From positions 1 through 64,000 of the forward strand of contig NZ_JBDLLU010000011.1 in NCBI RefSeq assembly GCF_039749495.1: a DNA stretch of 64,000 bases, given 5' to 3'. The notes under the pieces are model-generated. The model had not been told where the DNA came from, did not search any database, and worked only from the letters and a program-made list of their open reading frames with translations. Every line of letters begins with the position of its first letter. The first letter of the stretch is position 1. Both the position numbers and the translations under genes were made by a program. The stretch is from Dehalogenimonas sp. THU2 (lineage in GTDB: Bacteria > Chloroflexota > Dehalococcoidia > Dehalococcoidales > Dehalococcoidaceae). Shown in pieces: positions 1-64,000 of this stretch.

Positions 1-2
1 AA

Positions 3-845
3 TTCCAAAAGTGTCATCCTGTCTTTGGCCATTGTCGTGGTTACCTCCTGAAAGTCTTTGTTGTTATTTGCTTTCAAGAAACCACACAATGGCCTGCTTT
101 TTCAACTCCAGGAATTTACACCACGTACGGGGATTCTACTGATGCCTTCGGTCAGCATTATGCCACTTCGGGGCGTTTCAACGATGAGGCCAACCCGTCG
201 ATACTTGATTGGGAATCGGTCAAGTACTACGCCAATATTCTCAACCCTTTTGGAGTCATGGTCGGGCGCAAGATCGACGAACTGCTGGCGCTGGATCTGC
301 CGGTCAAGATGATCGCCCCCAGCCACGGCGTCATCTGGCGCAAGGATCCGATGCAGATCGTCAACCGATACCGAGAATGGGCTGAACAAAAGCCTCAGAA
401 TATGGCGGTGATCGTTTACGATACGATGTGGCAAGCCACCCGTCAGATGGCAGAGGCTGTCGGCGAGGGGCTTGGGGCAGCCGGTGTCCCGTACAAGATT
501 TATAACGCGTCCACCGCCGACCGAAACAATGTCATCACCGAAATTTTTCTTTCCAAAGCGGTAATTCTAGGCTCGCCGACGTTCAACCAGGGCATATTGC
601 CCACACTGGCGCCGATGCTGACCGAATTGAAAGGACTGAAGTTCAAAAACAAGATCGGGGCGGCTTTCAGCAGTTACGGCTGGAGCGGTGAAGGTCTCGG
701 CATCCTGGAGGAAACCCTCAATGCCGCCGGGATACCGGTCGCGGCGTTAGGTGTCCAAATTAAATGGCAGCCCGGATCTGAAGACCTGGAGGCATGCCGC
801 GATCTGGGCCGGGCAGTGGCGAAGGCGTGTTTGTCAGGTGAATAG
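3..845 (+). CDS. Flavodiiron (FprA-type) flavoprotein, 5' truncated by window edge
   Basis: The frame is open to the left edge, so only the C-terminal part is seen. A DAFGQH motif carrying the family's bridging Asp is followed 61 residues later by the His of the APSHG motif, the spacing expected for D165 and H226 of FprA. A flavodoxin domain follows, with FMN phosphate-binding loop YDTMWQATR. Family members reduce O2 or NO using a diiron site plus FMN in the cytoplasm. Odd point: the usual HWP ligand motif reads QWP, and the residues before it match the family poorly. The copy may be decayed or have altered metal binding. The flavodoxin half looks intact. Confidence 0.8.
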   Translation, partial: FQKCHPVFGHCRGYLLKVFVVICFQETTQWPAFSTPGIYTTYGDSTDAFGQHYATSGRFNDEANPSILDWESVKYYANILNPFGVMVGRKIDELLALDLPVKMIAPSHGVIWRKDPMQIVNRYREWAEQKPQNMAVIVYDTMWQATRQMAEAVGEGLGAAGVPYKIYNASTADRNNVITEIFLSKAVILGSPTFNQGILPTLAPMLTELKGLKFKNKIGAAFSSYGWSGEGLGILEETLNAAGIPVAALGVQIKWQPGSEDLEACRDLGRAVAKACLSGE

Positions 846-921
846 AGAATCTAGATTGTGTTGTAATGTGGACGAAAAACGGGTATAAAGTAACAACCGA
901 CTAACGCCTGACGAGTACCAG

Positions 922-1461
922 ATGCTGAAAATCGACGAAACCCTGCTCCTGATCATCGACGTCCAGGAAAAGCTGTTCCGCGTGATACCGGAAAAAGAGA
1001 CGCTGTCCGGGAATTTGCAAAAACTCATACGGGGTTGCGGGCTGTTGAGCGTCCCCGCCATAATTACCGAACAGAACCCGGCTGGCCTGGGCCCCACCAT
1101 CGCAGAAGTCACGACACTGTTGCCCGATTCGACTAAGCTATCAAAATTCTGTTTCAATTGCTGCGCCGAGGTAACTTTCATGGAAGAATTGGCAGCGACA
1201 GGACGACACCAGGTACTAGTCTGCGGCATCGAAAGCCACATCTGTGTTTATCAAACGACACTCGATCTGTTGGCTCATGGCTATGAAGTCCACCTGGTAA
1301 CCGACTGCGTCGCGTCGCGGGCTATGGACAATAAAAAACTGGCTGTAAAAAGGCTTCAATGCGAGGGGGCCAAGCTCACTGGAGTGGAGATGGCGATCTT
1401 CGAGTTGCTGCGAACCGCCAAAGCGGAACAGTTCAGAGCCGTCAGTACGTTGATCAAATAG
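922..1461 (+). CDS. Isochorismatase-like cysteine hydrolase
   Basis: A 179-residue protein of the isochorismatase/YcaC fold. The catalytic triad can be read in order: Asp in LLIIDVQ near the N-terminus, Lys in TKLSKF about residue 73, and Cys in the ESHICVYQT motif about residue 110. Length fits single-domain members such as YcaC and nicotinamidase-like hydrolases. It is cytosolic and its substrate cannot be read from sequence. It follows the flavodiiron gene by 76 bases on the same strand and may be co-transcribed. Confidence 0.85.
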   Translation: MLKIDETLLLIIDVQEKLFRVIPEKETLSGNLQKLIRGCGLLSVPAIITEQNPAGLGPTIAEVTTLLPDSTKLSKFCFNCCAEVTFMEELAATGRHQVLVCGIESHICVYQTTLDLLAHGYEVHLVTDCVASRAMDNKKLAVKRLQCEGAKLTGVEMAIFELLRTAKAEQFRAVSTLIK

Positions 1462-1513
1462 AGTTGACGAGGACAGCGGCCGAATCGTGCCGCGAAAAGA
1501 CTGTTTACTAAAG

Positions 1514-1735
1514 CTAATCGGCCCCTTGGAATCTGCCGGGAGTGTGGGTGCGATCCGGAACCGAGTTATCCAATTCTTTTTCGGCCGTGAACGGTGAATA
1601 ACCCACTCCCATCGCGTGTCCATCCTCGGAGATAACCAATCCGGTGCCGCAACGGGCGCATGCCTGATGCCGGGGAAAACTCAATCCCCAACCGGAGCAT
1701 TCATAACCGCATTTCGGGCACTCTCCCTCAAGCAT
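1514..1735 (-). CDS. Small zinc-ribbon-like hypothetical protein
   Basis: A 73-residue protein whose N-terminal half carries two metal-binding knuckles, CPKCGYEC and CARCG, about 20 residues apart. This spacing suits a zinc ribbon. The C-terminal half is polar and featureless. The ATG follows a weak purine-rich stretch. I do not recognise a named family. The regular Cys pattern makes a real gene more likely than chance, but it is convergent with the isochorismatase gene and has no operon context. Confidence 0.55.
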   Translation of the reverse strand: MLEGECPKCGYECSGWGLSFPRHQACARCGTGLVISEDGHAMGVGYSPFTAEKELDNSVPDRTHTPGRFQGAD

Positions 1736-2036
1736 ACCCTTATGATACCACCAAACATCTCCAATGCATAGAGATTATTCTTAATGCTTCAGATATATTG
1801 TCGGTCATAGAACTGGATTGAACAATACGTATTCCTATGTGTTTTTCATAAGACGAGGTGCAAAACCAACGACAACTTATAATTGAAAAAGAACATCTCC
1901 CTGGACGAAACGGACGAGCCCGCCCCCAGGTTAATCGCGCTCCATAGCGCCAACCCGGATTCAACGGTCTGGTTCCTGCCCCTGGAGAAAGAGAGGCGCC
2001 GCAGGGCGCCTCTCTTTTCGACCATCGATTAATGGA
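1736..2036. other. Gap between the zinc-ribbon gene and glnA
   Basis: About 300 bases without a supported gene. Short frames here have no family features. The only clear element is the glnA-proximal hairpin at 1991-2014, listed separately. Confidence 0.6.
1991..2018 (-). terminator. Rho-independent terminator after glnA
   Basis: A perfect 10-bp stem, GAGAGGCGCC with GGCGCCTCTC, closes a GCAG loop just past the glnA stop codon. A T run follows on the plus strand and a shorter TTTC on the minus strand, so it may act in both directions. Confidence 0.75.
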
Positions 2037-3377
2037 CTACAGGATCGGCAGGTAACGCTCGCGCTCCCAGTCGGTGACATGGACACGATAGCGGTTCCAT
2101 TCGATCTTCTTGTTTTCGATGAAGGCGTTGAAAACGTGCTCGCCGAGCGTTGCACGCACCAGGCCACTCTGTTCCATTAAACGGATCGCTTCTTCCAGTG
2201 TGCCGGGCAGTGTCTCAATGCCGCGCGCGTGCCGTTCTTTCTCGCTCATCTCGTAGACGTTCTCTTCCACCGGCGCCGGTGCCTGGTATTTCTTTTCGAT
2301 ACCCTCCATACCGGCTGCCAGCATTACGGCAAAGGCAAGGTAAGGGTTGCAGGCCGGATCGGGAGACCGCAATTCGATCCGGGTCGCATTTTCCTTGCCG
2401 GGGCGGTATTCGGGCACCCTGACCAGGTCGGAACGGTTACGGCGGGCCCAAGACAGGTACACCGGAGCTTCATATCCCGGCACCAGGCGTTTATAGGAAT
2501 TGACCCACTGATTGGTCACGGCGCAGAATTCCGGCGCATGCTTCAGGATACCGGCGATGTAACTGCGCGCTGTGTCCGACAGATGATAAGGATCGGCGGG
2601 GTCGAAAAAGGAGTTACGTTCGCCCTTAAACAGGGACTGATGACAGTGCATACCTGATCCGTTGTAGCCAAATACCGGTTTGGGCATGAAGGTGGCGTAG
2701 ATGCCGTTCTTCAAAGCGATTTCTTTCACCACCAGGCGGTAGGTCATGACGTTATCGGCCATAGTCAGAGCGTCCCGATAGCGGATGTCGATCTCGTGCT
2801 GCGATGGCGCTACTTCATGGTGGGAATACTCGACGTCGATCCCCATTTCCTCCAGCGTCAGCACCGTTTCCCGTCGCCAGTCGGATGCCACATCGCGCGG
2901 CGTCAGGTCGAAATAGCCGCCGTGGTCCTGGAATTCGGTGGTCTTGTCGTCCTTAAAGTAGAAATATTCCAGTTCCGGCCCGACGTAATATGTGTAACCG
3001 GAATCGGCGGCGCGTTTCAACATCCGCTTTAGAACGTAGCGGGGATCGCCTTCGAACTGCTCCCCACCCGGCTTCTTGATATCGCAAAACATCCTGGCGA
3101 CTTTCTGATCGTCCTTTGTTCTCCAGGGCAGGACCATGAAAGTATCAGGGTCCGGAAGCGCCATCATGTCGCTTTCGTCTATGCGGGCATAACCTTCGAT
3201 GGAAGAGCCGTCGAACCCCATACCTTCCATGAGAGCATTTTCCAATTCCCCGATAGTGATGGCAAAGCTTTTAAGTTGTCCGAGAATATCGGTAAACCAG
3301 AGCCGGATGAATTTGACCTTATTATCCTTGGCTGACTTGAGAACGTACTCAACAGATTCAGAACGGGTTTTTGCCAT
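2037..3377 (-). CDS. glnA: Glutamine synthetase, type I (alpha subtype)
   Basis: ATP-dependent condensation of glutamate and ammonium to glutamine. The 446-residue length and the signatures MGFDGSSIEGYA (about residue 53) and NGSGMHCHQS (ATP-binding region) identify a GS-I dodecamer subunit. The adenylylation motif NLYDLPPEE of GS-I-beta enzymes is absent, so control is more likely by feedback or transcription than by GlnE. The ATG follows AGGAGG at good spacing. It is divergent from an amt-PII pair and closed by a strong hairpin, so it is probably monocistronic. Confidence 0.97.
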   Translation of the reverse strand: MAKTRSESVEYVLKSAKDNKVKFIRLWFTDILGQLKSFAITIGELENALMEGMGFDGSSIEGYARIDESDMMALPDPDTFMVLPWRTKDDQKVARMFCDIKKPGGEQFEGDPRYVLKRMLKRAADSGYTYYVGPELEYFYFKDDKTTEFQDHGGYFDLTPRDVASDWRRETVLTLEEMGIDVEYSHHEVAPSQHEIDIRYRDALTMADNVMTYRLVVKEIALKNGIYATFMPKPVFGYNGSGMHCHQSLFKGERNSFFDPADPYHLSDTARSYIAGILKHAPEFCAVTNQWVNSYKRLVPGYEAPVYLSWARRNRSDLVRVPEYRPGKENATRIELRSPDPACNPYLAFAVMLAAGMEGIEKKYQAPAPVEENVYEMSEKERHARGIETLPGTLEEAIRLMEQSGLVRATLGEHVFNAFIENKKIEWNRYRVHVTDWERERYLPIL

Positions 3378-3406
3378 CTGTGCGCCTCCTAAGATATTTC
3401 GATGCG

Positions 3407-3412
3407 ATTATA
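3407..3412 (-). promoter_or_regulatory. Putative -10 box of glnA
   Basis: TATAAT on the minus strand about 30 bases before the glnA start. The matching -35 region is poor (CTATAA at 17 bp), so an activator may be needed. No site on the plus strand for amt is convincing. Confidence 0.4.
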
Positions 3413-3517
3413 TCATGGAATTCCCCTGCTTATAGAAGTTTTAAATCTTATCCGTAATCTTTTGGAAACACATCTGAGATAAAATTGCCCTGCAGATTGT
3501 TTCAGAGAGGTAACACG

Positions 3518-4747
3518 ATGGTGAACGCCGGCGATACCGGTTGGATACTGGTCTCCACCGCACTGGTGATGCTCATGACTCCGGGAGTCGCCCTTTTCTA
3601 TGGCGGGATGGTTCGAAAAAAGAGTGTCATCTCCACCCTGATGATGAACTTTGCCATGCTCGGTGTCGTGGGTCTGCTTTGGGTTTTCTATGCCTATTCG
3701 CTTTCCTTCGGTCCTGACATCGGCGGACTTATCGGTGATCTGAAATACGCTTTCCTGAATAGTGTCACCGGTGATCCGTCTGGTACTTACGCCACCACCG
3801 TACCCCACTTGGCCTTCATGATGTTCCAGGGTATGTTTGCCATCATCACCGTGGCGCTCATCACCGGTGCTGTGGTGGAACGAATCAAATTCGGTGCCCT
3901 CATGATCTTCGCCGTGGCCTGGTTGACCCTGATTTACACCCCGGTAGCCCATTGGGTTTGGGGCGCTGACGGCTGGCTGCTAAAGTTCGGCGCTCTTGAT
4001 TTTGCCGGAGGCATCGTCGTCCATATTAACGCAGGTCTTTCCGCCCTTGCCCTCGTTCTGGTCCTCGGCGCCCGGCGCGGCTTCAAACATGAACCGATGG
4101 AACCATCCAGTATCCCCATGGTGATGATCGGCGCGGCGCTGCTGTGGTTCGGCTGGTTCGGGTTCAATGCCGGCAGCGCCCTCAGTTCAGGGTCGCTGGC
4201 TTCTTCCGCCTTTGTAGCCACCAACTCCGCCGGCGCGGCAGCCGCCACCACCTGGATGCTGCTCGCCTGGAACCAGCGCCGCCCGACGCTCCTGGGTATC
4301 GCCACAGGCGCCGTTGCCGGCCTGGCCGCCGTAACTCCGGGAGCCGGTTTCATCCCTCCCATTTACGGCGTCGTTATCGGCGCGGTAGTCGCCGTTGTAT
4401 GCTACTACGCCATGATCGCCAAGATGAAATTAGGTATCGATGATTCGCTGGATGTGATGGCGGTTCACGGTGTGGGCGGTATCCTCGGAGTACTGGCCGT
4501 CGGTATCTTCGCCTCGACCACCATCAACGCCGCCGGCGCCAATGGCCTGTTATTCGGCGGTGGCTTCACCCTCCTGGGTAAACAATTAGTCGGCACGCTG
4601 GCCGTCGGCGCTTTCGCCTTCGGAGGTACCTGGGTCATCGCCAAGGTCATCGATGCCACTATCGGTCTAAGGGTCAAAGAAATGGAAGAAGTGGTCGGCC
4701 TCGACCTGTCCCAGCATGGGGAACGCGCTTACGGAGGTATCAGATAA
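3518..4747 (+). CDS. amt: Ammonium transporter (copy 1)
   Basis: A 409-residue Amt/Rh channel protein with about eleven membrane segments. It moves NH4+/NH3 across the cytoplasmic membrane. The signatures VALFYGGMVRKK, the AHWVWG region and the internal DSLDVMAVHGVGG segment are characteristic. I chose the ATG after AGAGAGG rather than the in-frame start 33 bases upstream, because it has the ribosome-binding site and gives the usual N-terminus. The last residues, QHGERAYGGIR, are nearly identical to copy 2. Its stop codon abuts the PII start with no spacing, the classic amtB-glnK arrangement. Confidence 0.96.
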   Translation: MVNAGDTGWILVSTALVMLMTPGVALFYGGMVRKKSVISTLMMNFAMLGVVGLLWVFYAYSLSFGPDIGGLIGDLKYAFLNSVTGDPSGTYATTVPHLAFMMFQGMFAIITVALITGAVVERIKFGALMIFAVAWLTLIYTPVAHWVWGADGWLLKFGALDFAGGIVVHINAGLSALALVLVLGARRGFKHEPMEPSSIPMVMIGAALLWFGWFGFNAGSALSSGSLASSAFVATNSAGAAAATTWMLLAWNQRRPTLLGIATGAVAGLAAVTPGAGFIPPIYGVVIGAVVAVVCYYAMIAKMKLGIDDSLDVMAVHGVGGILGVLAVGIFASTTINAAGANGLLFGGGFTLLGKQLVGTLAVGAFAFGGTWVIAKVIDATIGLRVKEMEEVVGLDLSQHGERAYGGIR

Positions 4748-5086
4748 ATGAAAAAAATAGAAGCGGTTATCCGCGAAGAACGGCTCGATGCCGTAAAAAA
4801 AGCCCTCGAAACACACGGTGTTCACGGCATGACGGTGACCGAGGTGTCAGGCCGTGGCCAGCAAAAAGGCATCTCCCTGCAATGGCGGGTCGGGGAATAC
4901 CGGGTTGATTTCCTGCCGAAACTCAAGCTGGAGATCGTCTGCCACGACGATGACTGCGATGTGGTTGTGGAATCTATTATGAAAGCGGCCAAGACAGGGC
5001 GCATCGGTGACGGCAAAGTTTTTGTGATGCCGGTCGAAGCGGCTTATCGCATCCGTACCGGCGAGACCGGTGAAAGCGTCGTTTAA
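4748..5086 (+). CDS. PII nitrogen regulatory protein (copy 1)
   Basis: A 112-residue PII trimer subunit that senses ATP/ADP and 2-oxoglutarate and blocks the Amt channel. The PII signatures VSGRGQQKG, VDFLPK, and KTGRIGDGK with the RTGE C-terminus are all present. The T-loop Tyr51, the uridylylation site in proteobacteria, is conserved, while position 46 is Trp instead of Tyr. It starts immediately after the amt stop, so it is translationally coupled to the transporter. By eye it differs from copy 2 at about 14 of 112 positions. Confidence 0.95.
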   Translation: MKKIEAVIREERLDAVKKALETHGVHGMTVTEVSGRGQQKGISLQWRVGEYRVDFLPKLKLEIVCHDDDCDVVVESIMKAAKTGRIGDGKVFVMPVEAAYRIRTGETGESVV

Positions 5087-5135
5087 TTCCAGTTCGACAA
5101 ACGCATCGAGCTCTGTGCTCAGAAAACACTCCGAT

Positions 5136-5171
5136 GAAAAAAGCCCCTCTTCAACGAGAGGGGCTTTTTTT
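5136..5171. terminator. Bidirectional terminator between PII copy 1 and mgsD
   Basis: A 9-bp stem AGCCCCTCT / AGAGGGGCT is flanked by A-rich and T-rich runs on both sides. It can end the rightward amt-PII transcript and the leftward mgsD transcript. Confidence 0.85.
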
Positions 5172-5198
5172 GACTATCGATCGTACCGGATCGATTCG

Positions 5199-7262
5199 CT
5201 ATGCCACCAGTTCAGTCATGCAGCGGCTCCAGCCTTCGGGGCCGATGCCGCGCACGAAAACCAATTGGGGAACTTTTAACTTGGTCCACCTTTGCGACTG
5301 GTTTTGAACCTGCATCGGCTGGTCTACCGCGGTCAACATCGGGGTGTCGTTTTCGGAATCACCGATGCCAAAAGTCATCACCGCGCCGAAATTAAGCTTA
5401 TAAAGTTCGGTCAGGAGCTTGACCGCTTTGCCTTTATCGTTACCGCCGGAAACGGTATAGAAACGTCCGCCGAAAGCGTGATTCAAACCGGCTTTCTTCA
5501 GTTCCACAAGGAACAGCTCCACTGCCTGCTTGCCTCCCTGGACTTTCATCGTCTCTGAATATTCACGCTGCTTGGCCAATTCTGCCGCCTTGAGATTCAG
5601 TCCGGTCTCCATGGCTACTTCTTCCACGCTCATATCACCGAAACAACTCACGGTCAGGCTGCCGAGCCAGGCGTTCTTAAGCAATTTGGCTCGCACTTCG
5701 TCCAACACCTGTCCCAGCTTGTGCTTGACTTCCTGATAGGATATTCCCAGCTCCAAAGCGGTGTAGTCGCCCACCACCTTATCATAGGAATGCGGCCTGT
5801 GGAAATATCCCTTAGGAATAAACACCGCGGCCCCATTTTCCGTGATAAACGGATCTCCGACCCCCAGCTCTTGCCGAAGCATTTCCTGTTCACCGCGGGT
5901 CTTGGACGAACAAAAAACCAGTGGAATCTCTTTACTTTGAACCTGCCGCAACGTAGCCAGCGCTGGAGTATAAGAATAAGTCCCTGGATGTAACAGCGTT
6001 CCATCCAGATCGGTGAAAACCACCTTCTTGACCTGTTCACCGATGCCCCGACCCCCCGCCACCGGCAACGGTAACCCCTCCGGCACGAAGAACCGGTGCA
6101 GATCGGCACTCAAAGAGCCGGAAAAACGGGCCATGTCGGCTTTCTGGGGCGGCGGCATAAGTCTCACCGGCGGCGGTTCCTGCCCAGGCTCCAGGCATCC
6201 AGCTTCTACCAGCTCAGTCAGTATGAGTTCCCTGGTTTTTTCCTGGCATAGCGGACTGTGGTAGATGACGGACAGGCTGGGTTGCATCATCTCAAGCACC
6301 ACATGTTCGTCGCCCTTGTCGGCGTGGAGATGAGGGTTGACCGTTTCCGTCTGAAAGACTTCTACGCCTTTTTCGGAGGCATCTTTATTGGTGATGGGTA
6401 GCATCCCGGTGAATTGCTCCAGGATGGAGATAAGTTCCTCTGTCTCCACGGCATAGCCGGTACCGTAATTGAGACGTTCAGCCAGTGCCAGGCTCATGGC
6501 GTGTTCACCGGCGTTTCCGGTCTTCAGGATATCGGTCTCGAACTTGCCCATCGCTGATACAAGGTTGTTGAGATGCTTGTTAGTGATTTCAGAGACACGG
6601 CCCCATTTCTTGAAATACAGTTCGCCCATGATCTTGGGCTTGTAACGCCACTGAATGCGGGTCATCACGTAAGGCGTCTTGGCCAGGCTGAAAGCCGCCG
6701 CATAGTGTTTAACATACTCCAGCGCCGCACCGGGAATATAATTATCGGTGTCGATGAAGCCCACATACTCTTTACTGAGGAGTTTGGACAGCAGGATGCC
6801 CAGTATCATACCCTCGCTCTTGCCGTTCCTGATCAATCCGTCTTCCCCCAAGATTTCAGGGTAACCGGCTTCGGAGAGAGCGCGGGCCATGGCGGGATCT
6901 TTCTGGTGCACGATGAGCGCCTGCCGTTTGGTAGTCTGGCAGAAGCGGCTGAGAATATCCTGTTCAACTCGAAAGGTGTCTATCTCACCGCGCTGGCTGT
7001 TGGATAAGACGATGATGAAACACTCGTGCGGCATGGCTGAAAGAACGCCTTCGAATACCTTGACGTCCTCGTTCATTATCGGCAGGACGATGACCATCTT
7101 CTTTTCGATCTCGTCGATGGCTTCGCGTTCGATCTTCTGAACTTCGGCGTTTTCGTTGATCTGAGGGTTTTTAGCGCCGGAGTCCAATTCCAGCACTCGC
7201 CGTACACCATATATCGACACCGAACCTAAATGTTCTGTCTGTCGAGTTCGTTCCAGACGCAT
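5199..7262 (-). CDS. mgsD: Bifunctional mannosyl-3-phosphoglycerate synthase/phosphatase
   Basis: The enzyme makes the compatible solute mannosylglycerate from GDP-mannose and 3-phosphoglycerate. The N-terminal synthase domain (about residues 1-390) carries IVLPIMNEDVK and IDTDNYIPG, the family's nucleotide-sugar and metal-binding region. The C-terminal HAD phosphatase domain (about 415-687) carries VFTDLDGTLL and FGIGDSENDTPM. The same fusion was characterised from Dehalococcoides, which supports the host guess. I start it at the ATG six bases after GGAGG and not at the upstream in-frame codon. It lies between two inverted amt-PII pairs. GDP-mannose could come through the pyrophosphorylase at 32242-33327 (inference). 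Confidence 0.93.
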   Translation of the reverse strand: MRLERTRQTEHLGSVSIYGVRRVLELDSGAKNPQINENAEVQKIEREAIDEIEKKMVIVLPIMNEDVKVFEGVLSAMPHECFIIVLSNSQRGEIDTFRVEQDILSRFCQTTKRQALIVHQKDPAMARALSEAGYPEILGEDGLIRNGKSEGMILGILLSKLLSKEYVGFIDTDNYIPGAALEYVKHYAAAFSLAKTPYVMTRIQWRYKPKIMGELYFKKWGRVSEITNKHLNNLVSAMGKFETDILKTGNAGEHAMSLALAERLNYGTGYAVETEELISILEQFTGMLPITNKDASEKGVEVFQTETVNPHLHADKGDEHVVLEMMQPSLSVIYHSPLCQEKTRELILTELVEAGCLEPGQEPPPVRLMPPPQKADMARFSGSLSADLHRFFVPEGLPLPVAGGRGIGEQVKKVVFTDLDGTLLHPGTYSYTPALATLRQVQSKEIPLVFCSSKTRGEQEMLRQELGVGDPFITENGAAVFIPKGYFHRPHSYDKVVGDYTALELGISYQEVKHKLGQVLDEVRAKLLKNAWLGSLTVSCFGDMSVEEVAMETGLNLKAAELAKQREYSETMKVQGGKQAVELFLVELKKAGLNHAFGGRFYTVSGGNDKGKAVKLLTELYKLNFGAVMTFGIGDSENDTPMLTAVDQPMQVQNQSQRWTKLKVPQLVFVRGIGPEGWSRCMTELVA

Positions 7263-7415
7263 TTGACCTCCTTTTTCGCTGATGAAATCTTTTGTGGTCA
7301 GGGTTTGGTGGAATTGAAGCGACCGCAAAAAGATTGATCAGTGAGCGGTGCAGCAGAAGCCTCTTATTATAACATTGGCCATTAAATTGGTAAATATACA
7401 TTTTCCTTTCCCACC

Positions 7416-7450
7416 AAAAAGAGGCGCCGGAGCTTTCGCCCCGGCGCCTC
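7416..7450 (-). terminator. Terminator of the amt2-PII2 operon
   Basis: A perfect 10-bp stem GAGGCGCCGG / CCGGCGCCTC is followed on the minus strand by a T run (CTTTTTGG). It lies 23 bases after the PII stop codon. Confidence 0.85.
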
Positions 7451-7472
7451 TTCAAATCTGTCGAACTCCGGA

Positions 7473-7811
7473 CTAGACTACGGTTTCGCCAGTCTCACCG
7501 GTACGGATACGGTAGGCCGCATCCACCGGCATCACGAAGATCTTGCCGTCGCCGATCCTTCCTGTTTTGGCCGCTTTCAGTATCGCTTCCACTGCCACAT
7601 CGCAATCGTCGTCGTGGCAGATGATTTCCACTTTCAGCTTGGGCAGGAAGTCCACCCGGTACTCACCGACCCGCCACTGGAGGGGGATACCCTTCTGCTG
7701 ACCGCGGCCCGATACTTCGGTGACCGTCATGCCTATCAGGCCTTTTTCTTCCAGGGCTTTCTTGACGGCGTCCAGCCGTTCCTCACGGATGATAGCTTCA
7801 ATCTTTTTCAT
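7473..7811 (-). CDS. PII nitrogen regulatory protein (copy 2)
   Basis: A second 112-residue PII protein with the same signatures as copy 1, including T-loop Tyr51, Trp46 and the HDDDCD segment where E. coli GlnB has PDDIVD. It starts directly after the stop of amt copy 2. The two PII proteins differ mainly at residues 22-26, position 43 of the T-loop base and a few conservative sites. This suggests a recent duplication of an amt-PII cassette, with each PII probably paired to its own channel. Confidence 0.95.
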   Translation of the reverse strand: MKKIEAIIREERLDAVKKALEEKGLIGMTVTEVSGRGQQKGIPLQWRVGEYRVDFLPKLKVEIICHDDDCDVAVEAILKAAKTGRIGDGKIFVMPVDAAYRIRTGETGETVV

Positions 7812-9017
7812 CTACCTGATACCTCCGTAAGCGCGTTCACCGTGTTGCGCCAGGTCCAGACCGACCACTTCCTCGGTTTCTTTGACCCGCAGGCCCATGG
7901 TTTTGTCGAGGATCTTACCGATGATCCAGGTGCCGATGAAGGAGTAGGCCATAACCGCGACCACCGCGATCGCCTGGGTGCCGAGTTGTCCCAGGTTGCC
8001 GGCCAGGGCACCGTCCACGCCGCCGATAGCGGCGGTGGCGAAGATACCGGTGGCCAGGGCGCCCCAGATACCGCCGACACCGTGCACCGACATGACGTCG
8101 AGCGAATCATCGAAACCTTTTTTAGCTTTGTAGCTCATCGCCCAGTAGCAGACCGCCGCGGCCACGCCGCCGATTGCCAGGGCGGCCATCGGGGTCACGA
8201 AACCGGCCGCCGGGGTAATGGCTACCAAGCCGGCCACCGCGCCGGTGACCGCACCGAGCAGTGTTGGCTTGCGGGTTCTCCAGGAGAGCAGGATCCAGAC
8301 GAAGGCCGCCGCCGCCGCCGCGGTGTTGGTGGTGACAAAAGCGTTAGCCGCGCTACCGTTGGCGCCCAGGGCGCTTCCGGCATTGAAGCCGAACCAGCCG
8401 AACCACAGCAGTGCCGCGCCCAGCATGACCATGGGAATGTTGTTGGGTTCCATCGGCTCTTTGCCCAGCCCCTTACGGGCGCCGAGGATGGTGACCAGGG
8501 CCACCGCTGAGATACCGGCGTTGATATGAACCACCGTGCCGCCGGCAAAGTCCAGCGCGCCCAGTTGGCTCAGCCACCCGCCGCCCCACACCCAGTGCGC
8601 CACCGGGGCGTAGATGAGGGCCAGCCAGATGCCGCCGAACACCAGTAAAGTACTGAATTTGATGCGTTCCACCACCGCGCCGGTAATGAGCGCCACGGTG
8701 ATGATGGCGAACATGCCCTGGAACATCATGAAGAGGACGTCGGGAACGGAGTAGATGGTAGCTTCCATGCCCACGTCCTTAAGTCCCAAGAAATCCAGTC
8801 CGCCGATGAAGCTGGCGATGTCCGGGCCGAAGGCCAGGGTGTAACCGAACACCACCCATAGAATAGAAACCAGCGCCAGTACGGCAAAGCTCATCATCAG
8901 GGTAGAGATGAGGTTCTTTTTGCGTACCATGCCGCCGTAGAACAAGGCAACCCCGGGTGTCATCAGCATCACCAGGGCCGTCGAGACGAGAATCCAGGCC
9001 GTATTACCTGTATCCAA
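7812..9017 (-). CDS. amt: Ammonium transporter (copy 2)
   Basis: A 401-residue Amt family channel, paralogous to copy 1 but with a shorter periplasmic loop. VALFYGGMVRKK, AHWVWGGGW and the internal SVHGVGGIWG segment are present, and the C-terminus is almost identical to copy 1. The start is a TTG placed five bases after GGGAGGTG, giving the conserved MDTGNTAWIL N-terminus. It is first in a two-gene operon with PII copy 2 and points toward mgsD, so the two amt-PII units form an inverted pair around that gene. Confidence 0.95.
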   Translation of the reverse strand: MDTGNTAWILVSTALVMLMTPGVALFYGGMVRKKNLISTLMMSFAVLALVSILWVVFGYTLAFGPDIASFIGGLDFLGLKDVGMEATIYSVPDVLFMMFQGMFAIITVALITGAVVERIKFSTLLVFGGIWLALIYAPVAHWVWGGGWLSQLGALDFAGGTVVHINAGISAVALVTILGARKGLGKEPMEPNNIPMVMLGAALLWFGWFGFNAGSALGANGSAANAFVTTNTAAAAAAFVWILLSWRTRKPTLLGAVTGAVAGLVAITPAAGFVTPMAALAIGGVAAAVCYWAMSYKAKKGFDDSLDVMSVHGVGGIWGALATGIFATAAIGGVDGALAGNLGQLGTQAIAVVAVMAYSFIGTWIIGKILDKTMGLRVKETEEVVGLDLAQHGERAYGGIR

Positions 9018-9480
9018 GTTGGCACCTCCCTTTCTTTATTGCTGATACCAGTCTAACAGTTGGTTATTACCCGCCGATTACACCGGTATTACAGAGAGGT
9101 TGCCTGCTTGTTTCCGTTATGTTACATGGTTGATGACGTCGGTACCCCGGCCCCGTTTTGGCTGGCCCACGATTGCATGGCTGCTATATTTCCTGCAGAT
9201 TACACGTTCCCGACGATTGCCAGGCTTTTTTCAGCGTCTTCAATCCTCTGAATCTTCCCCACCGCCCCGCATGGATCCTCCGCTTTCGCGTAGGATGACA
9301 AAGGCTAGTGAGAGTCATGCGTGCGGCATGCGGTTTAAATGGGAATCGAGATCGTTTCGCCGGAGGCTCACGATGACGGTTTTGTTGTGGGTTTTGAACC
9401 TTTTGTAATTTGGTACTTGGAATTTGTTTAGGATTTAGAACTTAGGATTTAGAATTTGGGACGGCAGCGATGGGTGGGGA
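9018..9480. repeat. Intergenic region with dispersed repeats
   Basis: No gene is supported in this gap. The left part must hold the amt2 promoter, but no clear -35/-10 pair is visible. Bases 9272-9300 are a 29-bp segment identical to 18314-18342 (GGATCCTCCGCTTTCGCGTA core). Bases 9391-9461 are an AT-rich element built on GTTTTGAAC and AATTTGTTTAGGATT blocks. The same element type recurs at 17130-17260, 18556-18605 (inverted) and 19335-19397. Confidence 0.7.
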
Positions 9481-10143
9481 CTAGATGTTTCTCTTAAACC
9501 GGTACCCGATATTGCGCACCGTCTCCACATAAACCTGGCCGAGTTCCTCGATCTTGGAGCGCAGCCGCCGGACGTGAACGTCCACCGTGCGGTCGCCGCC
9601 GAAGTAATCGTAGCCCCAGACCTTATTGAGCAGGACCTCCCGGCTGAACACCCGGCCGCGGTTGGAAGCCAGGAACTTCAGCAGTTCGAACTCCCGGAAA
9701 GTCAGATCCACCGGCAGTCCGCCCAGCGTCACTTCACAGCGGGCGGTATCGATGATGAGGTCGCCGGCGGTGATGACATCTGCGGCCGGCGCGGCGTTGG
9801 CCTTGACCGCCAGGCGGCGGATGCGGGTTAAGAGTTCGTCAACGTCGAAGGGCTTGATGGCGAAGTCGTCCACCGTTTCGTCGGTGGTCAGCTCGCTCAG
9901 GCGGTGGCGGAACACCATGAGCATCAGGTGAGGCTTTTTCTCCAGTGCGGCGGGCATAATCTCCGCCCACTCCCCGTCGGTGGCCACGTCCAGCACCACC
10001 AGGCTGGGGTTATGCTGAGCGATAAAGCGCCCGGGGTTATCACCGGGGGGAGACAGGACGCAGTTATAGCCTTCCCGGGAGAGGCGGGTTTTCATCTCCC
10101 GGGTCTTTTCGTTCTCTTCAGCCAGTATCAGGATGTTAAACAA
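9481..10143 (-). CDS. OmpR/PhoB-family response regulator, orphan
   Basis: A 220-residue regulator with a receiver domain (1-115) and a winged-helix DNA-binding domain (about 125-218). The receiver has a candidate phospho-Asp in VVLDVA and the conserved Lys in IKPFDVDEL. The acidic pocket near the N-terminus reads AEENE and is atypical. The effector domain has FREFELLKFLA and DVHVRRLRSKIE. No histidine kinase is adjacent. Because it follows the glutamate synthase operon on the same strand, a nitrogen-related role like that of GlnR is plausible, but this is inference. Confidence 0.88.
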   Translation of the reverse strand: MFNILILAEENEKTREMKTRLSREGYNCVLSPPGDNPGRFIAQHNPSLVVLDVATDGEWAEIMPAALEKKPHLMLMVFRHRLSELTTDETVDDFAIKPFDVDELLTRIRRLAVKANAAPAADVITAGDLIIDTARCEVTLGGLPVDLTFREFELLKFLASNRGRVFSREVLLNKVWGYDYFGGDRTVDVHVRRLRSKIEELGQVYVETVRNIGYRFKRNI

Positions 10144-10224
10144 AATTCGAAATCCGAATACCGCAGGCCGAAAATAATTCTAATCAACTGAAGCCTGACG
10201 GTCAAGCGTTCCGGTATTTTTGAA

Positions 10225-10276
10225 CATTATCAATTTGAATTTGTTTCGAATTTCGTATTTCGCGCTTCGTATTTTC
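10225..10276. repeat. AT-rich low-complexity element
   Basis: AATTTG, GAATTTCG and GTATTTCG blocks recur between the response regulator and the last glutamate synthase gene. It belongs to the AT-rich element class seen across the window. Confidence 0.5.
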
Positions 10277-11041
10277 CTAGTACGCGTACATCCGCCCGTA
10301 AGGACGCAGGAACTTGGGATAAAGCTTTTTGAACGGCCGTTGCATGATCTTTTCGGCGTCGCAGTTGAAGTGGGCGCAGTATTCGGCCACCAGGCCGCCC
10401 AGCACCTCCCGGTCATGGCCGTCGAGTTCAGCCACGCCGACTTCCTTGCCCAGCTGGTGCGGCTCAAAGTCACCGCTGATGTATATGACGCCGGCGTGGA
10501 TGCCGGTGCCGATGAAGTTGGCTTTATGCTTCTCGCCTTCCTTGAGGCCCAGGCCCAGAACCGCCAGGACGCCTCCGGCCATGTACTCGCCCAGGAAATC
10601 CTGCCCGGTATTGCCGATAACCATCACCGGCTTCTTGTCCTCGTATTCCTTCATGTGAATGCCGGCGCGGTAGCCGACATAGTCCCGGATGAAGATCTTG
10701 CCGCCGCGGGCGGCCATGCCGCAGATGTCCCCGGCGTGGCCGTGGATGATGATCTCGCCGGCGTTCATGGTGTTGGCCATACAGTCCTGGGCGTTACCGA
10801 AGACCTCGATGCGGGAACCGTTCATGAAGGCGCCCAGGTCGTTGCCCGGGGTGCCGGTGATCTTGAACTGCATGGGGCGGGAAAGGTCGGAGGCGATATA
10901 ACGCTGGCCGCAGACGTTCTCCAGCTCGATGCACTCCACGCCCTCGTCGGCCAGCAGCCGCAGCCGGGCATTCAGGTCACGGTAGTAGATGCCGGTGGTA
11001 TCGATTTTCACCGTCTTGGGGGTTGCCGTTATCTCAGTCAT
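10277..11041 (-). CDS. Glutamate synthase, separate GXGXG (C-terminal) domain
   Basis: This equals domain 3 of the large GltB subunit, a right-handed beta-helix with repeated G-X-X-X-G turns. Visible segments are NTMNAGEIIIHGHAGD and YMAGGVLAVLGLG, with glycine-rich turns throughout. In full-length GltB it holds the other domains together. Here it is a 254-residue stand-alone subunit. The ATG sits one base after the stop of the FMN-domain gene and follows AGGTGA. It should assemble with the two other split subunits encoded upstream in this operon. Confidence 0.9.
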   Translation of the reverse strand: MTEITATPKTVKIDTTGIYYRDLNARLRLLADEGVECIELENVCGQRYIASDLSRPMQFKITGTPGNDLGAFMNGSRIEVFGNAQDCMANTMNAGEIIIHGHAGDICGMAARGGKIFIRDYVGYRAGIHMKEYEDKKPVMVIGNTGQDFLGEYMAGGVLAVLGLGLKEGEKHKANFIGTGIHAGVIYISGDFEPHQLGKEVGVAELDGHDREVLGGLVAEYCAHFNCDAEKIMQRPFKKLYPKFLRPYGRMYAY

Positions 11042-11042
11042 G

Positions 11043-12548
11043 CTACTCACCTGCCATCCTTACGCCCAGTATCTCAAGTTCTTTTTCATTGAGGCCGATG
11101 CCCCGGAGGTGCAGCCGGTTGCCGCGCAGGCTTTCCAGCGCGTTGACGCCCAAGCCGCCCAGCATATCCTTGATCTCCAGCGCCCAGCCCCGGAGCAGGT
11201 TGGCCGCCCGCCGTGCCCCGATCTCCGGATTGATGCGCTTGGTCAGCTTCAGGTCCGAGGTGCAGATACCCCAGGCGCATTTGCCGGTATGGCACTGCTG
11301 GCAGACGCGGCAGCCCAAAGCGACCAGCGCCGCGGTGCCGATGTTGACGGCGTCGGCCCCCAGGGCGATGGCCTTGGCCACGTCGCCGGAGGAGCGGATG
11401 CCGCCGGAAATGACCAGCGACGCCTGGTTGCGGATGCCCTCGGCGCGAAGCCGGGTGTCCACCGCCGCCAGGGCCAGCTCGATGGGAATGCCCACATTAT
11501 CCCGGATGACCTTCGGCGCGGCGCCGGTGGCGCCCCGTATGCCGTCCAGGACGATGATATCAGCGCCGGCGCGCACCATGCCGGAGGCGATGGCCGCCGA
11601 GTTATGCACCGCGGCGATCTTGACCGATATCGGCCGCTGGTAATTGGTGGCCTCTTTCAAGGCGTAGATAAGCTGTGACAGGTCTTCGATGGAGTAGATG
11701 TCGTGCTGCGGCGCCGGCGACAGGGCGTCGGTGCCCATGGGGATCATGCGGGTCAGCGACACTTCCGCCGACACCTTCTCACCCGGCAGGTGGCCGCCGA
11801 TGCCCGGCTTGGCGCCCTGGCCGATCTTGATCTCCACGATCCGCCCGGCTTTCAGGTAATCCGAGTAAACGCCGAAGCGGCCGCTGGCCACCTGGACGGT
11901 GGTATTGGCGCCATATTTGGCCAGGGACGGGTGCAGACCGCCCTCGCCGGTATTCCACAGGGTGCCGACCTCGGTAGCCGCCCGCGCCAGTGACTGCTGG
12001 ACGTTCAGGGAAACGGCGCCGTAGCTCATGGCGGAGAACATTATGGGCACGTCTATCTTGACCTGGGGGGCGATCTTGGTGGCCAGGTTGCCGGTGACCG
12101 GGTCGATCTCCACCATATCCGGCTTCCGGCCCAGGAAGGTGGCCATTTCCATCGGTTCGCGCAGCGGGTCGATGGACGGGTTGGTCACCTGAGAGGCGTT
12201 CAGCACCAGGTGGTCCCAATAGATCTTGTGGGGTTTGTCGGTGCCCATGCCGGTCAGCAGCATGCCGCCCTGCTCCGCCTGCTTCTGGATGTCCTCGATG
12301 TATTCCGGGCTCCAGCCGTAGTTCTGGCGGTATTCCAGCGGGCTGCGCTTGACCACCAGGGCGCCGGTGGGGCAGAAGAGGACGCAGCGGTGACAGCCGA
12401 CGCACTTGCCGTCCCGGCATTTGATCGCGTCGTCGTCCTTGTCGTAGTAATGGCTGTCGAAACTGCACTGGTTGACGCAGACCTGGCACTTGATGCACTT
12501 GTCCATGTCGCGTTCGACAACAAATTTAGCGGGTACTAAAGTTCTCAT
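11043..12548 (-). CDS. Glutamate synthase, FMN-binding synthase domain with N-terminal ferredoxin domain
   Basis: The protein carries the archaeal-type central domain that converts 2-oxoglutarate and ammonia to glutamate on FMN. Two ferredoxin clusters come first (CIKCQVCVNQC and CVGCHRCVLFC, residues 20-65). The (beta/alpha)8 synthase domain follows, with GEGGLHPSL, KIGQGAKPGIGGHLPG and the 3Fe-4S-type Cys set CRVCQQCHTGKC near residue 415. I chose the ATG after AGGAG, 10 bases past the hisF stop, over an in-frame start 27 bases upstream. Reducing power probably arrives from the FAD and Fe-S proteins of the same operon. Confidence 0.94.
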   Translation of the reverse strand: MRTLVPAKFVVERDMDKCIKCQVCVNQCSFDSHYYDKDDDAIKCRDGKCVGCHRCVLFCPTGALVVKRSPLEYRQNYGWSPEYIEDIQKQAEQGGMLLTGMGTDKPHKIYWDHLVLNASQVTNPSIDPLREPMEMATFLGRKPDMVEIDPVTGNLATKIAPQVKIDVPIMFSAMSYGAVSLNVQQSLARAATEVGTLWNTGEGGLHPSLAKYGANTTVQVASGRFGVYSDYLKAGRIVEIKIGQGAKPGIGGHLPGEKVSAEVSLTRMIPMGTDALSPAPQHDIYSIEDLSQLIYALKEATNYQRPISVKIAAVHNSAAIASGMVRAGADIIVLDGIRGATGAAPKVIRDNVGIPIELALAAVDTRLRAEGIRNQASLVISGGIRSSGDVAKAIALGADAVNIGTAALVALGCRVCQQCHTGKCAWGICTSDLKLTKRINPEIGARRAANLLRGWALEIKDMLGGLGVNALESLRGNRLHLRGIGLNEKELEILGVRMAGE

Positions 12549-12558
12549 GGCTGGCTCC

Positions 12559-13317
12559 TTAGCGCCTGATGGCAATGCCTTTGCGGCTGAGATAATCCTT
12601 GGCTTGTGCTATGGAATAGGTCCCGTAATGAAAGATGCTGGCGGCCAGCACGGCGTCGGCCTTGCCTGCGGTCAGCGCGTCATAAAGGTGGTCCAGGGTG
12701 CCGGCGCCGCCGGAGGCGATGAGCGGTATGGAAACCGATTCCGATATCGCCCGATTGAGTTCGTTATCGTAACCGTGTTTCTGCCCGTCGCTGTCGATGC
12801 TGGTGACTAAAAGCTCTCCCGCCCCCATCTCCGCCGCCTTTTTAGCCCATTCCACGGCGTCGAGGCTGGAAGCCTGGGTGGCCGAATGGGTGCGCACGAC
12901 CCACTTGCCCTCGCCGGCGCGCTTGGCGTCTATGGCCACCACGATGCACTGGGAGCCGAACTTAATGGCGCCTTCGGCGATGAGCTCCGGCCGGGCCACC
13001 GCCGCGGTGTTGATGGCCACCTTATCGGCGCCGGACATGAGCATGTGACGCATGTCCTCGATGGTGCGGATACCGCCGCCGACGGTCAGCGGCATGAAAA
13101 CCTTGCCGGACAGTTCGGAGATGATGGAAGCCATGGTCTTGCGGCTCTCGACTGTCGCCGTTATGTCAAGAAAGGTCAGTTCGTCGGCGCCCTGCTCATA
13201 GTAAAATTGCGCCAGCGCCACGGGATCCCCGGCGTCGCGGAGGTTAAGGAAGCTCTGTCCCTTGACCACCCGGCCGCCGGTAACATCCAGGCACGGTATG
13301 ATGCGCCGCGTCAGCAT
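12559..13317 (-). CDS. hisF: Imidazole glycerol phosphate synthase, cyclase subunit
   Basis: HisF closes the imidazole ring in histidine biosynthesis using ammonia delivered by HisH, and releases AICAR. It is a 252-residue TIM barrel with catalytic Asp in [13 protein letters not shown] (residue 11) and Asp in TSIDSDG. The phosphate-binding motifs TVGGGIRT and IASGGAG are present. It sits two bases after the glutaminase gene of glutamate synthase and ten before the synthase gene. It is thus embedded inside the glutamate synthase operon, while its partner hisH is two genes upstream. Confidence 0.97.
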
Positions 13318-13319
13318 CT

Positions 13320-14462
13320 CTAGCTCACGCCCCCGGCCACGGCCACTTTCTCTTGACCCAGCGGGTGCTTGAGCGAGCCGATGACCGGCTCGCCGCCCAT
13401 GGGAATCCAGGCCTTATCGAGTTCGGGGCAGATCAGCCGGATGGCCGATTCCTCGCTGGACAGGTAAAGCATGCTGCCCTTTTCACCCACGGTCAGCGGG
13501 CGCAGGCGGATGCGGTCGGTCAGGCCGATCATCTCGCCCTCATGGGCCAGGATGATGGTGAACGGGCCGTTCATCAGGAGCGAGCCGTAAACCTGCCGCA
13601 GCGCGGTCAATAGCTCACGCTGTTCCGGGGGCCGGCGGGCGATCTCGGTCCACAGCGGCGGGGCGAAGATCTCGGCCACCACTTCTATGGGCAGATTGTG
13701 CTTGCGCACCAGCAGATCGACAGCGTAGGCCACTACTTCCGTATCCGTTTGCAGCGTGCAGTGGTAGCCGAACTGCTCCAGGTAGCGCCGGTTGATGCCG
13801 TAGGAAGAGATCTCGCCGTTATGCACCACCGTCCAGTCCAGGATATTGAACGGGTGCGCCCCACCCCACCAGCCGCGGGTGTTGGTCGGGAAGCGCCCGT
13901 GAGCCGTCCACAGGTAGCCGTTGTAATTCTCCAGGCAGAAGTACTCGGAGATCTCCTCCGGGTAGCCCACGCCCTTGAAGGCGGCCATGTTCTTGCCGGA
14001 AGAGAAGACGTAGGAGTCATCGATCCGGGTATTGATGTCCATCACCTTGGCCACCACGTAATCGTCCGGGGACAGTTTGCCCTCGCGCTGGCATTTGTCG
14101 GCGTCCAGGAAGTAGCGCCACACCAGCGGCGGGTTCTTGATAGCCGCCACCGGGCGGGTGGGCACCTCTTCCGAATGATGGACGTTGAAGTGCTCGTTGA
14201 GGAAAGCCTCGGTGCAGGTTTTGCCTTCCTTGCTGTCGTACATGATGTGGAAGGCGTAATAATCCGGGTACTGGGGATACAGCCCGTAAACGGCGAACCC
14301 GCCGCCCAGGCCGTTGCCCCGGTCATGCATGTTGGCGATAGCGCGGGTGATGTCCCGCCCGGAAAAGCACTTGCCGGAAGTATCCATCATCCCAAAGATG
14401 GAACAGGCATCGATAACCTTCCCATCCCCGAACGTATTGCTGACCTGAGTTAAATTCTTCAT
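13320..14462 (-). CDS. Glutamate synthase, class II glutamine amidotransferase domain
   Basis: This is the glutaminase part of the split glutamate synthase. It hydrolyses glutamine and passes ammonia to the FMN subunit. Class II signatures include [20 protein letters not shown], and [11 protein letters not shown] followed by [10 protein letters not shown]. The nucleophile is Cys20, not residue 2. No start codon lies next to it, so a 19-residue propeptide would have to be removed, as in full-length GltB precursors. It is 380 residues long. An AT-rich repeat precedes it on the operon. Confidence 0.93.
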
Positions 14463-14499
14463 ATTCGATGTCCCTTTGGTTCTTCTCGTATCCCGGTCT

Positions 14500-14552
14500 T
14501 TTATTAGTAGTATTTGAAATTTGTAGTATTGGTAATATTGGTAGTATTACCC
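14500..14552. repeat. AT-rich GTAGTATT/GGTAATATT element
   Basis: Tandem variants of GTAGTATT and GGTAATATT fill the gap between the FAD oxidoreductase and glutaminase genes. The reverse complement of the same pattern occurs at 19140-19188, inside the 3' end of the DUF3795 gene. Confidence 0.65.
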
Positions 14553-14558
14553 CGTCCT

Positions 14559-15851
14559 CTACGCTTCCCCGACCTTCACCCTACCCGCCGTAGCCCCAGT
14601 AAGCCGCTCCTCGATGACCTCTTTCGGCAGCAGCGCCAGCCCAAAATCCTCGGCCATGAGCTTGTCCTTGAAAGCGGTCACCGAAATACGGTCGCGCATC
14701 AGGCCGAAGTAAACGCCGGCCTTGTCGATATCGCCCACAAAGATCATGCCGACCAGTTTGTCCTCGGCGTTGATCACCAGCTTGCGGTAGGTGTCGTCGC
14801 TCTTCTTGACCAGCACCTCATAACCCTCCGGCGACGGCGGCGAGGCCATGCCGGCAGTGGCCAGTTCCAGGCCGAAGTAGTTGAGCGAGTTCATGGCCGT
14901 ACCGCCTCGGTAATTGGTGGGCAGCCCGGCCATATTGTAGCCGGCCACCCGGCCGCCGATGTAGGCGTTGGGCCAGACGGGCGAGAGCCGCCCGGAGCCG
15001 TAAACGTAATCATAAGCCTCCGAGGCGTCGCCGCAGGCATAGACGCCGGGTACGCTGGACATCATGTGGTTGTCCACCACGATGCCGCGATTGACGTTGA
15101 TGCCGGCCGACTGGGCCAGTTCCACCCGGGGGAAGACGCCGACGGCCACCACCACCATGTCGCACACCATCTCATGCCCGTCGTCGAAGACGACACCGGT
15201 CACCCGGTCCTCGCCGAGGATACGGGCCACGGTGCGGCCGGTCATGATATTGACGCCGTATTTCTTGATGGCGTATTCGGCGATCCGGCCCGCCGGTTCG
15301 TCGAGGATGGTGTTCAGCGGATAATTCTTCATCTCCACCACGGTGACCTTGACGCCGCGTTTGACCAGCGCCTCGGTGGCCGAAATGCCGATGAGGCCCC
15401 CGCCGATGACCACCGCCCGCCGCACTTCCGGCAGATACTCTTCCACCTTTATGGCGTCGGCCAGGGTGATGAAGTTGAAGATGCCGGCCTTGCCCATGCC
15501 TTCCATCTTGGGCACGATGGGCTTGCCGCCGGTGGCCAGCAGCAGTTTCTCATAACCGATCTCGGTGCCGTCGTCCAGCGTGACCGTGCGCCCGGCCAGG
15601 TCCATCTTGTAGGCTTTATGGCCGACTTTAAGGTCGATGCATTTTTTGTCGTAGAAATCCGCCCGCCGGATGCGCATGCCGTCCGGGGTGTACTCACCGG
15701 AAACATACTTGGAGATGAGCGGCCGGGAGTAGGCGTCGTAGGGCTCCTCGCCGACGATGGTCAGCGCCCCGTTCTGGTCCACTTCCCGGATGGCTTCCGC
15801 GGCGCCGATGCCGCCGGCCGAGTTGCCGATGATGAGGTATTTAGTTTTCAT
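14559..15851 (-). CDS. FAD/NAD(P)-dependent pyridine nucleotide oxidoreductase
   Basis: A 430-residue class of NADH oxidase/ferredoxin reductase-like enzyme. An N-terminal FAD Rossmann motif (IIGNSAGGIGAAEA), an NAD(P) motif (VVIGGGLIGISATEA, about residue 146) and the FAD-contacting GVYACGDASEA motif (about 270) are visible. No redox-active CxxC pair is apparent. Its start overlaps hisH by four bases and it precedes the glutaminase gene. Inference: it replaces GltD and feeds electrons to the split glutamate synthase through the adjacent Fe-S protein. Confidence 0.9.
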   Translation of the reverse strand: MKTKYLIIGNSAGGIGAAEAIREVDQNGALTIVGEEPYDAYSRPLISKYVSGEYTPDGMRIRRADFYDKKCIDLKVGHKAYKMDLAGRTVTLDDGTEIGYEKLLLATGGKPIVPKMEGMGKAGIFNFITLADAIKVEEYLPEVRRAVVIGGGLIGISATEALVKRGVKVTVVEMKNYPLNTILDEPAGRIAEYAIKKYGVNIMTGRTVARILGEDRVTGVVFDDGHEMVCDMVVVAVGVFPRVELAQSAGINVNRGIVVDNHMMSSVPGVYACGDASEAYDYVYGSGRLSPVWPNAYIGGRVAGYNMAGLPTNYRGGTAMNSLNYFGLELATAGMASPPSPEGYEVLVKKSDDTYRKLVINAEDKLVGMIFVGDIDKAGVYFGLMRDRISVTAFKDKLMAEDFGLALLPKEVIEERLTGATAGRVKVGEA

Positions 15852-16465
15852 ATGCTTCCCCTAAGCGCCGTTTTTAAAAAATTGTCGTACATCTTGAGTC
15901 CCGCCTCGCCGCTCTTCTCCGGGTGGAACTGGGTGGCCACCATATTGCCGGAGGCGATGGCGCTGGTAATCGTCAGGCCGTAATCCGTCTCACCGATGAC
16001 CGCCGAGCGTCCGGCCGGTTCGGCGTAATAAGAATGAACGAAATAGAAATAGCTGTCATCCGGGATGCCCTCGAACAGCGGGTGGTTCCGTGTCTGCCTG
16101 ACGTTGTTCCAGCCCATATGCGGCACCTTGAGCCCCGGAGGCAGCTTCTTGACCTTGCCCGGCAGCAGCCCCAGGCACTGGCAGCCTCCCCCCTCTTCCG
16201 TCTCCTCGTAGAGCACCTGGAGTCCCACGCAGACGGCAAAGAGCGGCGTATCCCGGGCGATGATTTCTCTCAGGGCTTTGTCGAGACCGCGTGAGGCCAG
16301 GGAACTCACCGTATCGGCGGCTGCGCCCACGCCGGGCAGGATGACCGCCTTAGCCGCAAGCACGTCGGCCGGATCGCTGGTGACCGCGGCTTCGTAACCT
16401 AAAAGGGCTACGGCGTTAGCCACCGATCGCAGGTTGCCGGCTCCGTAATCGATGATGGCAATCAT
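15848..16465 (-). CDS. hisH: Imidazole glycerol phosphate synthase, glutaminase subunit
   Basis: A class I glutamine amidotransferase that supplies ammonia to HisF. Its 205 residues include the N-terminal IIDYGAGNLRSV, the nucleophile elbow FAVCVGLQVL (Cys near residue 81) and the catalytic His-Glu pair in QFHPEKSG. I use the ATG that gives the family N-terminus; the open frame runs 24 codons further upstream without similarity. It starts five bases after the Fe-S protein gene and overlaps the FAD oxidoreductase gene by four bases, so it is firmly within the glutamate synthase operon. Confidence 0.96.
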   Translation of the reverse strand: MIAIIDYGAGNLRSVANAVALLGYEAAVTSDPADVLAAKAVILPGVGAAADTVSSLASRGLDKALREIIARDTPLFAVCVGLQVLYEETEEGGGCQCLGLLPGKVKKLPPGLKVPHMGWNNVRQTRNHPLFEGIPDDSYFYFVHSYYAEPAGRSAVIGETDYGLTITSAIASGNMVATQFHPEKSGEAGLKMYDNFLKTALRGSI

Positions 16466-16470
16466 GGCCG

Positions 16471-16938
16471 TTATTTTTTCTCGACCGCCTCGACAGCGGA
16501 GTCGTCGGTGATGAGCACGATGGCCTCGTTCGGACAATTAGCCACGCAGGCCGGAATATCCAGGCCGGGGCAGAGATCGCACTTCTTGACCACCTTGGTC
16601 AGCTTGTCCTTGACCAAAGCGCTGTTGGGGCAGGAGACGACGCAGGTCCAGCAGCCGATGCACTTGTCCGGATCGGAGGTGACCACGCCGGTAACCGGAT
16701 CCTTGCTCATGGCGCCGGTAAGGCAGGAATAGACGCACCAGGGCTCATCGCAGTGACGGCAGGGAACGGAAAAACTGGTGTCGTTCTGGCGCTCCACCTT
16801 CAACCGGGGTACGGCCTTGGGCGATTCCTTGCGGTAGGCTTTGAGGATGTCCTTGGAATCTGAGTGCTGGGTGGCGCAATACACGCGGCATAACCCACAG
16901 CCGATACAGACCTCTTTGCGGATAAAGATCTTTCTCAT
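16471..16938 (-). CDS. Four-cluster 4Fe-4S electron-transfer protein
   Basis: A 155-residue HycB/DmsB-type ferredoxin-like protein with sixteen cysteines in four groups: CIGCGLCRVYC, CRHCDEPWCVYSC, CIGCWTCVVSC, and CDLCPG with CVANC. Four [4Fe-4S] clusters are predicted. No signal peptide or membrane anchor is present. The ATG follows AGGTGA. It is the first gene of the glutamate synthase/hisHF operon and has a good promoter upstream. Its likely job is to carry electrons between a donor, the FAD protein and the glutamate synthase FMN subunit (inference). Confidence 0.9.
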   Translation of the reverse strand: MRKIFIRKEVCIGCGLCRVYCATQHSDSKDILKAYRKESPKAVPRLKVERQNDTSFSVPCRHCDEPWCVYSCLTGAMSKDPVTGVVTSDPDKCIGCWTCVVSCPNSALVKDKLTKVVKKCDLCPGLDIPACVANCPNEAIVLITDDSAVEAVEKK

Positions 16939-17004
16939 GTTCACCTGCTGCGCCGAAAATACGGCAGTCATTTACCATGGGGAAATTTTGACGATGGTTG
17001 AATA

Positions 17005-17033
17005 ATTATAGCCGGTCATTGGATTTATTTCAA
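17005..17033 (-). promoter_or_regulatory. Sigma-70 promoter of the glutamate synthase/hisHF operon
   Basis: On the minus strand TTGAAA and TATAAT are separated by 17 bp, ending about 67 bases before the first gene of the operon. Confidence 0.65.
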
Positions 17034-17129
17034 ACTTGTTACCTGCGCAGCACGATTGCCGATGGTCGGCCGGAGCATTGCGCCTTTGGATGGGTAATAC
17101 GGCAAGATAGAGGGGTTGTTGCCGTATGG

Positions 17130-17260
17130 TACGAGTTTCCAGTTTATAGTTTCTAGTTTATAGTTGAGGTTTTGAACCTTGGTATTTGGTCATTGGAATT
17201 TGTTTAGGATTTAGATATTAGGCCTGCCCTGAGCCTGTCGAAGGGATTTAGGATTTCCTT
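17130..17260. repeat. Composite intergenic repeat
   Basis: An AT-rich element (AGTTTATAGTT, then TTTGAACCTTGG and GGAATTTGTTTAGG blocks) is joined to the 24-bp palindromic-family motif GCCTGCCCTGAGCCTGTCGA at 17222-17245. The latter is the reverse complement of the CCCTTCGACAGGCTC units at 18629 and 18692. No gene is seen in 16939-17270 apart from the promoter. Confidence 0.65.
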
Positions 17261-17270
17261 GGGCACAGGG

Positions 17271-17834
17271 TCACCCCCCCAGCCCCTCCACCAGCACCTT
17301 AACCCCTATCCCGATCAACACCAACCCTCCCACCAGTTCCGCCCGCTTGCCGATGATATCCCCCAACCGGGCGCCGAGGGCAAAGCCGGCCATGGCGACG
17401 ACGAAGGATGTCGCCCCTACCAGTACCGCGGCGGGAACTATCGCCACCTGGATGAACGCGAAGGTCATGCCGACGGCCAGGGAATCTATGCTGGTGGCCA
17501 CCGACAGGCCCAGCAGCGTCTTGCCCTTGCTGATATCGACGGCCTCGCCTTCTTTTTCTTTTTCAAAGGATTCCCGGATCATGCGGACGCCGATGAATAA
17601 CAGCAGGAAGAAGCCGACCCAGTGGTCGAAGCTCTCGATCAGGCCGACCACGGTGCTGCCGGCCAGGAAGCCGCCGAGCAGCATGGCGAACTGGAAAAAG
17701 CCGAAGTACCCGGCCACCTTGAGCTGCCGCCCCCGGTCCAGCGCGGCGCCCATGCTGATGCGGCCGCAGATAGAAACCGCGAAGCAGTCAGCGGACAGAC
17801 TGAGAGCGATTAAAAATATCGAAATAAATTCCAT
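17271..17834 (-). CDS. mntP: Putative manganese efflux pump
   Basis: A 187-residue membrane protein with six predicted helices, matching the MntP (DUF204) family that exports Mn2+ across the cytoplasmic membrane. Two halves each carry the characteristic acidic helix motif, SLSADCFAVS near residue 15 and ATSIDSLAVG near residue 115. Known MntP genes can be controlled by a yybP-ykoY riboswitch, but I see none upstream. It stands alone between repeat-rich gaps. Confidence 0.9.
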   Translation of the reverse strand: MEFISIFLIALSLSADCFAVSICGRISMGAALDRGRQLKVAGYFGFFQFAMLLGGFLAGSTVVGLIESFDHWVGFFLLLFIGVRMIRESFEKEKEGEAVDISKGKTLLGLSVATSIDSLAVGMTFAFIQVAIVPAAVLVGATSFVVAMAGFALGARLGDIIGKRAELVGGLVLIGIGVKVLVEGLGG

Positions 17835-17995
17835 AAATTAATCATCAGTGTATCAGAAGGGGCTCAGGGTCTCAAACCTGACGCCCAGGTTGGTTAGGCA
17901 ATCAGTCTCACCAAACGTGGAATTGAGATTCTTCCCCTCCGCTTCGCTCAAGGGTCAGAAAGACAAGTTTCTCTTTTTGAGCGCCCGCCTGCTGA

Positions 17996-18250
17996 GGCCG
18001 GCCGTCCGGTCCGGTATCGGTGCTGGCTATTCACGGCACGGCCGATCCCCACGTCCTGTACGAGGGCGGGCACGGGCCGGAGACCATAGGAACGAGGGTG
18101 GATGTTTCGGTGGCTGAGTCCGTCGCTTTCTGGGTGGACGCCAACAATTGCGATCCGGAGCCGGTGATCACCATCGGGGAAGACGGCGTCGTGAGAACGG
18201 TTTACTCCGGCGGCGACCAGGGGGCCAGGGTGGAGGAGAGAGCGCACTAG
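17996..18250 (+). pseudogene. Relic of a polyhydroxybutyrate depolymerase/LpqC-type esterase
   Basis: About 85 codons resemble the C-terminal half of this esterase family: VLAIHGTADP, YEGG, an AFWV segment and RTVYSGG. A stop lies just upstream at 17993. The frame ends before the GGHTWPG-type segment that would carry the catalytic His. The N-terminal nucleophile region is also missing. Both ends are therefore lost, and it cannot be an active enzyme. Repeats flank it on both sides (17925-17972 and 18249-18360). Confidence 0.65.
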
Positions 18251-18360
18251 TTAATAGTTTATAGTTGATAGTTGCCGGTGGGAATTCTGTGTATTTGTGG
18301 TTTTATAAGGTACTGGATCCTCCGCTTTCGCGTAGGATGACAGAAATTGGGTAGGAGCGT
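18249..18360. repeat. Composite intergenic repeat
   Basis: It starts with TTAATAGTTTATAGTTGATAG, similar to the start of the 17130 element, and ends with the 29-bp segment shared exactly with 9272-9300. Confidence 0.65.
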
Positions 18361-18368
18361 CGTAGAAT

Positions 18369-18578
18369 ATGAATCCGATAAAGCGGGCGGATATAAAACC
18401 CGGTGACCGGGTAGCCATAGTTATGAAAGCCGATCAGCGGTCCGGCAAGCTTACGGAGGGGACGGTCAAGGAGATACTGACGAAGTCACCGGAGCATCCG
18501 CATGGGATCAAGGTTCGGTTGGGGGGCGGGGAAGTGGGGAGAGTTCAAGGAAAGATCCAAATTCCAAATTCCAAATAA
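18369..18578 (+). CDS. ywbE: YwbE family protein with repeat-derived C-terminal tail
   Basis: A 69-residue YwbE (DUF2196) protein. The core matches the family: IKPGDRVAIVMKADQRSG, then a G-V-K-I-L segment, PHGIKVRL and GEVGRV. Function is not established; the fold suggests a small nucleic-acid or ribosome-associated KOW-like domain. Relatives normally stop soon after GRV. Here the frame continues with GKIQIPNSK, encoded by the start of an AT-rich repeat, which also supplies the stop codon. It is cytosolic and monocistronic or loosely linked to the next gene. Confidence 0.85.
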   Translation: MNPIKRADIKPGDRVAIVMKADQRSGKLTEGTVKEILTKSPEHPHGIKVRLGGGEVGRVQGKIQIPNSK

Positions 18579-18605
18579 CAAACAAATTTCAATTACCAAG
18601 TTCAA
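18556..18605. repeat. AT-rich element, inverted orientation
   Basis: The reverse complement reads GTTTTGAACTTGG, AATTTGTTTG and AATTTGG, matching the elements at 9391-9461 and 17165-17210. It overlaps the last codons of ywbE. Confidence 0.65.
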
Positions 18606-18628
18606 AACGGGGGGACAAATATGGAAGA

Positions 18629-18744
18629 CCCTTCGACAAGCTCCCCGAGTGCAAACTCGGGACAGGCAGGGCGAACGTTAGTTACGGAAAGCCCTTCGAC
18701 AGGCTCCCCGAGTGCAGACTCGGGACAGGCAGGGCGAACGTTAG
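18629..18744. repeat. Two direct copies of a 53-bp hairpin-forming repeat
   Basis: Copies at 18629-18681 and 18692-18744 differ at two positions. Each starts CCCTTCGACA and ends GGGCGAACGTTAG, and each contains the hairpin CCGAGT / ACTCGG. The unit shares CCCTTCGACAGGCTC with 17222-17245 (inverted). It sits immediately before the DUF3795 start and keeps that reading frame open upstream, which could mislead start prediction. Confidence 0.8.
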
Positions 18745-18749
18745 GCGAT

Positions 18750-19220
18750 ATGATCGAATCTATGATCGCTCCTTGCGGGCTTAATTGTGGGGTGTGCTAT
18801 GCGCACCTTACCCGGAAGAAGAAGTGTCCGGGGTGCCGGGCGGGGGATGAGAACAAGTCGGCGTCCTGCGTGGATTGCAAGATCAAAACGTGCGAGAAGT
18901 TGGCTGCCAGCGGCGGGGAATTCTGTTTCCGGTGCGATGAGTACCCTTGTGCCAGGATGAAGCATCTGGACAAGCGGTACCGGGTGAGGTACGGCGTCAG
19001 CCCCATCGGCAACATGGAACGCATCGCGGCTGTCGGGATCGCGGAGTTCACGGCCGGTGAAGCGGTGAAGTGGCGCTGTGCGGGGTGCGGGGGGACGGTT
19101 TGTGTTCATACCGGGGAGTGTGCGGGGTGTGGGGCGGGGACGAATACTACCAATACTACAAATACTACCAATTCAAATACTACAAGTTGGGACGAAGGAC
19201 CGAGATTGCTTCGGGCGTAG
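18750..19220 (+). CDS. DUF3795 cysteine-rich protein with repeat-derived tail
   Basis: A protein with the DUF3795 pattern: IAPCGLNCGVCYAHL, CPGCR, CVDC, then FCFRCDEYPCARMKHLDKRY. Sixteen or so cysteines suggest metal binding; the function is unknown. I start at the ATG before IAPCGLNC, because the 43 upstream in-frame codons are made of two 53-bp repeats. The end is unusual. After the zinc-ribbon-like CAGCG and CAGCGAG the frame reads Asn-Thr-Thr repeats encoded by an AT-rich element, and stops inside a further repeat. The true domain ends near residue 125. Confidence 0.75.
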   Translation: MIESMIAPCGLNCGVCYAHLTRKKKCPGCRAGDENKSASCVDCKIKTCEKLAASGGEFCFRCDEYPCARMKHLDKRYRVRYGVSPIGNMERIAAVGIAEFTAGEAVKWRCAGCGGTVCVHTGECAGCGAGTNTTNTTNTTNSNTTSWDEGPRLLRA

Positions 19221-19290
19221 CCCTTCGGCAGGCTCACTTCGTGGTGATTCAGTGGAACCAGGACAGGCCTCGCAATGACGGGGGGGGATG
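19198..19290. repeat. Dispersed repeat of the GAGATTGCTTCG...CGCAATGACG type
   Basis: The block begins GACCGAGATTGCTTCGG, contains CCCTTCGGCAGGCTC and ends CCTCGCAATGACGGG. This kind of intergenic repeat is common in anaerobic bacterial genomes. It supplies the stop codon of the DUF3795 gene. Confidence 0.6.
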
Positions 19291-19331
19291 GGCGGGCGAC
19301 CCAGTGGGGTAGCCCCTACGGTTGAACGATT

Positions 19332-19712
19332 TTAATCCTTCGGATTTTGGTCATTGGGATTTATTTCGGATCTCGATATTAGGATTTCGGATTTGGGTGG
19401 TATAACGGGGCTTGGGAGGCGTGTGGCTCGTCTGCGTCTTTTCCAGCCCAGTGCCTCCAGAAAACCGCCGACCTCTACTTCCCGGTGGGTTTCATGGCGC
19501 ATTTTCATTTCCGGGTTGACCTTGTATTTGACGCCCCGCCCCTCTTTTTTCTTGGTGATGTAGCCGTCCCGCTCCAGGTCGGCGATGATCTTGCGGACGG
19601 CACGCTCGGTGATGCCGATGGTCTGGCTCATCTCCCTGGCGGTGATGCGGTTATGGCGCGCCATTTCGCTCAAGACAAGCGCGTGGTTGGTCAAAAAGGC
19701 CCATTCAGTCAT
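19332..19712 (-). CDS. Winged-helix transcriptional regulator with repeat-derived tail
   Basis: A 126-residue regulator. An HTH (about residues 20-45: ITAREMSQTIGITERAVRKI) is followed by a wing segment (RDGYITKKKEGRGVKYKVN). This resembles MarR/ArsR-like single-domain repressors. The ATG follows GGAGG. The last 21 residues (SEILISRSEINPNDQNPKD region) and the stop are encoded by an AT-rich repeat related to 17171-17215, so they are probably not part of the ancestral protein. It is divergent from the transporter at 20018, with overlapping promoters and an inverted repeat in between. It may control itself and that gene. Confidence 0.8.
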   Translation of the reverse strand: MTEWAFLTNHALVLSEMARHNRITAREMSQTIGITERAVRKIIADLERDGYITKKKEGRGVKYKVNPEMKMRHETHREVEVGGFLEALGWKRRRRATRLPSPVIPPKSEILISRSEINPNDQNPKD

Positions 19713-19757
19713 GTTTTTCAGTTCCTCCGAAGCCCTCCCGCCTGGGCAGGAAGTGCC

Positions 19758-19804
19758 TTGACGAGGTCTATTATACCTGATATATTATTCATGTATTAAA
19801 TATC
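19758..19804. promoter_or_regulatory. Overlapping divergent promoters and candidate operator
   Basis: Rightward: TTGACG, 17 bp, TATATT at 19758-19786. Leftward: TATAAT at 19775-19770 for the winged-helix gene. An imperfect palindrome with GATAT and ATATC ends spans 19779-19804 and covers both. The next 210 bases to the transporter start hold nothing I recognise. Confidence 0.45.
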
Positions 19805-20017
19805 ATCATCCACCGGACATGTATGCGCTTTCGAATTTATAACATATTAAGGAGTGTCAGGCAATAGGATAAACGCCTCGCGCTCTTTCCTCCGTGGCCC
19901 GCAGCACCGGGTTATCTCCGCCGCTATACTGCCCACCACCGGCCAAGACGCACGCGCACGATAGGCGCCCGACAGCTTCAACCAGCTCAAGGCCGCCAGT
20001 CTTTAAGCCCCGATTAT

Positions 20018-21286
20018 ATGCTGCTCAGTCTGGGCATCTTTATTTTAACCATCGCCGGGATCGTCCTGAGGCCCTGGCGCGTGCCTGAAGCCGCCGTCGC
20101 CGTAATAGGTGCGGCGACTATGATCGTCTTAGGCGACCTGACACTGCCCGAGGCCGGCGGCGCCCTCTCCGGCAGCCTCAACGTGCTGGCCTTCTTCCTG
20201 GGGCTGATGCTGGTGGCCGCTATCGCCGAAAGCGCCGGGCTGTTCGACCGGATCGTCGATACGGCGGTGAAACACGCCCGGGGCAGCGGACGGCGCCTGC
20301 TGATCATCGTCTTTGCGGCGGGAACGGTCATCACCGTGCTGCTGTCCAACGACGCCACCGCCCTGATGCTGACGCCGGTGGTCATCGTGCTGGTGGTCCG
20401 TCTCAAGCTGAATCCGCTGCCGTATGTTTTTGCCTGCGCCTTTATCGCCAACGCCGCGTCGGTGCTCCTGCCGGTGGCCAACCCGGTCAACCTGCTGGCG
20501 GTGGACGCCTTCGACCTGCGGCTGGGGGATTACCTTGCGCACCTGCTGCTGCCCGGTCTGGCGGTGATAAGTATCACCATCGGCCTGTTCCTGTTCATCT
20601 TCCGGCGGGAGCTCCGGGCGGCTTTCCCGGACGGCGCCGATGGCGGGCTTATGCCGATGGCGCCGCATAACCGGATGCTCCGCCCGGTGGCGATCACCCT
20701 GGTATTCATCGTCCTGGGTTATTTATGGTTTTCCCTGAACGGCTGGCCGCTCTCAATACCGGTGATCGGCGGCGCAGCGGCGCTCCTGCTCATGGGACTG
20801 ATCTTCAACGGACCCGGCTGGGGGGAACTGCGCCGCTCCGTGAGCTGGTCTATCCTGCCGTTCATCGGGGGGCTGGCGGTGCTGGTGCGGGGGCTGGAAA
20901 GCGGCGGCGTGATCGATAAACTGAGCCAGGGGCTTGTATCGCTTCTCAACCACGGGGAATTGTCCGCGTCCGTGGCCGCCTCAGCGGGCACGGCGGCCGG
21001 GGCCAATCTCATGAACAACTGGCCGGCGATGATGGTTTCCGTCTCCACCCTGGCCGGCGCGGAGGGGGCGCTGTCCGCCAACCCGGGCCTGCCCTACCAG
21101 GTGATACTGGGGGCGGGACTGGGGCCGAATATCGCCATCTTCGGTTCTTTCTCCACCATGCTGTGGCTGGTGCTGCTGCGACGCCGGGGACTGCAGGTCA
21201 AACCGATGAACTATTTCAAATTGGGACTGATCGTGACGCCCCCGGCCCTGCTGGCCGGCAGCCTGATCCTTTACCGGTTAAGTTAA
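20018..21286 (+). CDS. ArsB/NhaD-type (ion transporter superfamily) membrane protein
   Basis: A 422-residue integral membrane protein with about 11-12 hydrophobic segments. It carries the ion transporter superfamily hallmarks: LSNDATALMLTPVVIVL near residue 110, paired with a second-half segment GTAAGANLMNNWPAMM near residue 325. The asparagine-rich half-helices resemble ArsB arsenite and NhaD Na+/H+ carriers. No ars genes are adjacent, so the substrate is open. No good ribosome-binding site precedes the ATG. The MFS gene starts one base after its stop, so the two transporters form an operon. Confidence 0.85.
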   Translation: MLLSLGIFILTIAGIVLRPWRVPEAAVAVIGAATMIVLGDLTLPEAGGALSGSLNVLAFFLGLMLVAAIAESAGLFDRIVDTAVKHARGSGRRLLIIVFAAGTVITVLLSNDATALMLTPVVIVLVVRLKLNPLPYVFACAFIANAASVLLPVANPVNLLAVDAFDLRLGDYLAHLLLPGLAVISITIGLFLFIFRRELRAAFPDGADGGLMPMAPHNRMLRPVAITLVFIVLGYLWFSLNGWPLSIPVIGGAAALLLMGLIFNGPGWGELRRSVSWSILPFIGGLAVLVRGLESGGVIDKLSQGLVSLLNHGELSASVAASAGTAAGANLMNNWPAMMVSVSTLAGAEGALSANPGLPYQVILGAGLGPNIAIFGSFSTMLWLVLLRRRGLQVKPMNYFKLGLIVTPPALLAGSLILYRLS

Positions 21287-21287
21287 G

Positions 21288-22712
21288 ATGAAAACCTTTG
21301 CCCCCGATCCTAAAATAAATAAAAGCCTGCGCTATTCGATATTCGACGGCGCAGCCTATAACGCCATGCTGGGGTTCACCCAGGATTTCATGGCGCCTTT
21401 AGCCCTGGCGCTTAAGGCTTCCACCGGCCAGATCGGCCTGCTGGCCAGCCTGCCCAACCTGGCGCTGGCGATATCTCAGCTGGGCTCGCCTTATATTTCC
21501 GAGCGGCTGGGTAGCCGCAAGGCGCTGATCATACCGGTGGTGCTGGTCCAGGCGCTTTTATGGCTGCCGATACTGCTGCTGCCCCAGTTGTTCGAGGGGA
21601 ACGCGGTGTGGTGGCTTATCGCCCTGTTCACCGCCGGCAGCGTCTTCGGGGCGTTCGGCAATCCGGCCTGGGGCAGCATGATGGCCGACCTGGTGCCGGT
21701 GGCGATGCGCGGCCGGTACTTCGGGCTGCGCAACAAGATCGGGGGCATGTTCCTTTTAGGCGGCTTTTTGATCGGCGGCGCGGTGCTGGAGCTTTCCGGG
21801 CGCCACGCGATGATAGGTTTTTCGGTGCTGCTGGGCGGGGCGATGCTGTTCCGCCTGGCGTCAGCCTTTTTCCTCAGCCGGATGTACGAACCGCCGGCGC
21901 GGCGCTGCCCGGATAAATTCAATCCCTTCAAGGAACTCCGGAACCTGCCGGCCAGCGGGGGCGGACGCCTGAGCATGTATGTGGCGGCGCTGATGATGTC
22001 CACTTATATCGCCGCGCCGTTCTTCACCGTCTATCTGCTGAAGGATATCGGGGTCAGTTACGGCATCTTCGTCATCATCATCGCCGCCGCGGCCATCACC
22101 AACTTTTTGTTCATGGGTTTCTGGGGGCGGCTGGCGGACAGGCGCGGCCAGTTCAAGGTGATGCGGCTGACATCATACGTCATCCCCTTCGTGCCCATAC
22201 TGTGGCTGGGCGGCCACGGCCTGATCTACCTGATCGTCATCCAGGCCATTTCCGGTATTGCCTGGAGCGGCTTCAACCTGTCCGCCACCAACCTGCTTTA
22301 CGAATCCGCCGATCCCGAACGCCGCACCCGCGTTATCGCGCTGTTCAACGCGCTCTCCGGTCTGGCCCTGTGCGGCGGCGCCCTGCTGGGAGGACTGCTC
22401 GCGCCGGTGCTGCCCAAGATCGGCGGGCATGCTTTCCTGACGCTGTTCCTTGTTTCGGGAATTCTGCGAGGGATAACCGTGGCCGTGCTGCTACCGAAGA
22501 TAGCGCCTTCGGGACGGGGCGCTCAGGTGCCGAACATCCCGTCGAGGCCTTTTATCCCGGCACTGCGGCGGATCACCATGTGGGCGACGATCCAGTTGTG
22601 GTCCCTGGGTATCCTGGTGTCCCGCATGCTCCCCACCCGGGCGGCCAGGTTTTCCGCGCCGCAACTGGAACAAAAACGGCCGGTGGAGCCTTATCCGCCG
22701 TGGCCGGGCTAA
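21288..22712 (+). CDS. MFS transporter
   Basis: A 474-residue major facilitator with about twelve membrane segments. The loop 2-3 motif reads SERLGSRKA and its second-half counterpart GRLADRRGQ. A conserved GNPAWGSMMADLVP segment lies near residue 125. Substrate is unknown. The C-terminal 45 residues are polar and proline-rich, unusual for a simple MFS protein. It is coupled to the preceding transporter gene (one-base gap), and a promoter follows it for the next operon. Confidence 0.88.
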   Translation: MKTFAPDPKINKSLRYSIFDGAAYNAMLGFTQDFMAPLALALKASTGQIGLLASLPNLALAISQLGSPYISERLGSRKALIIPVVLVQALLWLPILLLPQLFEGNAVWWLIALFTAGSVFGAFGNPAWGSMMADLVPVAMRGRYFGLRNKIGGMFLLGGFLIGGAVLELSGRHAMIGFSVLLGGAMLFRLASAFFLSRMYEPPARRCPDKFNPFKELRNLPASGGGRLSMYVAALMMSTYIAAPFFTVYLLKDIGVSYGIFVIIIAAAAITNFLFMGFWGRLADRRGQFKVMRLTSYVIPFVPILWLGGHGLIYLIVIQAISGIAWSGFNLSATNLLYESADPERRTRVIALFNALSGLALCGGALLGGLLAPVLPKIGGHAFLTLFLVSGILRGITVAVLLPKIAPSGRGAQVPNIPSRPFIPALRRITMWATIQLWSLGILVSRMLPTRAARFSAPQLEQKRPVEPYPPWPG

Positions 22713-22752
22713 AATATTTTTTTTCCGTAGCTGACTCAAAGCTAAGCCGATG

Positions 22753-22780
22753 TTGACGCCACGCGCAGGTTTGCTACAAT
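22753..22780 (+). promoter_or_regulatory. Sigma-70 promoter of the kamA operon
   Basis: TTGACG and TACAAT are separated by 16 bp. Transcription would start about 20 bases before the kamA ATG, which has its own AGGAG site. Confidence 0.65.
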
Positions 22781-22806
22781 TAATCAACCAAAAAACAGGA
22801 GCCAAA

Positions 22807-24072
22807 ATGAAACAAGACACCATCACTGTCGAAGCGGACGAACCCCCCCTCCCATTGTCCGAATCCAACCGCCGAAAATACTTCGGTAACATCTCCGGCG
22901 CCGAGTGGAACGACTGGCGCTGGCATTTCCGGAACCGCATCACCTCCGTTGAAGACTTATCCCGCTTCCTGCCGTTATCGGTCAAGGAACGCACCCGGCT
23001 CAAACTGGTCTCCGCCCGGTATCCGTTTGCCATCACCCCTTATTACATGTGCCAGATGGACCTGGACAACCCCGCCGACCCCATCCGCCAGCAGGCTGTT
23101 CCCTGCGTCCAGGAGCTGGCTCCGGGCAGCGGCCGGGAAGATCCTCTGGAAGAAGGCAGCCACTCCGTGGTGCCGGGACTGGTTCACCGCTACCCCGACC
23201 GCGCGCTGATGGTGCTGACCGATCTCTGTCCCATGCTGTGCCGCCACTGCACCCGCAAACGGGAATGGCGTAACGGCGGCTGGGTCCACTCCCCCGCCGA
23301 GGTGGAACGAATGCTGGATTATATCCGCCGAACGCCCCAGATCCGGGACGTCATCATCTCCGGCGGCGACCCCTTGAGCCTTTCTACCCGGCGCCTGGAA
23401 GAAGTCCTGGCTGCTTTACGTGAGATCAAGCACGTTGAGATCATCCGCATCGGCACCCGTTTCCCGGTGGTGCTGCCGCAGCGCATCGACGCCGAACTCT
23501 GCGATATGCTCTCCAAATACGGCCCGATCTGGCTGAACACCCATTTCAATCATCCGAACGAGATCACGCCGGAATCAACCGCCGCCTGCGACCGCCTGCT
23601 GCGCTCAGGCGTCCAGGTCAACAACCAGAGCGTGCTGCTGCGCGGCATCAACGATACGGTGGACACGCAGCTCAAGCTGTGCCACGGCCTGCTCAAGGCC
23701 AAGGTGAGGCCTTACTACCTCTTCCAGTGCGACCAGGTCCAGGGCACCGAGCACCTGTGGACGCCGGTGGAGGTGGGATTGCGTATCATCGAAGGCATGC
23801 GCGGGCATACTTCCGGCCTGGCCATCCCCAATTACGTCATCGACCTGCCGGACGGCCGGGGCAAGATACCGCTCGCGCCCAATTACGTCCTGAGCCGCAC
23901 GGATCAGGAGCTGGTGGTCAGGAACTACGAAGGCCATATCAGTCACTTCGCCAATCCGGCACACATCGCCCCGGTGCGTAAACATAAGGCGGCGCCCGCA
24001 GGACCCCAACTCAAACTCGATCTGAACACGACTGAGGTAAAAGATGAAAATAGGGCTGGCGTACGATCTTAA
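22807..24072 (+). CDS. kamA: Lysine 2,3-aminomutase family radical SAM enzyme
   Basis: A radical SAM, PLP-dependent aminomutase that shifts an amino group from C2 to C3. The [4Fe-4S] motif CPMLCRHC follows LTDL near residue 140. The PLP Lys lies in LPDGRGKIP. Asp residues in FQCDQ and YVIDLP occupy the places of D293 and D330 of clostridial lysine 2,3-aminomutase, which bind the substrate's epsilon-amine. Lysine is therefore the expected substrate rather than glutamate. At 421 residues it is full length, not the short EpmB form. The ATG after AGGAG begins a four-gene operon with overlapping ORFs; the next gene overlaps by 29 bases. Confidence 0.93.
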   Translation: MKQDTITVEADEPPLPLSESNRRKYFGNISGAEWNDWRWHFRNRITSVEDLSRFLPLSVKERTRLKLVSARYPFAITPYYMCQMDLDNPADPIRQQAVPCVQELAPGSGREDPLEEGSHSVVPGLVHRYPDRALMVLTDLCPMLCRHCTRKREWRNGGWVHSPAEVERMLDYIRRTPQIRDVIISGGDPLSLSTRRLEEVLAALREIKHVEIIRIGTRFPVVLPQRIDAELCDMLSKYGPIWLNTHFNHPNEITPESTAACDRLLRSGVQVNNQSVLLRGINDTVDTQLKLCHGLLKAKVRPYYLFQCDQVQGTEHLWTPVEVGLRIIEGMRGHTSGLAIPNYVIDLPDGRGKIPLAPNYVLSRTDQELVVRNYEGHISHFANPAHIAPVRKHKAAPAGPQLKLDLNTTEVKDENRAGVRS

Positions 24073-25057
24073 ACAGGCGATAGCCGCGCCGGTTGCCGGC
24101 CCCGACGATACCCTGGAAGAATATGATTCAGCGGAAACGGTAGATCTCCTGGCTGCCGCCATCCGGAGCGCAGGGCATAGCGCCGTCAAGCTGGGCGGCG
24201 GGCGTGAGTTTCTGGAAAACGTCCTGAACACCAGCGTCGATTTCGTCTTCAACATCTCGGAGGGGCGGGGGGCGTATCGCAGCCGGGAATCCCAGGTGCC
24301 GGCGGTGCTGGAGATGCTCGGCATCCCCTATTCCGGCGCCGATCCCCAGACGCTGGCTATCGCGCTGGATAAACCGCTCACCAAGCGCATCCTGCAAACC
24401 GCCGGGGTGACCACGCCCAAATGGCACGTATTCAGAACGCCCGACGATGCCAAAAACGTCGATTGGGCGGGCTTCCGGTTCCCGGTCTTCGTCAAGCCGG
24501 CTTTCGAGGGGTCCAGCAAGGGCATCCGCGTCACCTCGATGGTGGCGACGCCGGAACAGGCAGAGGAGCAGGTGTCGGCCCTTTTCGAGAGCTACGGACA
24601 GCCGGTGATGGCGGAAGAATTCATCGACGGCGATGAGGTCACCTGCGGCATCATCGGCAACCTGGGTGAAACCGGGGCCGAACCGCTGGTGCTGCCGCTG
24701 CGCGTCCTACCGCGGCAGAAAACCGGTCCGTTCATCTATTCCGTGGAAGTTAAAAGAAACTATAAACAAATGGTGGACTACGAGTACCCGGCCAGGCTGC
24801 CGCAGCCGGTGTTGGAGTGCCTGAAAGAGCAGGCGCTGCTGGTATATAAGACCCTGGGTTGCCGTGACTTCAGCCGCGCGGACTTCCGCATTTCCGCCGA
24901 CGGGACGCCCCATTTCCTGGAGGTCAACCCCCTGCCGGGGTTGTCACTCGACAGCGACCTCTTTATCATCGCCACCGCGATGGGCTGGGGCCACGAAAGA
25001 CTTATCCGGTCGGTTCTCGACGCCGCCCTGTCGAGGTACCCCCAACTATGCGGGTAG
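24044..25057 (+). CDS. ATP-grasp ligase, D-Ala-D-Ala ligase-like (1)
   Basis: A 337-residue ATP-grasp enzyme of the D-alanine-D-alanine ligase class. An N-terminal Rossmann-like region (MKIGLAYDL) leads to FNISEG, then PVFVKPAFEGSSKGI for ATP binding near residue 150 and DFRISADGTPHFLEVNPLPG for Mg binding near residue 285. Such enzymes join a carboxylate to an amine through an acyl phosphate. It overlaps kamA by 29 bases and the next ligase by 10, which implies coupled translation. With no cell-wall genes nearby, a role in making an amide of beta-lysine or another small peptide is more likely than peptidoglycan synthesis (inference). Confidence 0.88.
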   Translation: MKIGLAYDLKQAIAAPVAGPDDTLEEYDSAETVDLLAAAIRSAGHSAVKLGGGREFLENVLNTSVDFVFNISEGRGAYRSRESQVPAVLEMLGIPYSGADPQTLAIALDKPLTKRILQTAGVTTPKWHVFRTPDDAKNVDWAGFRFPVFVKPAFEGSSKGIRVTSMVATPEQAEEQVSALFESYGQPVMAEEFIDGDEVTCGIIGNLGETGAEPLVLPLRVLPRQKTGPFIYSVEVKRNYKQMVDYEYPARLPQPVLECLKEQALLVYKTLGCRDFSRADFRISADGTPHFLEVNPLPGLSLDSDLFIIATAMGWGHERLIRSVLDAALSRYPQLCG

Positions 25058-26043
25058 GTCTGGTATATAACCGGCATTTGCCTTCCCTTTATGACGCCAT
25101 GGGCGAATCCGCGGCGGAATCCGGCGTCATGGAGGCGGTCAGGGCGGTGCGGCGGGCGCTCCGGGCGCTGGGTCATGATTTCACCGAAGTGCCGCTGTCG
25201 CCGCCGCTGGAAAGGGTAAGGGAAACCCTGGCCGGGATCCAGGCCGATGTCATTTTCAACCTGTTCGAGGGCTTTGCCGGCCTGCCGATGACCGAGGCGG
25301 CGGTAGCGGGCATCATCGAAGATTTGAGGCTTCCCTTCACCGGATCGCCAGCCGCCGCCCTGGCGTTAACGCTGGACAAGCCGGAGGCTATTCAGGCGCT
25401 GCGCGCCCGCGGCGTCCGCACGCCAAATTACCAGTTGCTGGACATGGATAACCTCGACAGTTTCAACCTGGATTTCCCCTGCATCGTCAAGCCCCGCGCC
25501 GATGACGCCTCCCACGGCCTGTCCGAGCGCAGCGTCGTTTTCGACCGGGACGCGCTTTTTCATGAGGTCAGGACGATGGTTGAACGGTACGACGGCGCGC
25601 CCGCCCTGGTGGAGGCCTTCCTGGGCGGACGCGAATTCAACGCCACCGTTTGGGGCGTGAAAAACCCGGAAGTGCTGCCGCTGTCCGAGATCATGTATTC
25701 CCTGCCCGACGGGCTGCCGAAGATACTCACCTTCGCCGCTAAATGGGAACCCCACAGCATGTACTTCAAGCATACCGCGGTCAAGTGCCCGGCCGAGGTG
25801 ACCAAGGAGCTGGGCGCTGAGATCCGGGAGGCGGCGATGGCCGCGTTTCTGGCAGCGGGCTGCCGCGGTTACGGCCGGGTGGACATGAGGCTGGACCGGG
25901 ACGGCCGCCCGGTGGTCATGGAGATCAACGCCAACCCGGATATCGCCCCGGGCACCGGCGTCGCTCGCCAGGCTAAAGCCGCCGGGTATTCCTACAAGGG
26001 TATGGTGGAGGCGATCATAAATTTCGGGCTGGAATCTTCGTGA
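25048..26043 (+). CDS. ATP-grasp ligase, D-Ala-D-Ala ligase-like (2)
   Basis: A second, diverged ATP-grasp ligase of 331 residues. It shares the layout of its neighbour: MRVGLVYN start, FNLFEGFAG, FPCIVKPRADDASHG near residue 150 and VDMRLDRDGRPVVMEINANPD near residue 290. Low similarity between the two copies outside these motifs suggests different substrates, as in a two-step ligation. The ORF overlaps the preceding gene by 10 bases and the GNAT gene by 4. Its product is unknown. Confidence 0.88.
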   Translation: MRVGLVYNRHLPSLYDAMGESAAESGVMEAVRAVRRALRALGHDFTEVPLSPPLERVRETLAGIQADVIFNLFEGFAGLPMTEAAVAGIIEDLRLPFTGSPAAALALTLDKPEAIQALRARGVRTPNYQLLDMDNLDSFNLDFPCIVKPRADDASHGLSERSVVFDRDALFHEVRTMVERYDGAPALVEAFLGGREFNATVWGVKNPEVLPLSEIMYSLPDGLPKILTFAAKWEPHSMYFKHTAVKCPAEVTKELGAEIREAAMAAFLAAGCRGYGRVDMRLDRDGRPVVMEINANPDIAPGTGVARQAKAAGYSYKGMVEAIINFGLESS

Positions 26044-26540
26044 ACGTCATTTATCGCCCGCTCGAACCCGCCGACAAGGCGGCGATCATGTCTTTTCTCG
26101 GCCGCGTCCCGGAATTCGCCCCGGATGAGATACCGGTGGCCGAAGAAGTGCTGGACGCCTGCACCGGCAACCCGCTGACATCAGGCTATTATTGCCTCAT
26201 CGCGGAGAACGATGGGCGGGTGGCCGGTTATGTCTGCTACGGCAATACGCCGCTCACCAAAGGCAACTGGGAGATTTACTGGATCGCCGTCGATCCGGTG
26301 TCACAGGGGCTGGGCATCGGGCGGGAACTGATGCGCCGGGCCGAGGCCGGTATCCGCTCACGCGGCGGCTGGCAGGTGACGCTGGAAACATCCTCGACGC
26401 CGCTATACGACAAGACCCGCCGCTTTTACCTGAAATGCGGCTATGCGGAGATAACCCGGATACCTGATTTCTATGACCGCGGCGACGACCTGGTCATGTA
26501 TTTCAAAAAACTCGATCAGGCTTCGGAAGACCGGCAATAG
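26040..26540 (+). CDS. GNAT family N-acetyltransferase
   Basis: A 166-residue acetyltransferase. The acetyl-CoA pyrophosphate-binding loop reads QGLGIGRELMRRAE near residue 90, preceded by the beta-strand segment WEIYWIAVDP. The GTG start overlaps the ligase stop (GTGA). It is shorter than the known beta-lysine acetyltransferase AblB (about 270 residues), so the simple N-epsilon-acetyl-beta-lysine pathway is not an obvious match. As the last gene of the kamA operon it may cap the product's amine (inference). Its 3' end overlaps a convergent small gene by 25 bases. Confidence 0.87.
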   Translation: MNVIYRPLEPADKAAIMSFLGRVPEFAPDEIPVAEEVLDACTGNPLTSGYYCLIAENDGRVAGYVCYGNTPLTKGNWEIYWIAVDPVSQGLGIGRELMRRAEAGIRSRGGWQVTLETSSTPLYDKTRRFYLKCGYAEITRIPDFYDRGDDLVMYFKKLDQASEDRQ

Positions 26541-26794
26541 AACCCTCCCTCGACCGGTTTCAGCTCGCATTCGGCGCAGAGACAACCGGCTTCGGCGTCA
26601 GCCTGCGCCTTAACTCCGGTCCGGCGGCAGAAGAGAGCGGGCAAAACGGACACATCGGTCTCATCGGCAAAAAGGCTGCCCAGGAGGGCTTTCAGGCGGC
26701 TGCTGTTGCACTCTCTGACTCCCGATACTTCACATTCGATGCAACGGCACCGCAACGCATCCTGATGAGACTCGATCGATTTTTCTTCATTCAT
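26516..26794 (-). CDS. DUF2769-like cysteine-rich small protein
   Basis: A 92-residue protein with cysteine groups CRCIEC, FCRRTG and CLCAEC, ending GGFYC. This order resembles DUF2769 proteins of anaerobes, in which repeated C-x-C-x-x-C units probably bind metal. Function is unknown. It converges on the GNAT gene and overlaps it by 25 bases at the 3' end. Confidence 0.55.
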   Translation of the reverse strand: MNEEKSIESHQDALRCRCIECEVSGVRECNSSRLKALLGSLFADETDVSVLPALFCRRTGVKAQADAEAGCLCAECELKPVEGGFYCRSSEA

Positions 26795-26838
26795 TGATTA
26801 GTCCTGCCCCAAACGATGTCAAAAACTGTTTCTTATTG

Positions 26839-26844
26839 TATAAT
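26839..26844 (+). promoter_or_regulatory. Perfect -10 box inside the upstream-extended histidine kinase frame
   Basis: TATAAT lies 11-16 bases before the kinase start I use. It implies that translation from the upstream in-frame ATG at 26816 is unlikely. The -35 region is weak. Confidence 0.45.
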
Positions 26845-26854
26845 GAAGTTTAAC

Positions 26855-28081
26855 ATGAACGATAGCAATAATCCCTGCGCCGAAGTATTCCAGGAACTGG
26901 CCGAACTCAGGGAGCGCCAGGCCGCTCATGACGCCATTGAGGCCGCGGAAAAACAGGCCCTTCGCGAAAGCGAGGCAAAATTCCGCATGCTTTTTCATAA
27001 CGCCAACGATGCCATCTACCTGTGGGAAGTGCGTGACGGCATGCCGACCAGTCTTCTTGAAGCTAACGCGGTAGCCGCTCGCCGCCTGGGCTATGACCTT
27101 CAAGAGATGCCAGGATTGAAGACGACCGATATCTCGCTGAGCAAACCTGACGAATCCGCAGCGATCGTGGCCCGGCTGCTACGGGACAAACACGGCACCT
27201 TCGAGACGGTGCACCGGACCCGCGACGGATCTACCTTCCCGGTGGAAGTCAGTTCTCATATCTTCCAGCATGGCGATAAAACGGTCATCCTGTCCATCGC
27301 CCGTGATATTTCGATTCGGAAAAAAGCGGAACACGATCTCACCGTACTGTACCACCGGGAAAAAGAACTTCGGGAAGAGTTGGAAGCCGAGATAGCCAAG
27401 CGCATCGACTTCACCCGCTCACTGGTGCATGAGCTTAAGACGCCCCTGACACCGATGATCGCTTCCGGCGAGGCCCTCCTTGAGATCCTGGAGGGTGAGG
27501 ACGAGCTCCGCCTGGCCGGAAACATCTTTCGCGGCGCGATGAACCTGGAACGGCGTATCAACGACCTGCTGGACTTCGCCCGCGGGGAAATGGGCGTCCT
27601 CAAGGTCTCCCGCCAGCCGCTGGATATTACCCCCCTCCTCCTCGACCTGGCGGCGGAGGTATCGCCCCAGTTCGACCGCAAGAACCAATCTCTGGAACTG
27701 GTGCTGGCCGACAAGATCCCGCTGGTTCTGGCCGATGAGGACCGGCTGCGCCAGATTTTACTCAATCTGCTCACCAACGCCGCCAAGTTCACCCAACGCT
27801 GCGGTCAGATTACACTTGGCGCTCAGGTTGATGGTAAAATGTTAAAGTTAAGTGTGGCTGATAACGGCCGGGGTATAGACACGACGGAGCAGGAGCACAT
27901 CTTCAAACCCTATTACCGGGCGGAGAAAGAAACTAACCCGAACGACGGAATGGGCATAGGACTTACTTTATGTAAGATGCTCGTCACCCTGCAGGGCGGA
28001 GAGATCTGGTTTAACAGCGAAAAAGGCCGGGGCAGCACCTTTTATTTTACGCTGCCGCTGGCCAACGATATGGAGCGATAA
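26855..28081 (+). CDS. PAS-domain sensor histidine kinase (system A)
   Basis: A soluble sensor kinase with no membrane segment. A coiled lead precedes a PAS domain (about residues 40-165). The HisKA phospho-acceptor motif is SLVHELKTPLTP near residue 195. A HATPase domain has the N box (LLNLLTNAAKF) and G boxes (DNGRGID, GMGIGLTLCK). I start at the third in-frame ATG because a TATAAT box overlaps the upstream candidates, though no start has a strong ribosome site. The response regulator gene starts four bases after its stop. The signal is unknown and presumably cytoplasmic. Confidence 0.92.
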   Translation: MNDSNNPCAEVFQELAELRERQAAHDAIEAAEKQALRESEAKFRMLFHNANDAIYLWEVRDGMPTSLLEANAVAARRLGYDLQEMPGLKTTDISLSKPDESAAIVARLLRDKHGTFETVHRTRDGSTFPVEVSSHIFQHGDKTVILSIARDISIRKKAEHDLTVLYHREKELREELEAEIAKRIDFTRSLVHELKTPLTPMIASGEALLEILEGEDELRLAGNIFRGAMNLERRINDLLDFARGEMGVLKVSRQPLDITPLLLDLAAEVSPQFDRKNQSLELVLADKIPLVLADEDRLRQILLNLLTNAAKFTQRCGQITLGAQVDGKMLKLSVADNGRGIDTTEQEHIFKPYYRAEKETNPNDGMGIGLTLCKMLVTLQGGEIWFNSEKGRGSTFYFTLPLANDMER

Positions 28082-28085
28082 AAAA

Positions 28086-28784
28086 GTGAACAAACCTGAG
28101 CTGACCGTGGTGCTCATCGAGGACGATGCCGAGATCGTGGAGGCGGTGACGCTTACCTTTAAGATCCGGTGGTCGCAAGCGACGTTTCTTTCCAGCCCTT
28201 CAGGGGAAGAAGGCATCAGCCTGGTGGAAAAACACAACCCCGATCTGGTCATCCTGGACCTGGGCTTGCCGGACATGAACGGGTTTAACGTTTTAAAGGA
28301 AATCCGCCGCTTCAGCCACGTGCCCGTCATCATCCTGACCGCCCGTGGAGAAGAGGCCGATATCGTCCGCGGCCTGGAACTCGGGGCTGATGAATATATC
28401 GTCAAGCCGTTCCGTCAGATGGAACTGCTGGCCAGGGTCAAGGCCATTCTTCGCCGCCACGAAACATCCGGCGACGAATTACCTCTGACTGTCGGCGGCA
28501 TGAGCCTGGGGCCTTCCATCCGCGATCTGACGCTGAGAGGACACCGGGTCAACCTGACCCGTACCGAGGGTATCGTCCTGAGCCAGTTGATGCGCAGTGT
28601 CGGCCACCCGGTCAGCCATGCCGCTCTGGCGAGGGCTCTCTGGGGTGAGGAATACCCCGGCGCCGCTGAAAGTCTGAAGGTCTATGTCCGCCATTTGCGG
28701 GAGAAGATCGAGGAAAACCCGTCCGATCCCAAGCTGCTGCTGACCCGCATCGGCGCCGGTTATCAACTGGCCAAACCGGAATAA
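28086..28784 (+). CDS. OmpR-family response regulator (system A)
   Basis: A 232-residue regulator cognate to the preceding kinase. The receiver has the acidic pair in LIEDDAE, phospho-Asp in VILDLGLPD, Thr in LTARGEEAD and Lys in VKPFRQMELLARV. The winged-helix output domain has a recognisable LKVYVRHLREKIE. GTG start. The region VKPFRQMELLARV is identical to that of the second system at 46384, so the two pairs are paralogous. Its targets are unknown; self-regulation or control of the following hydrolase gene is possible. Confidence 0.94.
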   Translation: MNKPELTVVLIEDDAEIVEAVTLTFKIRWSQATFLSSPSGEEGISLVEKHNPDLVILDLGLPDMNGFNVLKEIRRFSHVPVIILTARGEEADIVRGLELGADEYIVKPFRQMELLARVKAILRRHETSGDELPLTVGGMSLGPSIRDLTLRGHRVNLTRTEGIVLSQLMRSVGHPVSHAALARALWGEEYPGAAESLKVYVRHLREKIEENPSDPKLLLTRIGAGYQLAKPE

Positions 28785-28860
28785 TTGAGAACAAGATGCC
28801 ATGCTATACCGGGATGCGGCACTCCTGCCGGACCGGTATAGCTTTCCCCAAGGTCTGCGA

Positions 28861-29640
28861 ATGAATACTTTGAAAGTCGCCATGCTGCACCTCGACCCCC
28901 GCCCCGGGGAACTTGAGTATAACCGCGCCTTTATCGAGCGGGCGGTGAGGCTGGCCGCGGATAAAGGGGCAAAATTCATTCTCACCCCGGAACTGGTGGA
29001 GAGCGGCTATCACTTCCCGGATCATATCGGCACCGATTGGATCGGTGAAGGTTCCAGGGCCTGGCTCGACCGGATGTCAGGCACAGCCGCCGAACTGGGG
29101 GTCACCATACTGATCGCGACCGCCGAACGTGACGAATCCACTGGGCTGCTGCATAACACCGTTTTCGCGTTGACGGATAAGGGTGAGATTGCCGGTAAAC
29201 ACCGCAAGATCAATATACATCCGGCGCATTGTGCCGAATCCTGGGCTGATATCGGCCAGGCGCTTGAAGTTATTGACCTTCCGGAACTCAGGATCGGCGT
29301 ACTCATCTGCGCTGACGCCTGGCGCCCATCTCTTGCCGCCGCGCTTGCGGCCAAAGGTGCGGAAATCATTATTTCCGCGGCTAACTGGGGCGAGAAACCA
29401 TGCCCGCCCAGCAATTGCTGGGAGCATCGAAGCCAGGAAACCGGTATCCCCGTTTGGGTATGTAACCGAACCGGAGATGAGCATCAGCTCAATTTTGAAG
29501 ACGCATCGAGCGTCGTTGCTGCGGGCGGTGAAAGACTGTTAAGTCACGCCGGTCCAGGGTCAGTAGTGCTGTTATTCGATTGGGACCATAAACTAAAAAC
29601 ACCGCTCCAAACTGAGTTTGAAGCGGTGCCGGTGACCTGA
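28861..29640 (+). CDS. Carbon-nitrogen hydrolase (nitrilase superfamily) 1
   Basis: A 259-residue amidase-type enzyme with the superfamily's triad: Glu in ILTPELVES, Lys in KHRKINIHP and Cys in VLICADAWRP. These hydrolase families cleave amide or nitrile bonds in small molecules; the substrate here is not evident. I use the ATG that gives the MNTLKVAMLH N-terminus over one 60 bases upstream. Its last 40 bases form a long hairpin that can act as terminator for the convergent rhodanese gene. Confidence 0.85.
   Translation: MNTLKVAMLHLDPRPGELEYNRAFIERAVRLAADKGAKFILTPELVESGYHFPDHIGTDWIGEGSRAWLDRMSGTAAELGVTILIATAERDESTGLLHNTVFALTDKGEIAGKHRKINIHPAHCAESWADIGQALEVIDLPELRIGVLICADAWRPSLAAALAAKGAEIIISAANWGEKPCPPSNCWEHRSQETGIPVWVCNRTGDEHQLNFEDASSVVAAGGERLLSHAGPGSVVLLFDWDHKLKTPLQTEFEAVPVT
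29594..29628 (-). terminator. Terminator of the rhodanese gene, embedded in a coding region
   Basis: CACCGCT-C-CAAAC pairs with GTTTG-A-AGCGGTG, one mismatch inside. On the minus strand a TTTTT run follows at once. The hairpin lies within the last codons of the convergent nitrilase-family gene. Confidence 0.7.
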
Positions 29641-29656
29641 CCTGTTTTTTTAGCTG

Positions 29657-30085
29657 CTACTTCACCGTAGGATAAGCCGCGGCCTCCCAGGCAACGATGC
29701 CCCCGTCCATGTCGTAGACTTCTTTGAACCCCAGATCCTTCATCACATTAACCGCCTGGCCTGACCGGTTGCTGGTGCGGCAGTAGACCAGGTACGTTTT
29801 ATCTTTGTCCAGCTTTCCAACCTCAGTACTGAAATTGCTGGCGTTGAAATCGATCATGATTGCGCCTTCGATGTGACCGGCAGCGAACTCTGATGGAGTG
29901 CGCACGTCCAGTATGACGAAATCCGCCTTCCCGCTGTTCTCCTGGATCATGGCGAAAGCCTCTGAGGCCGATATTTCCTTAATGATCTGGCTTCCAGAGG
30001 TCGTTGGCGCGGTAGTTCCAGTGGAACATCCGGCAAAGGAAATCGCCAGAACAGCCGCAAGAATAATGGTCGCTAGTTTCCGCAA
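29657..30085 (-). CDS. Rhodanese-domain lipoprotein
   Basis: A 142-residue exported protein. The N-terminal signal peptide ends in a lipobox (SFAGC), so it should be anchored to the outer face of the membrane. The rhodanese domain (about residues 40-140) has DVRTPSEFAAGHIEGA and an active-site loop VYCRTSNRSG with the catalytic Cys. Such proteins transfer sulfane sulfur or bind thiols; the physiological acceptor is unknown. It stands alone between convergent and co-directional genes with its own terminator. Confidence 0.9.
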   Translation of the reverse strand: MRKLATIILAAVLAISFAGCSTGTTAPTTSGSQIIKEISASEAFAMIQENSGKADFVILDVRTPSEFAAGHIEGAIMIDFNASNFSTEVGKLDKDKTYLVYCRTSNRSGQAVNVMKDLGFKEVYDMDGGIVAWEAAAYPTVK

Positions 30086-30164
30086 GATACTACTCCTTCA
30101 TGGTATGCGAATTAGTGGAATACCTCTCATTATACCTCCGGTAAGCAGTATCGGCCAAATCGGC

Positions 30165-30202
30165 GGCAAAAAGGAGCGGCGGGGTTTTCACCCCGCCGCT
30201 CC
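30165..30202 (-). terminator. Terminator of acsA
   Basis: A perfect 12-bp stem GGAGCGGCGGGG / CCCCGCCGCTCC with a 6-base loop, followed on the minus strand by TTTTTGCC. Confidence 0.9.
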
Positions 30203-30223
30203 TTCCCGTAGCCGATTACCAGT

Positions 30224-32200
30224 CTACTTGATGTCGGGCTTCTTTTCCGATGTTTTGTAGTGATGGGCCGAGTCAGTGAGCTCGGCGAAAGCGGCTTTAG
30301 CCTCGTCGACGGAAGCGCCGTCGTCAAGAGTGGAGGTATCGCCGATAGTGGCGCCGGTAGCCACCGCTTTGAGGAGCCGTCGCATGATCTTGCCGGAACG
30401 TGTCTTAGGCAGCAGGTTGACGAAGAAAATCTCTTCCGGAGTGGCCAGGGTGCCGATGGTAGCCCTCAGATGGCGGGTGAGCTCGTTCTTGATCTCCACC
30501 GAAGGCGTGGTGCCTTTGCGCAGGGTGACGAAGAGGATGATAGCCTCGCCCTTGACCTCATCCGGGCGGGAGCAGGCGGCGGCCTCGGCCACGGCTGAAT
30601 GGCCGACAATGGCGCTCTCCAGCTCCGCGGTGGAGATTCGGTGGCCGGCCACCTTGATGACTTCATCAGCGCGGCCCAGGAGCCACAGGAAGTTATCCTG
30701 ATCCTTCATGCAGTAGTCACCCGGCAGATAATATCCGGGGAAGCGCGACCAGTAGGTTTTTTCGTAGAGCTCCGGGTTGCGGTAGATATCCAGCAGCATA
30801 CCCGGCCATGGTTTGCGGATGACGATAAAGCCGGTCTGGCCGTTGGGCAGTTCCTTGCCGTCGGCATCCAAAACGGCTACATCAACGCCGGGCATCGGTT
30901 TAGTGGCCGAACCGGGTTTGAGCGGATGCGCCTGGATACCGGGGGTCGGCGAGATCATGAAGCCGCCGGTCTCCGTCTGCCACCAGGTGTCAGAGATGGA
31001 AATGCGCTCATGACCGATGTTACGGTAATACCACAGCCAGGCTTCCGGATTGATCGGCTCGCCTACTGAACCCAGCATTTTCAGGCTGGATAGGTCGTGC
31101 TTGGCAGGCCATTCCTCGCCGTGGCGCATGAACATGCGGATAGCGGTAGGAGAGGTGTAAAAGGTAGTAACGCCGTATTTGGCGATGATCTGCCACCAGC
31201 GGTCGATACCCGGGTAATCCGGCGCGCCTTCGTACATCACCGAGGTCAGCCCTAATTCCAGCGGTGCGTACACCACGTAACTGTGGCCGGTAATCCAGCC
31301 GATGTCGGCGGTGCACCACCAAACGGTCTGCGCATCGGTTTTGAAGGCCCACTGCAGCGTCTTGGCTATCCACAGCGAGTAACCGCCAGTACCGTGGAGG
31401 ATACCCTTGGGTTTACCGGTGCTGCCGGAAGTGTAGAGAACGAACAGCGGATCGTTGGCGTCCATCTCTTCCGGGGCGACGTACTCGTCGCATTCCGCCA
31501 GGATGTCGCTCAGCCAGACGTCACGCGCCGGGTCCATCTCAACATGGTGGCCGGTGTGCTTGACGACGATGATCTTCTCCACGCAGGGACACTTGGAAGC
31601 CGCCTCGACGGCGTTGTCTTTCAGGGGAAGGATCTTGCCGCGGCGGTGCATGCCGGTTGCGGTAACGATAACCTTAGCCTCGACATCTTCAACCCGGTCG
31701 GCCAGCGCCTGGCCGGAAAACGCCGAGAAAACAACGGTGAAGATCGCGCCGATACGCGCACAGGCCAGCATGAAAATGGGCAGAGCCGGGATCATCGGAA
31801 GATAAAGAGCCACCTTATCGCCCCGTTTGACACCCAGGCGCTTGAGCGCAGCGGCGTAGTTGTTGGTCAGGCGGTACAGTTCAGCGTAAGTGAGAACCTG
31901 GCTATCGCCCAGTTCGCCTTCCCAGTAAAAAGCGACTTTGTTCTTTACTTCTGTCTTCATGTGGCGATCCAGGCACTGGTAGGACAGGTTCAGCTTGCCG
32001 CCGACAAACCAGCGGGCATAAGGAGCTTTCCAGTCCAGCACCTTGTCCCAGGGTTTCATCCAGTCCAGACTCCTGGCCTGTTCCGCCCAGAAACCTTCTG
32101 GGTCTTCAATCGACCTCCGATGCATCTCGTCATACTCGCCGGAAGGCGAGTAATAACTGCCGGTGGGCAAATGGGCGACGCGGGTGTCTCCTTGTGTCAT
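30224..32200 (-). CDS. acsA: Acetyl-CoA synthetase (AMP-forming)
   Basis: The enzyme activates acetate with ATP and CoA, the entry of acetate into biosynthesis in an organism that uses acetate as carbon source. At 658 residues it has full length. Signatures are the AMP-binding loop LYTSGSTGKPKG near residue 265, YWSRFPGYYLPGDYC, and the C-terminal TRSGKIMRR whose Lys is the usual acetylation site. I use the second ATG because AAAGG then sits at proper spacing. It follows the NDP-sugar pyrophosphorylase gene by 41 bases and may share its transcript. Confidence 0.96.
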   Translation of the reverse strand: MTQGDTRVAHLPTGSYYSPSGEYDEMHRRSIEDPEGFWAEQARSLDWMKPWDKVLDWKAPYARWFVGGKLNLSYQCLDRHMKTEVKNKVAFYWEGELGDSQVLTYAELYRLTNNYAAALKRLGVKRGDKVALYLPMIPALPIFMLACARIGAIFTVVFSAFSGQALADRVEDVEAKVIVTATGMHRRGKILPLKDNAVEAASKCPCVEKIIVVKHTGHHVEMDPARDVWLSDILAECDEYVAPEEMDANDPLFVLYTSGSTGKPKGILHGTGGYSLWIAKTLQWAFKTDAQTVWWCTADIGWITGHSYVVYAPLELGLTSVMYEGAPDYPGIDRWWQIIAKYGVTTFYTSPTAIRMFMRHGEEWPAKHDLSSLKMLGSVGEPINPEAWLWYYRNIGHERISISDTWWQTETGGFMISPTPGIQAHPLKPGSATKPMPGVDVAVLDADGKELPNGQTGFIVIRKPWPGMLLDIYRNPELYEKTYWSRFPGYYLPGDYCMKDQDNFLWLLGRADEVIKVAGHRISTAELESAIVGHSAVAEAAACSRPDEVKGEAIILFVTLRKGTTPSVEIKNELTRHLRATIGTLATPEEIFFVNLLPKTRSGKIMRRLLKAVATGATIGDTSTLDDGASVDEAKAAFAELTDSAHHYKTSEKKPDIK

Positions 32201-32241
32201 CGTTTTCATCCTTTCTTATATTACGGTTTCGATATTATCGG

Positions 32242-33327
32242 TTAATTACTCATGATGGTGCCTGGCCATACCGCAGCTCCGGAAAGGGTAAGAGAGGGCG
32301 GCGTATAAACACCGTCAGCCAGTGCTGAATCGTCGATATGATCACTCGACGCGATGCGGCAATGATCGCCTATGATAGATAAAATCACCGAACTGTCATC
32401 CCCGATGTTGACGCCCGGCCAGAGGAGGGACCCGCTGACGGACACACGGTTTCCAAGTTGGCACCCTGCGCCGATGACCGCCGGTCCGGTTACGATGGCA
32501 TTGGCGCCGACACGGCAGTTTTCACCAAAAACGACATTGCCGCTTATCTCAGCGCTGGGATCTACTGATGTTCCTTCGCCCAGGTGGACGCCGGGGGACG
32601 GGGTTCCGGCGCAGTTGCAAACACCGTTCAACATATCGATATTGAGTTGGTAGTATTTTTCCCGGTTGCCCATATCAATCCAGTAGGCGCCCGTGGTATC
32701 GAAAGAATAAAAGGGTTGTTTGTCTTTCAGGAGCAGTTGGAAAGTCTCCCGTTCAATGCTCGTCAGGGTGTCGGGTTTGATAAAATCGAGCACTTCCGGC
32801 TCCAGCAGGTAGCAGCCGGCGTTAATCATGTTGGTGGTGATCTCATCCGGCTTCGGCTTCTCGATGAAGCGCCGGATGCGCCCGTCAGTCTCAGTTTCCA
32901 CCAGCCCGAAAGCGGACGGATTATCCACCGGCGTCAGGGCGATGGTGGCTGTTGCCTTCTTCGACCGGTGCGAATGCAGCATCGCCGAAAAATCGATAGT
33001 GGAAAAAACATCGCCGTTCAAAACAAAAAAAGTCTCGTCAAGGTGGCGTTCGCAATTTTTGATGCCACCGGCGGTGCCCAGCGGCCGGGTCTCATCCACG
33101 TAGACAACCTTGATCCCCAAACCACTGCCGTCACCGAAGTAGCTCTCCATCTGAGCGGCCAGGTGACCGCGGGTCAGGATGATCTCATCTACCCCGTGAT
33201 GCATCAACTGCCCGACCACGTGGGCCATGAAAGGCTTATTCAACACCGGCATCATGGCCTTGGGGGTATTGATGGTCAGCGGCCGCAACCGGGTACCCAG
33301 ACCGCCTACCAGGATCAGCGCTTTCAT
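32242..33327 (-). CDS. NDP-sugar pyrophosphorylase (mannose-1-phosphate guanylyltransferase-like)
   Basis: A 361-residue nucleotidyltransferase. The signature LVGGLGTRLRPLTINTPKAM is at the N-terminus, with FVLNGDVF (metal-binding Asp) and FIEKPKP in the catalytic domain. The C-terminal third has the hexapeptide pattern of a left-handed beta-helix. Family members make GDP-mannose, dTDP-glucose or UDP-glucose; sequence alone does not settle which. A GDP-mannose role would fit MgsD, which needs it. The ATG chosen gives MKALILVGG; the open frame extends eight codons upstream. Confidence 0.88.
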   Translation of the reverse strand: MKALILVGGLGTRLRPLTINTPKAMMPVLNKPFMAHVVGQLMHHGVDEIILTRGHLAAQMESYFGDGSGLGIKVVYVDETRPLGTAGGIKNCERHLDETFFVLNGDVFSTIDFSAMLHSHRSKKATATIALTPVDNPSAFGLVETETDGRIRRFIEKPKPDEITTNMINAGCYLLEPEVLDFIKPDTLTSIERETFQLLLKDKQPFYSFDTTGAYWIDMGNREKYYQLNIDMLNGVCNCAGTPSPGVHLGEGTSVDPSAEISGNVVFGENCRVGANAIVTGPAVIGAGCQLGNRVSVSGSLLWPGVNIGDDSSVILSIIGDHCRIASSDHIDDSALADGVYTPPSLTLSGAAVWPGTIMSN

Positions 33328-33482
33328 CGAATGCCGATGTCCACCTTCCAAACGTAATATTGAAAAGGCATACCTTACCGGTGGGAACTCTTCTATCTTA
33401 TAGGAACTAGTACCTTTAAATCAAGCGTTAGTACCGGAATATTCGATTACCGCCGCCCGCAGGAATCCTATCATCGAAGTTA

Positions 33483-34079
33483 TCATCGATCCTTCAGGAT
33501 TTTACATGCAGCCGCAGCAGCACGGGCGCGGTGGCTGAGGCGATTCTTTTCATCGGGCGCGATCTCCGCCATCGTTTTTCCCAACTCCGGGAGAGAAAAG
33601 ACCGGGTCGTAACCGAAGCCGTTGCTTCCATGCGGTTCGAAGGCGATGCGTCCTTCTACGACGCCTTCGGCAAAGCGCAGACCGCCGTCCGGAACAGCGA
33701 TGGCTATGACGCAACGGAAACGGGCGGTACGTTTTTCAACGGGCACTTCCCACAGGATTTTCAACAGCAGGGCGTTTCTTTCGGCGTCACCGGCCCCCTC
33801 ACCGGCGTAGCGGGCGGAGAGCACACCCGGCGCGCCTCCCAAAGCGTCCACCTCCAGGCCTGAATCGTCGGCTAGGGTCAGCATACCGGAAGCCGCAGCC
33901 AGGGCTCGAGCCTTGAGTGCGGCGTTTTCGGCGAAGGTCGTTCCGGTCTCGGCGACTTCCAGTTCAATTCCCCTTTGCCCGGGGGTTACCAGTTCATAGC
34001 CGCAGGTGGAGAGGAGTTCGGTGTATTCCCGCAATTTACCGGGGTTATTGGTGGCCAGCAGCAATTGCGGTCGAGTCAT
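33483..34079 (-). CDS. rdgB: RdgB/HAM1 family XTP/dITP pyrophosphatase
   Basis: A 198-residue house-cleaning enzyme that hydrolyses dITP, XTP and ITP to monophosphates and pyrophosphate. N-terminal LLATNNPGKLREY, the central TLADDSGLEVDALGGAPGV and C-terminal FGYDPVF with SHRARA are all family landmarks. It is cytosolic. It lies downstream of the fbp terminator and is probably transcribed alone. Confidence 0.95.
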   Translation of the reverse strand: MTRPQLLLATNNPGKLREYTELLSTCGYELVTPGQRGIELEVAETGTTFAENAALKARALAAASGMLTLADDSGLEVDALGGAPGVLSARYAGEGAGDAERNALLLKILWEVPVEKRTARFRCVIAIAVPDGGLRFAEGVVEGRIAFEPHGSNGFGYDPVFSLPELGKTMAEIAPDEKNRLSHRARAAAAACKILKDR

Positions 34080-34152
34080 CGCCAGTCACTTCGCTCAGGA
34101 TATGTCATCGATGGCATGAACGGCGCACCTCCGGGACCTAGATATCGATCGC

Positions 34153-34208
34153 CCAAAAAAGAAGTGCCCCTTCCCTCCAGCGCAATCGCGATAAGAAAGG
34201 AAGGGGCA
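34153..34208 (-). terminator. Terminator of fbp
   Basis: A 10-bp stem TGCCCCTTCC / GGAAGGGGCA with a 24-base loop is followed on the minus strand by CTTCTTTTTTGGG. Confidence 0.7.
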
Positions 34209-34222
34209 GACCTCGATTTTTG

Positions 34223-35314
34223 TTAGATAGGTTCGAAGCGCTCGGCCAACTTGCGGGAGACCTGCGGCATGGTGGTGTATTCCATCTCATCCAGCGGCAG
34301 GCGGTGGGGCTCAAAAGGTCCGTGCTCACGCATGATATAAGCCATGTCGTTGGCCATTTCGCGGGCTTTGTCGTAGGAGCGGTCGGCGAAGAAATCGCGC
34401 GGACCGACCAGGTGGCCGTCGGACAACTGGAAACCCTGGGCGATGACCCGCGGGGGGCCGTCGAAACGGGTCGGCAGGCTGTCGGCAACGCTCACGGGCA
34501 TCAGCGGCCCATAATGAGACCCGCGCATCCAGCCTTCCACGAAGTAAGGCTTGGCGAACGGCTCAAGAACTTCGCCCACAGCGGGGAAAGCGCCCTGGCA
34601 GCGGACGATGCACACCGGGTCGTCCTTGCCGACATAGCGCCCGGCCAAAAAGGCCAGTTTCTGAGTGGAGGACGACGCGGCGATCTCGCCGCTCTTGGTA
34701 TAGACCGCCTTGACCGGGTAACGGTTGGCGGCGCCGATGAAGACGAGGAGGTCGTAGATCTCTTCCGGCGTGGAGAAGGTGATCTTCTTGCTCTCTTTGA
34801 CATCATGCACTTCGAATTTGAAGCCCATGTGCATGTTCTCGGCAATAACCAAGCCGATAGTGTTGAAGGGATCGGCGAACATCTTGTACAGCGGCATGTT
34901 CCAGGCGCCGGACGAGGTTTTGTCGGCCATGAAGATGACGATCGGTTCTGATGGCCGCTCCTCAAACTCCATCTCCGCCGCGCCGGGGCCCATGCCCTTG
35001 ATATTGCCTGAGAAAGCGTCGGTCAAAAGGTCCTGCCCGGCGCCGTAGAGCTTCAATTTCTTGGCGACCTCGGTGCACGCCACGAAGGTATCCCAGGCCA
35101 TCTCATGGATATCGGCGTCGTTCTCACCTTTCTGGTGGGTCATTATCAGTTGCAGGTCGTCGCCGCATTTGGTGACGTGATAATCGATCAAAAGGCCGCT
35201 TTCCTTGGCCTTAGCTAGTTTATTGTCTGCCTCGCAAAGGCAATCAGGATGGGAATCGGAATGGCCGACAAAGCCGCCGATATCGGCTTTGATGACGCTC
35301 AGGGTTACTTTCAT
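34223..35314 (-). CDS. fbp: Fructose-1,6-bisphosphate aldolase/phosphatase, archaeal type
   Basis: A 363-residue bifunctional gluconeogenic enzyme (class V FBPase) that joins the triose phosphates and removes the 1-phosphate in one active site. Recognisable parts are the N-terminal SVIKADIGGFVGHS with its metal-binding Asp, CGDDLQLIM near residue 50, and KTSSGAWNMPLYKMFADPFNT around 140-160. It is the form known from archaea and deep-branching bacteria. It permits a strongly one-way gluconeogenic flux, which suits growth on acetate via acsA. It follows cobO by 20 bases and shares its promoter. Confidence 0.96.
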   Translation of the reverse strand: MKVTLSVIKADIGGFVGHSDSHPDCLCEADNKLAKAKESGLLIDYHVTKCGDDLQLIMTHQKGENDADIHEMAWDTFVACTEVAKKLKLYGAGQDLLTDAFSGNIKGMGPGAAEMEFEERPSEPIVIFMADKTSSGAWNMPLYKMFADPFNTIGLVIAENMHMGFKFEVHDVKESKKITFSTPEEIYDLLVFIGAANRYPVKAVYTKSGEIAASSSTQKLAFLAGRYVGKDDPVCIVRCQGAFPAVGEVLEPFAKPYFVEGWMRGSHYGPLMPVSVADSLPTRFDGPPRVIAQGFQLSDGHLVGPRDFFADRSYDKAREMANDMAYIMREHGPFEPHRLPLDEMEYTTMPQVSRKLAERFEPI

Positions 35315-35334
35315 GGGCTTTCCTCCGAGTTTAT

Positions 35335-35898
35335 TTAATAGTCGATGCCCTTGCGGGCGCGGATGCCTTCGTTAAGAGGGTGCTTGATCATCAGGATCTC
35401 GGATACCAAGTCAGCCATCTGGACCAGCCGGGGGTCTGCGTTTCGGCCGGTGAGAATAAGCTCCACGCATTCCGGTTTCTGCTCGATCATATTGACCATT
35501 TTTTCAATGTCGATCAGGCCGCCACCCACCGCGGCGTTGATCTCATCGAGGACGATAACGTCATAATCACCGCTGGTCATCGCTTTGAAGGCGGCATCGA
35601 GATGCGCTGAGGCTTCCGCCCGATGTTCCGGCGTTATATTGCCTTTTCGAGCCCAGCCTCGAAAACCGAAGGTGTCGACAGTCACATGGGGCAGACTCTT
35701 GAGAATTTTGAACTCCCCGTGATCGAAATGCTCATTGGCTTTCATCATAAAGAGCATATAAACCCTGAGACCATGACCGGCAGCCCTTATGGAGGTCCCG
35801 ATGGCAGCGGAGGTTTTACCTTTGCCGTGGCCGGTAAAAATGTTCACCAAGCCTTTTTCCAACCGGCAGCCGTTATCGGATATTTCGTTCTGGGTCAA
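35335..35898 (-). CDS. cobO: Corrinoid adenosyltransferase (CobO/BtuR type)
   Basis: The enzyme adenosylates cob(I)alamin or cobyrinic acid diamide to the coenzyme form. It is 187 residues long with the P-loop GHGKGKTSAAIG, FFMK-like MLFMMKANEHFDHG, and VIVLDEINAAV near residue 115. The start is TTG six bases after GGAGG. Corrinoid handling is vital for organohalide-respiring Dehalococcoidia, although this gene is widespread. First gene of a two-gene operon with fbp, under a good promoter. Confidence 0.95.
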   Translation of the reverse strand: MTQNEISDNGCRLEKGLVNIFTGHGKGKTSAAIGTSIRAAGHGLRVYMLFMMKANEHFDHGEFKILKSLPHVTVDTFGFRGWARKGNITPEHRAEASAHLDAAFKAMTSGDYDVIVLDEINAAVGGGLIDIEKMVNMIEQKPECVELILTGRNADPRLVQMADLVSEILMIKHPLNEGIRARKGIDY

Positions 35899-35959
35899 AA
35901 CCGGCCTCCAAGTTTAAATGCCAGCACCGAGCTGAAGCGAGGAACGTTCAAACTTAACC

Positions 35960-35988
35960 AGTTTAACAAGGCCGTATGGTAGTGTCAA
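35960..35988 (-). promoter_or_regulatory. Sigma-70 promoter of cobO-fbp
   Basis: On the minus strand TTGACA and TAAACT are separated by 17 bp, about 60 bases before the cobO start. Confidence 0.65.
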
Positions 35989-36096
35989 GAAACTTTAAAG
36001 TCCTAAAAACACCCCGCTCGCGCCCCCGTGCGCAACCTCAGCCTGCCGGCAAGATCTTTCCAATCGGCTTCGCCATATGTCCCCACCGGGATAGGC

Positions 36097-36861
36097 TCAG
36101 TCAGTGCGGGTAACGTAGTTACGCAACGTCCCAATCCCCTCTATCCTGACCTCGACAGTATCCCCCGGATGCATCGGCCCAATACCGCTCGGCGTTCCGG
36201 TGGCGATGACGTCCCCGGGCAGCAGCGTCATCACGTGAGACACGAAATGGATGAGGTAGTCGATGGGATAGATGAGGTCGACGGTATTGCCGTGCTGTTT
36301 CCTCTCCCCATTCAACCATGTCTCCACCGTCAGTGAAGACGGGTCGATACCGGTAGTTATCCACGGCCCCACCGCAGCGAAAGTGTCGAAGCCTTTGGCG
36401 CGCGTCCATTGGCCGTCCTGTTTCTGCAGGTCACGGGCGGTGACATCGTTGAAACAGGTGTACCCTAGTATTGAATCCCGGGCGGCCTCACGGCTTACCC
36501 GCCACACCGGCTTTTTGATGACGACAGCCAATTCCGCCTCATAGTCAACACGCTGTGAGGACGGGGGATAGATGATATCCGCTTCCGGGCCGATGACAGC
36601 GGTCGAGGGTTTCAAAAAGATCAGCGGCGCGTCCGGAATGGTGTGGCCCATCTCTTTGGCGTGGCCGTGGTAGTTAACGCCCAGGCAGACAATCTTGGAA
36701 GGCGCGCAGGGCGCCAGCAGCTTCACCGAATCCAGCGGATAGACCAGGCCGGAGAACTCGATGCCTTTGAACGGAGGGGCAGCCAGGGCTTTAACGGTGT
36801 CGCCTTCGAGGACGCCGTAGTGTTCGCTATTGTCAGGGGCGGTAAAACGTACGATATTCAT
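36097..36861 (-). CDS. Fumarylacetoacetate hydrolase family protein
   Basis: A 254-residue FAH-family enzyme. The C-terminal catalytic domain has IVCLGVNYHGHAKEMG, FLKPSTAVIGPEA, DYEAELAVVIKKP with the metal-binding Glu residues, and GDVIATGTPSGIGPM. These enzymes act on C-C bonds of 2-oxo acids or as isomerases and decarboxylases; the substrate is not evident. It stands alone. The 198-base gap toward cobO contains only the cobO promoter. Confidence 0.92.
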   Translation of the reverse strand: MNIVRFTAPDNSEHYGVLEGDTVKALAAPPFKGIEFSGLVYPLDSVKLLAPCAPSKIVCLGVNYHGHAKEMGHTIPDAPLIFLKPSTAVIGPEADIIYPPSSQRVDYEAELAVVIKKPVWRVSREAARDSILGYTCFNDVTARDLQKQDGQWTRAKGFDTFAAVGPWITTGIDPSSLTVETWLNGERKQHGNTVDLIYPIDYLIHFVSHVMTLLPGDVIATGTPSGIGPMHPGDTVEVRIEGIGTLRNYVTRTD

Positions 36862-36962
36862 ATGAAGGCATTTTAGCTTTTCGGCGACGGGGGTACAAGT
36901 CGGATCGATACTAATTTATTGTTCATGACTATCGACCTCCCATATCGGTCTACCTCCAAGCT

Positions 36963-36992
36963 TTGCAAACACGGCGGTGTTGAACTTATAAT
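36963..36992 (+). promoter_or_regulatory. Promoter of mobB
   Basis: TTGCAA and TATAAT are separated by 18 bp, about 27 bases before the mobB ATG. Confidence 0.5.
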
Positions 36993-37019
36993 GGGATGAT
37001 TTTCGGCTTTGGAGAGACT

Positions 37020-37685
37020 ATGCCCGCACCTGTTGTGGCCTTTGTCGGCCACTCGGAATCAGGCAAGACCGGCTACCTGGAACGGCTGCTGCCGGAACTG
37101 ACGCGCCGCGGCTTGAAAGTGGCCACGGTGAAGCATGTGCCGCAGCACTTTCACCCCCATACCCCCGCCCGGGACACGGAGCGCCACCTGGCGGCCGGCG
37201 CGGCGGCTACAGTGGCCAGCACCGGCGATGCGCTAATACTGACCAAGCCGTTCACCGCGGAAGCGCCCTTCGAAGAGATCGGCCGGCTGCTGGGGGATGA
37301 ATACGACCTCATCCTGGCAGAGGGTTTCAAGCAATCCGGCGTCCCCAAGATCGAGGTCTGGCGGCAGGGGATCGGCAGGCCCCTGGAGAACCTGAAAAGC
37401 CGGGTGGCGGTGGTCACCTCCGACGACTACCCGGGCACGGCGCCCCGGTTCTTTACGCTGGACGACCTTTCCGGCATGGCCGATTTCCTGGAAAAAGGCT
37501 TCGTCCAGCCGCAGAGGCAGCGGGTCAGCCTCCATATCAATGGAGCCCCGGTGACACTCTCGGCCTTTCCGAGGGAATTCATGGCAAATATCGTGGGCGC
37601 GCTGGTGGCCAGCCTTAAAGACGTGCCTCCGGCAAAATGGCTGGAGATCAGGTTAAAAAAAGACTCGGAAGATGTGTCTTCATAA
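37020..37685 (+). CDS. mobB: Molybdopterin-guanine dinucleotide biosynthesis protein B
   Basis: A GTP-binding accessory protein for molybdenum cofactor maturation. The P-loop reads FVGHSESGKTGYLERLL at the N-terminus, followed by KVATVKHVPQHFHPHTPARDTERHLAAGA, in which the His-rich segment is typical. EGFKQSG lies near residue 100. At 221 residues it is longer than MobB alone by a C-terminal 60-residue extension. The ATG follows GGAGA. No other moco genes are nearby; the host would use it for molybdopterin enzymes encoded elsewhere. Confidence 0.92.
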   Translation: MPAPVVAFVGHSESGKTGYLERLLPELTRRGLKVATVKHVPQHFHPHTPARDTERHLAAGAAATVASTGDALILTKPFTAEAPFEEIGRLLGDEYDLILAEGFKQSGVPKIEVWRQGIGRPLENLKSRVAVVTSDDYPGTAPRFFTLDDLSGMADFLEKGFVQPQRQRVSLHINGAPVTLSAFPREFMANIVGALVASLKDVPPAKWLEIRLKKDSEDVSS

Positions 37686-37754
37686 TATTTACATATTTCT
37701 CTGCTATCATCCGGCAACGTCATTACGTTATTTAAAGAAAACGAGGTTACTCAC

Positions 37755-39041
37755 TTGGTCAAGAAGAAGCACAAACACCCCGTCCACCAGGGTATCAAGC
37801 TGTCACAGAAAGCCCAGTCCAAGCTAGCCAAACAGCGCAAACAGCAGAAACTGACCCGCTGGATCGGCTTGGGTGTTATCGGCGCCGTAGTCCTTATCCT
37901 CAGCGTCGGCTGGGTCACCCAGTGGCTGCTACCCGTGTACATCCCGCTGCAGAAGACGGTGCTCACCGTTAACGGTACCGACTATAGCGCCGGTTACGTT
38001 TCCAAGATGGTCAACTTCTACAATGGCGACAACGCGGCCAACGCCTTGTTTTTCATCGATTTCGTCATGGGACAAATCGAAGAAATGGAATTGATGAAAC
38101 AGGCGGCGGCGGAAATGGGCATCACCGTCAGCGACCAGGAAGTCAAAGACCGGCTCAAGGAAACAGAGTTGGAAGATAACGCCGTCAGCCGCGACATTGT
38201 CCGCGCCTCCCTGCTGGCGCAGAAGATTAATGATGAATATATCGACGGCCTGGTGCCTACCTCTGCCGACCAGCGCCATTCTCTGGTCATGCTCCTGGAG
38301 AGCGCAGCGCAAGCCGAAGAGGTCAAAGCGCGGCTGGAAGCCGGCGAGGCTTTCGCCGATATCGTGACCGAGCTTTCTCTGGACAGCACTACCATTACCG
38401 AAAAAGGCGATATGGGCTTCAACCCGATAGGAATCATCGACGGGCAGCTCTTCGCCGAGGGTCTTGACACCGCGGTGAACGCTGCCGGTGAGGGAGAGAT
38501 CGGTTTCTTCTACGACGAGAACAAGAGCAAGCAATTGGGCTACTGGGTGGTCAAGGTAACCGAGCGGCAGACAGAGAACGAAGCCCAGAAGGTCCACGTC
38601 TTCGGCATGCTGTTGCCGACCATTGAAAAGGCTGAGGAAGCCCGACAGAGGGTTATCGACGGAGAAGACTTCGAGACAGTCGCCAAAGAAGTATCCCAGG
38701 ACGCGACTTCCAAGGAAAGCGGCGGCGACCTGGGATTGCTAACACTGGGGCAAAACACCCCGCCCTTCGCTACCTATATCTTCGATGAGAACACGCCTCT
38801 TAATGATCTGAGCGCGCCCATCCTGACCAAAGACTCCAACACTACCGGCGCCTGGTGGCTCTACCAGATTGCTGCGGTGGAAGAAAATCGGACGATCGAC
38901 GAGGAAGACCGCGACACCCTGCTCAATCAGGCCTTCTCCGATTGGCTGGAAGAGGTCAAGGCCGATCCGGCTAACGTGATCGAAACGGTGGAGTTAACCC
39001 TCGAACAACGCGATCTGATCGCCACGCAGTCACTCAACTAG
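37755..39041 (+). CDS. Membrane-anchored parvulin-type peptidyl-prolyl isomerase
   Basis: A 428-residue foldase of the SurA/PrsA class. A very basic cytoplasmic start (residues 1-35) is followed by one membrane segment (about 37-62), a SurA-N-like helical region, and two parvulin-like domains (about 170-270 and 275-390), the second with DATSKESGGDLGLL. It should assist folding of exported proteins outside the membrane. The start is TTG after GAGG. It is followed 18 bases later by hom, so both may be co-transcribed although functionally unrelated. Confidence 0.88.
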   Translation: MVKKKHKHPVHQGIKLSQKAQSKLAKQRKQQKLTRWIGLGVIGAVVLILSVGWVTQWLLPVYIPLQKTVLTVNGTDYSAGYVSKMVNFYNGDNAANALFFIDFVMGQIEEMELMKQAAAEMGITVSDQEVKDRLKETELEDNAVSRDIVRASLLAQKINDEYIDGLVPTSADQRHSLVMLLESAAQAEEVKARLEAGEAFADIVTELSLDSTTITEKGDMGFNPIGIIDGQLFAEGLDTAVNAAGEGEIGFFYDENKSKQLGYWVVKVTERQTENEAQKVHVFGMLLPTIEKAEEARQRVIDGEDFETVAKEVSQDATSKESGGDLGLLTLGQNTPPFATYIFDENTPLNDLSAPILTKDSNTTGAWWLYQIAAVEENRTIDEEDRDTLLNQAFSDWLEEVKADPANVIETVELTLEQRDLIATQSLN

Positions 39042-39059
39042 GCGAAAAGGACAAGGATA

Positions 39060-40361
39060 ATGAGCAAACCGGCTATCGGTATAGGGTTAATCGGCATCGG
39101 CATCATCGGCGGGGCGGTGGCGCGGGGTTTGCGTGACCGCGCCGCGCGGCTGTCGGAGCAGATCGGCTGCCCGGTGGAATTGCGGCGAGTCAAAGTGGCG
39201 CCCATGGACCTGACCCGGCCTATCATCGCAGAGTTCCCAACGGATACCTTCACCACCGATGACGATGACTTCTTCAACACCCCGGACATGGATATCGTCA
39301 TCGAGGCCATGGGCGGCGAATACCCTGCCTTCAACTACCTGGAACGGGCGTTGTTGAGCGGCCGCCACGTGGTCAGCTCCAACAAAGAGGTAATCGCCAA
39401 GCACGCCGCGGAGCTCCTGGAGTTGGCGCGGCGGAACAACGTCGGCCTGCGCTTCGAAGCCAGCGTCGGTGGCGGCATCCCCCTGTTGCAGCCTTTCCAG
39501 TACGACCTTTCGGTCAATGAGATCAAGGGCATCTCCGCCATCATCAACGGTACCACCAACTACATACTGACCAACATGGCCTGCGAGGGCATACCATTCG
39601 CTGACGCCCTGCGCCAGGCGCAGGAACTGGGCTACGCCGAACGCAACCCGGCCAACGATATCGAAGGCTTCGATTCCGTCTATAAGCTGGCCATCATGGC
39701 TATGCTGGCCTTCCAGATCGAGGTCAAGCCAGAAGATATCTACCGTGAAGGCATCACCAAACTAGAAACCCAGGACTTCCTGTATGCCACGGAACTGGGC
39801 TTCGTCATCAAACTCCTAGCCATCGCCAAGGAAGACGATGGCGACATCGAACTGCGGGTCCATCCGGTCTTTCTGCCGAGGGACAACTTCCTGGCTAAGG
39901 TGGACGGTGTCTTCAACGCCGCCCTTATCACCGGCGACCTGGTGGGCGATGTCATCTTCTCTGGCCAGGGGGCAGGAGCGGCGGCCACTTCTTCCGCTGT
40001 CATCGCCGACGCGCTAGCCGCCGCCCAGGATGTGGCCTCCGGGGTCGGTAACCGTATGCGCTGGCGCTTGGGCGGAACCAAGCGGCTGTTGCCAATGACC
40101 GAGGTGGTTACCCGCTACTATTTCCGCCTGAACGTAGCCGACAAACCGGGGGTACTAGCCCAGATCGCCGGCATCTTCGGCGATAACGGCATCTCCATCG
40201 CCTCCGTCATCCAGAAAGAGGTCAACGAAGCCTCGGAAACTGCGGAACTGGTCATCATGACCCACCTGGCCCGCGAAAGCGCCGTACGCCAGGCCGTGGA
40301 GGCCCTGCGGCAGAACGATTCCATCAAGGCGGTCAATAATTTCGTTCGGGTAGGCGTGTAA
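39060..40361 (+). CDS. hom: Homoserine dehydrogenase
   Basis: The enzyme reduces aspartate semialdehyde to homoserine with NAD(P)H in the threonine/methionine pathway. The 433-residue protein has an N-terminal Rossmann motif (GLIGIGIIGGAVARGL), SSNKEVIAKH, the active-site region GGGIPLLQPFQ with INGTTNYIL, and EGFDSVYKLAIMA. A C-terminal ACT domain (about 355-430) suggests threonine feedback control. AAGGA precedes the ATG. The threonine synthase gene follows after a repeat-filled 126-base gap. Confidence 0.97.
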   Translation: MSKPAIGIGLIGIGIIGGAVARGLRDRAARLSEQIGCPVELRRVKVAPMDLTRPIIAEFPTDTFTTDDDDFFNTPDMDIVIEAMGGEYPAFNYLERALLSGRHVVSSNKEVIAKHAAELLELARRNNVGLRFEASVGGGIPLLQPFQYDLSVNEIKGISAIINGTTNYILTNMACEGIPFADALRQAQELGYAERNPANDIEGFDSVYKLAIMAMLAFQIEVKPEDIYREGITKLETQDFLYATELGFVIKLLAIAKEDDGDIELRVHPVFLPRDNFLAKVDGVFNAALITGDLVGDVIFSGQGAGAAATSSAVIADALAAAQDVASGVGNRMRWRLGGTKRLLPMTEVVTRYYFRLNVADKPGVLAQIAGIFGDNGISIASVIQKEVNEASETAELVIMTHLARESAVRQAVEALRQNDSIKAVNNFVRVGV

Positions 40362-40394
40362 AAAAGACATCGGCCCAACACAGCCCCCCTCCAG

Positions 40395-40455
40395 GCGCAT
40401 TGGATATTGGTATTTATTGGATTTGGTATTATTGGTATTATTGGTATTATTAACT
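40395..40455. repeat. AT-rich (GGTATTATT)n element
   Basis: A run of TTGGTATT and GGTATTATT units in the gap between hom and thrC, similar in build to the elements at 14500 and 19140. Confidence 0.65.
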
Positions 40456-40487
40456 CAGGTCTCTAACACTAAAGGACAAAAGCCAAT

Positions 40488-41540
40488 ATGAAAAACGGCG
40501 TCATCGCTCAATACAAAAAATACCTGCCGGTAACTGAAAACACCCCCCTCATCACCCTGGGCGAAGGCGATACGCCGCTGGTGCGCTCGCCGCGGCTGGA
40601 ACTGGAATTCGGCGTCAAAGAGCTGTATTTCAAACTGGAAAGCTGCAATCCCTCCGGCTCTTTCAAGGACCGCGGCATGGTCATGGCCGTGGCCAAAGCA
40701 CTGGAGGCCGGTTACAAGGCTGTCGCCTGCGCCTCCACCGGCAACACCTCGGCGTCGGCTTCCGCGTATGCCGCCGCCGCCGGCATCGAGTCCATCATCG
40801 TCATCCCCAAGGGCAAGATCGCCCTCGGCAAGCTGGCCCAGGCTATCGTTTACGGCGCCCGGATCGTGATGATCGACGGTAACTTCGACGACGCCCTGCG
40901 GCTGGTCCGGGAACTCACCGAAGCGCGCCCGGTAGCCCTGGTTAACTCGGTCAACCCGAACCGGATCGAAGGCCAGAAAACCGCCGCCTTCGAGATATGC
41001 GACGCCCTGGGGCAGGCACCCGGCATGCTCTTTTTGCCCGTGGGCAACGCCGGCAATATCACTGCCTACTGGAAGGGTTTCAAGGAATACCATCAAGCCG
41101 GGATAACCGGTTCGATGCCTAAGATGATGGGCTTTCAGGCGGCAGGGTCGGCCCCCATCGTCCTGGGCTACCCGGTGGAAAAGCCAGAGACCATCGCCAC
41201 CGCCATCCGCATCGGCAATCCGGCTTCATGGAAGCAGGCCGAGGCGGCCAGGGAGGAGTCCGGAGGCCTGATCGACGCCGTTTCCGATGAAGAGATACTG
41301 GAGGCGTATCATATCATGGCCGAAAAAGGCGGCATCTTCGGCGAACCCGCTTCCGCCGCTCCCCTTGCCGGCCTGATCAAGATGCACCGCCAGGGTTTCG
41401 ACTTCCATCACCACCAGGTGGTCTGCGTCGTCACCGGCAGCGGCCTCAAGGACGCCGATACCGCCATCAAGGGCTTTTCCGGCCAGTTCATTGAGGTGTC
41501 CGCCAACCTTTCCGCCATGGAGAAGGCGCTGGGGTGGTGA
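40488..41540 (+). CDS. thrC: Threonine synthase
   Basis: A PLP-dependent lyase that turns O-phosphohomoserine into threonine. The 350-residue fold-type II protein has the PLP Lys in [11 protein letters not shown] near residue 60, the phosphate-binding loop PVGNAGNI near residue 185 and the C-terminal [12 protein letters not shown]. This is the short archaeal/Gram-positive type. AAGGA precedes the ATG. It completes the branch from homoserine with hom upstream; homoserine kinase is not in the window. Confidence 0.97.
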
Positions 41541-41628
41541 GTCGCGAGCCACGAGTCACGAGTTGCGAGTCGTGAGTCGTAAGATTTGGGATTTGTTGAA
41601 ATTTGGTGCTTGGAATTTAGAATTTTAC
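41541..41628. repeat. GAGTCGCGAGTCACGAG / AT-rich composite repeat
   Basis: Variants of GAGTCGTGAGTCG are tandemly arranged, followed by an AT-rich block with TTGGAATTTAGAATTT. It fills the gap between thrC and the flavin reductase-like gene. Confidence 0.65.
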
Positions 41629-41629
41629 G

Positions 41630-42214
41630 ATGAAGCAAGTTTCTGAAAGCGTCGGCGCTTATTACCACCATTACCCACGGATCGCTGTGGCCGTCGGTGC
41701 TTATCACGAGGGTAAAAACAATGCCATGATCGCCGGCTGGCACACTCCGCTGTCTTTCAACCCGCCGCTCTTCGGGGTGTCGTTGTCTCCCCGGCGCTTC
41801 ACTTACAAGATGATCGTCGAAAGCGGCGAGTTCACCGTCAATTTCCTGCCCGCCTCGGCGGCAGGACTGATCGCCGCCCTGGGCGGCAGCAAGGGCGCTG
41901 CCGTGGACAAGTTCGCCGCCTTCAATGTCGCCCGAGACATCCCGTTGAAGACCAACGCCCCTGTGCTGGCCGATGCCTACGCCGCTTATGAGTGCAAGCT
42001 GTTAGAAGACCGCCAGTTTGGCGATCATCAGTTGCTGGTCGGCGAGGTGGTGGCAGTACACAGCCTGGCCGAGGCTTTCACCGCGGAAGAGACGATTGAT
42101 CTCAAGTCCATCACTCCGGCATTTTACATGGGCAACGACAAATATATCACCAAATTCAAAGCTGCCATAGAAACCTTGGAACGCCATAAATTCGGCCAAC
42201 CGGGCGTTCTCTAG
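41630..42214 (+). CDS. Flavin reductase-like / flavoredoxin domain protein
   Basis: A 194-residue FMN-binding split-barrel protein. The segment NAMIAGWHTPLSFNPPLFGVSLSPRRFTY matches the flavin reductase-like domain that binds FMN (N-terminal half). FTVNFLPASAAGLIAALGG follows. Members either reduce flavin or carry electrons as flavoredoxin. The partner is unknown. The ATG directly follows an AT-rich repeat, with no clear ribosome-binding site. It precedes folE by 65 bases. Confidence 0.87.
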   Translation: MKQVSESVGAYYHHYPRIAVAVGAYHEGKNNAMIAGWHTPLSFNPPLFGVSLSPRRFTYKMIVESGEFTVNFLPASAAGLIAALGGSKGAAVDKFAAFNVARDIPLKTNAPVLADAYAAYECKLLEDRQFGDHQLLVGEVVAVHSLAEAFTAEETIDLKSITPAFYMGNDKYITKFKAAIETLERHKFGQPGVL

Positions 42215-42279
42215 ATGGATTTCGCCGCCCCGAATCGCATCGAAGCATAAGTGAGTCCAAAAACCAGGAGGCACTAATT

Positions 42280-42840
42280 TTGATAAATGAAAACATCATT
42301 GAATCCGCCATCACAAACATACTCAAGGCCATCGGCGACAATCCTGAACGTGAAGGCCTGAAAGAAACACCCCAGCGCGTCGCCCGGATGTACGCTGAGA
42401 TATTCTGCGGCATGGGGAAAAACCCGGCCGAGGATCTCAAAGTGGGCTACGAGTTAGGCCACCGGGAAATGGTCATCCTCAAGGACATCCCGTTCTATTC
42501 CATGTGCGAACACCACCTGCTGCCGTTTTCCGGCGTGGTCCATATCGGCTATGTGCCCGGTGCCGAGGGGCGCGTCGTCGGCATTTCCAAACTGGCCCGG
42601 GTGGTTGAAACCATCGCCCGCCGTCCCCAGATCCAGGAACGCATGGCCACGGAAATAGCAGACGCTATCGTAGAAGGTCTTAATCCGGACGGCGTCGGCG
42701 TGGTCATCGCCGCGGAGCACATGTGCATGACCATGCGCGGCATCAAGAAACCAGGGTCCCGCGTCATCACTTCCGCTTTGAGAGGCGGCTTCGCCAAACG
42801 CGCCGCCACCCGCGCCGAGTTTATGTCACTTATTCAGTGA
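42280..42840 (+). CDS. folE: GTP cyclohydrolase I
   Basis: The first step of folate/pterin synthesis, opening GTP to dihydroneopterin triphosphate. The 186-residue protein has SMCEHHLLPFSGVVHIGYVPG with zinc-binding Cys and His, RPQIQERM and AAEHMCMTMRGI with the third zinc ligand. A TTG start follows AGGAGG at normal spacing. It is full length. Other folate genes are not adjacent. Confidence 0.96.
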   Translation: MINENIIESAITNILKAIGDNPEREGLKETPQRVARMYAEIFCGMGKNPAEDLKVGYELGHREMVILKDIPFYSMCEHHLLPFSGVVHIGYVPGAEGRVVGISKLARVVETIARRPQIQERMATEIADAIVEGLNPDGVGVVIAAEHMCMTMRGIKKPGSRVITSALRGGFAKRAATRAEFMSLIQ

Positions 42841-42857
42841 TTATCAACTTCCCTGAT

Positions 42858-42886
42858 TTGCGCCCCTAATATTAAGCGCCTATAAT
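42858..42886 (+). promoter_or_regulatory. Promoter of efp-epmA
   Basis: TTGCGC and TATAAT are separated by 17 bp. The leader to the efp GTG is about 45 bases and contains GGAGG. Confidence 0.6.
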
Positions 42887-42938
42887 ATCGGTTCGGCCAT
42901 TAACGACTTTTAATACAACTGGAGGACGCCCAAAGCCT

Positions 42939-43499
42939 GTGGAAGTCTCTGAAGTCAGCAAAAATAATAAACTCCTCATCGACGGCGTGCCGTTTGCCGT
43001 AGAAAACGTCAGCTTCGTCAAACCGGGCAAAGGCCGCGCCATATATCACCTGAAACTCCGGAACCTTATGACCGGCGTCCTCAGTGAGCCGACCTACCAC
43101 TCCGGCGACAAGTTCGACGAGGCCAGCATCACCGTCCGCGACATGCAGTTCCTTTACGAAGAACATGGTCACTACCATTTCATGGATACCGGCAGCTTCG
43201 AGCAATACATCATGGACGAGACCATCGTCGGCGACAAGAAGTTCTACCTTAAAGACAGCCTCGGCGTTCAGGTGATGATGTGGGAAGAGCGCCCCATCGA
43301 TCTCATCCTGCCCAAGGCGGTGGAACTCAAGGTGGTGGAAACCGAGTCTTCCATGAAGGGTGCTACGGTCACCGCTCAGCAGAAGCTGGCCAAGATGGAA
43401 ACGGGCCTGGAGATCGGCGTGCCGGCCTTCATCAAGGAAGGCGAAGTGCTGCGCATCAATACCCTCACCGGTAGCTATGTGGAACGCGTCGTAGGCTAG
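42939..43499 (+). CDS. efp: Elongation factor P
   Basis: A ribosome factor that relieves stalling at proline runs. The 186-residue, three-domain protein has the acceptor loop VKPGKGRA with Lys31 at the tip, matching Lys34 of E. coli EF-P, the beta-lysylation site. The C-terminus reads INTLTGSYVERV. Start is GTG; the GGAGG site is 13 bases away, longer than ideal, but no better start exists. The modification enzyme gene epmA starts four bases downstream, so substrate and modifier are co-expressed. Confidence 0.95.
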   Translation: MEVSEVSKNNKLLIDGVPFAVENVSFVKPGKGRAIYHLKLRNLMTGVLSEPTYHSGDKFDEASITVRDMQFLYEEHGHYHFMDTGSFEQYIMDETIVGDKKFYLKDSLGVQVMMWEERPIDLILPKAVELKVVETESSMKGATVTAQQKLAKMETGLEIGVPAFIKEGEVLRINTLTGSYVERVVG

Positions 43500-43503
43500 A
43501 CTC

Positions 43504-44409
43504 GTGGGTCTGGAGCGACTCGTTGCCAGGAAGGCCAACCTCATCCGCCGCGCTGAAATATTGCGCCTGACCAGGGGGTTTTTCCACGAGCGCCGTTTCC
43601 TGGAAGTGGAGACACCCCAACTGGCGGCGGCGCCGATTCCTGAAGCTTACATCGAACCTGTCGCCACCGAGCGCGGCTTCCTGCTGCCTTCCCCGGAGCT
43701 TTATATGAAACCGCTACTGGCGGCGGGATATGGCGACATCTTTCAGATATGCCGGGTTTTCAGAAAAGGCGAAAAAGGCGCCCAGCACCGCGAAGAATTC
43801 ACCCTGCTGGAATATTACCGCACCGGCGCCGGGTACCTCGACCTGGCCGCCGAGACCGAAGAGCTGATCGTCTACCTCGCGGAATCACTGAACGGCTCGA
43901 CGCTGCTATGTTATCAGGGCCGGACCATCGACCTCACTCCGCCCTGGCCCCGGCTTTCGGTTAAAGAGGCGTTTATGGATGCCTGCGGCTGGGACCCGGT
44001 AACCATCGACGACCCGGAGCGCTTCGATTTCGAACTGGCTACCAAGGTGGCCTCCATGCTCCCGGACCGCCCGCTTGTCCTCTACGATTTCCCTACTAAA
44101 ATGGCCTCTTTAGCCCGCCTGAAACCCGGCGACAGCAGGGTGGCGGAACGCACTGAGATTTTCATCGGCGGGCTGGAACTGGCCAATATCTTCAGCGAAC
44201 TAACCGATGCAGAAGAACAACGGAAGCGTTTCAAAGCCGAGATCGAGTTGGCGGCAGACCAGGGGCGGAAGGTGGATATGCCGGAAGACTTCATCGAAGC
44301 CCTGAAGGAATTGCCGGAGGCCGCGGGGGGGGCGCTGGGTATCGACCGGTTGGTGATGCTCCTATGCGATGCCGCTTCGATCGAAGAAGTGCTGGCCTTT
44401 CCGGGCTAA
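43504..44409 (+). CDS. epmA: EF-P beta-lysine ligase (lysyl-tRNA synthetase paralog)
   Basis: EpmA (PoxA/GenX) attaches (R)-beta-lysine to the acceptor Lys of EF-P. The protein is a 301-residue class II lysyl-tRNA synthetase catalytic core without the anticodon-binding domain. Motif 2 is QICRVFRKGEKGAQHREEFTLLEYYR, and motif 3 is GGALGIDRLVMLL. Start is GTG. It overlaps the convergent nitrilase-family gene by four bases. The beta-lysine donor could be the KamA encoded at 22807-24072, since no EpmB-type gene is adjacent (inference). Confidence 0.93.
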   Translation: MGLERLVARKANLIRRAEILRLTRGFFHERRFLEVETPQLAAAPIPEAYIEPVATERGFLLPSPELYMKPLLAAGYGDIFQICRVFRKGEKGAQHREEFTLLEYYRTGAGYLDLAAETEELIVYLAESLNGSTLLCYQGRTIDLTPPWPRLSVKEAFMDACGWDPVTIDDPERFDFELATKVASMLPDRPLVLYDFPTKMASLARLKPGDSRVAERTEIFIGGLELANIFSELTDAEEQRKRFKAEIELAADQGRKVDMPEDFIEALKELPEAAGGALGIDRLVMLLCDAASIEEVLAFPG

Positions 44410-45110
44410 ATTTCCACTAGAGCGAGGTGTTCCTCGGCGTCCGGAGCTTCCCACAGAGTGCCGGTGGGAGTAGTCACGGCGCTCCTTGATGAAAGCACCG
44501 CTCCGTTAAAAGTACCGACGCGGGTTATCTTGATGACTGTCGCACCAAATTTCCTGGCGATAGTATCGGAAACTGGGTGACCGGTGAAGGGCGGGTGGTT
44601 GGGGTCGGTCAGAGAAACCGGCAGGAAGACGTATTTGGAACCTTCGCACACAGCGTCGACCATTTTCCAGTAGATACAATCGGCGCAGATCATCAGTCCA
44701 ACCCGTCCGAACGGTGTTTCGAACGTGACCGTGTCTTTGCCGGGGCAAATCTGAAGTTCCACCTCTTCACGGGTGATCTTGATCTTGCGATAGGCGGTTA
44801 CCTGCTCCCCGCCTTTGAAGACGAAACACGTATTATAGTAGCAGTCACCCTCACGCTCCAGGATGCTGCCGCCGATGATGTAGCCTTTGAACTGAAGGCT
44901 CGCCCGCTTCAGCATATCGTAGGCTGGCAGTGCTGTTTCCTCCAGGCATGATTGTAAGGTGTAAGGTTTGCGAAAATCGCCGCCTGGGATGGAGAAGAAT
45001 TCTGGCAGGGCGAAGAAGTCGGCGTCGGTGTTTACGATGGCATCATAAGCCTTAGCGATATTCGTTGCGGCATCGCCACTGTCGGCGATCTGATAGATGG
45101 CTACCTTCAT
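44406..45110 (-). CDS. Carbon-nitrogen hydrolase (nitrilase superfamily) 2
   Basis: A 234-residue amidohydrolase with Glu in ALPEFFSIPGG, Lys in YRKIKITREEVE and Cys in LMICADCIYWK, the nitrilase triad. The substrate is unknown. It is distinct from the enzyme at 28861: shorter, with a different active-site surround. It follows the nitronate monooxygenase gene by six bases, so they form a two-gene operon. Its end overlaps epmA. Confidence 0.86.
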   Translation of the reverse strand: MKVAIYQIADSGDAATNIAKAYDAIVNTDADFFALPEFFSIPGGDFRKPYTLQSCLEETALPAYDMLKRASLQFKGYIIGGSILEREGDCYYNTCFVFKGGEQVTAYRKIKITREEVELQICPGKDTVTFETPFGRVGLMICADCIYWKMVDAVCEGSKYVFLPVSLTDPNHPPFTGHPVSDTIARKFGATVIKITRVGTFNGAVLSSRSAVTTPTGTLWEAPDAEEHLALVEI

Positions 45111-45116
45111 GGTGCT

Positions 45117-46343
45117 TTAGGCCAGGCTCCGGCCCATGGAAGGGGACATCATGCCGTTCATATAACGCGTCATGAGTTCCAGCATAGATTGAACAACCGC
45201 GGCTTTGTATTCCTTGACCAGCGAACCAATCAGCTTCTGCACTGTGACGATCTCTTTCACCCGGTGCACATTGGCGCCGCAAAAAGCGAAACCACCGCTC
45301 AGGTGGCCCCGCTGGGCGTTGATGAGGGCGACGAAGATACAATAAGGACTTTCCTGAACGTTGCACGTTTTGACGCAGTGCTGGGGGCATTTGAAAGGTT
45401 TCTTTTGTCCTGCATTGACGCTGTCGATGTAGGCATTCCGGAGCGCCCGGCCGGGCATGCCCACCGGGCTTTTAATGATAACGGCGTCGCCTTCCTTAGC
45501 CTGAACGTAGGCTTCTTTGAAGATAGGAGAGGCGTCACATTCCTCGGTAGCCACGAAACGGGTAGCCATCTGAACGCCGCTGGCACCGAGGCGCAGCATC
45601 TGATAGATGTCTTCACCGCTATAAACCCCGCCACCGGCAATCACCGGTATAGGACGACCCGCTGCCTCGGCGAAAGGTTTGACCGCTTCGATAACTTCAG
45701 GTACCAGCCGCTCCAGGCGGTTTTCCGGTGAATCCAGTTCTTCGGCTTTGAAACCCAGGTGACCGCCAGCTTTCGGTCCTTCCACGACAAAACCGTCCGG
45801 TGTGTAGCCGAATTCATCCTGCCATTTTTTGCATAAAATGCGCGCTGCCCGTCCGGAGGAGACGATGGGTACCAGCTTAGTATGGCGGTTATCGCCCAAT
45901 AATTCAGGCAGCCTCAGGGGCAACCCGGCGCCGGCGAAAATGATGTCTATCTTTTCCTCGATAGCCGCCTTGACCATCTCGGCAAAATCAGTCAGGGCTA
46001 CCATGATGTTGACCCCCAGCACACCACTGGTCTTGGCGCGGGCGCGGCGGATCTCTTTGCGGAGACCGCGGATGTTGGCTTCAAAAAAATTCTTGGCAAA
46101 ATCAGGTTCGAACAGTCCTACGCCGGCGGCGGCGATAACGCCGATACCGCCGGCATTAGCCACGGCTGAAGCCAAACCGGACAGGGAAATACCGACCGCC
46201 ATGCCTCCCTGGACTATCGGAAGACGCGCCGTGTGCTGGCCGATCTTCAGCGGCGGCGGTTTGTGCCACTTCAACAGCTCTTCTACTTCAGACAGCGCCG
46301 AGCGCCCGATCGGTGTTTCCAATTCGGTCTCCTGTTGAGACAA
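45117..46343 (-). CDS. Nitronate monooxygenase family flavoprotein (2-nitropropane dioxygenase-like)
   Basis: A 408-residue FMN-dependent TIM-barrel enzyme. PIVQGGMAVGIS near residue 47, VIAGGGVYSGEDIYQMLRLGASGVQMATRF around 235-265 and the segment ECDASP identify the family. Anaerobes carry this version, and its real reaction there may differ from nitronate oxidation. A Cys-rich C-terminal part (CPQHCVKTC, then C at QESPYC) is unusual and could bind a metal. Start appears to be TTG. The operon partner is the nitrilase-family gene. Confidence 0.86.
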   Translation of the reverse strand: MSQQETELETPIGRSALSEVEELLKWHKPPPLKIGQHTARLPIVQGGMAVGISLSGLASAVANAGGIGVIAAAGVGLFEPDFAKNFFEANIRGLRKEIRRARAKTSGVLGVNIMVALTDFAEMVKAAIEEKIDIIFAGAGLPLRLPELLGDNRHTKLVPIVSSGRAARILCKKWQDEFGYTPDGFVVEGPKAGGHLGFKAEELDSPENRLERLVPEVIEAVKPFAEAAGRPIPVIAGGGVYSGEDIYQMLRLGASGVQMATRFVATEECDASPIFKEAYVQAKEGDAVIIKSPVGMPGRALRNAYIDSVNAGQKKPFKCPQHCVKTCNVQESPYCIFVALINAQRGHLSGGFAFCGANVHRVKEIVTVQKLIGSLVKEYKAAVVQSMLELMTRYMNGMMSPSMGRSLA

Positions 46344-46383
46344 ATCTCATTGAAGGTTATAGTATTTCAGCCTTGTGGTCAAG

Positions 46384-47082
46384 TCAGGCCGAACGGTCCG
46401 GGGTAGAAGCGATAAGGTAACCTGTGCCGGCTTTGCTCTTGATAACGGCGGAAGAATCGTCATCCATTTCCAGTTTTCGGCGCAGACGGCCGATATAGAC
46501 CCGGAGAGCATTGATCGAACCCGGATAGTCTTCTCCCCAAATAATTTCCGCCAACTTGCCGTGTTCCACGACATGGCCGTCGTAACGCATCAGTTGAGCC
46601 AGGATCATGCCTTCAGTACGGGTCAGGTCGATGGCAGTGCCTTTGCAGGTCGTAACGATGTTTCGCGCCGTATCCAGGGTCAGTGTGCCGCAATTCAGGA
46701 TAGCCGGTTCATTGGATACGGCCTGTCGCCTCAACAACGTCCGTACCCGCGCCAGGAGTTCCATCTGGCGGAAAGGTTTAACGACGTAATCATCTGCGCC
46801 CCACTCAAGCCCTTTGACGATATCAGACTCGTCGCTGCGGGCGGTAAGAACCACGATAAGGACCTGTGAAATCTTACGTAATTCCTTGAGGACATCAAAA
46901 CCGTCGGTGTCCGGAAGCCCCAGGTCTAAAATGATCAAATCCGGCGCACCGGATTGAGCTTTTGACAAGCCCTCCGCTCCAAAACGAGCGGTGTCCAGTT
47001 CCACCTCCGGCATGTTCACTCTAAAAGCCAACTCCAGGTAGTCAACAATCGCCCGGTCATCCTCAACGACAAGGATTTTCAT
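46384..47082 (-). CDS. OmpR-family response regulator (system B)
   Basis: A 232-residue regulator cognate to the kinase encoded just upstream, with which it overlaps by four bases. The receiver shows VVEDDRA, phospho-Asp in IILDLGLPD, LTARSDESD and VKPFRQMELLARV. The winged-helix domain carries INALRVYIGRLRRKLE. It is closely related to system A, including the shared linker motif. A paralogous origin is likely. Target genes are unknown. Confidence 0.94.
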   Translation of the reverse strand: MKILVVEDDRAIVDYLELAFRVNMPEVELDTARFGAEGLSKAQSGAPDLIILDLGLPDTDGFDVLKELRKISQVLIVVLTARSDESDIVKGLEWGADDYVVKPFRQMELLARVRTLLRRQAVSNEPAILNCGTLTLDTARNIVTTCKGTAIDLTRTEGMILAQLMRYDGHVVEHGKLAEIIWGEDYPGSINALRVYIGRLRRKLEMDDDSSAVIKSKAGTGYLIASTPDRSA

Positions 47083-49034
47083 GATTCTGTCTCCTTTATG
47101 TCAGAATTGCGTATTTTGCCCGGAATACTGAAACCGAACATGCTTCCTTTGCCTGGTTGGCTTTCAACCCAGATATTACCGCCATGAAGTTCTACCAGCC
47201 GTTTAGACAAGGCCAGCCCCAGTCCCAGGCCACTCAAGTGTTCCCGGCTGGAATTACTGAACCGCCGGTACGGGATGAATATGTTCTTCTGGTCTTCCCT
47301 CGCGATTCCCAATCCGTTATCGTAAACCCGTACGGTCAGGTTTTCACCATCCATCATGGCTTCCAAGCGGATGATGCCCCCGCTGGGGGTGTATTTGAAG
47401 GCATTGCTGATAAGGTTCATCACTATCTGGCGAAATCGTACGGCATCCGCCCATATCCTGGGTAACGATTCGGGTATATCGGCGATGAACTCCTGTTGGT
47501 TGGCGGCGGCTTCCAGCTGTTCATACTCCACGGTTTCCCTGAGCAGGCGAACCACATCAATGAAAGCGCAATCCAGTTCTAAAAGTCCCATCTGTCCCTT
47601 TTCCATATCGAAAAGCTCGCCGACGGTGCGCTGAAGATTCACCGCGCCCAGGTGGACGCTTTGAGCAACCTGTCTCCATGGTTCCTCTGTCAAACCTCTG
47701 ACCAGCATATCACTGGCTCCGAGCAAGGGGGTCAGGGGGGTCTTCAAGTCGTGGATCAGCGCCTGAGTGAAAAAGCGTCGTTGTTCAATCTGTTCTTTAA
47801 GCTCAAAATTTGCATGGGCCAGCGCTTCGGTGCGTATCTTGACCAGTTCTTCCAATTTGGTATGATGCCGCATGATCTCTTGTTCCATACGCTTGTGTTC
47901 TGTCACATCGGCGGCGATGACACCCAATCCGTCACCCACCTTGAAAACTTTGATATCGAAATAGCTTTCCCCATGCCGGGGATCACTTCTCCGATCTGAA
48001 TAACTCATCCCGCCGCCCCTAACCAGTACATCACGATACTCGTCGTGATGATCAATGATGCCCAATCCGGGGTCAAGTTCCAGTATATGGCTTCCAAGAA
48101 CGTTCTCTTTGGAAACACCCAGATATCTAAGTGCCGCCGGATTGATCTCTACAAGCCTCAAATCGGCGTCATATAAATAAAAAGACTCGGTAGCTGAATC
48201 GATAAACGCGGACAATCTTTGTTGGGATTCTTTTAAAGCGATCTCCGCCTGTTTGCGCCGACTGACATCCCAGGCAAAGACGAAATTATACTCCTGATTA
48301 TTATACTGAACATAGCTGCCACTGACTTCAACCGGAAAAATGCGGCCATCCTTAGTGCGAAAGACCGATTCCAACGAATTTGAGCGGATTGTTTTGAAGT
48401 GTTCCCACATCATCGACCATAACCGTGCCGAAAAATTGATATCCACATCGTGGATGGTCATGTTCATCAATTCCCCAATGGAATAGCCGAGATTCTTGAC
48501 CGCACCTTCATTGGCGTATACGATCCGGGCGTTACGATCGATCCAGAAGATTATGCCACCGGATTTGTCCATGAAGAAACGGCTGATATGGAGCGCCTCA
48601 TCATATTGCCGCTGCCGAGTGATATCCCTGAAATATGCGATTTTCCGGCGCGTTTGCCCGACATCTGCAACGCGGCAGATCAACTCTACGGGCACGACCG
48701 AACCGTCCGAACGCAACAATTCCGTTTCTTCTTCGGAATCACCGCATGGTTGATCAGGGTTGGAATGCCTCTGCAAGGCCTGCCGGACGGACTCCGGCGC
48801 TAATTGGCATAATTCAAGGCCTGCTAACTCTGCGGCAGGGCGCCCGCATAATCCTTCGAGAGCACTATTGACGGCCAGTATCTGTCCCCGTTCATAATCG
48901 AGTAAGGCAACTCCGCCAGGCATCGACTGTAAAACAGCATGAAGATCACCCGCCATCCCCTCGAATGGTTCCTTCCAAGTCTCAGGAACATGGCTGAGTA
49001 TTCGATTGTGGATTTTATCCGGCTGAGTATCCAT
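47079..49034 (-). CDS. Multi-PAS sensor histidine kinase (system B)
   Basis: A 651-residue soluble kinase with three PAS domains (about residues 25-145, 155-270 and 280-395), a coiled linker, a HisKA domain with ALIHDLKTPLTP near residue 430, and a HATPase with LISNAFKYTPSGG, YDNGLGI and GLGLGLALSKRL. No membrane segment is seen, so it should sense a cytoplasmic signal such as redox state or a small ligand. The last four bases overlap the response regulator start. The HxLKTPLTP motif is shared with system A. Confidence 0.94.
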   Translation of the reverse strand: MDTQPDKIHNRILSHVPETWKEPFEGMAGDLHAVLQSMPGGVALLDYERGQILAVNSALEGLCGRPAAELAGLELCQLAPESVRQALQRHSNPDQPCGDSEEETELLRSDGSVVPVELICRVADVGQTRRKIAYFRDITRQRQYDEALHISRFFMDKSGGIIFWIDRNARIVYANEGAVKNLGYSIGELMNMTIHDVDINFSARLWSMMWEHFKTIRSNSLESVFRTKDGRIFPVEVSGSYVQYNNQEYNFVFAWDVSRRKQAEIALKESQQRLSAFIDSATESFYLYDADLRLVEINPAALRYLGVSKENVLGSHILELDPGLGIIDHHDEYRDVLVRGGGMSYSDRRSDPRHGESYFDIKVFKVGDGLGVIAADVTEHKRMEQEIMRHHTKLEELVKIRTEALAHANFELKEQIEQRRFFTQALIHDLKTPLTPLLGASDMLVRGLTEEPWRQVAQSVHLGAVNLQRTVGELFDMEKGQMGLLELDCAFIDVVRLLRETVEYEQLEAAANQQEFIADIPESLPRIWADAVRFRQIVMNLISNAFKYTPSGGIIRLEAMMDGENLTVRVYDNGLGIAREDQKNIFIPYRRFSNSSREHLSGLGLGLALSKRLVELHGGNIWVESQPGKGSMFGFSIPGKIRNSDIKETES

Positions 49035-49089
49035 CTGTTTTAATTATAAGGTAGATAGGATGTCCCTGAATAGGCGTCCATACACTTTC

Positions 49090-50466
49090 TCACTCATCCG
49101 CCGGCCGGGCATTGAACAAAGCCTTGACAACCAGTTCTGAAAGGGCCGGGTGGATATGTATCCCGGAAGCGATTTCATCCAACCCCCCGCCTACGGCCAT
49201 CGCGTTCACTACTTCCTGTATAATTGTCGAAGCCCATGGTCCGATGATGTGACCGCCCAATATTTTACCAGTAGTTTGCTCCAGTATAATCTTGGCAAAA
49301 CCCTCATTTTCCATCATGGCCGTGCCTAACGCGGTATCGGCATAATCAGCCCGGCCGACCATTATTTTATGCGACCTCCCAGCCTCTTCTTCTTTAAGAC
49401 CGACTGAAGCGATTTGAGGGTGAGTAAAAACAGCGTGCGGCGCGGCGTGATAATCCATGGTTTCCTTGTGACCGTGGATCCCGTTTGCCGCAGCCACCGC
49501 CGCCTCGGCGTGAGCGGTATGAGTAAAAAGTTCCCGTCCGTTGGCGTCCCCGACGGCATATATCCCTTTTTTATTGGTCTCCAGGTGCGCATCCACCATT
49601 ATGAATCCATGATCGTCAACGATGATCCCGCTTTTCTCCACTTTAAGCAGATCGGCGTTGGAACGCCTGCCGGCGGCTATCAGCAGCCTTTCAGCCCGCA
49701 CATGCCCCTTCTGTCCGGTCGCTGTTTGTTTGAAACTGACTGAGACGCCCCCGCCTACCCCCGGCCCGACCGATTCAGCCTGACACAGAGTGTGCACCGT
49801 CATGCGCCGGGATAGCGCCATCTGCAGAAAAGCCGAGACCTCAGGTTCTTCATCCGGCAGAAGGCGCGATCCCATCTCCAGAATCGTTACTTCAGTACCC
49901 ATGGCCTCGAAGAAATGAGCGAATTCGACCCCGATGTAACCGCCCCCGATGATGACAAGGCTTTTTGGCGGCGCGGTCAGGTTCAAGAGGGTTTCGTTGG
50001 TCAGGTATTCGACATGGTCAAGTCCTTTGAGTGGCGGGATAACCGGCCGGGTACCCGAGGCGATGTAAATCTGTTTAGCCTTTATCGTTTCCGCACCGGC
50101 CTTGAGCGTGTAATCATCCACAAACTCAGCCGTTTCGTTATAAAAATCCATGTCCCCGGATTCTTCTAAATATTTGTGGATTCGGTCGCGGTCAGTATCC
50201 ACGACCTGATGCATTCTATCCATGATGGCGCTAAAGTCGATATTGTTGATTTTGACATCGATGCCCAGTTTCGCGGACTCACGAATCTCCATGATGCGGT
50301 CGGCCGGGAAAATGAGCATTTTTGATGGGATACAGCCGACATTCAAACATGTTCCCCCCGACGGTCCCCTGTCGATGAAAGCCGTCTTACGGCCATGTTC
50401 CACCGCCACATCCAGGATATCGAGTCCAGCCCCGGAGCCGATGATTATAATATCGTATTCTTTCAT
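49090..50466 (-). CDS. Pyridine nucleotide-disulfide oxidoreductase (dihydrolipoyl dehydrogenase/mercuric reductase-like)
   Basis: A 458-residue flavoenzyme. The FAD motif reads IIIIGSGAGLDILD, the redox-active pair is GGTCLNVGCIPSK, the NAD(P) motif is LVIIGGGYIGVEFAHFFE and the C-terminal active-site His-Glu is IHPALSELV. The pattern suits dihydrolipoyl dehydrogenase and related disulfide reductases such as mycothione reductase. No 2-oxo acid dehydrogenase genes are nearby, so the disulfide substrate is unsettled. It lies alone, divergent from the riboflavin operon. Confidence 0.88.
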   Translation of the reverse strand: MKEYDIIIIGSGAGLDILDVAVEHGRKTAFIDRGPSGGTCLNVGCIPSKMLIFPADRIMEIRESAKLGIDVKINNIDFSAIMDRMHQVVDTDRDRIHKYLEESGDMDFYNETAEFVDDYTLKAGAETIKAKQIYIASGTRPVIPPLKGLDHVEYLTNETLLNLTAPPKSLVIIGGGYIGVEFAHFFEAMGTEVTILEMGSRLLPDEEPEVSAFLQMALSRRMTVHTLCQAESVGPGVGGGVSVSFKQTATGQKGHVRAERLLIAAGRRSNADLLKVEKSGIIVDDHGFIMVDAHLETNKKGIYAVGDANGRELFTHTAHAEAAVAAANGIHGHKETMDYHAAPHAVFTHPQIASVGLKEEEAGRSHKIMVGRADYADTALGTAMMENEGFAKIILEQTTGKILGGHIIGPWASTIIQEVVNAMAVGGGLDEIASGIHIHPALSELVVKALFNARPADE

Positions 50467-50574
50467 GCCTATCTCCCGTAAGACCGCGTTAGAATCATTG
50501 TAACATTTTACGGTATTAGTACCTATCGGCGATATTCATGATCGACATCGTTAATTCACCGTTCACCCGGTCAA

Positions 50575-50592
50575 GCGGCGTGTTTGCGCCGC
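50575..50592. other. Small stem-loop before ribD
   Basis: GCGGCG and CGCCGC pair around TGTTTG, 19 bases before the ribD ATG. It does not resemble the FMN riboswitch, and its role is unknown. Confidence 0.3.
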
Positions 50593-50611
50593 TAAAGGGG
50601 CTGGTGCTAGA

Positions 50612-51718
50612 ATGCCCCAAATGGACTACATGGAACAAGCCCTCAAACTAGCCCGGCTGGCGCTGGGTGAAGTCAGCCCCAACCCGGCTGTCGGTGCTGT
50701 TATCGTTCAGGGTGAGGAGATCGTCGGCCAGGGATACACACTGCCGCCGGGACAGGCTCATGCCGAGGTCGTCGCCCTCAAACAGGCTGGAGACAAAGCC
50801 CGCGGGGCTGTCATGTACGTTACGTTGGAACCATGCAACCATTTTGGACGTACGCCGCCGTGCGCCGGCTCCATCATCGCCGCGGGCATAAAAGAAGTGC
50901 ATATCGCGACACTGGACGATAATCCGGTTGTTTTCGGCAAGGGTAAAACGGAACTCGAGACCGCCGGCATCGCCGTCCATGTCGGTGAACACCGGGAAGC
51001 CGCGCGGGAACTTAACGAAGCCTATTTTAAATATATCAACACCGGATTGCCTTTCGTTACCGCCAAATATGCCATGAGCCTGGATGGCAAGATCGCCACG
51101 CGCACAGGCGATTCAAAGTGGATATCCAGCGACGACTCCCGCTCTTTTTCCCACAGCCTGCGCCATGACTCGGACGCCATTATGGCCGGAGTTGGCACAG
51201 TCATTGCCGACGATCCCAAGTTGACCGCCCGCTGCTGCGCCGGTCGCGGCGGCACCTCCCACAAGCAGCCAATCCGGGTAGTGGTCGACTCCTCCGGCCG
51301 CACCCCCCCCACCGCTTGTCTTTTCGCCGAGCCCGGACGGACGATCATCGCCCTCGGTGGAAATGTCGCCGAAGAGCGCAAACAGGCTTTCCGGCAGGCG
51401 GGGGCAGACGTCCTCGAATTTCCAGATGGAGACGATCGGGTCGATCTCCCGGCTCTCATGAAATACCTGGGACAACAGCAGGTGACCAATGTGCTGGTAG
51501 AAGGCGGTGGAACTTTGCTGGGCAGCCTGTTCGATCACCGATTGATAGACAAGGTCATCGCTTTTATCGGCCCGGTCATCATCGGCGGCGATAAAGCAAA
51601 AACCCCGGTCGCCGGTTCCGGCGCTGAGACGATCGCCACGGCGCAATGGCTGGAAAACATCCGGGTGAGCCAGATCGGCGCCGATACCGTCATCACCGGC
51701 TACGTGGTCAAGGAATAA
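50612..51718 (+). CDS. ribD: Bifunctional riboflavin deaminase/reductase
   Basis: A two-domain riboflavin enzyme, 368 residues. The N-terminal deaminase (about 1-145) has zinc ligands in HAEVVAL and EPCNHFGRTPPC. The C-terminal reductase (about 147-365) has YAMSLDGKIAT and VEGGGTLLGSLF. It performs the second and third steps from GTP. It is first in the rib operon, eight bases before ribE. There is no FMN riboswitch consensus upstream. Confidence 0.96.
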   Translation: MPQMDYMEQALKLARLALGEVSPNPAVGAVIVQGEEIVGQGYTLPPGQAHAEVVALKQAGDKARGAVMYVTLEPCNHFGRTPPCAGSIIAAGIKEVHIATLDDNPVVFGKGKTELETAGIAVHVGEHREAARELNEAYFKYINTGLPFVTAKYAMSLDGKIATRTGDSKWISSDDSRSFSHSLRHDSDAIMAGVGTVIADDPKLTARCCAGRGGTSHKQPIRVVVDSSGRTPPTACLFAEPGRTIIALGGNVAEERKQAFRQAGADVLEFPDGDDRVDLPALMKYLGQQQVTNVLVEGGGTLLGSLFDHRLIDKVIAFIGPVIIGGDKAKTPVAGSGAETIATAQWLENIRVSQIGADTVITGYVVKE

Positions 51719-51725
51719 CAATACC

Positions 51726-52352
51726 GTGTTCAGCGGCATAGTCGAAGAGACAGGCATCATTAGAGATATCACCGGTGGCGGCTTTTCGATACAGGCTCAA
51801 GCTATATTCGAAGAGTTGAAACTTGGTGATTCGGTAGCGGTCAACGGGGTGTGTCTCACCGTGAATGAAATCAAAGGCAACGTGTTTTCCGTCAACGTTA
51901 TGCCCGAGACTTTACGGCGGAGCAATCTGGGTGACTTGAAACATGGCGCTACGGTCAACCTGGAGCGGGCGCTCACTTTCGCCGGTCGCATGGGCGGCCA
52001 TCTGGTGCAGGGGCACATCGATACCACCGGTACTGTCAGCCGCATCGGCCGGGAAGGCGAGGCTGTCCTGATGACCGTAGCCGCCCCGCCTGAAGTCATG
52101 CGTTATATCGTCGATAAAGGATTCATCGCCGTGGACGGCCTCAGCCTCACGGTAATGAAAAAAACACCTGAAAGTTTCACCGTTTCCCTGGTGCAATTCA
52201 GCCGTTCCCATACCACCATCGGCAACAAGAAATCCGGCGACCGGGTTAACCTGGAAGCGGACATCATCGCCAAGTACGTGGAAAACTTCGTGGCGAACCG
52301 CGAAGGACGTATAAACACTGATTTTCTCGCCGAGCACGGGTTCTTATCGTAA
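51726..52352 (+). CDS. ribE: Riboflavin synthase, alpha subunit
   Basis: The enzyme dismutates two lumazines to riboflavin. The 208-residue length matches the duplicated-barrel structure: MFSGIVEETG with LGDSVAVNGVCLTV in the first half, and HLVQGHIDTTG followed by DGLSLTVM in the second. GTG start. It follows ribD by seven bases. The C-terminal FLAEHGFLS ends the family's usual length. Confidence 0.96.
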   Translation: MFSGIVEETGIIRDITGGGFSIQAQAIFEELKLGDSVAVNGVCLTVNEIKGNVFSVNVMPETLRRSNLGDLKHGATVNLERALTFAGRMGGHLVQGHIDTTGTVSRIGREGEAVLMTVAAPPEVMRYIVDKGFIAVDGLSLTVMKKTPESFTVSLVQFSRSHTTIGNKKSGDRVNLEADIIAKYVENFVANREGRINTDFLAEHGFLS

Positions 52353-52441
52353 AACAACCCGTTTTCAGGTATTATTAAAGAACATGCCTTTCGACATTAA
52401 AGGCGACATCTCACCCGTCCCGATAGGAGAACAATAACGTC

Positions 52442-53671
52442 ATGGCACTGGCACCCATACCTGAAATCATCGCCGACATTAAAGCCGGCAAATTCGTCAT
52501 CATCGTCGATGACGACGACCGTGAGAACGAGGGAGACCTGCTCATCGCGGCCGATAAAACGACGCCGGAAGCCATCAACTTCATGGCCAAAAACGGGCGC
52601 GGGCTTGTCTGCGTTTCACTCACCGGCGCCCGCCTTGATGAGCTTAATATTCCATTGATGGTGCAGGATAACAACTCCAAGCACTGTACGGCTTTCACCG
52701 TATCCGTCGAGGCGCGTCACCGTGTTTCCACCGGCATCTCCGCCGCCGACCGCGCGGAGACGGTGAAGACCCTGATCGACCCCAACGCCCGTCCGGAAGA
52801 CCTGCTGCGGCCCGGCCATACCTTCCCTCTACGCGCCCGTGAGGGCGGAGTGCTGGTCCGCGCCGGCCATACCGAGGCATCCGTTGACCTGGCGAGGCTG
52901 GCCGGCCTCTACCCGGCAGGCGTCATCTGCGAGATCATGGATGAAGACGGTTCCATGGCCCGGCTCCCGAGACTGGAAGTACTTGCCCGGGAATGGGGCC
53001 TGAAAATCGGCAGCGTGGCCGATATCATCGCTTACCGCCGGCGAACCGAAAAACTGGTGCACCGGGTGGCGGAGGCGAGATTACCGACCCGCTACGGCGA
53101 GTTCACCGTCATCGGTTACAAGAGTGAAGTCGACCCCGGTGAACACATGGCGCTGGTGTACGGCGATGTCAGCGGAACCGAGGATGAAGGTCCGGTGCTC
53201 ACCCGCGTCCATTCCGAATGCCTGACCGGCGACGTACTGGGCAGCCTGCGTTGCGACTGCGGCGAGCAACTCGATTTCGCCTTGAAACAGATCGCGGCCG
53301 CGGGCCGCGGCGTTCTCCTGTATATGCGCCAGGAGGGGCGGGGAATCGGCTTCCACAATAAGCTTTGCGCTTACGCGCTGCAGGATCAGGGACTGGATAC
53401 GGTGGAAGCCAACGAGAGCCTGGGTTTCGACGCCGATCTCAGGGATTACGGCATCGGCGCCCAGATTTTAGCAGACCTCGGTCTTCACCAGATCAAACTA
53501 TTGACCAACAACCCCAAGAAAGTAGTCGGACTTGAAGGCTACGGTCTCAAAGTGGTAGAAACTATGGCGATAGAGATGCCGTCTAACCCGCACAACGCCA
53601 AATACCTGGAGACCAAACGGCAAAAGATGGGACACATTTTGAAACAGGCCGGTAAGGCCGAAGGAGCATGA
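52442..53671 (+). CDS. ribBA: Bifunctional DHBP synthase/GTP cyclohydrolase II
   Basis: The protein carries both branch-point steps of riboflavin synthesis. The N-terminal DHBP synthase (about 1-200) shows [11 protein letters not shown] and CSLTGA-type region. The C-terminal GTP cyclohydrolase II (about 205-400) has zinc ligands in [19 protein letters not shown] and RQEGRGIG. The 409-residue length is standard. It sits 89 bases after ribE and one base before ribH. Confidence 0.97.
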
Positions 53672-53672
53672 G

Positions 53673-54137
53673 ATGGCCAATTTTGAAGGATCGCTAATCG
53701 GGCAGGGACTGAAGTTCGCCGTGGTCATCTCCCGTTTCAACGAGTTTATGACCGGTAAGCTTTTAAGCGGCGCTAAAGACGCTTTTTTGCGCCACGGCGT
53801 CGCCGAAGAGGATGTTGATCTTGCCTGGGTCCCGGGAGCTTTTGAGATTCCGATGGTAGCTAAGAAGCTGGCGCAGAGCGGCCGCTATCAAGCCGTTGTC
53901 TGCCTGGGAGCGGTCATCAAAGGCAGTACGCCCCACTTTGAATATGTCGCCGGGGAAGTGGCCAAGGGAGTAGCCGCGGTGAACATGGAGACCGGCGTAC
54001 CGGCTATCTTTGGTGTCATTACCGCCGAAACGCTGGAGCAGGCCATAGAGAGGGCGGGATCCAAGATGGGCAATAAAGGCTTCGACGCCGCAGTGCAAGC
54101 CATCGAGATGGCCAACCTGATTAAGAAACTGGGGTAG
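53673..54137 (+). CDS. ribH: Lumazine synthase
   Basis: The penultimate riboflavin enzyme, forming 6,7-dimethyl-8-ribityllumazine. The 154-residue protein has [22 protein letters not shown], and [16 protein letters not shown] with the catalytic His. It should assemble into pentamers or capsids. Last gene of the rib operon. Its 3' end overlaps a small convergent gene by 17 bases. Confidence 0.97.
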
Positions 54138-54384
54138 ACTGCTTGTAGACCCGGTCTCCGGTCCGCACGCGGTCCGGCACCCGGATGCCGACCAGTTTAC
54201 CGGAAGATGCTTCATCTACGTCTTGCCGATTGATCTGTAGTGTATCTATGGTCATTTCCAGATGGGTGGTGTGACCGAGAATCCGGATCCGGTCACCGCG
54301 ACGGAGTTTGTCGTAAAGTTCTATGCCCGCCACCGACTGGTGAGCGAAGTAGTCTGCCACTCTTCCGATTAAAAGGTCTGCCAT
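54121..54384 (-). CDS. EF-Tu domain 2-like small translation factor-like protein
   Basis: An 87-residue, single beta-barrel protein resembling domain 2 of elongation factors: [18 protein letters not shown], then [12 protein letters not shown] and a [19 protein letters not shown] end. Function is unknown. The ATG follows a strong AAAGGAGG; the open frame extends 30 codons further upstream without similarity. It converges on ribH with a 17-base overlap. Stand-alone versions are often annotated as translation elongation factor-like. Confidence 0.8.
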
Positions 54385-54467
54385 GGGTAATCCTCCTTTA
54401 TCAGTATAATACCCCGGATGTGCCGGTTCAAACTGAATCCAGCACCGATGACGGCGACCGTCCGTTT

Positions 54468-54496
54468 TTGACACTCCCGGTCTTAATACCTATAAT
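54468..54496 (+). promoter_or_regulatory. Fully consensus sigma-70 promoter
   Basis: TTGACA and TATAAT are separated by exactly 17 bp, the perfect consensus. It drives the small gene at 54533 and probably bioY. Confidence 0.8.
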
Positions 54497-54532
54497 GTGG
54501 CGATACTCAAATCGAACTTCCCGGAGCATATT

Positions 54533-54772
54533 TTGGCCGACAAGTCCAAACAGCAAGTTACCCGTCGCGAGGCCGCTCCGACGCTTGAGAGTCTGGCGCA
54601 GCAACTGGCGATGATGGATGAACGGCTAGACAACATCGACTCTATCGTCACCAATGTCGCCGAGCGGGTGATGATTCAACCCATCACCATCTCCATCACC
54701 TGTGCCGGGTGCGGCCGGGTGAGCACTTACAACCTGTTAGCCAGTGAAAAACCGACCATCGTTAGAAAGTAA
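54533..54772 (+). CDS. Small conserved-looking protein with C-terminal CxxC
   Basis: A 79-residue protein that I do not recognise. The middle (about residues 15-45) is a heptad-like helix (LESLAQQLAMMDERLDNIDS), probably a coiled coil. The C-terminus has ITCAGCGRVSTYN, half of a zinc ribbon. I start at TTG after CGGAG because transcription from the perfect promoter begins only about 30 bases upstream, which excludes the earlier in-frame ATG at 54497. It is followed by bioY at 15 bases. Confidence 0.55.
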   Translation: MADKSKQQVTRREAAPTLESLAQQLAMMDERLDNIDSIVTNVAERVMIQPITISITCAGCGRVSTYNLLASEKPTIVRK

Positions 54773-54787
54773 CCGCAGGAGTCCCCC

Positions 54788-55393
54788 ATGGAACTGTCAG
54801 CACGGCTAGACCGCGTAAAATATGATGTTTTTCGGCAGCGTGTCGCGCTGTCGGTGCCGGCCAAAATTGCGCTGGCACTCAGCTTTGCCGTACTCACCGG
54901 ATTATTAGCGCAGGTGAAGTTCTACCTGCCGTTCACACCGGTACCGGTAACCATGCAGACCTTTGCGGTGCTGCTGGCCGGCGTTACCCTGGGACGCTGG
55001 TGGGGAGGCGCCGCGATGGCGTTATACGCCGGCCTGGGTATCGCCGGGGTGCCCTGGTTCGCCGGCGGCGTTTCGGGTTTCGGCGCTACATTCGGCTATC
55101 TTATCGGCTTTGTGCTGGCGGCCCTCTTCATCGGCCACATGACGGATAAATATATCCGCGCCCGCGCTTTCAGCAGTATGTTCGGCCTGATGGCTCTGGC
55201 ATCGATCATCCTCATCTACGTACCCGGGGCAATTTGGCTGGGGCTTTGGCTGAGCATGATCGGTCAGACGGTCACCGTCACATCGGTCATCGCGTTGGGT
55301 GTTGCGCCTTTCATCGCCGGTGATATCATCAAGACCATGGCCGCGGCGGTTGTCGCCCGGGTTATCACTCCCAAACAAGACTACACCAGGTAA
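54788..55393 (+). CDS. bioY: Biotin transporter, S component
   Basis: A 201-residue membrane protein with six predicted helices, the substrate-binding part of an ECF-type biotin uptake system. PFTPVPVTMQTFAVLLAGVTLG (residues about 43-65) and the glycine-rich GGVSGFGATFGYLIGF segment are characteristic. The bioMN energising genes are not adjacent; a shared ECF module elsewhere or solitary function is possible. The ATG follows GCAGGAG. Confidence 0.93.
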   Translation: MELSARLDRVKYDVFRQRVALSVPAKIALALSFAVLTGLLAQVKFYLPFTPVPVTMQTFAVLLAGVTLGRWWGGAAMALYAGLGIAGVPWFAGGVSGFGATFGYLIGFVLAALFIGHMTDKYIRARAFSSMFGLMALASIILIYVPGAIWLGLWLSMIGQTVTVTSVIALGVAPFIAGDIIKTMAAAVVARVITPKQDYTR

Positions 55394-55460
55394 CCGGGAT
55401 ATCTGTCGGGGCGCGCTTGATATAAACGGCCGCTTCAGCTAAAATCTTTAGGCTTTTCAC

Positions 55461-55537
55461 GGGCGGTTAGCTCAGTTGGTTAGAGCACTGCGCTGACATC
55501 GCAGAGGTCAGTGGTGCGAGACCACTACCGCCCACCA
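55461..55537 (+). tRNA. tRNA-Val (anticodon GAC), CCA encoded
   Basis: The acceptor arm GGGCGGT / ACCGCCC, a normal D arm, an anticodon loop CTGACAT (GAC) and encoded CCA form a good cloverleaf. The T loop reads TGCGAGA instead of TTCRANY, so position 55 is G, not the usual pseudouridine precursor. Position 60 is A. Confidence 0.93.
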
Positions 55538-55599
55538 TCTCTCTAGGTCCTGACATCTTCACCTCTCCCATTCATATTTCCCATCAACTGGAGTTAAGA

Positions 55600-55854
55600 T
55601 TGGCCAAGATCACCCTGGACTTGCACGAGATTTTCAACAAAGGCCGGACAATCGAAACCGAACTCAATCGAGTTGTCGATGAGGCGGTACGGAAGAAAAT
55701 CGCGCTGCTTGAGATAATCCCGGGGAAAGGATCGGGGCAACTTAAAAAACATGTTCTCCGATTCCTGATGCAGCCTGATGTCAAAAAGCTCTATCATCGT
55801 ATTGAAAAGGACGATAAGAACTTCGGCCGCATCTTCGTGCATTTCAAACACTAA
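55600..55854 (+). CDS. Smr-domain small protein
   Basis: An 84-residue protein of the Smr (MutS2 C-terminal) type. Motif LDLHEIF near the N-terminus and IPGKGSGQLKKHVLRFL in the middle match the DLH and GKGSG motifs of this nuclease or nucleic-acid-binding domain. Members cleave RNA/DNA junctions or bind ribosomes. Start TTG after TGGAG. It stands alone after the tRNA gene. Function in this context is unknown. Confidence 0.82.
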   Translation: MAKITLDLHEIFNKGRTIETELNRVVDEAVRKKIALLEIIPGKGSGQLKKHVLRFLMQPDVKKLYHRIEKDDKNFGRIFVHFKH

Positions 55855-55987
55855 TCCCTCTCTGGAAGATCAAACACGAACGGCGACATCGCCTTCGGTC
55901 CGTCGATCCCCCCTCATCGTAGTTGGCGGCGGATTACCTATTTGCCTGAAATCGAGTCTATAATAAGATCAAAATGGAGGTACGGAA

Positions 55988-56233
55988 ATGGCTGAAACAG
56001 AGATCGTAATGTACGGGACTACCCGATGTCCCGATTGCTTTCGGGCTAAGCGGTTTTTCGATGACCACGGCATCGGATATAAATGGATAGATATCGGCGC
56101 CGACCCGGAAGCGGTGATTTACGTAGAGAAAATCAACAAGGGCAATCGCAGCGTCCCTACGATAGTCTTCCCTGACGGCTCGATACTGGTAGAGCCCTCC
56201 AACGCCGAACTCGCGAAGAAGACCGGCACATAA
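55988..56233 (+). CDS. Glutaredoxin-like protein (mycoredoxin type)
   Basis: An 81-residue thioredoxin-fold protein. MYGTTRCPDCFRAKRFFDD has the redox pair CPDC near residue 14, and NRSVPTIVFPDGS contains the conserved cis-Pro. It resembles actinobacterial mycoredoxin and the NrdH class, which reduce mixed disulfides. GGAGG precedes the ATG. Monocistronic. Which low-molecular thiol it serves is unknown. Confidence 0.9.
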   Translation: MAETEIVMYGTTRCPDCFRAKRFFDDHGIGYKWIDIGADPEAVIYVEKINKGNRSVPTIVFPDGSILVEPSNAELAKKTGT

Positions 56234-56305
56234 CGCCCTGGAAATGCCTGCTCTGGTTCTCCGCCCGAAGCTCTACTCAGCCGCCGGCTTCAGTTCATCC
56301 CCTAA

Positions 56306-56530
56306 CTAGCGTTTCCCCTTTTTGTCTTTGTCCAATTCTTTGAGCAGCACATCGGAAAGGTCCACCAGGAGATTATTCAGGGTGACCTTACCGTCGTCTT
56401 CCGCCGGGGACATCAAGGCGCTGTACCAGGTATCGCCGGAGAGCCCGACGACGGCATAAACGTCCAGATACTCCTTGGTCCCATCCTTGTAATTGATGGA
56501 GACACTGGAAATGGGTTTCTCGTTTTTCAT
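56306..56530 (-). CDS. Hypothetical protein
   Basis: A 74-residue acidic and hydrophilic protein with no recognised motif. A beta-rich N-terminal part (SVSINYKDGTKEYLDVYAVV) and a charged Lys/Asp-rich C-terminus are visible. It is preceded by GAGGACGAC before the ATG. It lies convergent to the glutaredoxin gene. Evidence for expression is only coding-like composition and the ribosome site. Confidence 0.5.
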   Translation of the reverse strand: MKNEKPISSVSINYKDGTKEYLDVYAVVGLSGDTWYSALMSPAEDDGKVTLNNLLVDLSDVLLKELDKDKKGKR

Positions 56531-56923
56531 GTCGTCCTCCGAATCAGGAATTGTTCTTTTGTGTTTTTGGCCGATCTTTTTTGAGAAACAATCCTGCTTT
56601 TCCAGCTTTGAGATCGATCAGCGTAAACGTAGGGTTGTTCAGCAAAATCAATCCGATCAATTGAAACAAACCCGAATTGTGCCCTCGGCGGAAGCTGGTA
56701 TGCAGCAGACAGTCCAGTGTTGGCCTGATTGTTTTTAACCACGGGCTTATTATACCACTCCGATACCCCAAAAAAGGCAAATAAATGTCCTGAATGGCAG
56801 GTATTTTATTTTATGTCTACAGAGCACCAGTTCGAATAGGTAAACTGACGCGACCGCTATTTGGCAAAAAGACCTGTTTTCACGTATCATAGTCAGGTAA
56901 TCCAATCATCGATCGAGGTGTCA
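56531..56923. other. Gap before the cyclophilin pair
   Basis: About 390 bases. Short frames on both strands show no family features. A potential leader for the cyclophilin gene ends with GAGGTGTCA just before its ATG. Nothing else is recognised. Confidence 0.5.
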
Positions 56924-57490
56924 ATGAAATTCATTAAATCTGTTTTGATAGTCTTGCCGCTGCTAGCCATACTAACCGTCACAGGTTGCGGCGGGACCCC
57001 CAAAATCACTTACGCTATCATCGATACCAACCTTGGCACGTTCAAGATCGAACTCCTCACTGAAGAAAGCCCCAAGACCACGGATAATTTCATCAAACTG
57101 GCCAATGAAGGCTTCTATGATGGTATCGTATTCCATCGTATTATCAAGGATTTCATGGTTCAAACGGGCGACCCTTCAGGTACCGGTTTCGGCGGTCCAG
57201 GTTACCGCTTCGACGATGAACTTCCGGTAAAACACTCCTATGAACCAGGCATCGTCGCCATGGCCAATTCAGGCCCGAACACGAACGGCAGCCAATTCTT
57301 CATCTGTACCGGACCAACGGCTAAAAACCTCGACAATGCTCCGAATTACACCCAGTTCGGCCGGATCGTGGAGGGCATGGACGTAGTTAATCAGATCGCC
57401 GCCGTACCGACAGTACTCGGCAGCGACGGAAACCTGTCCAAACCGGTGGATCCGCCGGTTATGATCAAAGTCACTATAGTCGAAGAGTGA
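56924..57490 (+). CDS. Cyclophilin-type peptidyl-prolyl isomerase, lipoprotein
   Basis: A 188-residue exported foldase. The signal peptide ends with the lipobox VTGC, which predicts membrane anchoring outside the cell membrane. The cyclophilin domain shows FHRIIKDFMVQTGD and GSQFFICTGP. I use the ATG after GAGG; the open frame runs 21 codons further upstream without a signal peptide. A cytosolic paralog follows. Confidence 0.93.
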   Translation: MKFIKSVLIVLPLLAILTVTGCGGTPKITYAIIDTNLGTFKIELLTEESPKTTDNFIKLANEGFYDGIVFHRIIKDFMVQTGDPSGTGFGGPGYRFDDELPVKHSYEPGIVAMANSGPNTNGSQFFICTGPTAKNLDNAPNYTQFGRIVEGMDVVNQIAAVPTVLGSDGNLSKPVDPPVMIKVTIVEE

Positions 57491-57619
57491 TCCGGCAATT
57501 CCGGAATAACCAAGGATACCAGATACAATAACCAAACGGGAGTGCCGAAAAGGAATTGGTGGTCTCCTGTGATCGGTGTTGAAATGAGTGAAACAGAGAT
57601 TCGTTAAGAAAGGAAATCG

Positions 57620-58165
57620 ATGACTAACAACGCTAAAAAGTGGACCAGCCCGCCGGAGATGATGATAAACCCGGCTAAGAAATACACTGCCACCATGGAG
57701 ACGAGCCTGGGGAGCTTCAAGATCGAACTCCTGGCCAGCGAAAGTCCGAAGACGGTCAATAACTTCGTATTCCTGGCTAAAGAGGGTTTTTACGATAGCG
57801 TCATCTTCCACCGCATCATCAAGACCTTCATGGCCCAGACCGGTGATCCCACCGGCACCGGCGCCGGTGGTCCCGGCTACCGTTTCGCCGACGAACTGCC
57901 GGTGAAACACTCCTACGATCCGGGCATCGTAGCCATGGCTAACGCCGGTCCCAACACCAATGGCAGCCAGTTCTTCATCTGCACCGGTGTTGACGCCACC
58001 GGCCTGAACGGCGCCCCCAACTATACCCAGTTCGGCCGCGTCATCGAGGGCATGGACACCGTGCAAAAGATCGCCTCGACACCGGTCACTCGGTCTCCCC
58101 ACGGCGAGATGTCACGCCCGGTGGAACCGCCGGTTATCAAAAGCATCGAAATCTCCGAGTCCTAA
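57620..58165 (+). CDS. Cyclophilin-type peptidyl-prolyl isomerase, cytosolic
   Basis: A 181-residue paralog of the preceding lipoprotein but without a signal peptide. FHRIIKTFMAQTGDPTGTG and NGSQFFICTG are almost the same in both, so this is a tandem duplication with a change of compartment. AAGGAAA precedes the ATG. The 130-base gap suggests separate transcription. It would assist cytosolic folding. Confidence 0.93.
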   Translation: MTNNAKKWTSPPEMMINPAKKYTATMETSLGSFKIELLASESPKTVNNFVFLAKEGFYDSVIFHRIIKTFMAQTGDPTGTGAGGPGYRFADELPVKHSYDPGIVAMANAGPNTNGSQFFICTGVDATGLNGAPNYTQFGRVIEGMDTVQKIASTPVTRSPHGEMSRPVEPPVIKSIEISES

Positions 58166-58204
58166 GTATTGTCCAAAGCCTGGTCATCTTATCGAAAAGC
58201 CATA

Positions 58205-58243
58205 GCCGTCGGCAGAATGACAAACAATGCTTCTGCCGGCGGC
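58205..58243. other. Long stem-loop
   Basis: GCCGTCGGCAGAA pairs with TTCTGCCGGCGGC (one G-T) around 13 bases. It has no T run. It may be a weak terminator for the cyclophilin gene or a repeat unit. Confidence 0.35.
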
Positions 58244-58349
58244 ATCAATTGCAGTTGTCCCAAAAAGAAGTGTGAACGTCACGGCAATTGTTCCACTTGC
58301 CGAGCCCATCACGCGACCCGAAACCAACTGCCGCGCTGTGAACAATAAT

Positions 58350-58751
58350 ATGGGTACGAAAACCATTATGCAGCTTGCGGTCTTCGAATCCCAGGCTCGG
58401 CCTGTGTACGAGGCACTGACGGACTCTCGCCGCCATGCGGCATTCACAGGGGAAGCCGCGGTTATCGACGCACGGCCCGGCGGAACCTTCACCGCGTATG
58501 GCGATTACATCACCGGCTGTTTCGTCCAGATAGTACCCCTTAAGAAGATCGTGCAGCGATGGCGCGCCGCTGACTGGCCGGAAGGCGTATTTTCCGAAGT
58601 GACCATCGAGTTGCAGGAAAAAAAGGGCGTCACCACGCTTTACTTCACGCAGGAAGGGGTTCCAGAGGATTTCGCCGAAGCCATCGCCCAGGGCTGGCAT
58701 GACCACTACTGGGACAGGTTGAGGGATTACCTGGAGAATCATCCGGGATAA
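58350..58751 (+). CDS. SRPBCC/AHSA1-domain protein
   Basis: A 133-residue START-like lipid or ligand-binding fold of the Activator of Hsp90 ATPase homolog 1 family. The segments TGEAAVIDARPGGTFTAYGDYITG and IVQRWRAADWPEGVFSEVTI match its beta-sheet core, and QGWHDHYWDRLRDYL its C-terminal helix. No ligand is known. The ATG at this position gives the family start, although a ribosome site is not obvious; the frame extends 41 codons upstream without similarity. Confidence 0.82.
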   Translation: MGTKTIMQLAVFESQARPVYEALTDSRRHAAFTGEAAVIDARPGGTFTAYGDYITGCFVQIVPLKKIVQRWRAADWPEGVFSEVTIELQEKKGVTTLYFTQEGVPEDFAEAIAQGWHDHYWDRLRDYLENHPG

Positions 58752-58885
58752 GTAGCCGGAAACCGGAACCGATTGTGTGCTTCCCGACGCCCCAGACATT
58801 CTTCACGTGTTTCATTTAACCCGTATTTGTTTTATAATCAATTGCTTGAAGAGTTGTACTATCGACTAACGCCAGGAGGAACCCC

Positions 58886-59125
58886 ATGACCGACGAGCGC
58901 AAGTACGAGATTGTCGAGACCAAGTATTCCCCCAAGACGGTCACCCGCCTGGATTTTTTAGGGACCTTCGAACAGTCAAAGGAAAAAGCCATCGAACTGG
59001 CCAAGCAGCAAATCGGTGTCCGTTACGCCGTTTTTCCTCAAAACGGCATCGTGGCGGAATATCAGGCCTACTATAGAACCACCATCAAATGCCCAAAATG
59101 CGGTGAGGTCATCCCTATCGAGTGA
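58886..59125 (+). CDS. Hypothetical protein with C-terminal CPKCG
   Basis: A 79-residue protein with a strong AGGAGGAA ribosome site. The C-terminus has one metal-binding knuckle (IKCPKCGEVIPIE), which could pair in a dimer. The N-terminal 55 residues are mixed alpha/beta without a recognised motif. It converges with the sensor kinase gene. Not assigned to a family. Confidence 0.6.
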   Translation: MTDERKYEIVETKYSPKTVTRLDFLGTFEQSKEKAIELAKQQIGVRYAVFPQNGIVAEYQAYYRTTIKCPKCGEVIPIE

Positions 59126-59132
59126 TATTCGG

Positions 59133-60263
59133 TTAAACCGAAAATACCGTCAAATCAAGGCCATCGTCCTCAGCGACAGCCGATGGCAAGTCCACTATGA
59201 ACCTGGCTCCCCACCCCTCCTCACTCTCCACCCGGATATGTCCGCCGTACCGGGTTACGATACCCCGGCAAATGGAAAGTCCAAGCCCCGTCCCCTGCCC
59301 CATTTCCTTGGTGGTATAGAACGGGCTGAAAATCTGAGAAATCCTTGTCCGGCTGATACCCGGCCCGTCATCGGCGATGATCACACGCACGTTCCCGGCA
59401 TGCTGCTCAGTGATAACGGTTAAGCGGCCGCCATTGCGCGCACGGGACATAAAATATTCGGCGTTGATAACAAGATTGATGAAGACTTGCTGCAGTTCCA
59501 GGGGATCGGCGTTAACCGGAGACAATTCCGGATCAAGGTTCGTGTCGACGACGATATTCTTCATCCGGAGCTCGTGGGCACGGATCTGCAACACGGTCTT
59601 CAGAACAGCGTTGACATCGATCCGGCCTTGTTCCGATGATCCCTGCCGGGCAAGGTTCAGAAGTTTGCGGACGATATCGGCGGCGCGGCGGGCTTCGGCG
59701 CCGACCATTTCCAGATCTCCCCTGAGTTCCGGGGGTAACCGCTTGTCTTCCAGCAACAGTTGAGTGAATCCGATGACCCCGGTCAGCGGGTTATTGACTT
59801 CATGGGCCAATCCCGATGCCATCTCGCCCAGGGATGCCATGCGGTCGGTTACGATCAGGCTTTCTTCCATCTGCTTGCGTTCGGTGATATCCTTGGAAAT
59901 CTGCACCACTCCCGTCATCTTCTGGCGATCATCAATTACCGGCGCCATGGAAATTTCCAGGTGTCGGCCGTGGGCAGCATCGAAGTGTTCATAGGTCACA
60001 GCCTGGAGGTCTTTCATTATGCGCCGGTGCGGACATTCGGGCGACGGACCGGTGGCGTTGTGCACCACCTCATAACATCGACGGCCGAGAATCGACGAAA
60101 CGTCGCCGTTACCATAGGCCCTGGCGAAAGCTTTGTTCAATCGCACGATCCGAAACTCGTTGTCATGGATGGATATGGGATCGGCGATGGAATCGAAGGT
60201 GATGCGCCATTCCTCGGCGGCATAACGCAACGCATCGTTCTGATGCTGCTGATCATCAACCAC
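59133..60263 (-). CDS. PAS sensor histidine kinase, orphan (NtrB-like)
   Basis: A 376-residue soluble kinase. One PAS domain (about residues 15-130) contains a CPHR segment. HisKA with SGLAHEVNNPLTGVIGF near residue 155 follows, then HATPase with VFINLVINAEYFM, DDGPGIS and GTGLGLSICRGIV. This kind of H box (AHEVNNPL) is that of NtrB-like kinases and differs from systems A and B. No response regulator is adjacent, so its partner is unknown. One candidate is the orphan regulator at 9481 (speculative). Confidence 0.92.
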   Translation of the reverse strand: MVDDQQHQNDALRYAAEEWRITFDSIADPISIHDNEFRIVRLNKAFARAYGNGDVSSILGRRCYEVVHNATGPSPECPHRRIMKDLQAVTYEHFDAAHGRHLEISMAPVIDDRQKMTGVVQISKDITERKQMEESLIVTDRMASLGEMASGLAHEVNNPLTGVIGFTQLLLEDKRLPPELRGDLEMVGAEARRAADIVRKLLNLARQGSSEQGRIDVNAVLKTVLQIRAHELRMKNIVVDTNLDPELSPVNADPLELQQVFINLVINAEYFMSRARNGGRLTVITEQHAGNVRVIIADDGPGISRTRISQIFSPFYTTKEMGQGTGLGLSICRGIVTRYGGHIRVESEEGWGARFIVDLPSAVAEDDGLDLTVFSV

Positions 60264-60542
60264 GGTATAGCCTCGAAAATAATTCGCTGATTAAATGGTC
60301 AAATGTCACAATTTATTACTATAGTCCATGCGGAAGCGGGTGTCTATAATACTATCTGGCTATAAGCGGTAATAATTGAGTTGATTTGGTATGGTACTTT
60401 AGTCCTGTCGCGGGTCGAAATTTAAAGCTCATAGTAATGGATGTTCAGTATAAATTGAATGTAAACAGGACTATCGCTCAAGAGCTTCCTAAAATGCTTC
60501 GAATGGCGAGGTGAACCGGACGGGCGAAACATGCCATCGCCC

Positions 60543-61331
60543 CTACGTCCCCACACTGCCCCGATCTAAAGCCTCCCGCACTTCAGCGACAAAGGACTCC
60601 AAGTTGCCCAGCGACGGGTCATCATCGATTAAATTAAGCAGCTTGCTGCCGATGATCACTCCGTCCGCCAAAGCGGCCATGGCCGCCGCCTGTGGCGGGG
60701 ACGACACGCCGAAGCCGATAGCCAGCGGCTGAGACGCCTTCCGGCGCACCCTTTCGACGAATCCCGGCAGGTAATCCGGCACGCCTTCACGGGCGCCGGT
60801 GACCCCGGCTACTGACACCAGGTAGAGAAACCCCCGGGACTTGCTGACCACCAGGTCGATACGGTCATCGGTGCTGGTGGGTGCCAGCAGGTGAACCAGG
60901 TCCAGGCCGTTTTCGATGGCGGCGGAATCGAGAGCGTCAGACTCATCCGGCGGCAGGTCGGGCACGATCAGGCCGTTGATGCCTGCTTCCGCGCTGTCTC
61001 GGCAGAAGCGGTCGATGCCATAGTTCAGGATGGGATTGTAATAGCCCATGAAGACCAGCGGTATCTTTACGGTGCGTCGAAGCTCCGAGGCCAGTTCGAT
61101 GCCTTTGGCCGGGGTCATCCCCTGCTGTAAGGCGCGGAAACTGGCCGCCTGGATGACCGGGCCGTCGCCGATGGGATCGGAAAACGGGATGCCGAGTTCG
61201 ACGATATCGCAGCCGGCTTTTTCCAGTATCGGCACCGCTTTCATGGTCGTTTCGATATCGGGATAACCGGCGGTGAGATAACCGATCAGCGTCTTGCGCC
61301 CGCCGCCGAACTTTGAAGTCAGCTTGCCCAT
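60543..61331 (-). CDS. trpA: Tryptophan synthase, alpha subunit
   Basis: The enzyme cleaves indole-3-glycerol phosphate and passes indole to TrpB. The 262-residue TIM barrel has catalytic Glu in VELGIPFSDPIGDGP and Asp in LIVPDLPPDES. GTDD-like loop STDDRIDLV and GFGVSS follow. Its ATG shares a base with the trpB stop (TAATG), so translation is coupled. Last gene of the trpC-F-B-A order in the window. No terminator is obvious in the next 280 bases. Confidence 0.97.
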   Translation of the reverse strand: MGKLTSKFGGGRKTLIGYLTAGYPDIETTMKAVPILEKAGCDIVELGIPFSDPIGDGPVIQAASFRALQQGMTPAKGIELASELRRTVKIPLVFMGYYNPILNYGIDRFCRDSAEAGINGLIVPDLPPDESDALDSAAIENGLDLVHLLAPTSTDDRIDLVVSKSRGFLYLVSVAGVTGAREGVPDYLPGFVERVRRKASQPLAIGFGVSSPPQAAAMAALADGVIIGSKLLNLIDDDPSLGNLESFVAEVREALDRGSVGT

Positions 61332-62515
61332 TATTTCACCCCCAGCGCGTTCATCACGATATCCATGTCTTTGTCGCCGCGACCGGAGAGGCACACCAGC
61401 ACCGTTTGGCCGGAAGAGAGCGACGGCACCAGTTTCACCGCCTGGGCTATGGCGTGGGCGGATTCCATGGCCGGCATGATGCCCTCGGTCTCCGACAGCA
61501 GCCGGAAGGCGTCCAGCGCTTCGGTATCGGTCACCGCGACATACTCGGCCCGGTGACTGTCCTTGAGATAACTGTGCTCCGGCCCCACGCCGGGATAGTC
61601 CAGACCGGCGGAGATGGAGTGCGTCTCCGCCACCTGGCCGTTTGCGTCCTGCATCAGATAGGACATCGCGCCGTGGAGCACCCCCGGCCGTCCCGCCGAC
61701 AGGGGCGCGGCGTGTTTACCGGAAGCCAGTCCGGAGCCCCCGGCCTCGACGCCCACGAGTTTCACCGTGGCGTCGGCGATAAAGGGATAGAACATGCCCA
61801 TGGCGTTAGATCCCCCGCCGACACAGGCCACGGCGTAATCCGGCAGGCGTCCGGTCTCCGAGATCATCTGCGATCTGGCCTCCCGTCCGATGACCGACTG
61901 GAAGTCCCGCACCATCACCGGGTACGGGTGCGGTCCCACCACGGAGCCGATGAGATAATAACTCTCATCCGGATGACTGACCCAGTCGCGCATGGCCTCG
62001 TTGATTGCGTCCTTCAGAGTTCTTGAACCTGACGTCACCGGCCGAACCTCGGCGCCCATGAGTTTCATGCGGAAAACGTTGAGCGCCTGGCGCCTGACGT
62101 CCTCTTCACCCATATAGACGACGCAATCCAGTCCAAGCATGGCGCATACCGCCGCGGTGGCCACGCCGTGCTGACCGGCGCCGGTCTCGGCGATGATCCG
62201 CTTCTTGCCCAGCCGTTTGGCCAGGAGCCCCTGCCCCAGAGCATTGTTGATCTTATGTGAACCGGTGTGCGCCAGGTCTTCCCGCTTGAGGAATATCCCG
62301 GCCCCGCCGCACCTCCCGGTCAGGTTGGCGGCATAATAGAGCGGCGTCGCCCGCCCGGCGTAATGGATCAGCAGTTCGTTGAGTTCACGATGAAAGTCCT
62401 CATCGTCTTTGATCGATTCATAGCCGCACGCCAGATCGGCCAGCGCCGGCACCAGCGTCTCCGGCACGAACCGCCCGCCGTAATCCCCAAAATAGCCCCT
62501 GTTATCTGGTAGCAT
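61331..62515 (-). CDS. trpB: Tryptophan synthase, beta subunit
   Basis: A PLP enzyme that condenses indole with serine. The 394-residue length is standard. [12 protein letters not shown] opens the protein; the PLP Lys lies in [13 protein letters not shown] near residue 85. [12 protein letters not shown] and [10 protein letters not shown] are the indole channel and phosphate-binding motifs. It is of the TrpB1 type that pairs with TrpA. It overlaps the end of trpF by 14 bases. Confidence 0.98.
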
Positions 62516-63167
62516 TTTTAACTCCTCTCAATCTGGCGCCGGCGTCACGGACGGCGCGGATAAAGGCCAGGATCTTAGCCGGATCCTTGTGTCCGTGCGT
62601 CTCCACGCCGCTGGAAACATCCACGCCCCACGGGCGGTAACGCATGATAAGCTGCCCGACATTCTCCGGGCTTAACCCCCCGGCGACCACCAGCGGCAGC
62701 GCCGTATCCAGTCCGGCCAGCAGTTCCCAATCGAAACTCCGGCCGGTGCCGCCGTAGCCTTCGGGCGATCGGGCATCGAGCAGATGCAAAGTGTTCGACG
62801 GCGAAGCGGAAATGCGGCTTTCGATCTCTTCGATGACGGTATCCTCACCCACACGGGTCGCCCGGATCAGCGGCCGTTCGATACGGCGGCAATAGTCCTC
62901 ATCCTCATCACCGGAGAGCTGCACCCGGTCCAGGCGGCAGTATTCGGCGATGCGGTTGACCTCGTAAGCCGGGGCGTTGACAAAGACGCCGGCCAGTTTA
63001 GGCCGCCTGGGCAAGCTCAACAGGTGGTGGGTTATCTCCATGGCCTGTTCCGGCGTCACCTTGCGGCGGCTGTCGGCAAATACCAGACCGATGAAATCAG
63101 CCCCCAACCGGGCGCAGAGGGTGGCCGTTTCAACGTCGGTGACGCCGCAGATTTTAATATGAGTCAT
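62502..63167 (-). CDS. trpF: Phosphoribosylanthranilate isomerase
   Basis: The isomerase converts PRA to CdRP. The 221-residue TIM barrel starts [11 protein letters not shown] with the catalytic Cys, has [20 protein letters not shown] and a C-terminal [15 protein letters not shown] with the catalytic Asp. The ATG is preceded by GGAGGGG; an in-frame start eight codons upstream lies in a repeat. A 132-base repeat-bearing gap separates it from trpC. Confidence 0.96.
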
Positions 63168-63299
63168 CGGCCCCTCCGGGGCAAATTCCAATTTCCAAGT
63201 TCCAAATTACAAAACCCGCACCGCCCCTGGCGTGCGACACCGGGTGTCGCCCCTACAGACCCGCCCGAACCCCCCAGGCATTTGATATTTGAAGCTTGG
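63168..63299. repeat. Repeat inside the trp operon
   Basis: An AT-rich block with AATTCCAATTTCCAAGTTCC (inverted form of the window's AT-rich class) is followed by a GC-rich part with ACACCGGGTGT palindrome and a second AT-rich piece. It lies between trpC and trpF. Confidence 0.6.
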
Positions 63300-64000
63300 T
63301 TAACCATGTATCAGTTCTCTCAACCGTCTTTCCACATCCGGCGCCGTCATCAAAGCTTCACCGATAAGCACCGCATCAACCCCGACCCCTCGCAGGTATT
63401 CGATGTCCTCCCGGGTCGCAATGCCGCTTTCGCTGACCACCAGTCTATCAGCCGGGATGAGCGGTCTCAAGCGGGCTGTCGCCTTTATGTCTACTTTGAA
63501 GGTTTTAAGATCGCGGTTGTTGATGCCGATGACCCCCGCCCCACTTTCCACCGCCGCCTCCACCTCGTTCTCGTCATGGGCTTCCACCAGCGCCGTCATG
63601 CCCAGCCGGTGAGTCAAATCGAGCAGTTCAGCCAGTTCCGCCGGGGTGAGAATGGCCACGATAAGCAGCACCGCGTCCGCGCCGTATGCCCTGGCCTCGT
63701 ACACCTGGTAGGCATCGACGATGAAATCCTTGCGCAGCAGCGGCGGCCGGTTATCTCCGAGTTCGTTGTCGATGGACTTCAGGTATTCGAGGCTGCCCTG
63801 GAAATACTTCTCCTCGGTCAGCACCGAGATGGCTGCCGCGCCGCCATTGGCATAGGCGCGGGCGATGGCCACCGGGTCGAAATCTTCTCTGATCACACCT
63901 TTCGACGGCGAGGCCTTCTTCACCTCGGCGATGATGCTCACGCCCTCACCAGAGATGGCCTTGGCGAAATCCCGGGGCGCCGGACGTTTCCCGGCTTGCC
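63300..64000 (-). CDS. trpC: Indole-3-glycerol phosphate synthase, 5' truncated by window edge
   Basis: The enzyme decarboxylates and cyclises CdRP to indole-3-glycerol phosphate. Landmarks are PAPRDFAKAI, IIAEVKKASPSKG with the catalytic Lys, LLRKDFIVDAYQVYEA and GVIGINNRDLKTF. VVSESGIATREDIEYL is the phosphate-binding motif. An internal GTG at 63941 can mimic a start, but similarity continues through it to the window edge, so only the N-terminal few dozen residues are missing. Confidence 0.96.
   Translation of the reverse strand, partial: QAGKRPAPRDFAKAISGEGVSIIAEVKKASPSKGVIREDFDPVAIARAYANGGAAAISVLTEEKYFQGSLEYLKSIDNELGDNRPPLLRKDFIVDAYQVYEARAYGADAVLLIVAILTPAELAELLDLTHRLGMTALVEAHDENEVEAAVESGAGVIGINNRDLKTFKVDIKATARLRPLIPADRLVVSESGIATREDIEYLRGVGVDAVLIGEALMTAPDVERRLRELIHG

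Follow-up and report, generated by a model that had tools for sequence, protein, structure and literature searches.

The window, by which we mean the whole 64,000-nucleotide stretch analysed here, carries a gene for elongation factor P (EF-P) followed directly by a gene for EpmA. This raises the question of where an EpmA with no EpmB encoded beside it would obtain beta-lysine. From the sequence comparisons described below, Lys31 of EF-P is probably beta-lysylated by the adjacent EpmA with beta-lysine from a KamA encoded 19 kb away, a source that would be shared with the kamA operon. The features of the efp-epmA transcription unit are:

42881 to 42886, plus strand: TATAAT, putative −10 element of the efp-epmA unit, read from the sequence and unreported by the consensus scan
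42939 to 43499, plus strand: efp, elongation factor P with a lysine-type loop, PGKGRA (TIGR00038, above cut-off)
43504 to 44409, plus strand: epmA, putative EF-P lysine/beta-lysine ligase without anticodon domain (TIGR00462, above cut-off)

Translation of efp starts at a GTG downstream of a GGAGG site and yields a product of 186 residues, which scores 206.5 bits against TIGR00038 (cut-off 185.8). The predicted acceptor, Lys31, lies in the sequence FVKPGKGRA and is the equivalent of Lys34 in E. coli. The GTG start of epmA is placed 4 nt past the efp stop. EpmA consists of 301 residues with one tRNA-synt_2 domain, the catalytic core of LysRS, and the anticodon-binding domain is absent; its TIGR00462 score of 287.1 bits is marginal, 0.2 bit above the cut-off of 286.9. 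The best solved relatives are the EpmA/PoxA structures 3G1Z and 3A5Z, and its named relatives are Dehalococcoidia MAGs. EpmA keeps the equivalents of Ser76 and Ala298, which are invariant across the EpmAs of the class Dehalococcoidia, whereas the LysRS of the same genome has Ala and Gly in these positions. Roy and colleagues are said to have found in 2011 that Ala298 governs the use of beta-lysine by EpmA. The loop of EF-P follows the presence of the ligase: upon alignment, PGKG is seen in 12 of 12 genomes with EpmA and in none of 22 without it, whose loops differ and are most often of the HIKMGRGSAQ type. The initial annotation had described efp with Lys31, followed directly by epmA as a LysRS paralog lacking the anticodon domain, and both descriptions hold. 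Its starting point of 42858 lies upstream of efp in the presumed promoter region, at a weak hexamer (TTGCGC) ahead of the TATAAT; the gene itself begins at 42939. On the minus strand (window 44406–46343), a carbon-nitrogen hydrolase gene overlaps the end of epmA by 4 nt and, together with a nitronate-monooxygenase-like gene, trails efp-epmA in all four relatives from the genus that were examined.

The genome containing the window (1.84 Mb in 35 contigs, 99.8% complete) encodes no EpmB above the family cut-off (TIGR03821), either adjacent to efp-epmA, as had been noted earlier, or elsewhere, and no match to EpmC or to AblB (TIGR03827) is found in it. A whole-genome look for a separate epmB, which had been proposed as a check on shared supply, returned only two genes of the KamA family: the kamA of the window and a divergent paralog of 456 residues (G000:C2:48107-49474), whose presence does not track that of EpmA. 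TIGR03821 alone proved too narrow a criterion for the absence of EpmB, since a single one of 50 named genomes with EpmA (a Psychromonas) passes it and the efp-linked KamAs of delta- and alphaproteobacteria also fall below its cut-off; KamA was therefore classified by gene neighbourhood and phylogeny as well. The candidate source and its neighbours are:

22753 to 22780, plus strand: promoter-like TTGACG-16-TACAAT before kamA (consensus match only, 10/12, with TG ahead of the −10)
22807 to 24072, plus strand: kamA, lysine 2,3-aminomutase family, proposed source of beta-lysine (2A5H, 443 bits; tree)
24044 to 25057, plus strand: ATP-grasp ligase 1, D-Ala-D-Ala-ligase-like (PF07478, 111 bits)
25048 to 26043, plus strand: ATP-grasp ligase 2, D-Ala-D-Ala-ligase-like (PF07478, 86 bits)
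26040 to 26540, plus strand: GNAT acetyltransferase of the kamA operon (PF00583), not AblB

The start of kamA is most likely the ATG at 22807, as first annotated, with an AGGAG site upstream in addition to the promoter-like element. The description of its product as a full-length KamA stands in part: with about 420 residues the protein keeps the equivalents of the lysine-binding Asp293 and Asp330 and the first half of LAM_C, but not the cysteine-rich segment at the C-terminus of true LAM/AblA. A conserved KamA tail (ENRAGVRS and similar) was dismissed as a feature of the protein, as it comes from the 29 nt at the end of kamA that also encode the beginning of ATP-grasp ligase 1. The nearest solved structure is that of a lysine 2,3-aminomutase (2A5H). 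The protein shares with LAM/AblA the fold family, both aspartates, the radical SAM CxxxCxxC motif and the PLP lysine region; it differs in scoring 457.8 against the TIGR03820 cut-off of 525.4, in having Leu/Val rather than Ala after Asp330, in lacking the C-terminal cysteines and in having no AblB partner. Against TIGR03821 it reaches 236.8 of the required 369.3 bits. The C-terminal Zn-binding cysteines are absent throughout the clade of the window KamA; they are present in L081, L090–L092, L236 and L247.

Among 148 Dehalococcoidia genomes, 14 encode EpmA, in each case as an efp-epmA pair, and 134 do not. A KamA of the window clade is found in all 14 of the former and in 11 of the latter (Fisher 3e-13), a count that shares ancestry within families, with 9 of the 14 genomes coming from one order. 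Counted by family, the clade is present in 6/6 families with EpmA as against 13/70 families (p 1.3e-5). Five further EpmA-encoding genomes of the class, drawn later and including two from new families, all have a KamA of the window type, bringing the totals to 19/19 genomes and 8/8 families, and EpmB above the family cut-off is found in none of the original 14. The relation within the class is one-way: KamA occurs without EpmA, EpmA never without KamA. The two genes do not form one operon, as they lie about 20–228 kb apart in the class, and in the EpmA-encoding class genomes examined the KamA of this type adjoins ATP-grasp genes and never efp. Physical linkage of kamA and epmA was thus rejected, there being only loose synteny within the genus (about 20–181 kb).

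The arrangement kamA–ATP-grasp–ATP-grasp–GNAT (window 22807–26540; loci L064–L088) is widespread both in Dehalococcoidia and in deltaproteobacteria, in the latter at five loci and, with a different gene order, at two more. These operons draw their KamA from different clades. CitMHS/ArsB-like and MFS transporter genes precede kamA (window 20018–22712, plus strand), are kept in several genomes of the genus and are possible exporters of the operon's product. In Dehalococcoides-like genomes only the first ATP-grasp gene stands beside kamA, followed by genes resembling a zinc-uptake cluster; the second ATP-grasp gene and the GNAT gene are not found beside kamA there, and kamA and epmA are both kept. 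The Dehalococcoides-like sister genus encodes a fused AblA-AblB of about 741 residues (L090:3727-5949, L091:3647-5869, L092:3735-5993), which in L090 scores 758 bits with TIGR03820 and 345 bits with TIGR03827, corresponding to a lysine 2,3-aminomutase joined to a beta-lysine acetyltransferase. In one genome of 1.0 Mb (G327), kamA is broken into two reading frames towards its 3′ end (L332:6521-7683), by a frameshift or an assembly error, and the contig ends soon after.

In a tree of 49 KamAs, the window clade joins the KamAs of Syntrophales efp operons (support 99/96); LAM/AblA and the deltaproteobacterial KamAs linked to ATP-grasp genes fall elsewhere. Constraining the clade to group with LAM and the deltaproteobacterial ATP-grasp KamAs, or with the latter alone, was rejected (p-AU 0.012 and 0.015, respectively), values that are optimistic as the groups were named after the first tree had been seen. 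The closest relatives of the window KamA outside the class, then, adjoin efp-epmA. Across the tree, efp-linked KamAs appear in several places and ATP-grasp-linked ones in at least three, so that different KamA lineages appear to have taken up each role. In the EpmA tree, the Dehalococcoidia clade does not come out as sister to the EpmAs of those Syntrophales whose KamA is sister to the window clade, which leaves a transfer of epmA together with kamA from Syntrophales unsupported.

We infer from these observations both that KamA makes beta-lysine and that EpmA uses it. KamA would isomerise lysine to beta-lysine, part of which would enter the ATP-grasp/GNAT pathway; the other part would be activated by EpmA and joined to Lys31 of EF-P. 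KamA would in this way substitute for EpmB, and EF-P modification would share a beta-lysine pool with a peptide-like biosynthetic pathway. The initial annotation had proposed that KamA supplies both EF-P and its own operon, and the comparative support for this is strong, given that the enzyme accompanies EpmA in the initial sample and in the added genomes alike, lies beside ATP-grasp genes and occurs also without EpmA; the source it named is probably right.

Other explanations of the pattern were considered. EpmA might attach ordinary alpha-lysine, or work without beta-lysine, with KamA serving the ATP-grasp operon only. PoxA can use alpha-lysine, although less well, and such use has been proposed for Buchnera, which has no yjeK (PMC5354580; PMC9437257). 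Some EpmA-encoding MAGs outside the class, including Patescibacteria, show no KamA, so that the presence of EpmA does not require a source in the same genome; in three small Patescibacteria genomes, efp-epmA with the EpmA signature is found and no KamA is detected, and these organisms may import beta-lysine or use alpha-lysine. In Dehalococcoidia, however, EpmA retains Ala298, the residue that distinguishes it from LysRS, and none of the 19 EpmA-encoding genomes is without KamA, and we regard alpha-lysine as an improbable substrate here.

The co-occurrence could also be indirect, with both traits belonging to the same anaerobic lineages and EF-P being unmodified or EpmA having another target. 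The hosts do all belong to one class, and most of the initial EpmA-encoding genomes to one order; nevertheless, the association persists when counted by family, efp-epmA is a fixed pair, and the PGKG lysine loop is found in EF-P only where EpmA is present, which makes an indirect association very improbable. The least credible of these explanations is that the beta-lysine comes from the 456-residue paralog or from an unrecognised enzyme. The paralog is a member of the KamA superfamily (TIGR00238, 130 bits), but it scores below every family cut-off and is present in only 6 of the 19 EpmA-encoding genomes; in the class sample it occurs in 4/14 genomes with EpmA and 16/134 without, with no clear association (p 0.10), and it was rejected as a hidden EpmB.

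If KamA is the source, the stereochemistry of its product becomes important. E. coli EpmA uses (R)-beta-lysine, and lysine 2,3-aminomutase, the enzyme of the nearest structure, makes the (S) isomer. The homology of KamA to LAM would suggest the (S) isomer; the identity of EpmA and the position of KamA in the tree would suggest (R). The earlier premise that a classical KamA gives the (S) isomer fails for this protein, given that it has no Zn-cysteine C-terminus and falls with the efp-operon KamAs in the tree rather than with LAM/AblA. The residue after Asp330, picked post hoc, is Ala in LAM and aliphatic (Leu/Val) in efp-linked KamAs and the window clade, and is a suggestive hint to the isomer. 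Prediction at the residue level was abandoned, as the 27 columns separating LAM-like from efp-linked KamAs are split, the window clade being nearer to LAM at 16 and to the efp-linked proteins at 11. That EF-P of the class carries (S)-beta-lysine from the shared KamA, with EpmA here accepting the opposite isomer from the E. coli enzyme, seems to us rather unlikely.

The system resembles the EpmA/EpmB(/EpmC) (PoxA/YjeK/YfcM) system of Enterobacteria in its efp-epmA pair, PGKG loop, EpmA signature and a KamA-family enzyme in the genome; it differs in having neither an EpmB above cut-off nor EpmC, and in that KamA belongs to an ATP-grasp operon unlinked to efp. The KamA/EpmB-like proteins of Syntrophales efp operons (L235, L242, L245, L246, L249 and L262) share with it the well-supported branch and the absence of the Zn-cysteine C-terminus, but they are shorter, at 340–402 residues, and adjoin efp-epmA; four of the Syntrophales genomes have another KamA as well, encoded separately next to ATP-grasp genes. 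Outside the class, four EpmA-encoding Chloroflexota genomes have a KamA gene of another, alphaproteobacterial-like type adjoining efp-epmA. Bailly and de Crecy-Lagard used the C-terminus, the tree and the gene neighbourhood to tell YjeK from LAM; among 725 genomes, Planctomyces limnophilus and Buchnera were the only ones in which they found yjeA but no yjeK (PMC2821294). For the window KamA these three criteria disagree: its neighbourhood is not that of efp, its C-terminus is of an intermediate kind and in the tree it falls with efp-linked KamAs. Buchnera APS, which has efp and poxA without yjeK, likewise has EpmA without EpmB (PMC2821294, PMC5354580), but it is a reduced symbiont without a source enzyme, whereas Dehalococcoidia genomes with EpmA always have KamA. 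A precedent for an EF-P modifier that draws on a metabolite with other roles is rhamnosyl-EF-P, in which EarP uses the dTDP-rhamnose pool made by rmlABCD (PMC5354580); its chemistry is unrelated and its acceptor is Arg. In the literature searched, we found no description of EpmA or of a shared beta-lysine pool in Chloroflexota.

If the shared supply is correct, the activity of EF-P, and hence the translation of proline-rich proteins, would in these lineages depend on a compound that a peptide-like biosynthetic operon also draws upon. Such a coupling is known for rhamnose, and no example for beta-lysine was found in the literature searched. The natural EpmA/KamA pair would allow a direct test of whether EpmA is specific for the (R) or the (S) isomer. 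More than one KamA lineage would then have taken on the role of EpmB, and searches for EpmB only would under-count beta-lysylating bacteria.
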